Virus record (IMG/VR): IMGVR_UViG_3300044646_001027
Coordinates: 1 to 30,659 of that record
Origin: a virus
DNA: 30,659 nucleotides
Direction: 5' to 3' (one strand)
A model generated the notes under the pieces. The model did no database searches and was not told the origin of the DNA. It saw only the letters and a list, made by a program, of their open reading frames with translations. Below, in pieces: positions 1-30,659 of the stretch. The translations under genes were made by a program, and so were the position numbers. Position 1 is the stretch's first letter. Every line of letters starts with the position of its first letter.

Positions 1-1
1 G

Positions 2-79
2 CTCTTGTCGGTTGACATCGGTGCGACAGTGAACGATGCGTGGCGGACCAAGGCCATTTTTCGCATCGTCCAGGAGTAG
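2..79 (+). CDS. C-terminal end of an upstream tail-region protein (partial)
   Basis: An open frame runs from the left edge to a TAG at 77-79 and gives 25 residues ending in FRIVQE. The AGGAG at 72-76, inside its last codons, is the ribosome site of the next gene, so the two are translationally coupled. In siphophages the gene just before the tail assembly chaperone is usually the major tail protein or a tail completion protein; assigning it here rests on position only. Too little is present to name it. Confidence 0.55.
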   Translation, partial: LLSVDIGATVNDAWRTKAIFRIVQE

Positions 80-84
80 TAAGC

Positions 85-429
85 ATGGCGCTAACGGCAG
101 ATCAGATCCTCGCGGCGGATGACCTCGGCCTCAAGCAAGTCACGGTCAAGGAGTGGGGCGGCGACGTGTTCATCCGCGTGATGAGCGTCGGCGAGCGTGA
201 CTCATACGAGCGGATGTGGCTCGGCAAGAAAGATTCGGGCGTGGACAACTTCCGCACCGAGTACCTCGCGCGTGTCCTGTGCGACGAAAAGGGCGGGCTG
301 CTGTTCACCCGCGACCAGGTCGAGAAGCTCGCCAGCAAGTCGGGCGCGGTGATGGGCCGCCTGTTCGACGAGGCACTGCGGCACAACAACATGAGCGAGG
401 CCGATGTGGAGCAGCTGGGAAAAGGCTAG
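85..429 (+). CDS. Phage tail assembly chaperone, short form (gpG-like)
   Basis: A 114-residue protein beginning MALTADQILAADDLGLKQV. The ATG at 85 is preferred over an upstream in-frame start at 40 because AGGAG lies 8 nt before it. By position, just before the tape measure, it corresponds to the chaperone that binds the tape measure while the tail tube polymerises. It ends in the codons CTG GGA AAA GGC TAG; the G GGA AAA is a canonical -1 slippery heptamer at 417-423. A longer reading frame in the -1 register covers the next 300 bases, as in the lambda gpG/gpGT pair. Family assignment comes from context, length and the frameshift layout. I see no catalytic motif and expect none. Confidence 0.8.
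   Translation: MALTADQILAADDLGLKQVTVKEWGGDVFIRVMSVGERDSYERMWLGKKDSGVDNFRTEYLARVLCDEKGGLLFTRDQVEKLASKSGAVMGRLFDEALRHNNMSEADVEQLGKG
417..423 (+). promoter_or_regulatory. -1 programmed ribosomal frameshift slippery site
   Basis: The heptamer GGGAAAA is in the X XXY YYZ phase of the upstream frame (codons GGA at 418 and AAA at 421) and lies two codons before the stop at 427. A -1 slip here enters the frame that continues to 734. GC-rich sequence with hairpin potential follows at 431-450 (GCGTCGCCCACGCGGCGC). Confidence 0.82.
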
Positions 430-734
430 GAGCGTCGCCCACGCGGCGCTTCATGTTCGCCCTCGCTGGTCACCTGAAGATGACGGTGAAGGAACTGTCG
501 GAGCGGATGGATTCGCAAGAACTCACGGAGTGGATGGCATACACGCGGTATTACGAGGCGCTGCCCGATGCGTGGCGGCAGACCGGGCTGACGGTCAGCG
601 CCTTGTTGGCACCGCACTGCGAGAAGGGCAAGGCACCACGGGCGGAAGATTTCGTGCCGATTGAGAAGGCACCGCAGCACGGCGATCAGATGTTGGCACA
701 GATTCAGATGCTCAAGGCGGCACTAGGCGGGTGA
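423..734 (+). CDS. Frameshift extension of the tail assembly chaperone (gpT-like part of a gpGT-like fusion)
   Basis: Read after the -1 slip, this frame adds 103 residues and gives a fusion of about 216 residues. The extension contains MFALAGHLKMTVKELSERM and a WMAYTRYYEALPDAW segment, a composition I associate with tail chaperone T domains. An internal ATG at 453 has no good ribosome site, so separate initiation is less likely than frameshifting. The stop at 732-734 is followed closely by the tape measure ATG at 738. In lambda the long form recruits major tail subunits to the tape measure; the same role is inferred here. Confidence 0.78.
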   Translation, partial: RLGASPTRRFMFALAGHLKMTVKELSERMDSQELTEWMAYTRYYEALPDAWRQTGLTVSALLAPHCEKGKAPRAEDFVPIEKAPQHGDQMLAQIQMLKAALGG

Positions 735-737
735 TGT

Positions 738-3506
738 ATGGCGACGGTCATCGGCGTCGGGATGCAGATGACGGCTTCGGCCGCCGGCATGACCAAAGGT
801 CTGTCGGAAGGCGAGCGTGCGCTTGGGCTGCTGCAAAAGATCGTCGAGCAGAATCAACAGTCGATGGCGAGGTTCGGGCAGCAGGCTACCAAAACGTCTC
901 AGCAGCTCGACGGCCTGACCAAGACGACCACGCTGCTGTCTCGCATTGAGATCGGCCGCCTGCTAATCGACGGCGCGCAGGCCATCGGCAGCGCGTTCTC
1001 GTCTATTGCGAATCAGGTTTCCGGCCTGGTGTCGAACGTCAATTCGTCCATCGACACGCTCAACGACTTGTCGGCCCGTACCGGCATCGGGGTGGAGCAG
1101 CTCCAGAAGTACGCCTTCGCGGCCAAGCTGGCCGGCGTGGATACCGCCCAATTTGGCACTGCCGTCCAAAAGCTCGCCGTGAACATCGGCAAAGCCACGC
1201 CGGGCGGCGAGCTCGACAAGTCGCTGCGGGCCATCAACCTCAGCGTGACGCAACTGCGGGCCCTCGCACCCGAGCAGCAGTTCTCTGTGATCGGCCAGGC
1301 CATTTCGCAGTTGCCGACTGCCGCCGATCGCGCCGCGGCGTCGGTGGCCGTGTTCGGCAAACAGGGTGCCGCTCTGGCCCCGCTGTTCCGCGAAGGTGCC
1401 GCCAGCATCGAAGAGCTGCAGGCCCGTGCCGAGCGGCTTGGCGTCATCGTCAGCGAAACGCAAGTCAACAACGTGGCGGCGATGAACGACGCCTTTGACA
1501 CCGTGCGAGCCACGATCCAAGGCATCATTGGCCAAGTGATCGGCAACCTCGCGCCGGCTGTCACGGCCGTCACGGAAGAGTTCCTGCGGTTTGTCGAGGA
1601 GTGGAGCGGCACCCAGGGCCAGGGCGGCACGGGAATCGCCAACGCAATTACGGACGTGCTGCTGCGAGGTGCCGAATACTTTGCCAGCGTGTTCGACAAG
1701 TTCGTGGCGGACTTTGGCTCGTTCTTGCCAACCATTGAAAACGTCAGCACTGGGTTTTTGGCTACGGCCGATACGCTCATCGGAATCAGCGAAACGTTTC
1801 GCGCGTTGTTCAACATCTTTGAAATTGCTGGCAACGCCCTGGCGATGGCCCTTGGAAAGTTCCTCGAGGGCATTGGCAGTTGGGTAAGCGACGACGTGGC
1901 TGAGTTTGGCCGCGAGCTGCAGGCCCAGTCCCAAGAGGCATACGACAGGAACGCCCGCGAGCTCGAGGCCGCAGCGTCCAACGCTGCCAACGCCGTCGTG
2001 GACGTGTTCACCGGCGGCGAGGGCGGCCCGCAGCAGGCAGGACGCGGCGCTGCCAGCCAATTCCTGCAAGGGCTGCAGCGGCAGATTCAGGAGTCCCGCA
2101 AGCCCGAGGTGCAGGTTCAGACCAACCTCGCCCGGACGCAAAAAGACCTTGACCAATTCCTGAAAACCGCCACGGACGGCGGCTCCGAGTTCCTGCAGCA
2201 ATCGCAGGGCACGCTCGAGACGTATCAACAGATGATCAAGAGCGGCGAAACGAACGCCACCGTGTTGCAGATCATGGAAGGGTTCATGAAGAACCTGAAC
2301 GCCGAACTGCAAAAGGAAAAGGGTTTTCGCGAAGAGGCGCGTGCGGCGGCCGAGGCGCAAGTCAAAGCCGACCAATCGCGAATCGCCAACCTTGAAAAAG
2401 CGAACCAGGCACAGAACAAGATCGCCGACGACCTGGCCGCCGTTGAGCGTGAGCAGCTGCGGGTTCAGCAAGAACTGAACGCCGCCCGCGACTCCAGCCA
2501 GCGGCAACAGGCTGACCAAGCCACGGCACGATTGGCTCAGCTCGATCAGTTGCAAGCCAGCCTGCAAGAGCAACAGCAGGCCGCGACGCAGGGGTTCGCG
2601 GAAGGTTTCACCAAGACCTTCGACGTGACGACGAAAGGCATCGAAGACCTTATCCGCAAAACGGACGCGTTTGGTGAGGCCGGGCTGGCGGCGGCCCAGA
2701 CGTTGCGCGACGGAATTGCCGAAACGCAGGACAAGGTGCGACAAGGATTTCTCAGCCGTGAAGCGTACGAGCAAGAGATCGCTGCACGGCGGCAAGCGTT
2801 TGAACTGACCGTCGCGGCCATTCGCCAAGAAGAGCAGGAAAAGCTCGCCGCCGCCAAGCGTGTCGATGACTTCCTGCGCACCGGCATCGACGCCCGCCGC
2901 CAGGCCGAACTCGACGCCACGGCACAGCTCGAGGAGCGGAGGAAGCAGGCGGCCCAAAACGTCGCGGCCATCCAGGCCAGAATCGACGAAGAGGCTCGCC
3001 GCAACCAGGAGGCCCGCGACAAGGGCAACCTGCGGGACGCCCGAGACAGTGCCACCCGCCTGCGTCAGCTGCGTGGTCTGCAGCGCGAAGAAGAGCGGAT
3101 CGCCGAGGGCACGACCAAGCGGGTGCAGCAGACATTCTCAAGGGCGTCGCAACAGCAAAACAGCACGTTCGACCAGTTTGCCAACGCTGCCAGCCGCCAG
3201 GTGCAGCAGTTCAACAATGCGGTCACTAGCTCAATCGGCGGCGTGAACGAGGCCCTGGCGGCCAGTGCCGACGGCATGCGCAGCATCTTCCGGCAACAGC
3301 AAGCGTCGCTGATGCTGGGCCCGCAGCAGATCGCGGTGGCGGACGCGCGAACCGCCGAGGGTCAGCAGATGATCCTCGACGCGGCGGCCCAGTCCCAAGA
3401 CCCACGACTCATCGCCGCTCGGCAGACCAACAGAATCCTGCAGCAGATGGCTACTGGCCTGACAAACAACCTCAACCGCATCGGCATCCCGGCGGCAATC
3501 CCATGA
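738..3506 (+). CDS. Tail tape measure protein
   Basis: The 922-residue protein is the longest in the window and follows the chaperone pair, the standard siphophage order. Residues 100-170 contain the TMP-like segment ending in SARTGIGVEQLQKYAFAAK. The middle has hydrophobic stretches around residues 330-380 (NIFEIAGNALAMALGKFLEG) that could act in membrane penetration. The rest, about 440-840, is Gln/Ala/Glu/Arg-rich coiled coil. In this family length sets tail length; at the usual 1.5 angstrom per residue it would give a tail near 140 nm, which is an inference. The start follows the chaperone stop by three bases and the end overlaps the next gene by ATGA. No peptidase or lysozyme motif was noticed. 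Confidence 0.93.
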   Translation: MATVIGVGMQMTASAAGMTKGLSEGERALGLLQKIVEQNQQSMARFGQQATKTSQQLDGLTKTTTLLSRIEIGRLLIDGAQAIGSAFSSIANQVSGLVSNVNSSIDTLNDLSARTGIGVEQLQKYAFAAKLAGVDTAQFGTAVQKLAVNIGKATPGGELDKSLRAINLSVTQLRALAPEQQFSVIGQAISQLPTAADRAAASVAVFGKQGAALAPLFREGAASIEELQARAERLGVIVSETQVNNVAAMNDAFDTVRATIQGIIGQVIGNLAPAVTAVTEEFLRFVEEWSGTQGQGGTGIANAITDVLLRGAEYFASVFDKFVADFGSFLPTIENVSTGFLATADTLIGISETFRALFNIFEIAGNALAMALGKFLEGIGSWVSDDVAEFGRELQAQSQEAYDRNARELEAAASNAANAVVDVFTGGEGGPQQAGRGAASQFLQGLQRQIQESRKPEVQVQTNLARTQKDLDQFLKTATDGGSEFLQQSQGTLETYQQMIKSGETNATVLQIMEGFMKNLNAELQKEKGFREEARAAAEAQVKADQSRIANLEKANQAQNKIADDLAAVEREQLRVQQELNAARDSSQRQQADQATARLAQLDQLQASLQEQQQAATQGFAEGFTKTFDVTTKGIEDLIRKTDAFGEAGLAAAQTLRDGIAETQDKVRQGFLSREAYEQEIAARRQAFELTVAAIRQEEQEKLAAAKRVDDFLRTGIDARRQAELDATAQLEERRKQAAQNVAAIQARIDEEARRNQEARDKGNLRDARDSATRLRQLRGLQREEERIAEGTTKRVQQTFSRASQQQNSTFDQFANAASRQVQQFNNAVTSSIGGVNEALAASADGMRSIFRQQQASLMLGPQQIAVADARTAEGQQMILDAAAQSQDPRLIAARQTNRILQQMATGLTNNLNRIGIPAAIP

Positions 3507-4393
3507 GCGTCGTAAGCGTCAAAGAACTGTTTCGCAAGAACGTCTACGAGATCAACAAGGCTCGGCAGCTGACGCGCGAGTTCGTGATCGTGTTGTCCGA
3601 TGGCGTGCTGGACAGCCCGATGGCCGAGAGCGTGCCGTTCAACGCCTCGCAGATTCCAGACCTCGGAGCCGTTCATCCGACCTATGCCGGCTACCGCTGC
3701 CGTAAGGTGACGTACACCGAGGGCCACGAGGGCTCGCCGTACCACGTTCATGTTGTGGCTGAATATGGCGTTATCACCAGTCGCGACCTTCAAGCCCCTA
3801 CAAGCCGCGCCAGCCTGTGGGAGTTCGACACCGCCGCGGGCGAGATTCCTGCGCTCGCTTACTACGACGGGAGCGGCAACGGCACGCTGCGGCCGCTGAC
3901 AAACTCTGCCTTCGACTACTTTCCTGGGCTGGTGACGCAGGAGTCCATGATCTCGGCCAAGGTCACGCAGAACTTTGCGTCGCTGCCAACGTCGTGGATC
4001 GGTGCGCAGAACTTCACGAACGACTCTGTGTATCTGGGCTGCCCGGTGCACACCTGGAAAGTTGCCGGCGTTCGTGTCGCGCAGACCGAGGAGGAGTTTG
4101 GCGGAAGCGTCGTGCGCTACTGGCAGGCGACTGCGGATCTGCAATACCGCCAGAGTGGACACAACCTCCAGCTGCCCGACGTGGGCTGGAACTTTATCGG
4201 CGGCAACCAGAAACGCCGAGCGATGGTGTTTGATTTCCAGAACGCCGAGTGGGTGCCGTCTCCGAATCCCGTGGGGCTCGATGGCAACGGTGGCCTGACG
4301 AACGGCGCTCCTGCGATTCTGAACCGCCGCGTGCTGCCGGTCGCCGACTTTCAGTCGCTGTTCGGCAATCCGCCCACTGTGCCCATCAGTTGA
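3503..4393 (+). CDS. Probable tail-tip structural protein, function unknown
   Basis: A 296-residue soluble protein without signal peptide or membrane segment, starting with MSVVSVKELFRKNVYEINKA. It overlaps the tape measure stop by 4 bases. It lies where distal tail or hub proteins are usually encoded. It is rich in aromatic and beta-prone segments, for example VTYTEGHEGSPYHVHVVAEYG and VVRYWQATADLQYRQSG, in keeping with a beta-rich tail component. I recognise no named family. Translational coupling to the tape measure suggests a stoichiometric tail role. Confidence 0.72.
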   Translation: MSVVSVKELFRKNVYEINKARQLTREFVIVLSDGVLDSPMAESVPFNASQIPDLGAVHPTYAGYRCRKVTYTEGHEGSPYHVHVVAEYGVITSRDLQAPTSRASLWEFDTAAGEIPALAYYDGSGNGTLRPLTNSAFDYFPGLVTQESMISAKVTQNFASLPTSWIGAQNFTNDSVYLGCPVHTWKVAGVRVAQTEEEFGGSVVRYWQATADLQYRQSGHNLQLPDVGWNFIGGNQKRRAMVFDFQNAEWVPSPNPVGLDGNGGLTNGAPAILNRRVLPVADFQSLFGNPPTVPIS

Positions 4394-4396
4394 CGC

Positions 4397-4723
4397 ATGG
4401 CCGACCTGACGCAGTTCGACCTGGGCTCGGCAACGCGGATCGCGCGCGTGGTGCGGCACGTCGAGCAGGACGTGCGGACACGGCCGCTGACGTTTGACTC
4501 GGTGCAGCAGTCGCAGCGCAAGGTGTTTCGCGTCTGCACGTTCACGGGGGCGTGGAGCAAGAACTCTGCAAAGGTCGTGACGTTCAAGTACCAAACCAGC
4601 ACGCCGAACACGGTGTCGGCCACGAACCTATTTGCATCTATCGCGACTGCGGCGCAGTCGGTTCGCAACTGTGCCATCGCGCGCGAGGGCACCGCGTGGT
4701 TCCTGATCGCCGCGGAGTGCTGA
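4397..4723 (+). CDS. Small tail-region protein, unknown function
   Basis: A 108-residue protein starting MADLTQFDLGSATRIARVV, three bases after the previous stop. It has a central KVFRVCTFTGAWSKN segment and an NTVSATNLFASI segment and no transmembrane stretch. Its place between two tail-tip genes and matching spacing suggest a structural or assembly partner of its neighbours. No known domain recognised. Confidence 0.65.
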   Translation: MADLTQFDLGSATRIARVVRHVEQDVRTRPLTFDSVQQSQRKVFRVCTFTGAWSKNSAKVVTFKYQTSTPNTVSATNLFASIATAAQSVRNCAIAREGTAWFLIAAEC

Positions 4724-4726
4724 AGT

Positions 4727-6937
4727 ATGGGATTCATGCTGGGCAGCAGTTGCAACTCGTGCTGCGGCCCTTGCCCGTGCGAGTCTGGCGAAGAATTGCC
4801 GGAGGCTATCTCGGTAGAGTTTGAAGGGCTGGTGCTGACTTACACACGAGGTGCGTACCTATCGGCGTGCTTCGGAACTGGAGCGGCACTGACCGCTCAC
4901 ACCGTCGACGGCTCCGTGGTGTTTGTCGAAGTTATAGGCCAGGGCAGCGGGTACGCCGTCCTCGGGAGGGCGCAGCAGCAGCCAAGCCTTTTGTTCTCGG
5001 CGTCATCAACTACGCCGGCCCTGGTTTCGGTTATTACGGAGCAGCAGCAGGACGAATGTGGGCGGCCGTATTACGCAGTGACCGGGGTTGTGATTGAGGA
5101 TGGAGGCGGTGGCTATACGCTTGGGCAGCAGTGCCAGTTCCTACCTGGCCCAGGAGACACACAGGAGCAGGCTGCTCAGGCTACCATTGTCGTGAACGTG
5201 GAGCCACCGAGTGCGTGGACTTTTATTCCAGTAAACGGACAAGGGCAAGGAGCCTCAATCTCGCCCACGCTGAATCCGACGGGTACGCCCGAAGCCGCCA
5301 CTTGGGGGATCTCTTCTACCGCGATATCTGGCGGCTCGAACTACACCGTCGGCGAGCAGGTAATTGTTCGGGCCGCCGATGGAGAAACGCTGTCTGATGC
5401 CATCCTTGAGATGACAGAAATAGATCCGCAGTTTTATCGAGGAGAGCCCGATTTTGACCTGTTCCCGAGCAACTCAGCCGGCGGCTCCGGCGTGGTGCTG
5501 TCGTTTCTGACCTACGAATTTTGGTTCGGCTTTCCACCAAGGTGGGCTATTTACGAAGCCTCGGTCCAGGCTGGCGGCTCGGGCTACTCGGTGGGCGACA
5601 TCATCACACCAGGCACTACCTCAGGCGTGGTGGAGTCGCCTGCCGAAATTTACGTCGCCGAGGTCGATGAGAACGGCGCTGTTCTGTCGGTCTTCGTGGG
5701 CGTGGAGGGGGCAGCGTACTCTACGACCAGCGGGACTGCGTATGGCGCGGCACTTGCGGCGACAGTGCTGCAATCTGGAGAGTTCTACGGTACAGACGAC
5801 GGTAAAATCATCGCAGTTTCGATTACCAACGGGGGGCGATACTACCGTGAAGACCCGTCCCTGCCTCCGCTTGTTGCAGAGGCTACCGTATCAATATCAG
5901 GCGGACCTGGAATAATCGACGGCACGGCGGTGCCTGTGATCGACGCCGAAGTTGGCTCGGCTACGTTCGGCAAGGTCGTGCAGGTGAACGTCACGAGCGG
6001 GGGGTCGGGGTACGGCACAACCGCCGACGGATTCAGTATTTCGCCATGCGACCTTGACAGACTAAACGGTCGCGCCTATCTCATCAGGAAGAGCCCCACC
6101 ATCCCATGCGAGTATTCCGCCTGCCTAGACGGATTCCTCGTTACCGTCAGATACAACGGCTACAACAATTCGCCGACTGTGACCGTGAACCGCGTTTTAT
6201 GGCCGCACACTCAAACTAGGTGCGGACTGTTACTCAAGGCTTTGTCGAGTGACGCCCCGTTCCCGTGCGACCCTCTTGAGTTTACTGCGGTTCACCCTTA
6301 CTCGGGATCGGCGACGGTAGCGGCAGCCGAAGCGTCTGATGTGATTGACTGCGATAAGATACGGAACGCGAACTCAGTGACCCTGAGCATTGAGGCCAGC
6401 GATGTCCTGACAAACTCTTTGCATACAGTGCCAGGGAGTTGGTATCAAAGAGGCGGGTCTTACGCACCGCTGTCCAAGTATGCCGGAGAATTTGAACTCA
6501 CTAGAGTCGCCCCAGGGCCTGGTCTGATAGCGAAGTTTATCTACTTCTACGAAGAACAGCCCGAGTTTTGCGGCGAGCAGCCGTACATAATCCTTGGGGT
6601 CGGGACATTTGAGCTGCACTACGAAATAGGCCGACAGATCGCGTATGTAACCAGCAAGCGTGTCGCGGTGGCTGAGCCGCCGCCTCCTGCCTTGGAGGAG
6701 GAGGACTTCGTGTGCGAAAAAGTGCCATTCGGCTCTGGCCAGCTCCCGCAGACGAGTACTTTCCATGGGTTTTTTGACCTTTTCAGATTGAGCGACTGCC
6801 CTTGCAGTCCTTTGTCGCTGCCCAGCACGCTTGGTTTTGCGCCAGCCCCCAGCGTTTCTTCCGATGGTTTTTATGTTGAGCAGCCGACGGGCTCCGGCGA
6901 CCCCACTATTCGACTTAGGATTACTGGAACTTCCTGA
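4727..6937 (+). CDS. Large tail/fibre-like protein with repeated Gly-Tyr motifs and Cys-rich N-terminus
   Basis: A 736-residue protein. Residues 9-18 hold five cysteines (CNSCCGPCPC). Between about residues 65 and 440 a short motif recurs: GQGSGYAVLG, GGGGYTLGQQ, GGSNYTVGEQ, GGSGYSVGDI, NGGRYYRED, GGSGYGTTAD. The spacing is irregular, at 50-90 residues, as in beta-rich tail or adhesin repeats. The C-terminal third is less repetitive and contains further cysteines. As the last tail gene before the accessory block it is a candidate tail tip, fibre or receptor-contact protein. Codon use looks less GC-biased than in the tape measure gene, suggesting a different history. No enzymatic motif seen. 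Confidence 0.7.
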   Translation: MGFMLGSSCNSCCGPCPCESGEELPEAISVEFEGLVLTYTRGAYLSACFGTGAALTAHTVDGSVVFVEVIGQGSGYAVLGRAQQQPSLLFSASSTTPALVSVITEQQQDECGRPYYAVTGVVIEDGGGGYTLGQQCQFLPGPGDTQEQAAQATIVVNVEPPSAWTFIPVNGQGQGASISPTLNPTGTPEAATWGISSTAISGGSNYTVGEQVIVRAADGETLSDAILEMTEIDPQFYRGEPDFDLFPSNSAGGSGVVLSFLTYEFWFGFPPRWAIYEASVQAGGSGYSVGDIITPGTTSGVVESPAEIYVAEVDENGAVLSVFVGVEGAAYSTTSGTAYGAALAATVLQSGEFYGTDDGKIIAVSITNGGRYYREDPSLPPLVAEATVSISGGPGIIDGTAVPVIDAEVGSATFGKVVQVNVTSGGSGYGTTADGFSISPCDLDRLNGRAYLIRKSPTIPCEYSACLDGFLVTVRYNGYNNSPTVTVNRVLWPHTQTRCGLLLKALSSDAPFPCDPLEFTAVHPYSGSATVAAAEASDVIDCDKIRNANSVTLSIEASDVLTNSLHTVPGSWYQRGGSYAPLSKYAGEFELTRVAPGPGLIAKFIYFYEEQPEFCGEQPYIILGVGTFELHYEIGRQIAYVTSKRVAVAEPPPPALEEEDFVCEKVPFGSGQLPQTSTFHGFFDLFRLSDCPCSPLSLPSTLGFAPAPSVSSDGFYVEQPTGSGDPTIRLRITGTS

Positions 6938-6947
6938 GAAGCAAGAC

Positions 6948-7400
6948 ATGGCTGACTGCGTAATCGGAAGTGACTTGAGGTGCAGTCGTTGCGGTGCGTC
7001 GGCTCGGCATGAACGGGTCCGAAGGAACTGCACGGCGTCTTCCGACACTTTGCAAAAACTCCAGAACTATGAACGAAACTTAGCCGCCACCGACGCAGGG
7101 AAATTTCATCGCGCACGCCATCCCCGCCCCGGCACCGAACTGAAGGCGTTGCTCAAGGATTGGCTGGGGATCGAGGCGACGCCGAACTGCTCTTGCAACA
7201 GCATGGCGGCCCGGATGGACGCCCTCGGCCCTGACTGGTGCGAAAGCGATGCCGGCATGACCGAGATACTCGGCGTGATGCGGACGGAGCACGCGCTGCG
7301 GTGGGCCGATGGCAGGACGAAACTGCCGTGGACGGACCTTGGGGCTAAGCAGTTGGTGCGTCTTGCCTGCCGGCGGTCACGGGCCAAGCCTGCGACTTGA
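6948..7400 (+). CDS. Small Cys-containing protein, unknown function
   Basis: A longer frame exists upstream, but the ATG at 6948 (MADCVIGSDLRCSRCGASA) sits just after the preceding stop and gives a sensible 150-residue protein. It has a CxxC pair (CSRC) near the N-terminus and a conserved-looking GTELKALLKDWLGIEATPNC followed by CSCNSMAARMDALGPDWC. The pattern of paired cysteines suggests metal binding. I have seen similar GTELK...CxCN...GPDWC proteins in phages but cannot give a function. It is followed after about 35 bases by the HEALH gene. Confidence 0.68.
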   Translation: MADCVIGSDLRCSRCGASARHERVRRNCTASSDTLQKLQNYERNLAATDAGKFHRARHPRPGTELKALLKDWLGIEATPNCSCNSMAARMDALGPDWCESDAGMTEILGVMRTEHALRWADGRTKLPWTDLGAKQLVRLACRRSRAKPAT

Positions 7401-7435
7401 CACGCCGGCCACGATGACGGGCGAAAGGGATGCCC

Positions 7436-7705
7436 GTGGGCGTACGCCACCGAGTCACGCTGGCCGGCCGTGTGTGGACGTGGTGCTACACGCGACTGCG
7501 TGGCTCAGCCGACGGCTGGGCCAACGACAACGGCACGGTGCTAATCCACGACAGACTCCCGCCGCAGCGGCTGCTTGAAGTCGAACTCCACGAGGCGCTG
7601 CATTGCCTCTACCCCGATCTCTCGGAGGAGAGCGTGACGAACGGCGCACGAGATTTGCGTCGGCTGCTATACGGGACTCTTGGCTATCGGCGAAAGGAGT
7701 CGTGA
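7436..7705 (+). CDS. Small protein with HExxH zinc-peptidase-like motif
   Basis: The GTG at 7436 is chosen because AAAGGG lies 6 bases before it; an in-frame ATG at 7430 directly abuts that site and is less likely. The 89-residue product carries HEALH at residues 52-56, the HExxH signature of gluzincin-type metallopeptidases, in the context LLEVELHEALHCLYPDLSEE. A third zinc ligand could be a Glu or His downstream (DLSEESVTNGARDLRRLL), but none is certain. It is much shorter than typical proteases; SprT-like or ImmA-like minimal domains are possible relatives. Function is inferred from the motif alone. Confidence 0.62.
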   Translation: MGVRHRVTLAGRVWTWCYTRLRGSADGWANDNGTVLIHDRLPPQRLLEVELHEALHCLYPDLSEESVTNGARDLRRLLYGTLGYRRKES

Positions 7706-7708
7706 CGG

Positions 7709-7966
7709 ATGGCGAGGGCCAGTAGCGTCGTCGATGAGGTGCTGTCGCTCATTCCGCAGCACCCAGGCGTGCGCCCGTGGTGGGAGCGGCTGGACGCCAA
7801 GCAGGCCGAGCTCGCCGAGTCGATCCTCGAGGCGTGGCACGGCGGCAAGTTTGGGCCGCACCGACGCCCGGCGGCCAGGGCTATTTCGCACGTTCTCAAG
7901 CGTCACGGCGTCTCGATCGGCGAGCAAGGAGTGGACATATGGCTAAAGCGCAACGCCAAGTCGTGA
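7709..7966 (+). CDS. Small putative DNA-binding protein paired with the phosphoesterase
   Basis: The 85-residue basic protein starts MARASSVVDEVLSLIPQHPG and has AAAGGAG 9 bases upstream. The C-terminal half (RRPAARAISHVLKRHGVSIG then VDIWLKRN) reads like a helix-turn-helix. It overlaps the phosphoesterase start by 28 bases, so the two are probably cotranslated. A small-terminase-like or regulatory role is conceivable but unproven. Confidence 0.65.
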   Translation: MARASSVVDEVLSLIPQHPGVRPWWERLDAKQAELAESILEAWHGGKFGPHRRPAARAISHVLKRHGVSIGEQGVDIWLKRNAKS

Positions 7967-9024
7967 GCGAAATCGCGGACGCGGTTGCTGATGCCGAGCA
8001 ACTCGCGGCCGACGCCGAGCTCGCACGGCTGCGGTCAGAGTTGGCTTCATACCGAAATCGTTATAAGGCGGCACTCGCACAGATCGACCGTGAGCGAGGC
8101 CGCGCCGATGCAATGGCTTCGCTGCAGGGCGTGAAAGGCAGATCCCCGCACAGGGGCAGCAAGCCTCGCAAGCGGGTGCGTCACGACGCCACGGCGATCC
8201 TCATGCTCTCGGACGTTCACTGCGAGGAGCGGGTCGAGCCGCAGACCGTGAACGGCGAGAACGACTACTCGCTTGACGTATGTCAACTGCGGCTCGCCGA
8301 GCTAGAGGAGCGGTTCCTCGACTGCCTCACCCACGAACGCAACCAGGCCGACATTCGCCGCGTGCTCATCTGGCTCGGCGGCGATTTCATCACGGGGCAC
8401 ATTCACCCGGACTGCGTCGAGGTGGCCCAACTGTCGCCCATGAACGCCACGCGGTGGATCGCCGAGCGGCTTCGTGGACTCATCGACAACGTGGCCCAGC
8501 ACGCCGACGAAGTTGTGATTTGCACGAACGCTGGCAACCACGGCCGCAGCAACGAGGGCAAGCCACGAATCGCCACCGAGCTCGAGCACAGCTGGGAGCA
8601 GCTGATGTATTTCACGCTCGCCCGCGAGGAGCGCAACAAGAACGTGCGGTGGCAGATCGCCGAAGGGCACCTGGGCTACGTCGATCTCGACGGGTTCCTT
8701 GTTCGCACGACCCATGGCCACAGTATTCGCTTCGCTGGCGGCGTCTACGGGCTGGCCCTGCCGGCGAGCAAGGCGATCGCCAGATGGGACGCGGGCAGGA
8801 AAGCAAACTTGACGATCTTCGGCCACTACCACTCGTGGGGCTGGCTGCGTGGTGCCCGATACGTTGCGAACGGAAGCGTGATTGGACACTCGCCATACGC
8901 TGAGCGAGTCGCGTCACCAGAGCGGCCGTGCCAGGGGATGGCGATCATCGACCACGGCCGCAACGAGGTGACGCGAGCGTATCCACTGTTCTGCGACCGC
9001 GATCTACGAAAGGCGAGGGAATGA
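7939..9024 (+). CDS. Calcineurin-like metallophosphoesterase
   Basis: A 361-residue protein with an AAGGAG 7 bases before the ATG. It begins with a charged coiled-coil region (residues 1-60) and a basic stretch. It then shows the ordered metallophosphatase motifs: D92-V-H94 in LSDVH, GGDF 147-150, GNH 199-201, THGH 258-261 and GHYH 295-298. These residues bind two metal ions in phosphodiesterases and phosphatases of this fold (Mre11, SbcD, lambda phosphatase). The substrate cannot be read from sequence; a nucleic acid target is plausible given the small DNA-binding partner upstream. The stop overlaps the following ATG. Confidence 0.88.
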   Translation: MAKAQRQVVSEIADAVADAEQLAADAELARLRSELASYRNRYKAALAQIDRERGRADAMASLQGVKGRSPHRGSKPRKRVRHDATAILMLSDVHCEERVEPQTVNGENDYSLDVCQLRLAELEERFLDCLTHERNQADIRRVLIWLGGDFITGHIHPDCVEVAQLSPMNATRWIAERLRGLIDNVAQHADEVVICTNAGNHGRSNEGKPRIATELEHSWEQLMYFTLAREERNKNVRWQIAEGHLGYVDLDGFLVRTTHGHSIRFAGGVYGLALPASKAIARWDAGRKANLTIFGHYHSWGWLRGARYVANGSVIGHSPYAERVASPERPCQGMAIIDHGRNEVTRAYPLFCDRDLRKARE

Positions 9025-9581
9025 CCACCACGACTCTGCAACAAGCGAACGACGTTCTGCGATCCGCAGTGAAGGCCCGCATGGACGCGACGCCGGCCGA
9101 TGATCCGAAACTCGCTGGCTACTCGCCGCTCGCCGGCTGCCAGCCCGCACAGGAGTGTGCGGCGAAGGTGCTGACCGATGCGTGGCAGGGCGAGTCGTGC
9201 TGCGAGGGGCGGAAGTTCTACGGGCATGGCGGCAGCGAGACGTACGCCGAGTGGGAGCCGGGGTTTCAGGGCCAGCAGCTGCGGCCTGGGTCGGCCGAGT
9301 TCTTGGCCGTGCTCGACGAGCTCAAGCAGCTGCACCTCCGCAAGACGCTCGACTACGGGGTGGACGAAGACGCGTTGTCGAACATCCGGCTGTCGGCCGA
9401 CATCGTCAACATGCCGGCCTGGGCCGGATGCGTGCTTCGCATGATGGACAAGATGCACCGGCTCAAGGCGTACTTCCGCCGCGGAAAGGTGGAGTTTGAC
9501 GGACTGTCCGACACCTTGCGAGATATTGCGTGTTACGCCGTGATCGCCGAGGTGCTGCGGCGCGAAGAGCAGGAGCAGTGA
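9021..9581 (+). CDS. Nucleotide-modification-associated domain protein (DUF1599-like)
   Basis: Start at 9021 overlaps the previous stop (ATGA) and gives 186 residues. The C-terminal half holds HLRKTLDYGVDEDALSNIRL, then VLRMMDKMHRLKAYF and LSDTLRDIACYAVIAEVL. This matches the pattern I associate with DUF1599: K..DYG, then R..DK..RL, then D.L.D.A.Y, an all-alpha MazG-like fold found in phages with modified nucleotides. The N-terminal 80 residues are Cys- and Gly-rich and not recognised. Role in nucleotide metabolism is inferred. It is the last plus-strand gene before the convergent integrase. Confidence 0.68.
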   Translation: MTTTTLQQANDVLRSAVKARMDATPADDPKLAGYSPLAGCQPAQECAAKVLTDAWQGESCCEGRKFYGHGGSETYAEWEPGFQGQQLRPGSAEFLAVLDELKQLHLRKTLDYGVDEDALSNIRLSADIVNMPAWAGCVLRMMDKMHRLKAYFRRGKVEFDGLSDTLRDIACYAVIAEVLRREEQEQ

Positions 9582-9602
9582 GCCGGGCCCTGCGTTGAGC
9601 GT

Positions 9603-9636
9603 GCTGGCAGCGTGTCTCCCTTTCCGCGCTGCCGGC
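9603..9636. terminator. Hairpin between convergent genes, possible bidirectional terminator
   Basis: GCTGGCAGCG (9603-9612) pairs with CGCTGCCGGC (9627-9636), ten pairs including one G-T, around a 14-base loop. It lies in the 77-base gap between the plus-strand gene ending at 9581 and the minus-strand integrase ending at 9659. No T-run follows on either strand, so intrinsic termination is uncertain. Confidence 0.42.
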
Positions 9637-9658
9637 CGCTCCGCAGGTGCTCGGCCCG

Positions 9659-10582
9659 TCACCGGGGCTTCCCCGGCCCGCCGAGGTCGAGGGGCGGGAG
9701 GTAGTCCAGGGCGGACTCTATCCCCACGATCCGGTCGTCGTAGTAGTGCGTCTCGGCCATTTCCTCGCTGCTGTGCCCGAGCTGCGTCTTTGCCGACTTG
9801 CCGGCCCGTTTCATGTAGGACGCCGTGCTCTTGCGAATCGAGTGAAACGGGTGGTAGGGCACGCCGGCCGTGCGGCACAGCACCCGGAGCGACCCGTACG
9901 CCGACATCATCTTCCGCCCCTCCAGCCAGGGCCATACGAGGCTGTCTGGAGGCCGCTTCATCAGTCCCAGCATCCTGGCCAGTTCCGGCGAGATCGCCCG
10001 CGTAATCGTCTCCCGGTGGCCCTTGCGTGTGGCCGCCAGGAACGTGAGGCTGCACCGCTCTAGATCCACCTCGGGCCAGCGGAGGGCCATGACGGCACCG
10101 ATCCGCTCGCCGGTCTGGTACATGGCCATGATCTTGGTCGGCCAGTACCAGGCCGCCGGGACGCCCTCGACGATGTAGCCCTTCCGGTGCCGGGCTGCGT
10201 TGATGAGCGTCTGCAGTTCCTCGACCGTGTAGGCGACCGGGCGAGGGCGGGGCACCTTGGGCCTGGCGTAATCTGGGAACTCGAGGAGCTCGCCGTTCGC
10301 CCGCTTCATCCGCTTCCTCGCGCACCAGTTCCAGACGGTACGGATATGAGCAGAATCCTTGGCCACGCTGGCGGGGCTCAACAAGCCCTTTCGCTGGTTG
10401 CCCTGCTGGGCACGGGCCCGGAGGAACCGGGCCACCACGAGGTCGCTGAGGTCGTCCAGCGTTGGCTCGTGGCCAAGATGGTCACGGAAGCGGTCGAGCG
10501 TCTGGCCGTAGAGCTCGACGGTGCGGTCGGAAAGATCCTTGAGGACGGCAATTTGATCGACCAACAGGGCTCGCAGTAGCAT
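9659..10582 (-). CDS. int: Tyrosine recombinase, phage integrase
   Basis: The 307-residue protein starts at 10582 (MLLRALLVDQIAVLKDLSD), where GGAGGG lies 8 bases upstream on the minus strand; the longer frame to 10711 has no such site. Residues 1-95 resemble a SAM-like core-binding domain. The catalytic domain has R160 (TGERIGAVMALRW), K187 (TRKGH), H247-S-I-R250, H270 (QLGHSSEEM) and a Tyr at 280/281. It would integrate and excise the phage genome. I see no extra helix of the IntI type between the catalytic boxes, so it does not look like an integron integrase. It is transcribed away from the regulatory region, opposite to the rest of the early genes. The attachment site was not identified. 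Confidence 0.93.
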   Translation of the reverse strand: MLLRALLVDQIAVLKDLSDRTVELYGQTLDRFRDHLGHEPTLDDLSDLVVARFLRARAQQGNQRKGLLSPASVAKDSAHIRTVWNWCARKRMKRANGELLEFPDYARPKVPRPRPVAYTVEELQTLINAARHRKGYIVEGVPAAWYWPTKIMAMYQTGERIGAVMALRWPEVDLERCSLTFLAATRKGHRETITRAISPELARMLGLMKRPPDSLVWPWLEGRKMMSAYGSLRVLCRTAGVPYHPFHSIRKSTASYMKRAGKSAKTQLGHSSEEMAETHYYDDRIVGIESALDYLPPLDLGGPGKPR

Positions 10583-10618
10583 CGGTGTTTCCCTCCAGAA
10601 AGTGGCAGCATAGCAGGA

Positions 10619-10634
10619 GTGTACAAACGTACAC
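10619..10634. promoter_or_regulatory. Palindromic operator candidate GTGTAC-N4-GTACAC
   Basis: A perfect 6-4-6 inverted repeat 36 bases upstream of the integrase start. The half-site GTGTAC recurs at 10683-10688 and 11281-11286, all in the lysogeny control region. The layout fits binding of a dimeric regulator or the recombination directionality factor. Confidence 0.5.
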
Positions 10635-10745
10635 ATCCCACCCCGTCCGCTCATAACAACTGGCCTTGACGGCCTCGGAGTAGTGTACAGCGGTGCGAGT
10701 TTCGGAGACAATGCCGGTGGGCGGGCCAGACCGCCCGGCTCCGAT

Positions 10746-10781
10746 TTGACCCAAGTTGCGGAATCGCTACGATTCCCGCAA
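10746..10781 (+). promoter_or_regulatory. Promoter with overlapping inverted-repeat operator before the HTH gene
   Basis: TTGACC (10746-10751), 16 bases, TACGAT (10768-10773) resembles a sigma-70-type promoter. Overlapping it is an 11-base inverted repeat, TTGCGGAATCG (10756-10766) against CGATTCCCGCAA (10770-10781), with a single unpaired C. Its right arm touches the ATG at 10781. Binding there would block both transcription and start-site access, so autoregulation by the HTH product is plausible. Confidence 0.5.
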
Positions 10782-11059
10782 TGATCGCCATGGCCGCCGT
10801 AGAAGACGACTGGATCTCCGTTGCGAAGGCAGCCGAACTGGCCGGCTGTTCGGAGCAGTACATCCGCAAGGAGCTGCTGGGCAACGTCGAGGGCGACGCT
10901 GCCCGCACGTCTAGCGGACGCCTGGATGGTTGGCGGCCCAACGGCAAGGCGTGGCTGGTCAGCCGCCGGTCAGTGCTCGAGCTCGCCGAGACGCTTACGA
11001 CCAGGGCGAAGAAGAACGCCGGCAAGCGGACGGCGTCGAAAAAGCCCCGCAAAAAGTAG
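10781..11059 (+). CDS. HTH DNA-binding protein, excisionase or regulator candidate
   Basis: A 92-residue basic protein; an alternative ATG at 10790 would give 89 residues, and neither has a clear ribosome site. It contains DDWISVAKAAELAGCSEQYI and, later, GWRPNGKAWLVSRRSVLEL, the helix-turn-helix plus wing arrangement of MerR/excisionase-type small proteins. The Lys-rich tail could add nonspecific DNA contact. It is divergent from the integrase across 200 bases of control DNA, the usual place for a directionality factor or lysogeny regulator. Confidence 0.68.
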   Translation: MIAMAAVEDDWISVAKAAELAGCSEQYIRKELLGNVEGDAARTSSGRLDGWRPNGKAWLVSRRSVLELAETLTTRAKKNAGKRTASKKPRKK

Positions 11060-11096
11060 GCGAGGGCCGACGATGCAAAAATCTTCTCAAGTGCTC

Positions 11097-11124
11097 TTGA
11101 CCGTAGTTGCGATATTGCTACCGT
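11097..11124 (+). promoter_or_regulatory. Promoter candidate, second TTGACC repeat
   Basis: TTGACC (11097-11102), 16 bases, TACCGT (11119-11124). Its TTGACCGTAGTTGC core is repeated exactly at 11242, and a looser version lies at 10746. It precedes the 23-codon membrane peptide at 11174. Confidence 0.42.
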
Positions 11125-11173
11125 ATGGCCGTGCAAGGACGCACGACCGAGTCAGGACGCAAAGGACATTGCC

Positions 11174-11245
11174 ATGAACGCTGAGCTGTGGATCGAGCTG
11201 GTCGTTGTGTTGCTTCGCATCTTCGCCGCCGGAATTGCTCGTTGA
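11174..11245 (+). CDS. 23-residue hydrophobic peptide
   Basis: ATG at 11174 with AAAGGA ending 7 bases upstream encodes MNAELWIELVVVLLRIFAAG followed by IAR and TGA. The core is hydrophobic enough to span a membrane. The ribosome site and first codons closely resemble those of the gene at 11378 (AAAGGA..., ATGAACG), which argues for real translation. The stop codon overlaps the next TTGACC repeat. Such micropeptides can be toxins or membrane-stress modulators, but no family is recognised. Confidence 0.5.
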   Translation: MNAELWIELVVVLLRIFAAGIAR

Positions 11246-11263
11246 CCGTAGTTGCAATAACGC
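11242..11263 (+). repeat. Third TTGACC repeat
   Basis: TTGACCGTAGTTGC is identical over 14 bases to 11097-11110, and the similarity continues (CAATA against CGATA when aligned from the last C). No convincing -10 box stands at the right distance. The conserved part could therefore be a regulator site rather than a promoter. Confidence 0.45.
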
Positions 11264-11323
11264 AGCGCACGTTTGGTCGTGTGTACGGAGTTTCTAGTCC
11301 CCTCATTTTGTTGGAACGACCCG

Positions 11324-11351
11324 TTGACGCGCTAATGGACAGTCGTACATT
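11324..11351 (+). promoter_or_regulatory. Promoter candidate upstream of the 11378 gene
   Basis: TTGACG (11324-11329), a 16-base spacer and TACATT (11346-11351) form a reasonable -35/-10 pair 27 bases before the start codon at 11378. Confidence 0.42.
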
Positions 11352-11377
11352 TCGCCACCCACACGAAAGGAATCGCC

Positions 11378-11653
11378 ATGAACGACACGCATGCCGGTGA
11401 CTCGGAGGCCGCTGCCGCAATCAGCCACCTCCACGAGCAGACGATCAGCCCCGCACCGCGCCCCGGTGCCCACTACGTCGCGGGCCGCCTGGTCGCCGTC
11501 CACGCCGTCGGCGACGCGGTCATGTACCAGGGCCAGGACGGCGTGAGCCGCATGGGCCGGATCACGGAGGCGGCCAACGACGACCTGTACGTGATCGCCT
11601 CGGACGACGGCCACCGGCGCGTGGTCCACAGCGACGCGATCTACCCGTTTTGA
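11378..11653 (+). CDS. Small hypothetical early protein
   Basis: A 91-residue protein with AAAGGA 7 bases before the ATG. The central part (GAHYVAGRLVAVHAVGDAVM then GRITEAANDDLYVIASDDG) reads like a small beta-barrel: alternating hydrophobic strands with Gly turns. The N-terminus is polar and probably disordered. No named family recognised. It has its own promoter candidate and is followed by a 257-base leader with no gene. Confidence 0.65.
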   Translation: MNDTHAGDSEAAAAISHLHEQTISPAPRPGAHYVAGRLVAVHAVGDAVMYQGQDGVSRMGRITEAANDDLYVIASDDGHRRVVHSDAIYPF

Positions 11654-11686
11654 TGGAATTTCCCGAACAAAATGGCACATCACTTG

Positions 11687-11705
11687 CCCCCCCCCCCCCC
11701 CCCCC
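11687..11705 (+). repeat. Homopolymer run of 19 C
   Basis: Nineteen consecutive C in an untranslated leader. Runs this long are prone to slippage and to sequencing length error, so its exact length is uncertain. Confidence 0.85.
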
Positions 11706-11824
11706 ATTAAGTTCCTCGCCCATCTGCGGGGATGAGGTGAACAGAAACACACAGGACCGATGAGCGGTGGAATCGCTTAACGGAAGGATGCGGTGGAACC
11801 GCAGCAGCAAGGACGCACGAACCA

Positions 11825-11854
11825 CCCGCTTAGCACGACGCAAGGCGGGCTTTT
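11825..11854 (+). terminator. Terminator- or attenuator-like hairpin with T-run
   Basis: CCCGCTT pairs with AAGGCGGG (one bulged G) around a 10-base loop and is followed by C and TTTT. It lies 57 bases before the RecT-like start, so it would end short transcripts coming from the control region. Confidence 0.42.
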
Positions 11855-11910
11855 CATATCGAAGAAACGACACGAATCGTCGTTTTTCCACTACGAAAGG
11901 ACGCGGACAG

Positions 11911-12819
11911 ATGACCACGGAGCTCTCCACCAACACGACGCCCGCGAGGGGGTTGGCCCTCGCCTCGTTCGACGATGCGTTCCGGTTTGCCACGATGGTG
12001 GCCAAGTCGGACTTCGCCCCGAAGGACTTCAAGGGCAAGCCCGAGTCGTGCCTGCTGGCAATCCAGCACGGCAGCGAGATCGGGCTCTCGCCCATGCAGT
12101 CGCTCCAGAACATTGCCTGCATCAACGGGCGGCCGGCCATATGGGGCGATGCCGCCCTGGCGGTCGCCATGGCCAGCCCGGTGTGCGAGTACGTCACCGA
12201 GAAGATCGACGGCGACGGCGAGTCGATGGTCGCAACATGCGAGGCCAAGCGGCGTGGCTACGAGAAGCCGACGGTCGCTCGGTTCAGCGTGGCCGACGCC
12301 AAGAAAGCCGGGCTGTGGGGCAAGTCAGGTCCGTGGAGCCAATACAGCCGCAGGATGCTGCAACTGCGTGCCCGAGGCTTCGCACTGCGTGATGCGTTCC
12401 CTGACGTGCTGAAGGGCCTCGTGACGGCCGAGGAGGCCCAGGACTACCCGACGACGCCTGAGCCGGTGACGGTGCGTCCCAAGTTCAACACGGCCACCAC
12501 GCACGTCGCAGAGATCCAGACGACGCAGCAGGGCGATGACCGTATCCGAGAGCTCGCACGCCAATTGCCGCAGGCGACGACCGCAACTGACGCGGACATG
12601 CAGAAGGCACGGCACTATGTGCAGACGGCCACCGCAGGGCAGCTGGAGCGGATGCAGAAAATCGTCGAGGCGCGGCTCAAGGCGGGCATCTACACGCCGG
12701 CGCAGGCCGACGAGCTGCTGAACCTCATCAACGGCAAGCTCGACATCTTGTCATCCGTGCCTGAGGACCGTGGCCAGGAGTTCGTCCACGAGGCCGCCCA
12801 GCACGAGGTGGCGACGTGA
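11911..12819 (+). CDS. recT: RecT-family single-strand annealing protein
   Basis: The ATG at 11911 follows GAAAGGA by 9 bases; the frame is open further upstream but without a good start. The 302-residue protein carries the RecT pattern: FKGKPESCLLAIQHGSEIGL, then LSPMQSLQNIACINGRPAIW, a mid-region with DAKKAGLWGKSGPWSQYSRR and LQLRARGFALRDAFPDVLKG. The last 100 residues are a charged tail with no recognised domain. RecT proteins anneal complementary strands in phage recombination, usually with a partner exonuclease. No exonuclease gene is visible here. The next gene starts at GTGA over its stop. Confidence 0.82.
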   Translation: MTTELSTNTTPARGLALASFDDAFRFATMVAKSDFAPKDFKGKPESCLLAIQHGSEIGLSPMQSLQNIACINGRPAIWGDAALAVAMASPVCEYVTEKIDGDGESMVATCEAKRRGYEKPTVARFSVADAKKAGLWGKSGPWSQYSRRMLQLRARGFALRDAFPDVLKGLVTAEEAQDYPTTPEPVTVRPKFNTATTHVAEIQTTQQGDDRIRELARQLPQATTATDADMQKARHYVQTATAGQLERMQKIVEARLKAGIYTPAQADELLNLINGKLDILSSVPEDRGQEFVHEAAQHEVAT

Positions 12820-13124
12820 AGACGCTGCACCGCGTGTATCTCTACGCCCGCTACGCCATGCCGCTGTACCCGTTTCAGTTGTTCGCCGTCCACGAAGGCG
12901 GTGAGCTGCGTGAGAAGCCGGGCCGCAACCGTGTCGAGCAGTGGGTCCACACGGGCGCGGGCAATATCCCGATTCCGTACGAGGGCGGGCCGCTGTGGCG
13001 TGACTCCCACGACGACGCCGTCAAGGCCGCGATCGACGAGCTCGAGGCGGCGGCGGCGAGTATCGCCACGCTCATCGACCAGTTGCATCAACGGCTCCTA
13101 CAGCACACCACACACGAGGTCTGA
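12816..13124 (+). CDS. Small hypothetical protein coupled to recT
   Basis: GTG start overlapping the preceding TGA; 102 residues. The N-terminus is aromatic (VYLYARYAMPLYPFQLFAVH), and the C-terminus is a probable coiled coil (DDAVKAAIDELEAAAASIAT). No known motif. Tight coupling to the RecT-like gene suggests an early role, perhaps a recombination partner, but that is positional inference. Confidence 0.62.
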   Translation: MKTLHRVYLYARYAMPLYPFQLFAVHEGGELREKPGRNRVEQWVHTGAGNIPIPYEGGPLWRDSHDDAVKAAIDELEAAAASIATLIDQLHQRLLQHTTHEV

Positions 13125-13285
13125 CCTTCGCCGGCACGCAGTTGCCAGCGGCCTCATCAGCCGCATCTGCCGCCATCGCACTCAAGAGGCGTCGTATCAG
13201 TGCAGCCGCAGCCTGGCCTCCACCGGGTGATGCGACCGCCGCCCGGCGTAACCGGGCAAATACACGGACGACAAGGGCTCAACGG

Positions 13286-13597
13286 ATGGGCGTCTACCTC
13301 GACCCGCAGTGCGACCTCCCGCTCTTTCGCCGCACCGATCCGGTCACGTCGAAGATCGCTGGCGACGCGGCACGCGAGTTCCTGGGCGACCACGAGCGGC
13401 GAATCCTCGAGGCCCTCGCCGCTGGGCCAGGCACGAAGGACGAGCTAGCCGCACGCTGCGGGCTTACCGAGCAACAGGTGGCGCGGCGGATGCACGGGCT
13501 CGCACGCGCCGGGAGAGTCGAGACGACGGGGAGCACCAGGCCGTCAGCGAGTGGACGACCGGAACGGGTGTGGCGGGTAACGGCGGCGTCGCGTTGA
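13286..13597 (+). CDS. Winged-helix DNA-binding protein
   Basis: A 103-residue protein starting MGVYLDPQCDLPLFRRTDPV. A longer in-frame version from a TTG at 13142 is possible but has a low-complexity start. Residues 33-85 form a winged helix: ERRILEALAAGPGTKDELAA, CGLTEQQVARRMHGLARAGR, then a wing ending RPERVWRV. It resembles phage early regulators that use MarR/ArsR-like wings. The interval 13125-13285 shows no other gene. Confidence 0.68.
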   Translation: MGVYLDPQCDLPLFRRTDPVTSKIAGDAAREFLGDHERRILEALAAGPGTKDELAARCGLTEQQVARRMHGLARAGRVETTGSTRPSASGRPERVWRVTAASR

Positions 13598-13645
13598 CGT
13601 GCGGCCGTGGATGGTGAATGGACACGAAAGCAAAGGAGACGAGAA

Positions 13646-14473
13646 ATGGCTACGGCAGTTTGCGATGGCTTTTCGACGCGACGAGTTCTTGTTACGCCAG
13701 AGATGGCAAAGGAGTGGCTGTCGAAGAACGAAAACAACAGACCCATCAATCGCTCTCGCGTTGACCTGATGCGTCAACAGATTGCCGATGGCAAGTGGAA
13801 GATCACTCATCAAGGCATCGCGTTCTATGCCGATGGCACGTTGGCCGACGGGCAGCATCGCCTAGCGGCGATCGCTTCTGGAGATGTTGCGGTGGAGATG
13901 ATGGTCACGTGGGGGCTTTCACCGGAATTGATTCACGCAATCGACAGTGGAAGGCCGCGATCCATCACGAACGTACTCAACTTCATGGGGATGAATCTGT
14001 CGCAGACGCAGGTGGCCATTTGTCGCGCGTTGTGGCAGGAGTACCACGCAGTCAGAAACGAGACCGGCTGGAACAACCAGTGCTTCGACACAAGCAAATT
14101 CGCGGTGTTCTGCGAGCACGTCGCCGACGCCGTGTCATTTTCTCTTCCGCCAAAAGCATGCAGGGGATTGTCGAACTCTGCCGTATCTGCAGCGATCGCA
14201 TCAGCTTGGTTCACGCAGAGCCACGTCGATCTTGAACGGTTCAAGTCGTTGCTGCACTCCGGCGTTGGTGCCGCCCACGAAGAGAGCGCGGCAATCAAGC
14301 TGCGTGAATTTCTTCTGACAACTCCGCTCAACGGTGGCGGTAATGAAGCCCGTCACGAGTTGTTCATGCGGTCATGCACAGCGCTCCGCGCGTTCCTTGA
14401 GGGGCGAGGACTGAGCAAGTTGTATTGCAGGGCGGATGCACGATTCCCAATCCCAGACTGTCCCTGGCTGTGA
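13646..14473 (+). CDS. ParB/sulfiredoxin-fold-like phage protein
   Basis: AAAGGAG 7 bases before the ATG supports this start over 13607. The 275-residue protein has NRPINRSRVDLMRQQIADGK followed by GIAFYADGTLADGQHRLAAI. DGQHRL (68-73) is the nucleotide-binding loop of ParB-like domains (compare DG.HR). The C-terminal two-thirds is alpha-helical and unrecognised. Base composition is visibly lower in GC than its neighbours (AAG, GAA and TCT codons are more frequent), as is the next gene, suggesting separate acquisition. ParB-like folds in phages act in DNA binding or nucleotide hydrolysis; the actual role is unknown. Confidence 0.72.
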   Translation: MATAVCDGFSTRRVLVTPEMAKEWLSKNENNRPINRSRVDLMRQQIADGKWKITHQGIAFYADGTLADGQHRLAAIASGDVAVEMMVTWGLSPELIHAIDSGRPRSITNVLNFMGMNLSQTQVAICRALWQEYHAVRNETGWNNQCFDTSKFAVFCEHVADAVSFSLPPKACRGLSNSAVSAAIASAWFTQSHVDLERFKSLLHSGVGAAHEESAAIKLREFLLTTPLNGGGNEARHELFMRSCTALRAFLEGRGLSKLYCRADARFPIPDCPWL

Positions 14474-14546
14474 CGCATATCGCCGCCCTCGTGATAGGCA
14501 CGATGCCGCTTCGACGCGGCGGGGCGGAATGGAAAGGAGATGCATG

Positions 14547-15104
14547 ATGAGCGATCAAAGAAAATTGTGCGATGGATACTGCTTTGACTACGGTTCTGGA
14601 TGGGCAGAAATGACGACATGCGAGCTGACTTCGTTTCTCGGGGTTGAACTGCATCAACAGGGCGGACGCGGATTAAATGCAAGGGAGTGTCGCAGACTTG
14701 CGTCTTTTCTGTCTGATGCTGCGGATTGGCTCGACAGCCAATTTCGGCCTAAGGACAGGCTTCCGTCTTGCACTGTTGTGTACGCAATCAGCGACGGTCA
14801 TATGCACCACAAAATCGGCAAGGCCGTGAACGTGACCAATCGGCTGAAACAGCTGCAAACAGGCAATGGACGCGAGCTGCGGCTTGTTGCTTACATACCG
14901 TGCAGCAACGAGCGTATCGCCTACCAGTGCGAGAGTTGGGCAAAAAAGGTTCTGGAGCCCATGAAGTCGACTGGAGAGTGGTTTGAATGCGACGCTTCCG
15001 ATGCGGTGCAGGCTCTTTACGAAGCTGCTAGTGCGTGTGGCCTGAGCTACTCCCCGGTTGAGATGGAGAACCAGGAGGCCACGGATGGCGCGGAAAGCCG
15101 ATAG
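14547..15104 (+). CDS. GIY-YIG-superfamily protein (T5orf172/MUG113-like)
   Basis: Of two adjacent ATGs, 14547 is preferred because AAAGGAG is 7 bases upstream. The 185-residue protein has CTVVYAISDGHMHHKIGKAV (75-94) then NRLKQLQTGNGRELRLVAYI (98-117), and WAKKVLEPMKSTGEWFECD. This is the pattern of T5orf172/MUG113 domains: a VYA strand, K-IGKA, R..QLQTGN and a later E. These are related to GIY-YIG nucleases; some act as nickases or DNA-binding modules. The GIY/YIG tyrosines are not both evident, so activity is uncertain. The last 20 bases overlap the next gene. Lower GC than neighbours. Confidence 0.72.
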   Translation: MSDQRKLCDGYCFDYGSGWAEMTTCELTSFLGVELHQQGGRGLNARECRRLASFLSDAADWLDSQFRPKDRLPSCTVVYAISDGHMHHKIGKAVNVTNRLKQLQTGNGRELRLVAYIPCSNERIAYQCESWAKKVLEPMKSTGEWFECDASDAVQALYEAASACGLSYSPVEMENQEATDGAESR

Positions 15105-15933
15105 TCACCACGTCCTGCCGCTCTTCTGCGACGACCTGATCGCGTCGTGCGTCGATATGACGCCGGCATGCTTTGGGGCGTACATGCGGCTGCTGTGCTA
15201 CGCATGGACACGCGGCGGCATACCTGACAACGAGGCGGCCTGCACACGCATCACGGGCGGCCTGGAGCCCGGCGACTGGGAGGCGATCCGCGGTCGCCTC
15301 GTGCAACTGGACGACGGCAGGCTGACCCACCAGCGGCTCGAGCTTGAACGTGTGGCCGTGGCCGAGATCCGTGATCAGAGATCAGAGGCTGGCAGGATAG
15401 GCAATGCCGTCCGGTGGGGATCGCAAACGGATCGCAAACGGATCGCAAATCGATCGCAAACGGATCGCAAAAGTATCGCCCCTAATCCTTCCCCTAGCCT
15501 TCCCATAAGACAAGAAGACATACCGGCTGCGCCGGTTCCCACGAGCGATCCGGCAAAGCCGTCTCGCTCGCGGGCGAAGCCTTCCGTCTCGTGGACTGCT
15601 GACGCAGGGTGGCAGGGGATCACGGACGCCGACCGACAGGAGTGGGCCGCCGCCTACCCCGGTGCCGTGATCGACCAGGAGCTCGCCAAGGCAACCGCCT
15701 GGCTTCGGGCAAACCCGACACGGGCGGGCCGCCGCAACTGGCGTTCGTTCCTCGTCCGGTGGCTGTCCCGCTGCCAGGACAAGGGCGGCACGAACCGCAC
15801 CGCCGGCGTCAGGCCCGACGAGAAACCGCCGCCGAAGCGGTGGATCGACGAGTACCGCCCGGCCCCGTATCGCCGGCCAGCGGAAGCCGTGGCACTTGCC
15901 GAGACGCTCAAACTCAAGGACGAGGACACATGA
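15085..15933 (+). CDS. DUF1376-type phage replication protein
   Basis: Start at 15085 (MARKADSHHVLPLFCDDLIA) with AGGAGG 6 bases upstream; 282 residues. Residues 10-60 match the DUF1376/YdaU pattern: FCDDLIASCVDMTPACFGAY then MRLLCYAWTRGGIPDN. This family occupies the replication-initiator slot of many lambdoid prophages. A polar linker follows (residues 112-132), encoded by the 11-bp DNA repeats described separately. The rest is Pro/Arg-rich, with WRSFLVRWLSRCQDKGG near residue 220. The C-terminus overlaps a LexA-like gene. Likely role: origin recognition or helicase loading; no helicase loader was found nearby. Confidence 0.8.
   Translation: MARKADSHHVLPLFCDDLIASCVDMTPACFGAYMRLLCYAWTRGGIPDNEAACTRITGGLEPGDWEAIRGRLVQLDDGRLTHQRLELERVAVAEIRDQRSEAGRIGNAVRWGSQTDRKRIANRSQTDRKSIAPNPSPSLPIRQEDIPAAPVPTSDPAKPSRSRAKPSVSWTADAGWQGITDADRQEWAAAYPGAVIDQELAKATAWLRANPTRAGRRNWRSFLVRWLSRCQDKGGTNRTAGVRPDEKPPPKRWIDEYRPAPYRRPAEAVALAETLKLKDEDT
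15418..15480 (+). repeat. Tandem 11-bp iterons inside the replication gene
   Basis: Five consecutive 11-base units of consensus GGATCGCAAAC (starts 15418, 15429, 15440, 15451, 15462) plus a partial sixth (GTATCGC at 15473). Because 11 is not a multiple of three, the repeat cycles through all reading frames and yields QTDRKRIANRS-like residues. Iterons inside an initiator gene mark the lambda origin, so this is an origin candidate. Confidence 0.6.
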
Positions 15934-16160
15934 CCACCACCACCGACGAGTACCCGCTGACCGCCCGCCAGGCCGAGGTGCTGGAGTTCATCCGTGCGAA
16001 CTCTGGCATGTACGGGCCGACCATCCGGCAGATAGCCGCCGCCATTGGCGTGAACAACGTCACCGGCGTCGTGGGCCATCTGCGGGCCCTTGAGAAAAAG
16101 GGCTACATCCGCCGCACGCCGAACGTGGCCCGAGGAATCGAGGTGATCCGTGCGGACTGA
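15930..16160 (+). CDS. LexA-type winged-helix domain, no peptidase
   Basis: ATGA overlap with the replication gene; 76 residues. PLTARQAEVLEFIRANSGMY, PTIRQIAAAIGVNNVTGVVG and HLRALEKKGYIRRTPNVARG reproduce the LexA N-terminal DNA-binding domain, including the three-helix order and the wing. The Ala-Gly cleavage site and Ser/Lys protease domain are absent: the protein ends where the linker would begin. It could bind SOS-box-like DNA without being inactivated by RecA. Confidence 0.85.
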   Translation: MTTTTDEYPLTARQAEVLEFIRANSGMYGPTIRQIAAAIGVNNVTGVVGHLRALEKKGYIRRTPNVARGIEVIRAD

Positions 16161-16389
16161 CGTACCTCCACCACCACCGTCGCCTGGCGTGCTCGCCTCA
16201 ATGTGTGCCCGCCACGCATGGTCGGACGACATCGACGACACGAGCCGGCAGCTCCTGGAGTGGGCCGCCGACGTGATCCGGCTATGCGTCAGCCAGAGCC
16301 ACCGATCGGCAAGCCGGGCCGAGAAGCTCGAAGCCGAGCGTGACCACCTGCTCGAGTACGTGGCGGCGTTGACGGGAGCGAAGAAGTGA
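16150..16389 (+). CDS. Small hypothetical protein
   Basis: GTG start at 16150 inside the end of the LexA-like gene; 79 residues. Pro-rich N-terminus, then helical SRQLLEWAADVIRLCVSQSH and a probable short coiled coil (RAEKLEAERDHLLEYVAALT). No motif recognised. Coupled on both sides by overlapping codons, so expressed with the replication operon. Confidence 0.58.
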   Translation: MRTDVPPPPPSPGVLASMCARHAWSDDIDDTSRQLLEWAADVIRLCVSQSHRSASRAEKLEAERDHLLEYVAALTGAKK

Positions 16390-16598
16390 AGGCGAAGTTG
16401 ACATTCACGCTGCCCGACGACGAGGCGGAATTCCAGTACGCCCTCGCCGGGCGTGATGCGCTCATCGCCCTGGAACGAATCAACAATTGGGCGCGTGAGC
16501 TCGTGAAGTACGGCGAGATCACCGACGACGTGCGCAAGGTGCTCGAGCAGCTCAGGCGCGACATGATCCCGCACGAACTGACGGAGAAACTGCGATGA
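16386..16598 (+). CDS. Small acidic protein, paralogue of the 20935 gene
   Basis: GTG start overlapping the previous TGA; 70 residues. MKAKLTFTLPDDEAEFQYAL then ERINNWARELVKYGEITDDV and RDMIPHELTE. The gene at 20935 has the same plan (FTLPDDQAEF, HIDQHCRSLVKHGDPSPDVQ, NMIPAELLD). I recognise the pair as a recurring phage early family of unknown function. TLPDD.AEF plus a C-terminal MIP.EL appear to be its hallmarks. Confidence 0.65.
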   Translation: MKAKLTFTLPDDEAEFQYALAGRDALIALERINNWARELVKYGEITDDVRKVLEQLRRDMIPHELTEKLR

Positions 16599-16705
16599 CC
16601 GTCCACGACCTAGTGCTTATCGCAATTGGCGAAATTGTCCTGGCGGCGACGTTTGCCCTCGGGATTGTGGTTGGTTGTTCTCTCAGGCGAAAGGATTCGA
16701 CATGA
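16595..16705 (+). CDS. 36-residue single-span membrane protein
   Basis: ATGA overlap at both ends (its ATG sits in the previous stop, and its stop overlaps the clamp start at 16702). Sequence: MTVHDLVLIAIGEIVLAATF then ALGIVVGCSLRRKDST. The hydrophobic core of about 22 residues is flanked by a positive C-terminus, so the C-terminus probably faces the cytoplasm. Perfect operon packing supports translation. No family recognised. Confidence 0.6.
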   Translation: MTVHDLVLIAIGEIVLAATFALGIVVGCSLRRKDST

Positions 16706-17802
16706 CGACTGCGACCAAGACGAAGACGGGTGGCATCACGCTGGACGCGGCGACGCTGAAGGCGGCCCTGGGTGACGTGCTGCGTGCGGTGCCGGCAAAG
16801 TCGCCGAAGCCCGTGCTGCAGAACGTCAGGCTCGGCGACGGGTTGCTTTCTGCCACCGACCTCGAGGTGCGGATCGACCGGGAGATCGACTACCACGGCG
16901 ACGCCATCCTGCTGCCGGCGGCGAAGCTGGCGGCGATCCTTAGGGCCGCCAGCGGTGACGAGGTGACGCTCACGCCGAAGGGTGCGAGCATCACGGTGAA
17001 GGTCGGCAGAGGCTCGTGGACGCTGCCGACGGAGGACGCTGCGGAGTTCCCGACCGACACCACGGGCGAGCTCAAGGCGGTGTGCCGGCTGCCTGCGGAC
17101 CAGTTCCGGCGGGCCGTCCATGCGACGGCGTACGCGTGCGACAGCGAGTCGTCCCGATTCGCCCTCGGCGGCGTGCTGATCGACGTGACGGGCGGAAACC
17201 CGACCTGGGTGGCGACTGACGGCCGGCGGCTGTCGTGCGTGGAGACGGAGACTGACCAGGCGGTGGACGACTCGCAGACCATCGTGCCGGCTCGGGCCGT
17301 GCTCGTGGCTGCGACGCTCGCCCACGGCGAGGGCAGCGTCCAGGTCGAGGCCAACCGCAGCGACGTGCGGTTCACCATGGACGGTGCGACCGTGACGGCG
17401 AAGTTACTCGACGGAAAGTTCCCCAGGTGGCGTGAAGTGGTGGGCGAGGTCGATGGCGACCCCAGCGTGCTGCAGGTTGCCGAGCTCCTGTCGGCGGTCC
17501 AGTCGGCTGCCATCGTCACGAGCGAGCAGTCGAAGGGCGTCGATCTGACGTGGTCCGCGTCTGGCGTCGTCATCTGTGGCCGCTCGAGCGAGTACGGCGA
17601 GAGCCGGGTGAAGTGCGACCTTGTGACGCCTGGCTCGACCTCAGCGACGAAGCTTGACCCGCGATTCCTGTCGCAGTTCCTGGCCCACATCCCGAGTGAC
17701 GAGGAGCCGCAGGTGGACGTGTACGCCACTGATCCGCAGAGCCGGGTGCTGCTCAAGTGTGGGCCGTACACGGGCGTCATCATGCCCCTTGCTCAGGAGT
17801 GA
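16702..17802 (+). CDS. dnaN: DNA polymerase III beta subunit-like sliding clamp
   Basis: The 366-residue length matches bacterial DnaN. Visible family segments: ITLDAATLKAALGDVLRAVP, RLGDGLLSATDLEVRIDREI, LPAAKLAAILRAASGDEVTL, then in domain 2 FALGGVLIDVTGGNPTWVAT and DGRRLSCVE (the ATDGRRL strand is the strongest DnaN hallmark). Later LLDGKFPRWREVV and a C-terminal LLKCGPYTGVIMPLAQE (compare the usual ..YVVMPMRL). It would tether a polymerase to the template. No polymerase or clamp loader is visible here, so it presumably uses host loader and Pol III or competes with the host clamp. Confidence 0.9.
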   Translation: MTTATKTKTGGITLDAATLKAALGDVLRAVPAKSPKPVLQNVRLGDGLLSATDLEVRIDREIDYHGDAILLPAAKLAAILRAASGDEVTLTPKGASITVKVGRGSWTLPTEDAAEFPTDTTGELKAVCRLPADQFRRAVHATAYACDSESSRFALGGVLIDVTGGNPTWVATDGRRLSCVETETDQAVDDSQTIVPARAVLVAATLAHGEGSVQVEANRSDVRFTMDGATVTAKLLDGKFPRWREVVGEVDGDPSVLQVAELLSAVQSAAIVTSEQSKGVDLTWSASGVVICGRSSEYGESRVKCDLVTPGSTSATKLDPRFLSQFLAHIPSDEEPQVDVYATDPQSRVLLKCGPYTGVIMPLAQE

Positions 17803-17806
17803 CGCT

Positions 17807-18139
17807 ATGAAAACGTACGACGTTGAGGCCCTGCACGCCGGCTGGCTGGCAGGCGAAAGCGTGTCGTCACTGGCCGGCAGGGTTGGCGTCGGCATGACCA
17901 CCATTCGCAACCTGGCGACGGCCGGCAAACTGCCGTGGCGTGCATCGCAGCGAGACGAGGAGCCCGAGGCACCGTCGCCAGAGGACGACCAGGCCAGCGG
18001 CGACTCGCTGCAGCTGTCGCCGTGGGTGCAGGCTCGGATCAAGGAGCTCGACATCCACGGGCAGCGCGAGGCGAAGCCGGTGGACGTGATGACGACGAAG
18101 GTGGTGGCAGATCGGAGGCGATCGTGTCACCGTGGCTGA
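17807..18139 (+). CDS. Small HTH protein
   Basis: ATG at 17807 just after the clamp gene; 110 residues. N-terminal helix-turn-helix: ALHAGWLAGESVSSLAGRVG, VGMTTIRNLATAGKLPWRA. An acidic Pro/Glu-rich linker and a helical C-terminus (SPWVQARIKELDIHGQREAK) follow. A regulator or DNA-binding accessory factor. The stop overlaps the next small membrane gene by 16 bases. Confidence 0.6.
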   Translation: MKTYDVEALHAGWLAGESVSSLAGRVGVGMTTIRNLATAGKLPWRASQRDEEPEAPSPEDDQASGDSLQLSPWVQARIKELDIHGQREAKPVDVMTTKVVADRRRSCHRG

Positions 18140-18237
18140 TCGCTCTGACGGGCGTGATCTACGTCTGGGTGGCCGGCGACCTGGCGTGGCATGGGAAGCA
18201 TGGGCTCGCCATCGCCTACGCCGGGTACGCAGGATAA
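18124..18237 (+). CDS. 37-residue small membrane protein
   Basis: GTG at 18124 with GGAGG a few bases upstream. Encodes VSPWLIALTGVIYVWVAGDL then AWHGKHGLAIAYAGYAG, two short hydrophobic stretches around a His/Lys turn. Its TAA (18235-18237) lies inside the first attC-like palindrome, so this gene abuts the cassette array. Confidence 0.55.
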   Translation: MSPWLIALTGVIYVWVAGDLAWHGKHGLAIAYAGYAG

Positions 18238-18276
18238 GCGGCGGCGGCTCCGCCGTCCGCTTCATCCGCTGGTTCT
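18232..18276 (+). repeat. attC-like palindrome 1 (array boundary)
   Basis: Stem GGAT-AAGCGG-CGGCGG pairs with CCGCCG-T-CCGCTT-C-ATCC; the T (18256) and C (18263) are unpaired, both in the right arm. The right outer box is GTTCTGT (18272-18278). The left outer box lacks AAC, although the ACGCA spacer seen in copy 3 is present. This is either a boundary (attI-like) site or a decayed attC. Confidence 0.55.
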
Positions 18277-18311
18277 GTGAGCGTAGGATCGGGCGAACAA
18301 AGGAGGCTGCG

Positions 18312-18497
18312 ATGCGACACGCATTCAAGATACTTGAGGAGTTGGGTGCCGAGTGCGACCGGCTCGGAGTTCGCGTGGTTGACGTTCACGGCGAGAGAGG
18401 CTCTGCGTCAGAGTTCCTTGCCAAGATCGTCCGCTACATCGAAGCACGGGAGAATGAGTGCGACGCGCTCCGTGCCACTCCAAAAACCGACGAGTAG
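18312..18497 (+). CDS. Cassette gene 1, small hypothetical protein
   Basis: ATG preceded by AAAGGAGG; 61 residues: MRHAFKILEELGAECDRLGV then DVHGERGSASEFLAKIVRYI. Looks alpha-helical and acidic, with no recognised domain. It starts downstream of palindrome 1 and stops (TAG) just before palindrome 2. Outer boxes GTTCTGT on its left and ACAGAAC on its right are exact reverse complements. Confidence 0.6.
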   Translation: MRHAFKILEELGAECDRLGVRVVDVHGERGSASEFLAKIVRYIEARENECDALRATPKTDE

Positions 18498-18499
18498 CC

Positions 18500-18589
18500 A
18501 CAGAACGCCAGCGATCAGCGGCCCGCGACCGCTGACGAAACTACAACCAGACGGCGGCATCGCGGGTCCGCTGCATCGCGTGGTTCTCT
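18500..18589 (+). repeat. attC-like palindrome 2
   Basis: ACAGAAC, spacer GCCA, GCGAT-CAGCGG-CCCGCGA ... TCGCGGG-T-CCGCTG-C-ATCGC, spacer GTG, GTTCTCT. Unpaired T (18567) and C (18574) are in the right arm. The apical 31 bases form the variable loop. The next gene has its own ribosome site after it. Confidence 0.75.
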
Positions 18590-18602
18590 CTTGGAGGCAC
18601 CC

Positions 18603-18791
18603 ATGAAGGCGAAAGTGACACAGGACGAGACTGGCATCCAGTGGGAAATCAAGGATGACGGGTCGGCGGAATATCAAAAGGCGGCTCAGTTGACGCGAGA
18701 GGCGAACGAGCGTGAGGAGCGTGGCCGCGAGGAGATTCGACAAATGGCCCAAGGACAAAAGGCCACCGAGCAAAATGGGGACGCGACGTAG
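18603..18791 (+). CDS. Cassette gene 2, small charged protein
   Basis: The ATG at 18603 follows TTGGAGG. 62 residues: MKAKVTQDETGIQWEIKDDG then a highly charged helix (YQKAAQLTREANEREERGRE) and a polar tail. Probably a coiled coil with a short beta-strand start. No family recognised. The 85 bases after its stop hold nested short hairpins (18824-18844 CGCAGG/CCTGCG; CCGGTAACCGG nearby) before palindrome 3; these could be remnants of an older site. Confidence 0.55.
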   Translation: MKAKVTQDETGIQWEIKDDGSAEYQKAAQLTREANEREERGREEIRQMAQGQKATEQNGDAT

Positions 18792-18874
18792 GGCCGACGT
18801 GGAACCCGCCACAGAGGCGACACCGCAGGGGCTATACGCCTGCGCCGGACTCCGGTAACCGGCATTATTCATTG

Positions 18875-18964
18875 AGAGAACACGCAGGATCAGGAGCATC
18901 GCATGAGTGACGAAACTACACCGCAGGACTCGGCAGCGATGTCTCCTGCATCCGTTGGTTCTCG
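18875..18964 (+). repeat. attC-like palindrome 3
   Basis: AGAGAAC, spacer ACGCA, GGAT-CAGGAG-CATCGC ... GCGATG-T-CTCCTG-C-ATCC, spacer GTTG, GTTCTCG. Unpaired T (18942) and C (18949) as in other copies. The ribosome site AGGAG (18892-18896) lies in the left stem and pairs with CTCCT inside the gene; the ATG at 18903 is in the loop. Confidence 0.75.
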
Positions 18965-19307
18965 CGGACTGGACATCATCGACCGTCTAGTCGCCTGTGA
19001 GACGCGGCCGTTGGTGACTATGGGTGAGGATTCCGAAACGCTACGCCGAGACGCTGGCGCGTGGGTTGAGTTGTGGAAAACGCTGCAAGACGCTCGCGCC
19101 GAGATTGCGTACCTGCGAAGGAACAGAGATCAATGGGCCGCTAAGGCAATGCTCGCGCTGGGGCAAGCGGGAGCGGCCAAGATAACCGATGCCGAGCGAG
19201 AGGCTATTGCGTGCGGCATCGACGCCATCAGAGATCGATTTGAGGGATACGAGGACTGCGAGCCGTTGCAGGCAACGCTCCGCTCTCTTCTGGAGCGGAC
19301 GAAGTGA
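18903..19307 (+). CDS. Cassette gene 3, modular early protein
   Basis: 134 residues. The first 20 include MSPASVGSRG, encoded by the right arm of palindrome 3. Middle is helical (AWVELWKTLQDARAEIAYLR). The C-terminus ITDAEREAIACGIDAIRDRF then LQATLRSLLERTK is a module shared with cassette gene 5 and loosely with genes 4 and 7. The TGA is the first three bases of the TGAGAAC box of palindrome 4. AGGAG lies 6 bases before the ATG but is in a predicted stem. Confidence 0.66.
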   Translation: MSDETTPQDSAAMSPASVGSRGLDIIDRLVACETRPLVTMGEDSETLRRDAGAWVELWKTLQDARAEIAYLRRNRDQWAAKAMLALGQAGAAKITDAEREAIACGIDAIRDRFEGYEDCEPLQATLRSLLERTK

Positions 19308-19393
19308 GAACGCTTGCGATCAGCGGCATCGAACACAGGAGATTGACACATGAGCGACGGTGATGAGATGTCCGCTGCATCGCTTGGTTCTCA
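19305..19393 (+). repeat. attC-like palindrome 4
   Basis: TGAGAAC, spacer GCTT, GCGAT-CAGCGG-CATC ... GATG-T-CCGCTG-C-ATCGC, spacer TTG, GTTCTCA. Unpaired T (19371) and C (19378). The loop holds ACACAGGAG and the ATG at 19350. Its first three bases are the stop of the previous gene. Confidence 0.78.
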
Positions 19394-19739
19394 CGGGCCG
19401 GACGCTTGGGCCGTACTGCTGCCAGGCAAAGAAAAAAGGCTGCGCCTGACGCGACAAGAAGCAGAGGATCATCTTGAGTTCTGGCTGCACAATCACCAGA
19501 TTCGGTCGGTCGATGACGGGAAGATGGTTCCGTTGTTTGCGGTTTCTGAGGCCGAGATCGACGCTCTGGAATACGTTGTTGTTGAGGGACGCATGGCGAG
19601 CAAGCAAGACTACGGCGTCTTGCGTGCGCTGCTCGTCAGGCTGCGGCCAGAGTGGGCAACCAGCGGCGATCTTGGATTGCGACCAGAGGAAGGCGACCTG
19701 CGAAACGGTTCACCGGATGGACGCGAAACGGTTCAGTGA
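19350..19739 (+). CDS. Cassette gene 4, AWAV-type modular early protein
   Basis: 129 residues starting MSDGDEMSAASLGSHGPDAW; MSAASLGSH comes from the right arm of palindrome 4. Then AWAVLLPGKEKRLRLTRQEA and MVPLFAVSEAEIDALEYVVV with a late VLRALLVRLRPEW. The AWAV...VPLF plan recurs in cassette gene 7 and in phage early (ead/Ea22-like) proteins as I know them. AGGAG is 8 bases before the start. Ends in TGAGAAC of palindrome 5. Function unknown. Confidence 0.66.
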   Translation: MSDGDEMSAASLGSHGPDAWAVLLPGKEKRLRLTRQEAEDHLEFWLHNHQIRSVDDGKMVPLFAVSEAEIDALEYVVVEGRMASKQDYGVLRALLVRLRPEWATSGDLGLRPEEGDLRNGSPDGRETVQ

Positions 19740-19785
19740 GAACGCCAGCGATCAGCGGCTCGTCCGCTGCATCGCGTGGTTCTCA
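19737..19785 (+). repeat. attC-like palindrome 5 (minimal form)
   Basis: TGAGAAC, spacer GCCA, GCGAT-CAGCGG, loop CTCG, T, CCGCTG-C-ATCGC, spacer GTG, GTTCTCA. At 49 bases this is the shortest complete copy and shows that the loop is dispensable. The next gene starts 31 bases downstream with its own ribosome site. Confidence 0.82.
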
Positions 19786-19815
19786 CGGTAAGATTGCGGC
19801 CGAAAGGGGATTGCG

Positions 19816-20097
19816 ATGGGTACATACAAAGCCAAATGCGACATCTGCTACGCCGAAAACGAGGTGCCGAACTACGGCGATTGGACGTGCAGCAAGTGCG
19901 GCCAGCGGTATGACTACGACGAAGGACACCGCATCCGTCTGACCGAGGCCCAGTTGCAGGCCTTGCGGCACCAGACGCCAGCGATCACGGACTTGGAGCG
20001 CGAGGCGCTAGTGGCATTTGCTAGGTCATGGCCTGCGATTGGCGTCACGGTAGAGCACGCCGAGACGCTGCGAAGACTCTTGGAGCGGCTAGGCTGA
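19816..20097 (+). CDS. Cassette gene 5, zinc-ribbon modular protein
   Basis: ATG after GAAAGGGGATTGCG. 93 residues: an N-terminal zinc ribbon (CDIC at 8-11, CSKC at 25-28) followed by IRLTEAQLQALRHQTPAITD and the shared C-terminal module LEREALVAFARSWPAIGVTV, ETLRRLLERLG. The ribbon suggests nucleic acid or protein binding. Stop is the TGA of palindrome 6. Swapped N-terminal parts on a common C-terminal module look like recombination-driven mosaicism. Confidence 0.66.
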   Translation: MGTYKAKCDICYAENEVPNYGDWTCSKCGQRYDYDEGHRIRLTEAQLQALRHQTPAITDLEREALVAFARSWPAIGVTVEHAETLRRLLERLG

Positions 20098-20183
20098 GAA
20101 CGGCTGCGATCAGCGGCATCGAACACAGGAGCGACCATGACGAAAGAGGTAAATGAGATGTCCGCTGGATCGCGTGGTTATGC
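20095..20183 (+). repeat. attC-like palindrome 6
   Basis: TGAGAAC, spacer GGCT, GCGAT-CAGCGG-CATC ... GATG-T-CCGCTG-G-ATCGC, spacer GTG, GTTATGC. The second unpaired base is G (20168) here instead of C. The left outer box TGAGAAC does not match GTTATGC beyond AAC/GTT, but GTTATGC matches the left box of palindrome 7. AGGAG and the ATG at 20137 are in the loop. Confidence 0.78.
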
Positions 20184-20457
20184 CATGAACTGGATGATGC
20201 CTGAACTTCCGACAGCAGCGACTGCCCGGGACTGGGCTTTGGCTGAGAGGTACACACGGGTGACGAAGGCCATCGACGAAGATTGGCCCGACGCTCATTC
20301 CGCGTGGCTGACCATCGGGCCGCAGCATTTCAAGGTGGCGGATTGCGAGACGAAGGAAGAGGCCGGGTGGCACTGCTGGATGCTGGCAAAGGCGATGCGG
20401 GCAGTAATCGACTCGGCCGTAACTGGAACGACGATAGCCGGGCCAACTGTGGCATAA
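20137..20457 (+). CDS. Cassette gene 6, hypothetical protein
   Basis: 106 residues; MTKEVNEMSAGSRGYAMNWM has its MSAGSRG from palindrome 6. Remainder: helical ARDWALAERYTRVTKAIDED, then WLTIGPQHFKVADCETKEEA and a C-terminal helix AGWHCWMLAKAMRAVIDSAV. It may be a small alpha-beta domain, with no family recognised. It lacks the shared C-terminal module. Its TAA overlaps the TAAC of palindrome 7. Confidence 0.62.
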   Translation: MTKEVNEMSAGSRGYAMNWMMPELPTAATARDWALAERYTRVTKAIDEDWPDAHSAWLTIGPQHFKVADCETKEEAGWHCWMLAKAMRAVIDSAVTGTTIAGPTVA

Positions 20458-20536
20458 CGGCTGCATTGAGCAGCCCGCGAAAGGACGTTGATATGACACA
20501 TGACGCGGACGGGTCTGCTCCAATGCTTGGTTCTCA
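20452..20536 (+). repeat. attC-like palindrome 7
   Basis: GCATAAC, spacer GGCT, GCATTG-AGCAG-CCCG ... CGGG-T-CTGCT-C-CAATGC, spacer TTG, GTTCTCA. Inner and middle stems differ from all other copies on both arms, preserving pairing. Unpaired T (20514) and C (20520) are conserved. The loop holds AAAGGA and the ATG at 20493. Confidence 0.78.
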
Positions 20537-20789
20537 GGAGCCGGTTGCGTGGGCAGTGTTTGAGGCTGACGGGAACTGCGTCGGCACATACGCAAAGCAG
20601 GAACACGCTCAGATTGTGATTGATGAGCTGGCCTACGACGGAATGGTGTACGAGCCGCTATATCGCCAGCCCGACCAAACGCTAACGACGGAAGAGCGGC
20701 AGGCGATTGAGTATTACGCCGAGTTCAGTGCGGCAAAGCCACCCAACAGCAAGGCGATCCTAATTGGATTGTTGATGCGATTGAACTGA
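20493..20789 (+). CDS. Cassette gene 7, AWAV-type modular early protein
   Basis: 98 residues: MTHDADGSAPMLGSQEPVAW (start from palindrome 7), AVFEADGNCVGTYAKQEHAQ, then MVYEPLYRQPDQTLTTEERQ and AIEYYAEFSAAKPPNS with LIGLLMRLN. The order AWAV domain, PLYRQ, LT.EERQAI module is the fullest version in the array; genes 3-5 carry parts of it. AAAGGA lies 7 bases before the ATG. The stop is the TGA of a TGAGAAC box (20787-20793). Confidence 0.66.
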   Translation: MTHDADGSAPMLGSQEPVAWAVFEADGNCVGTYAKQEHAQIVIDELAYDGMVYEPLYRQPDQTLTTEERQAIEYYAEFSAAKPPNSKAILIGLLMRLN

Positions 20790-20812
20790 GAACCAGTGTT
20801 TCTGCGGTTCCT
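20786..20812 (+). repeat. Degenerate terminal palindrome 8
   Basis: CTGAGAAC (20786-20793) exactly complements the GTTCTCAG that ends palindrome 7, then CAG-TGTTT-CTG-C-GGTTC closes a short hairpin (GAACC/GGTTC). The normal inner stem is missing. Probably a truncated last site of the array. Confidence 0.45.
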
Positions 20813-20909
20813 GATAACGCTCGTCGTTCCGCATAACGCGCCGCCGATTCGCGATTGCGCGGCCGTGAGACGATGGATTGAGGTGTTACGCGGTTCCGCA
20901 TAACGCGCC
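20804..20909 (+). repeat. Direct repeats GGTTCCGCATAACGCGCC
   Basis: Three related units: GCGGTTCCTGATAACGC (20804), CGTTCCGCATAACGCGCC (20825) and GGTTCCGCATAACGCGCC (20892). The last forms GTTACGCGG/CCGCATAAC (20885-20904, one mismatch). No coding frame is convincing between 20790 and 20934. Each unit contains GTT and AAC, as in the outer boxes of the array. Confidence 0.55.
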
Positions 20910-20934
20910 TGCACACAAACTGGCGAAAACTGAC

Positions 20935-21138
20935 ATGAGAGCCACACTGCAATTCACGCTGCCCGACGACCAGGCCGAGTTCGACGCCGCCCGTCTGGGG
21001 CAGCGGGCCATCTCAGCCCTCTGGCACATTGACCAGCATTGCCGGTCGCTCGTGAAGCACGGCGATCCGTCACCTGATGTGCAGGAACTAGCCGAGGCGA
21101 TCCGCAACATGATCCCGGCTGAACTGCTGGACGTTTGA
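20935..21138 (+). CDS. Small acidic protein, paralogue of the 16386 gene
   Basis: 67 residues: MRATLQFTLPDDQAEFDAAR, then HIDQHCRSLVKHGDPSPDVQ and NMIPAELLDV. Start chosen at the ATG matching the 16386 start (MKAKLTFTLPDDEAEF). No strong ribosome site. Having both paralogues 4.5 kb apart on either side of the cassette array is unusual. Confidence 0.66.
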   Translation: MRATLQFTLPDDQAEFDAARLGQRAISALWHIDQHCRSLVKHGDPSPDVQELAEAIRNMIPAELLDV

Positions 21139-21159
21139 CACGCTCGCGATGCTGCGGGC

Positions 21160-21561
21160 ATGGCGATCACGTTCAGCGTGCCGGGCGACCCCGTGCCGCA
21201 GCCACGGCCACGAGTCTCGACTGCGGGCGGGTTTGCTCGGGCGTACGTTCCGGCAAAGCATCCGGTGCATGCGTACCGCCAGGCGGTCGCCGCCGCTGCT
21301 CGAGCTGCCGGGGCCGGCGTTCACGGCGAGCCCGTGGACGTGGTGATCGACCTTGTGTTCGCCCGCCCCAAGTCGCACATGCGGAAGTCGGGCGTGAAAC
21401 CGGACGCACCCAAGACGCCACGAATTGACCTCGACAACTGCGCGAAGGCCGTGCTGGATGCACTGAACGGCGTGGCGTGGGAAGACGACTCGCAGGTCAC
21501 GCGGCTGGTGGTCGGAAAGACATACGGCACCGATGGACGCACGACCGTGCGAATAACGTGA
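21160..21561 (+). CDS. rusA: RusA-family Holliday junction resolvase
   Basis: 133 residues. N-terminal GDPVPQPRPRVST and the catalytic block RIDLDNCAKAVLDALNGVAW then EDDSQVTRL with K120. D90, D92 and D109 or D110 are the expected metal ligands. Length is typical for RusA. It resolves branched DNA made during phage recombination or packaging. The GTGA overlap couples it to the methyltransferase. Confidence 0.92.
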   Translation: MAITFSVPGDPVPQPRPRVSTAGGFARAYVPAKHPVHAYRQAVAAAARAAGAGVHGEPVDVVIDLVFARPKSHMRKSGVKPDAPKTPRIDLDNCAKAVLDALNGVAWEDDSQVTRLVVGKTYGTDGRTTVRIT

Positions 21562-22163
21562 ACGTCGAAGACTGCCTGCTGCACTCGCTGGACGGCGTCG
21601 CCAGGGGTCACGCCCTGGACGTTGGCGCGAACGTCGGCCAATGGACGCACATGCTGGCGGCCGAGTTCGCGTCGGTCACGGCGGTCGAGGCCGATGAGCG
21701 TGCGTACGCCGTGCTGCGCGGCCGCCTGCCGGGCAACGTCGTCGCTATCCACGGAGCGGCGTGCGACTACCACGGAGCGGCCACGCTGTACCAGCGTCCG
21801 TCGTCGGAGCAATCGTCGCTCTTGCAGGCGCACCCAATCGGAGCGAGCGACTGCGGGTCCGCGCCGGTTCAAGAGCGTGCGATCGTCAATGCGTTCACGC
21901 TTGACGACCTGTGCCCAGGCGGCGCGGACTTCGTGAAGATCGACATCGAGGGTGCCGAGGCCGTGGTCTTGTCAGCAGCGCCGGCGACGACCTGGAGCCG
22001 GGCCACGTTCGTGGTCGAGTGCCATGACACTTTTGCCGCTGTCAGCGAGCAGCTGCGGCGGCTTGGCAAATCGGTGGAGCTGGTGCGGCATCCTCATGCG
22101 ACAGCACACCCAGGCCACTGCTGGGCGATTGGCAGGCCGGGAGCAACCAATGAAAGTCCCTGA
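21558..22163 (+). CDS. FkbM-family methyltransferase
   Basis: GTG start overlapping the RusA stop; 201 residues. DVGANVGQW (21-29) is the SAM-binding loop, VEAD (43-46) the acidic motif II, and KIDIEGAE (127-134) the FkbM signature. The family O-methylates sugars or small molecules. The following gene is a glycosyltransferase and overlaps it by 14 bases, so the pair may build a methylated glycan on virion, host envelope or DNA; the target is unknown. Confidence 0.86.
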   Translation: MNVEDCLLHSLDGVARGHALDVGANVGQWTHMLAAEFASVTAVEADERAYAVLRGRLPGNVVAIHGAACDYHGAATLYQRPSSEQSSLLQAHPIGASDCGSAPVQERAIVNAFTLDDLCPGGADFVKIDIEGAEAVVLSAAPATTWSRATFVVECHDTFAAVSEQLRRLGKSVELVRHPHATAHPGHCWAIGRPGATNESP

Positions 22164-23049
22164 CCACCTGATCTATCCGATCGACTACTTCGCAAACGAC
22201 TTCAAGATCCTGCACGACATCGGCGAGCAGGTGTGGTCCGACGCCAGCGTGGCGTTTGTGGGCCTGGCCCGCAACTGCGCCAAGCACCTCGAGGCCAATC
22301 TCGGCAGACTGCTAGGGCTCGTGCAGAACTGCGGCCAGTGGCAGCTGCACGTCGAGACAAACGACAACACAGACGACACCGATCAGGCGCTGCTCGACTT
22401 CTGTGCGGCTTACCGGCAGGCGACGTTCACAAGCCAGCGACTTGGGCGTGCTCAGTACGGTGCCGAGTTCGCCGGCCGTCGCACGCAGGCGCTGGCCGAG
22501 TACCGCACGGCGTGCCAGCGATGGGTGCAGGAACACGCCCGGTACGCGGACTTCGTCGTCGTGATCGACTTCGACGCTTGGGGCGGTTGGAGCCACGCCG
22601 GTGTGATGCACGGCGTCGGTGCGTTGCAGTTGACCCCCGATGCCTGTGGCATGGCCAGCGTGTCGCTGCTCGAGCACACTCATGTGACTATGGGCGAGAA
22701 CAACATGCCCAAAGTCGCGCCCGGCTGGCTGCACTACGACGCCTGGGCCCTGCGGCTGAACTCGGCGTGGGATGACTACACCGCCGGGCAAGGCGGCTGG
22801 AAGCACTCCTGGCTGCCGATGGTGGGCTCGCCGCCCGTGCCTGTCGTGTCTGCGTTTGGCGGCATGGCGATCTACGACACGCACGCTTACCTGAAAGGCA
22901 CATACGACGGCAGCGACTGCGAGCATGTGCCGTTCCACGTCACGATGGCGAAGGCGACGGGGCAGCGACTGTACCTCGACCCGGCCATGCGGATGGTGAT
23001 GCACTGGCTGCCGGAGGCCGACGATGGCGGGCAACACCGCAACGATTAG
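22150..23049 (+). CDS. Glycosyltransferase-like protein
   Basis: 299 residues. VAFVGLARNCAKHLEANLGR near the N-terminus and LHVETNDNTDDTDQALLDFC give a GT-A-type start; VVVIDFDAWGGWSH supplies a DxD motif (D140, D142) for metal and nucleotide-sugar binding. The later WLHYDAWALRLNSAWD and FGGMAIYDTHAYL fit an acceptor-binding half. No signal peptide. Probably acts with the FkbM methyltransferase. Sugar and acceptor cannot be read from sequence. Confidence 0.78.
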   Translation: MKVPDHLIYPIDYFANDFKILHDIGEQVWSDASVAFVGLARNCAKHLEANLGRLLGLVQNCGQWQLHVETNDNTDDTDQALLDFCAAYRQATFTSQRLGRAQYGAEFAGRRTQALAEYRTACQRWVQEHARYADFVVVIDFDAWGGWSHAGVMHGVGALQLTPDACGMASVSLLEHTHVTMGENNMPKVAPGWLHYDAWALRLNSAWDDYTAGQGGWKHSWLPMVGSPPVPVVSAFGGMAIYDTHAYLKGTYDGSDCEHVPFHVTMAKATGQRLYLDPAMRMVMHWLPEADDGGQHRND

Positions 23050-23386
23050 CGTGGCGGCCTTTCGCGTGGACTGGAGCACGCACATGCCCATGCGGGCATT
23101 GTGCGAGCGGTGGACGATCACCCGCGACCAGGTCATTCGCCTCGCCGAAGTGTGGCATCTGCCGCGCCGGCACGACCGGAAGCTGCGGGCAAAGCCCGTG
23201 CGTCAGCGCGACCCGACGACGACCGAGATTCAGCAGGCGTGCCTGGCCATCCAGGCGACTTGGGACGACCGCACGCGGGAGGAACGGCGTGTCACCAAAA
23301 CTCGGTCGTTCATCGTCGGCCCGCTCAAGGTTCCCGACGACGTGCGCGGATTCGTGGACGACTTGAACCGCGAGGTGCAGTGGTGA
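23024..23386 (+). CDS. Small HTH protein, GcrA-like plan
   Basis: 120 residues overlapping the glycosyltransferase end by 26 bases. The region VDWSTHMPMRALCERWTITR, DQVIRLAEVWHLPRRHDRKL is a helix-turn-helix; a basic linker and helical C-terminus (TEIQQACLAIQATWDDRTRE) follow. The WS...M..L...W..T..Q..R pattern reminds me of GcrA-type or small-terminase DNA-binding domains; neither is certain. Confidence 0.62.
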   Translation: MAGNTATISVAAFRVDWSTHMPMRALCERWTITRDQVIRLAEVWHLPRRHDRKLRAKPVRQRDPTTTEIQQACLAIQATWDDRTREERRVTKTRSFIVGPLKVPDDVRGFVDDLNREVQW

Positions 23387-23640
23387 AATCGCCGCGAGAC
23401 TACGTCGAGCGTCGCCTCGTGATCGAGTACGGGCGGCGGTACATCTACGCCTATATGACCAGCGGCGACGGCAAGATCGTGGGCGACAACGAGGAATCCT
23501 GGCAGCAGCCGTATGTGCTGGACATCAGCGAAGTTCGTGAGGAGGCCAAGGATCTCTACGACTGGATCTGGCAGCACATGACCGACGCCGTGAACGGCAC
23601 GCTGCAAGAGGGGGACGAGGACGCGCCAGAATCGGACTAG
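23383..23640 (+). CDS. Small hypothetical protein
   Basis: GTG start overlapping the previous TGA; 85 residues. VVKSPRDYVERRLVIEYGRR then a hydrophilic middle and an acidic C-terminus (LQEGDEDAPESD). Possibly a small alpha-beta protein; no family recognised. Operon placement only. Confidence 0.58.
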   Translation: MKSPRDYVERRLVIEYGRRYIYAYMTSGDGKIVGDNEESWQQPYVLDISEVREEAKDLYDWIWQHMTDAVNGTLQEGDEDAPESD

Positions 23641-23651
23641 GAGGACACGCC

Positions 23652-23951
23652 ATGCCACAGTTCGAAATGACGGCCCAAGAGCAGGCCCAGTACGGCAACA
23701 CGCTCAACATCTGGCAGGCGATCAAGCTCCTGCAAACGTGGTCGCCGCTGATTGCCTACGGCCAGCGGTTCGTGCAGACGGTTGACCCGTATGCAAAGAG
23801 CCTGATCGTGAGCGAAGCCTGCGAGTGGCTGGCGTCGAAGACGGACGCCACGACTGACGACCAGCTCGTGCGGCTCCTGGCCGACGTGGCCAAGACGAAG
23901 GAGGGCGAGCAGCTCATCCGGTTTTGCCTTCTACAAGCGGGCGTCGCGTGA
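23652..23951 (+). CDS. Small hypothetical protein
   Basis: 99 residues with GGAGG 8 bases before the ATG. Helical: NTLNIWQAIKLLQTWSPLIA, KSLIVSEACEWLASKTDATT and LVRLLADVAKTKEGEQLIRF. No membrane segment. It is ATGA-coupled to the next, membrane-anchored gene. Confidence 0.6.
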   Translation: MPQFEMTAQEQAQYGNTLNIWQAIKLLQTWSPLIAYGQRFVQTVDPYAKSLIVSEACEWLASKTDATTDDQLVRLLADVAKTKEGEQLIRFCLLQAGVA

Positions 23952-24553
23952 TGAACGATGAAAGCCTCATTCGCCTTGCCGCCGTGGTGGCGGCGGCTGC
24001 TTTGCTGGCCGCGCCCTACTGGGAGCGGATCGCTGGCTGGCTCGCTCAGGCCGCCGCAGCCGCCGGCCAGCACCGCGCCACCCTCGGGCGAATCGCCGCA
24101 GCCGGCCTGATCGTGGCCGCAGCGTGGGGCAAGTTGCCAATGCCGTCGTTCAGCCCAGTGTCAGTGCCGAGCGTCACGGTGCCCGAGCCCAGCAAGCAGC
24201 TGCGGGACAGCGTCGGGCCCATCGCCACCGCCCTCGGCACACTCTCGCCGGCAGACCGGGCCCTGTGGGCGGCGACCTGGGCGAAGGCCGCCCTAGTGGT
24301 CGAGGCCGAGGGTGCCACAAGCGTGGCGGTGTTCATCGACACGCCGGCGCTGCGGGCGTTCACCGTCACGACGCTCGACATCGCTTGGCGTCGGATCGGC
24401 GGGCACGCCCCAGGGGCCGTGGCTGGGCTCAAGGAGGCTGTCGAGGCGTCGATGAAGTACGCCCTCGGCCTGGACGCCGTGCCCGTCACAGCCGACGTGC
24501 GGGCCCGCTACGCCGAGGTGGCCAGAGCCATCGCCTGGGCCGGCACGAGGTGA
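23951..24553 (+). CDS. Membrane-anchored hypothetical protein
   Basis: 200 residues. Two hydrophobic segments near the N-terminus (LIRLAAVVAAAALLAAPYWE and IAAAGLIVAAAWGKL), then a Pro/Ser/Val linker (PMPSFSPVSVPSVTVPEPSK) and a soluble alpha-helical domain. It directly precedes the papain-like peptidase, so it could be a holin or an envelope-located lysis partner, but the large soluble domain is unusual for a holin. Confidence 0.55.
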   Translation: MNDESLIRLAAVVAAAALLAAPYWERIAGWLAQAAAAAGQHRATLGRIAAAGLIVAAAWGKLPMPSFSPVSVPSVTVPEPSKQLRDSVGPIATALGTLSPADRALWAATWAKAALVVEAEGATSVAVFIDTPALRAFTVTTLDIAWRRIGGHAPGAVAGLKEAVEASMKYALGLDAVPVTADVRARYAEVARAIAWAGTR

Positions 24554-24556
24554 CGC

Positions 24557-25483
24557 ATGGCCGAGCCTCATGCCTTTGGCTACGACCCCGATCCCGCTGG
24601 GGCCGAGGCGTTCGTCTCCACCTTGCCGCATCCCACGCTGGCTACCGCGGCACCGGGATTCCGGGCTGACGAGAAGCGCGAGGTCATGCTGTACCCGGCC
24701 CTGCTGGAGTGTTTACCTGGCTGGCGTCGTGGCTCGCAGGGCAACGTTGGTTCGTGCGTCGGGTGGGGCGCGAGCCTGGCCGTGGATCTCGTGGCAGCGT
24801 GCGACGTGGTGTACCGCAAGGAGCCCGAGGTCATGCGGGCCCGGACAATCGAGTCGAGCCTGTACGGGTTCAGCCGGGTCGAGGCCCGCGGGCAGAAGGT
24901 CAACAATGGCGGCGACGGCTCGACGGGGTTCCACGCTGCGAAGTCGATCCGCGACTTTGGTGCCCTGCACTACGGCATCGACTACGGCGGCGTGGTGATC
25001 GCGGAGGCCGACAAGGCCCAGCGCGACCGCACCTGGGGCCGAATGGGCGTGCCCGACGAGCTCGAGCCGTTTGCCAAGCTGCGGCGGTGCAGCGAGACGA
25101 CGCTCGCGACGACGTTTGAGGAGGCCGCTGCGGCGATCCAGAACGGCTACCCGGTCGTGGTGTGTTCTGGGCAGGGCTTCAGCATGGCCCGCGACGAGGA
25201 CGGCTTCTGCAAGCCCGGCGGCGTGTGGTGGCACTGCATGTGCCTGGCTGGCGTCCGCTGGGGCAAGCGGCCCGGTCTGTTGTGTTTCAACAGCTGGGGC
25301 GACTCCAACACCGTGGGCCGCCACTACCCGGAGACGATGCCCGTCGTCGTGCGGAACTGCTCATTCTGGATCGACGCAGATGTATGCACGCGGATGCTGT
25401 CGGGTCGCGACTCCTACGTCTACGCCGGCTACAGCGGCTTCCAGCCGACGCAACTGCCCGACTGGACTGGAGGCACGCTGTGA
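24557..25483 (+). CDS. Papain-like (C1-type) cysteine peptidase, endolysin candidate
   Basis: 308 residues without signal peptide. QGNVGSCVGWGASLAVDL (61-78) supplies the oxyanion Gln61 and nucleophile Cys67, comparable to the papain QG.CGSCWAFA block; GGVWWHCMCLAG has His226, and NSWGD (245-249) is the papain Asn motif. The order Q, C, H, N is that of C1 peptidases. Spacing is longer than in mature papain. The neighbouring membrane proteins and lipoprotein place it in a lysis cassette, suggesting cleavage of cell-wall peptides or host surface protein; that is inference. It overlaps the lipoprotein start by four bases. Confidence 0.8.
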   Translation: MAEPHAFGYDPDPAGAEAFVSTLPHPTLATAAPGFRADEKREVMLYPALLECLPGWRRGSQGNVGSCVGWGASLAVDLVAACDVVYRKEPEVMRARTIESSLYGFSRVEARGQKVNNGGDGSTGFHAAKSIRDFGALHYGIDYGGVVIAEADKAQRDRTWGRMGVPDELEPFAKLRRCSETTLATTFEEAAAAIQNGYPVVVCSGQGFSMARDEDGFCKPGGVWWHCMCLAGVRWGKRPGLLCFNSWGDSNTVGRHYPETMPVVVRNCSFWIDADVCTRMLSGRDSYVYAGYSGFQPTQLPDWTGGTL

Positions 25484-25740
25484 CGCCGTGGCGCTGGCTG
25501 GTGCTGTTGGCCCTGACGCTCGTGGGCTGCGTCGCCAGCATCCCGAACGACCCGACGATCTCTGCCGACCTGGCCGCCGAGACGGCTCGTGCGGTGATGG
25601 CCCTGCGTCGCGAGCAGCCGCCGGCCCCGGCCCCGAAGCCGGGGGACCAATGCGCAAACTGCGACGGCCGTGGCTATCTCGGAGACGGCACCGTGAGAGT
25701 GAAGTGCGAGCCGTGCGGCGGCACCGGGAAGGTGCGATGA
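25480..25740 (+). CDS. Small lipoprotein with DnaJ-type zinc finger, possible outer spanin
   Basis: GTG start over the previous stop; 86 residues. Signal peptide PWRWLVLLALTLVGC with lipobox LVGC (Cys17), then an Ala/Pro linker, then CANCDGRG (58-65) and CEPCGGTG (76-83), the CxxCxGxG zinc-binding repeat of DnaJ. Lipoprotein next to a lysis enzyme fits an outer spanin; a zinc finger there is odd and could be redox or metal related. Confidence 0.72.
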   Translation: MTPWRWLVLLALTLVGCVASIPNDPTISADLAAETARAVMALRREQPPAPAPKPGDQCANCDGRGYLGDGTVRVKCEPCGGTGKVR

Positions 25741-26096
25741 CGCTCGCGCAAACGAAGGGCTACGTCTGGCGTCGCCTCGGCGTGCGGAAGCACCTCGTCG
25801 GCCGTGCTGTGGTTGACGACCTGGTCGAGCTCGCCATCGAGAACTGGGCCGGGGCCTTTCTGAACTACTGCCAGAACGACAACGACCGCCGCATGGTGTG
25901 CGGCGTGATCCTCGACAACATGCGACGCAGCCACCAAGTCGTGAGCGGGAAAGACCCGGCAGAGTACGGGGCTGTGTGGGCGTTCATCCTGCAAGCGGTC
26001 GCGAGTGCCGTGGTACAAGTGCTGCTGCGGTGGTGGCTTGAGCGCCGGGCGAATCGCGTGCTGCTCCTGGCCATGAAAGCGGAGCTGACGACGTGA
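25737..26096 (+). CDS. Hypothetical protein with C-terminal membrane helix
   Basis: ATGA overlap; 119 residues. Soluble N-terminal half (MTLAQTKGYVWRRLGVRKHL, AIENWAGAFLNYCQNDNDRR) then WAFILQAVASAVVQVLLRWW, a likely transmembrane helix ending in positive charges. Lies between lipoprotein and a holin-like gene; an inner-membrane lysis partner is possible. Confidence 0.58.
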   Translation: MTLAQTKGYVWRRLGVRKHLVGRAVVDDLVELAIENWAGAFLNYCQNDNDRRMVCGVILDNMRRSHQVVSGKDPAEYGAVWAFILQAVASAVVQVLLRWWLERRANRVLLLAMKAELTT

Positions 26097-26341
26097 CCAC
26101 CGAGACAAAAGACACGCTGCTGTCGGTGCTCCGCGACTATGGATTCGCTACCGTGCTGGCGATTGCGCTGCTCTGGGTCGGCAGGCAAGACGTAATTCTG
26201 CCGATGGTCGAGGCACACCGAGAGTTCCTACGGGACGTTGCGGCCACGCAAAAGGAAATCAGTGCGGCGATTAGCGAGCAGACCCGCCTGCTCTATGCCC
26301 TCCAACCACGATCACCCAAAGAACCCGATGGAGCGAACTGA
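26093..26341 (+). CDS. Small holin-like membrane protein
   Basis: GTG start overlapping the previous stop; 82 residues. One membrane helix (FATVLAIALLWVG) followed by a long amphipathic coil (VEAHREFLRDVAATQKEISA) and a polar tail. One-span proteins of this size next to a lysis enzyme are often holins or spanins; no diagnostic motif exists, so this rests on topology and place. Confidence 0.58.
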   Translation: MTTETKDTLLSVLRDYGFATVLAIALLWVGRQDVILPMVEAHREFLRDVAATQKEISAAISEQTRLLYALQPRSPKEPDGAN

Positions 26342-26661
26342 TGGCGACGTATGAGCAACTGCCAGGCACGCTGGGGCTGGCGTTCAGGCGCGGTGATTTC
26401 GTCTCCACGCTGATCGACTTCGACCCGGTGTCGTTCACGGGCCAGACCGTATCGGCCACGCTGGTTTCGTCTGTCAGCGGGCTGACCGTGGCACCGATCA
26501 CGGTGTCGTTTGCCAGCGCGTCGGCGGGACAGGTCACCATTTCGCTCAGCAAGGAAGCGACTCTCGCGCTGGCGGCCGGAACGTATCGCTGGAACCTCAA
26601 GGCGACGGACGGCACTGCCGTGCGAACGTACCTCGACGGCTATGTGGAAGTGAGCGGCTGA
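26341..26661 (+). CDS. Small beta-rich virion protein preceding the fibre gene
   Basis: 106 residues sharing one base with the previous stop. Reads as an all-beta immunoglobulin-like or baseplate-upper-protein N-terminal domain: AFRRGDFVSTLIDFDPVSFT, VAPITVSFASASAGQVTISL, TYRWNLKATDGTAVRTYLDG. Such modules cap or connect tail fibres. The stop overlaps the fibre start. Confidence 0.66.
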   Translation: MATYEQLPGTLGLAFRRGDFVSTLIDFDPVSFTGQTVSATLVSSVSGLTVAPITVSFASASAGQVTISLSKEATLALAAGTYRWNLKATDGTAVRTYLDGYVEVSG

Positions 26662-28673
26662 TGGGCATCAGCGTCTCGACATCGAAGCAGAGCGTCACGG
26701 CTACGGTGAACGACCAGACCGTGAAGGCGTCGGTCGCTGGCGGCAATACGTCGTCGGCTACCGTCACAGCCGGTTTTGGGGCTACAGGAGCACAGGGACC
26801 GTCTGGCGTGGTCAACGTGACCGCGCCCATCACGAACACGGGCACGGCTTCCGCGGCCGACATTGGCATCTCGCTGGGCGAGGGCCTGTCGGTGTCGAGT
26901 GGCAGCCTGCGGGTGACGCCGGGCACATACGCAACGCTCGTCGGCGGCACGGTGCCGTCGGCCCAGTTGCCGAGCTATGTTGACGACGTGCTCGAGTTCG
27001 CGAACGTCGCATCGCTGCCGGTGACGGGCGAGTCGGGCAAAATCTACGTCGCCCTGAACACGGGTCGCATCTATCGCTGGAGCGGTTCGGCGTACTTCGA
27101 GATCAGCACGCCGCCGGCCAATACGGACGCGGTGCCCGAGGGGTCGAGCAATCTGTATTTCACGAACGCTCGGGCCCGCAACTCGTTCGGCACCGGCACG
27201 ACGGGCCAGGTCGTCGCTTGGAGCGGCAGCGAGTGGACCGCTGGCACCGTGGCCATCGCCAGCGTCACGGGGCTGCAGACCGCCCTCGACGGCAAGGCCG
27301 CGTCGTCGCACAACCACGACGCCTCCGCGATCAACGCCGGGACGCTCGGGGCGGATCGCCTGCCACTGGCGTCGGCGAACACGCGAGGCGCGGTGCGAAT
27401 CGGCAACGGCGTCAGCATCGACGGCAACGGCGTGATCTCGGTGTCGGGTGGCGGCGACCTCCCGCCCGGCGACGAGGGCCAAGTCCTCACCTACGTCGAC
27501 GGCGAGTGGGTCGCCGCGAACTCCACGGGCGGCAATCCGTTCGACCAAGAACTCAACACGACCGACTCGCCGACGTTTGAGTCGCTAGGGCTCCCATCAG
27601 GCGGCTCGGTTGATCTGAACACCAACGGAATGGCAATTGCTGTCTCTTCAGCAGACGCGGTAGTGACTCTCGGCACATACGACGGCGAGACGCTGCTGGA
27701 TATGCTCCTGCTCGGCATCCGCTCGGATAAAAACGCGACGTTCATTCAGTCACTCAACGACACGCTCCGCGTTGAGGCGACGAACGGGGTTCTCGGGACG
27801 ATTACGATAAACGCAATCAAGTTTTCGGACGACAGCCAACAGACCACCGCATGGACTGGAGGCGTTGACGCCGCGAACGTCACCGGGCTGGCGACTGTGG
27901 CGACGAGCGGGTCGTATGACGATTTGCTTGACTTGCCGTCGTTCGACGGCTCCTACACGTCGCTCACGAGCGTCCCGTCTACGTTCACGCCCTCGGCTCA
28001 CAACCAGGCGTGGTCAACGATTACCTCGACGCCGACCAGCCTATCGGGCTACGGCATCACGGACGCGGCAAGCGCGACGCACACACACGCGGCCAGCGAC
28101 ATCAACTCTGGCACGCTGTCGATTGACCGCATCCCCACCGGAACAACGTCCACGACGGTGTCGCTCGGCGATCACACCCACGCCCAACTGCACGACCGCT
28201 CGCACGCGATCACGTCCACGAGCGACCACACCGCGACGGCGTGGCGGGCGTTCTACTCGAACGGCTCGGGGCAGATCGTCGAACTCGCCCTCGGGGCGCA
28301 GGGCACGGTTCTGACGAGCGGCGGCGCATCGGCCGCGCCGACCTTTGAGACGCCCGCCAGCACGACGCCCACGGTCGCCTCGCCGTCACAGATCACCGCG
28401 AACCAGAACGACTACGCCGGCGCGACGGCGGACATCAACAGGCTTGACGCCGACGCGGCGCGGGACATCACGGGTCTGTCCGGCGGATCGAGCGGATTGA
28501 CTCGCGTGCTCATCAACGTCGGAAGCAACGCCATCACGCTAAGGCACCAGTCCACATCCAGCACCGCCGCGAACCGCATCATCGTCCCGTGGGCGTCGGA
28601 CTATATCCTCGACCCGTCGTATGCGGCGGTGCTCGTCTATGACGCGACGACGAGCCGGTGGAGGATCATCTGA
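26661..28673 (+). CDS. Tail fibre protein
   Basis: 670 residues, Ser/Thr/Gly/Ala-rich. A short collagen-like piece (GATGAQGPSG, near residue 40) is followed by beta-rich segments. Then SHNHDASAINAGTLGADRLP (about residue 215) and THTHAASDINSGTLSIDRIP (about 475), two copies of a fibre repeat with paired histidines that often bind metal in fibres. GRIYRWSGSAYFEIS and the C-terminal RIIVPWASDYILDPSYAAVL read as tip domains. Receptor binding is the expected role. Confidence 0.82.
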   Translation: MGISVSTSKQSVTATVNDQTVKASVAGGNTSSATVTAGFGATGAQGPSGVVNVTAPITNTGTASAADIGISLGEGLSVSSGSLRVTPGTYATLVGGTVPSAQLPSYVDDVLEFANVASLPVTGESGKIYVALNTGRIYRWSGSAYFEISTPPANTDAVPEGSSNLYFTNARARNSFGTGTTGQVVAWSGSEWTAGTVAIASVTGLQTALDGKAASSHNHDASAINAGTLGADRLPLASANTRGAVRIGNGVSIDGNGVISVSGGGDLPPGDEGQVLTYVDGEWVAANSTGGNPFDQELNTTDSPTFESLGLPSGGSVDLNTNGMAIAVSSADAVVTLGTYDGETLLDMLLLGIRSDKNATFIQSLNDTLRVEATNGVLGTITINAIKFSDDSQQTTAWTGGVDAANVTGLATVATSGSYDDLLDLPSFDGSYTSLTSVPSTFTPSAHNQAWSTITSTPTSLSGYGITDAASATHTHAASDINSGTLSIDRIPTGTTSTTVSLGDHTHAQLHDRSHAITSTSDHTATAWRAFYSNGSGQIVELALGAQGTVLTSGGASAAPTFETPASTTPTVASPSQITANQNDYAGATADINRLDADAARDITGLSGGSSGLTRVLINVGSNAITLRHQSTSSTAANRIIVPWASDYILDPSYAAVLVYDATTSRWRII

Positions 28674-29515
28674 TGTATTCCGCGATGCGAGGTCTGGCTA
28701 ACGCTCCGTGGCCGTTTGTGTTTGATGGTCTTGTCCTGTCGAACAACACGGCAAACGCGGACGGCACCTCAAACCTGACCACTGGCGTGACCACACACAC
28801 TAAGACGGCATGGACGCAACTGTTCGCTAGCACCGCGGCACGCGCGGGTCTGATGTCAATCAACATTCAGCAGCAGAACGTCAGCGCGGCGAACAACTCC
28901 ACGCTCATAGACATTGCGACCGGAGCCGCTGGCAGCGAGACGGCGATTCTGTCGGACCTGGCCGTTGGTGGCGCGATCTCGGCTGGCGGTGCCTACACGG
29001 GCATCTCATTTTTCGTGCCGGTGCGTATCGCCGCTGGCACGCGCGTCAGCGCCAGAGCGCAGACGGCCGTAGCGTCGCGCAACGTGACGGTGCATATGGC
29101 GCTCTACAACCTGCGGAGCGCGCTCACGCTGCCGACGAGCGTTGACGTTATCGGTACCAGCACCGCGACGAGCGCGGGCACCGTAATGAGCGGCGCATCG
29201 GGGACGTGGGTGCAGATCACCGCGTCCACGTCGCAGTTGTACCGGGCGATCCTGCTGATTCCATCCATCGGCTCCACCAACGTAACCACCGCCAACACGG
29301 ACATGGACGTTGGCATCGGCGCGGCCGGAAGCGAGGTTGTGATCGGCACCGTGCCTATGCGATACGTCAGCAGCGAACAGGCAGGCAACCCAATCGAATC
29401 GCCGTATCTGCCGATGGCGTACCAGATCCCCGCAGGCTCGCGGCTCGCTGTGCGTCACCGATTGGCGAGCAATCCCGGCGGCGCGGCCGTCTGTCTCATC
29501 GGAGTCCCGGCATGA
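28673..29515 (+). CDS. Probable fibre-associated or receptor-binding protein
   Basis: Start at 28673 overlaps the fibre stop; 280 residues. Composition matches a beta-sandwich virion protein: WTQLFASTAARAGLMSINIQ, AGGAYTGISFFVPVRIAAGT, RYVSSEQAGNPIESPYLPMA and a late QIPAGSRLAVRHRLASN. No catalytic motif. Together with the fibre gene it would form the adsorption apparatus. Confidence 0.68.
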   Translation: MYSAMRGLANAPWPFVFDGLVLSNNTANADGTSNLTTGVTTHTKTAWTQLFASTAARAGLMSINIQQQNVSAANNSTLIDIATGAAGSETAILSDLAVGGAISAGGAYTGISFFVPVRIAAGTRVSARAQTAVASRNVTVHMALYNLRSALTLPTSVDVIGTSTATSAGTVMSGASGTWVQITASTSQLYRAILLIPSIGSTNVTTANTDMDVGIGAAGSEVVIGTVPMRYVSSEQAGNPIESPYLPMAYQIPAGSRLAVRHRLASNPGGAAVCLIGVPA

Positions 29516-29943
29516 CGTGGTACATGGTTCACGACGCGACCACGGGCCGCGAGGTATCGCTCGGCACGGTCGTCGCAGACCCGCTTCCGCAGGGGCTCGC
29601 GTCTGCGGTGCTGTCCGAGGCTGACGCATCCGCGATCCGCGAGGGGCGAGCGACGTGGGATGCCGAGACTCGCGGCGTTGTGATGCTGCCGCCCGTAGTT
29701 CCCGAGAGCGTGACGCCGTACCAGTTCCGCGTGGCGCTCCTGCGGTCGGGCGTCTCGCTCGCCCAGGTGGACGCCCTGATCGACGCGCTGCCGCAGCCTG
29801 CGAGAGACGAAGCCCGCGTCGCGTGGGAGTATGGCCTCGAGGTGCGGCGAGATCACCCGCTGATCGCACAGTTCGCAGCGGCTCTTGAGATGGACGACAT
29901 GGCAGTGGATGCGGCGTTTGTTGCGGCGGAAGGAATCGTGTGA
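29512..29943 (+). CDS. Small virion or fibre assembly protein
   Basis: 143 residues, ATGA-coupled. N-terminal MTWYMVHDATTGREVSLGTV resembles the start of tail-fibre accessory proteins; the C-terminal part is helical with TPYQFRVALLRSGVSLAQVD and ALPQPARDEARVAWEYGLEV. That latter pattern occurs in phage proteins near fibres as I recall. Chaperone-like role possible, unproven. Confidence 0.63.
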   Translation: MTWYMVHDATTGREVSLGTVVADPLPQGLASAVLSEADASAIREGRATWDAETRGVVMLPPVVPESVTPYQFRVALLRSGVSLAQVDALIDALPQPARDEARVAWEYGLEVRRDHPLIAQFAAALEMDDMAVDAAFVAAEGIV

Positions 29944-30272
29944 TGCCGCAGCGAATCCCCACGCATAGGCCGCCGAGGCTGCGAACGGCACGCACCAGGC
30001 GTGACGATACGGCTCGGCCCAATGCAGCAGCTCGAGGCTACTGCGACAAGGCACATAAGCACTGGCGTCAGGCTGTGCTGAACCGATGCGCGTGGCAATG
30101 CGTGGACTGTGGGCGCGTGGCTCATGGACGCGAGATGCACGCCGATCACGTTGTGCCCATCAGCCAAGGTGGGGCACGGTATGACGTGGCCAATGGCGAG
30201 GCTAGGTGCGTGCGATGCCATGGCAGGAAGACACGGCAGGAGCAGAACGCTAGCGCCCTGCCACGCTCGTAA
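29943..30272 (+). CDS. HNH endonuclease
   Basis: ATG at 29943 (a GTG at 29940 is also in frame) with AAGGA upstream; 109 residues. CVDC (53-56), EMHADHVVPISQGG with the H-x-D-H core (66-69), N84 and CVRC (89-92) give a complete zinc-structured HNH domain. Positively charged N-terminus for DNA contact. In siphophages such an HNH gene usually lies just before the terminase genes and aids packaging cleavage; its place near the right edge fits that. Confidence 0.9.
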   Translation: MPQRIPTHRPPRLRTARTRRDDTARPNAAARGYCDKAHKHWRQAVLNRCAWQCVDCGRVAHGREMHADHVVPISQGGARYDVANGEARCVRCHGRKTRQEQNASALPRS

Positions 30273-30543
30273 TCATCTCGGACAGCTCGCCCTTGCTCAC
30301 GTCATCAGGTACATCAATGCCCAGCTTCATGGCATACGCCAGCTGCTTCTCTGATGGCCTGTCGCGACGCCAGGCGTTGGGCCTGCGAGGGAACGAGAAG
30401 GCACCACCCACTAACCACAGCACACTCAGTGCAGCAACAACAGCGTTGAACTTGAATAGCACCATGCCCAGCATTGCTAAGCCTGAGCCGAGCATGATGA
30501 ATGCAGCGATGGACCGAACGAGCCAGATGGCTTTAGTCTTCAT
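30250..30543 (-). CDS. Two-span membrane protein with C-terminal EKQLAYA module
   Basis: Minus strand; start at 30543 (MKTKAIWLVRSIAAFIMLGS) rather than 30591 because GAGG lies upstream. 97 residues: two hydrophobic helices (AAFIMLGSGLAMLGMVLF, VAALSVLWLVGGAFSF), then a basic loop and SEKQLAYAMKLGIDVPDDVS followed by KGELSEMI. That tail is a module I have seen fused to varied proteins. It overlaps the HNH gene end by 23 bases. Could be a lysogenic-conversion or superinfection gene. Confidence 0.6.
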   Translation of the reverse strand: MKTKAIWLVRSIAAFIMLGSGLAMLGMVLFKFNAVVAALSVLWLVGGAFSFPRRPNAWRRDRPSEKQLAYAMKLGIDVPDDVSKGELSEMITSVAGR

Positions 30544-30585
30544 GCGATTGAACCTCGAGGCGAATGGGAAGGAATGATAGCAGGG

Positions 30586-30628
30586 GGCCACCCCTCCTAC
30601 CCCCTACCCCCAGGCGTGGAGGGGTGCC
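30586..30628. terminator. GC-rich hairpin upstream of the minus-strand gene
   Basis: ACCCCTCC (30590-30597) pairs with GGAGGGGT (30618-30625), and GGC/GCC extends it with one bulged C. No T-run follows. It may be a terminator for the flanking region or part of a packaging or control site. Confidence 0.3.
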
Positions 30629-30647
30629 ATATATCATCATGGGTCGC

Positions 30648-30659
30648 GTTTATATAAAC
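30648..30659. repeat. 12-base perfect palindrome at the window edge
   Basis: GTTTATATAAAC is a perfect palindrome and the only clearly AT-rich spot in the last kilobase. The window ends at its last base, so flanks cannot be assessed. Confidence 0.5.

Follow-up and report, generated by a model that had tools for sequence, protein, structure and literature searches.

Known cassette systems

Integrons and CALINs are already known from phages, a survey having covered 10,705 NCBI phage genomes (PMC9892861). The virus locus described here resembles integron cassettes and CALINs in its imperfect AAC/GTT hairpins with unpaired spacers, extrahelical bases and a variable terminal structure, in having one ORF per site, in the shuffling of units with junctions at the conserved triplet, and in belonging to a site family that also has members next to intI in planctomycete MAGs. 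It differs in that the ORFs are inverted, the loop and one arm of the site are coding, and the R boxes depart from GTTRRRY. With the phage CALINs of the survey it shares the integrase-less attC arrays in phage genomes and the DNA methyltransferases among the cargo, although the arrays described there are of the typical kind, no mention of start codons within attC was found there, and the string "Planctomyc-" does not occur in the text of the survey.

Two described cases connect an integron recombination site with translation. ORF-11 in attI1 has a Shine-Dalgarno sequence (SD) and an ATG, its frame crosses the crossover point, and it is cited as helping the expression of the adjacent cassette (Hanau-Bercot 2002, via PMC8876359). 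As cited, this is one fixed short attI peptide which is stopped by the cassette and acts by coupling, whereas at the present locus each start-carrying attC would start a protein of its own. The second case is that of the class 1 integron attC stem-loops, which in mRNA are cited as impeding downstream translation (Jacquier 2009, via PMC8876359); there the attC precedes the start of the next cassette, while here the start lies inside the hairpin. No report of an attC loop holding the start codon of its own cassette was found in the open-access literature, subscription journals lying outside the search, so the sites would represent a new variation on known integron attC sites.

We consider it very probable that the locus is a CALIN-like phage array of inverted cassettes, whose attC has come to serve as a portable region for translation initiation and as an N-terminal tag. 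The observations behind this reading are the structure of the sites, covariation, frame conservation, the linkage of hairpin and downstream ORF, recent reordering, and the association of the site family with intI.

Organization of the array

The window, by which we mean the whole stretch of DNA analysed (30,659 nt, IMG/VR record IMGVR_UViG_3300044646_001027, which may be incomplete), is a virus contig of 30.7 kb encoding a tape measure protein, an exonuclease, a RecT-like annealing protein, a sliding clamp and a RusA resolvase. Between the clamp and RusA genes lie seven small ORFs, all on the plus strand and each preceded by a hairpin (Table 1). Copies 2-7 (18504-20532) are bulged hairpins of the form AAC-n4-L''-loop-L'-n-GTT, one per small ORF and all in the same orientation, with 4 nt between AAC and the left arm, one extra base in the right arm, and 2-3 nt before GTT. 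The arm type of the degenerate copy 1 is intact in 23 related sites.

Table 1. Features of the cassette array in the window
Feature	Position	Strand	Remarks
Copy 1	18231-18274	+	Degenerate site at array 5' end; retains arms AGGATAAGCGG / CCGCTTCATCC and the right GTT; TAC in place of the left AAC
Cassette ORF 1	18312-18497	+	61 aa; own SD and ATG after GTT
Copy 2, attC-like	18504-18585	+	Long loop with inner CCCGCGA/TCGCGGG stem; without start codon
Cassette ORF 2	18603-18791	+	62 aa; start after GTT
Copy 3, attC-like	18879-18960	+	SD AGGAG 18892-18896 in left arm; ATG 18903; GTT 18958-18960
Copy 3, left arm	18886-18896	+	AGGATCAGGAG
Copy 3, right arm	18943-18953	+	CTCCTGCATCC; read in frame
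Cassette ORF 3	18903-19307	+	134 aa; first 20 codons within copy 3; likely start in loop, MSDETTPQDSAAMSPASVGSRG
Copy 4, attC-like	19309-19389	+	SD ACAGGAG and ATG 19350 in loop
Cassette ORF 4	19350-19739	+	129 aa; likely start in loop, MSDGDEMSAASLGSHG
Copy 5, attC-like	19741-19781	+	Short loop CTCGT; without start
Cassette ORF 5	19816-20097	+	93 aa; zinc-ribbon-like N-terminus; start after GTT
Copy 6, attC-like	20099-20179	+	SD ACAGGAG and ATG 20137 in loop
Cassette ORF 6	20137-20457	+	106 aa; likely start in loop, MTKEVNEMSAGSRGY
Copy 7, attC-like	20456-20532	+	Arms GCATTGAGCAG/CTGCTCCAATGC; SD AAAGGA and ATG 20493 in loop
Cassette ORF 7	20493-20789	+	98 aa; likely start in loop, MTHDADGSAPMLGSQ
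Terminal AAC junction	20791-20793	+	No family hairpin after it; array 3' end, the beginning in attC orientation

With six attC-like sites within 2.1 kb and no intI (no TIGR02249 match in the window), the array has the composition of a CALIN rather than of a complete integron. The 8 related viral records also gave no IntI. A search of the window against Rfam found no match, PHROGs and Pfam assigned no family to five of its cassette ORFs beyond weak zinc-ribbon matches for ORF 5, and no DNA match to cassettes 4-5 was found among named phages.

Two further repeat elements were seen in the window. Five to six tandem 11-bp repeats (GATCGCAAACG), iteron-like, occupy 15408-15479 in or beside a replication-type gene region. 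Just past the array, GTTCCGCATAACGCG occurs twice (20824-20842 and 20892-20910), flanking a GTT/AAC-bounded inverted repeat, possibly a further element, attC-like but of another kind, or one that belongs to the array end.

Start codons within the hairpins

The first-pass annotation had placed ribosome sites and start codons between the arms of copies 3, 4, 6 and 7. In all four the ATG is indeed located there and the reading frame includes the right arm; the SD lies in the loop of copies 4, 6 and 7 and in the left arm of copy 3. The peptides it had listed (MSPASVGSRG, MSAASLGSHG, MSAGSRGY, SAPMLGSQ) are encoded by the arms, but they are unlikely to be the N-termini, since translation more likely starts 6-12 codons before them, at ATGs that are each preceded by an SD at 5-8 nt. 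From these starts the frame continues through the right arm and crosses GTT as GGT-T. The loops of copies 2 and 5 offer no usable start, and the ORFs that follow them begin after GTT.

To place these copies in a wider set, 361 non-redundant related sites from 143 loci, mostly viral contigs, were collected with arm patterns from viral and genome contigs; because the sampling was by arm sequence, the set is biased towards this arm family, but not towards any loop content or frame. The loop is 5-17 nt long in 130 sites and 41-56 nt in 231, and 148 of the 231 long loops contain an SD and an ATG. The distance from ATG to GTT is 37, 40, 46, 52 or 55 nt, that is, 1 modulo 3, in 141 of these 148 sites, although loop length and the distance between ATG and left arm vary freely. 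Between ATG and GTT no stop codon was found in the used frame (0/142 sites), while the other two frames have stops in 126 and 114; past GTT the used frame stays open for a median of 87 codons, compared with 24-28 in the others. Third codon positions are the most variable in the loop part of start-carrying sites. The inner stem of the loop is complementary in 116 of 129 distinct start-carrying loops (34 on average and 48 at most when the ends were shuffled) and exists in 8 sequence versions (CATC/GATG, CGGC/GCCG, CCGC/GCGG and others). This covariation together with the frame conservation means that structure and coding both constrain the same nucleotides. By the frame, stop-codon and covariation counts in the 361 related sites, the presence of start codons in the hairpins is real, general and far beyond chance, and the same statistics bear out the suggestion that the site doubles as a translation-initiation region, translation presumably starting at the loop ATG.

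One loop class, CCCGCGACCTATGACCATGAACAAACCAACCGACGC (L284, L323, L101, L077 and others), reads MNKPTDALAGPLHRVV in a different frame, which is used in 14 of its 15 sites; this frame is mostly open far downstream and has no clear SD. A stricter loop pattern, whose spacing was too rigid, had no match in viral contigs. In a sample of 392 Planctomycetota genomes the long-loop pattern was found in a single genome (G002), and the start-loop motif occurred at a rate like that of the reversed control, so that start-carrying loops were not found in that sample.

Predicted accessibility of the start signals

In RNA structure predictions the start-carrying sites differ in whether the SD is accessible. 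In 54 sites, including copy 3, the SD belongs to an arm and is hidden, with an unpaired probability of 0.10. The AGGAG of copy 3 pairs with CTCCT in the right arm, as had been noticed from the sequence, and has a predicted unpaired probability of 0.00. In 88 sites, among them copies 4, 6 and 7, the SD is in the loop and largely free (mean unpaired probability 0.74).

These predictions raise the possibility of a translational switch, in which a hairpin with the SD in its stem would keep initiation repressed until it is opened by a ribosome that terminates at its base after translating the upstream ORF; expression would then depend on the upstream neighbour. The impediment of downstream translation cited for class 1 attC hairpins is in line with such a switch, and so is the position of upstream stops. 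In line with the earlier remark that upstream translation ends in the left arm, translation does stop at the hairpin base: the stop codon lies at -12 to +4 relative to AAC in 71 of 98 consecutive ORFs, and in the window it overlaps or abuts the left box (TGA-G-AAC, or TAA inside CATAAC). A stop near the hairpin is, however, expected in any such array, and its position is therefore not specific evidence for a switch. Moreover, the larger class of 88 sites exposes its SD, and stems may persist for recombination only. On balance we would lean against the switch; for a subset of sites, translational coupling by SD sequestration is plausible on the strength of the modelled structures.

Relationship to integrons

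The sites have the anatomy of attC, namely an imperfect inverted repeat, AAC...GTT triplets, unpaired spacers and an extrahelical base, together with a variable loop carrying a covarying stem. The R box consensus RYYYAAC/GTTRRRY is not followed, only AAC and GTT being conserved, and the right box is mostly GTTCTC, GTTCTG or GTTATG. Nor do the phage arrays have the classical order of ORF followed by attC: their attC lies at the 5' end of the ORF. The aadA7 cassette of class 1 has its attC behind the ORF, with the extra bases in the left arm when read in coding direction, while in the phage sites it is invariably the right arm that carries the extra base.

The same site family was detected 3' of a full-length intI (TIGR02249) in the planctomycete MAGs L241 and L244, and a C-terminal intI fragment is present in L249. 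In all three the sites always point, in the direction in which the phage ORFs are read, towards intI. The cassette ORFs of L241, L237 and L165 run the classical way, as illustrated by L241:2170-2778 (methyltransferase) and L237:6903-7388 (DUF4160). Given the side of the bulge and these classical chromosomal cassettes, reading the phage sites on the opposite strand gives the canonical attC polarity, and the crossover would therefore fall at the left AAC in gene sense. L244, a Planctomycetaceae MAG, has in addition a phage-type inverted cassette beside intI (hairpin 488-534, DUF551 ORF 558-812). Its homology to phage cassettes ends at the AAC at 819-821, and the sequence between there and intI is unrelated, which is what an attI junction should look like; this cassette suggests an exchange of cassettes between phages and host integrons. 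Judging from the shared site families, all at metagenomic loci, the phage host is probably a planctomycete. The IntI search of viral contigs returned one distant relative (L368, 43% identity), and the stretch of L368 examined held no convincing site of the family. As the phage records are without IntI, a host IntI acting in trans is the simplest agent; its target in moving the cassettes would probably be the hairpin, at the left AAC (which corresponds to G^TT on the canonical attC strand), and expression of the cassettes would probably come from phage transcription.

The mobile unit

Comparison of homologous cassettes revealed which neighbour the hairpin belongs to. Of 34 clusters with homology in the upstream gene end but not in the downstream gene, 1 shares the hairpin; of 44 with the reverse pattern, 24 do (random pairs, 7%). 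Even among pairs at least 95% identical over 150 nt upstream, the hairpin is shared in 0/28, all 28 hairpins being less than 80% alike. Phage L115, with a backbone 73-76% identical, carries window positions 19307-20101 (cassettes 4 and 5) with 795/795 nt identical; it also has cassette 3, in the order 4-5-3, and the new neighbours begin exactly at the left AAC. These linkage counts and the reordering in L115 indicate that the mobile unit is the hairpin with its downstream ORF, [AAC - hairpin - GTT - ORF], with attC at the 5' end of its own gene. The proposal that the hairpins are recombination sites is thus upheld by the cassette shuffling with exact left-AAC junctions and by the family members beside full-length integron integrases. 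What had been missed is that, since the ORFs and attC have opposite orientations, the start signal moves together with the gene downstream of it rather than the gene upstream.

The inverted-cassette model alone leaves unexplained the 13 of 44 downstream-homologous clusters in which no pair has a similar hairpin, and exchange at the right GTT or replacement of the hairpin alone must therefore also occur. Use of the other attC strand, through which recombination is reported to be about 10^3-fold rarer (PMC5371416), or annealing by the phage RecT is possible behind such replacement.

A broader role of the phage's own recombination, with the exonuclease (7777-9024) and the RecT-like annealing protein (11767-12819) in place of IntI shuffling the repeats through the conserved arms as short homologies, appears unlikely. 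Both proteins are encoded in the window and could act on repeated hairpins, hairpin swaps that keep the downstream ORF fit exchange within repeats, and the phage has no IntI. Homology alone, however, would need neither the conserved bulge nor the loop-stem structure, the junctions fall at AAC even between hairpins with very different arms (the 28 upstream-identical pairs above), and the same sites occur beside intI, with a cassette ending at an attI-like boundary. Still less can be said for the classical orientation, our initial assumption, in which attC would belong to the upstream ORF, the crossover would be at the right GTT and the preceding cassette would lend its start signals. The AAC...GTT order and the different hairpins of some downstream-homologous cassettes would fit it, but it was ruled out by the hairpin linkage counts (1/34 against 24/44), and both the reordered L115 cassettes, which carry the hairpin at the 5' end, and the bulge in the arm opposite to that of the aadA7 attC make it very improbable.

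Under the inverted-cassette reading, one DNA element appears both to move a gene and to start its translation. If this is true, the beginning of the gene product comes from the integron recombination site itself, capture, initiation and tag would form one portable module, and the expression of cassettes without promoters or ribosome sites becomes directly testable. The in silico data further imply that phages can maintain cassettes stably in the inverted state, and suggest that there is a large pool of phage cassettes, little studied so far, in exchange with planctomycete integrons. An extension that we regard as doubtful is that the attC sites serve as interchangeable, position-sensitive initiation switches: phages would swap tag and initiation strength by recombination, hairpins being exchanged independently of both neighbours with the frame kept across GTT, and the class with the SD in the stem would be gated by termination of the upstream cassette.

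Proposed N-terminal tags and cassette cargo

In many cassettes, then, the variable attC loop would supply SD and start codon, and loop and right arm together would form a tag. They encode a leader of 14-20 residues, mostly acidic or polar, with one frame kept across GTT (for example M[ST]DEVDEM-SAASRGS and MSDDNTQDGAEP-SPASAGS, among others). It is scarcely credible that the start codons in the loops are there by accident and that the ORFs set in only past the right arm, as the statistics contradict it: an SD and start of their own, shortly after GTT, are indeed present in short-loop cassettes (95/121, median 28 nt), but in only 33 of 140 start-carrying cassettes (median 80 nt), and the frame (141/148) and in-frame stops (0/142) speak against it.

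The 140 full start-carrying ORFs fall into 103 clusters by their post-tag sequence, and only the hairpin-encoded leader is common to the clusters. The tagged cargo includes DNA methylases (PF00145, C5, and PF01555, N6/N4), DUF551 proteins, whose domain starts only past the tag, and many unknowns. DNA methyltransferase cassettes with an attC-encoded leader were found at L277:10417-12084, L272:601-1344 and L063:497-1186, and possibly provide anti-restriction functions. Window ORF 4 and its homologue in L077 are 99% identical after GTT and have entirely different start-carrying hairpins in the same frame. The ORF 6 homologues in L003, L269, L272 and L331 are followed by different hairpins.

The last 50-60 nt are alike in many otherwise unrelated cassettes (e.g., L352:3306-3364, L361:5140-5193 and L244:765-821). 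These shared 3' ends read APPxDGK-stop followed by CCACAGAAC, or LLERLG-stop-GAAC, and from their sequences a shared module seems to be present at the cassette 3' ends as well.
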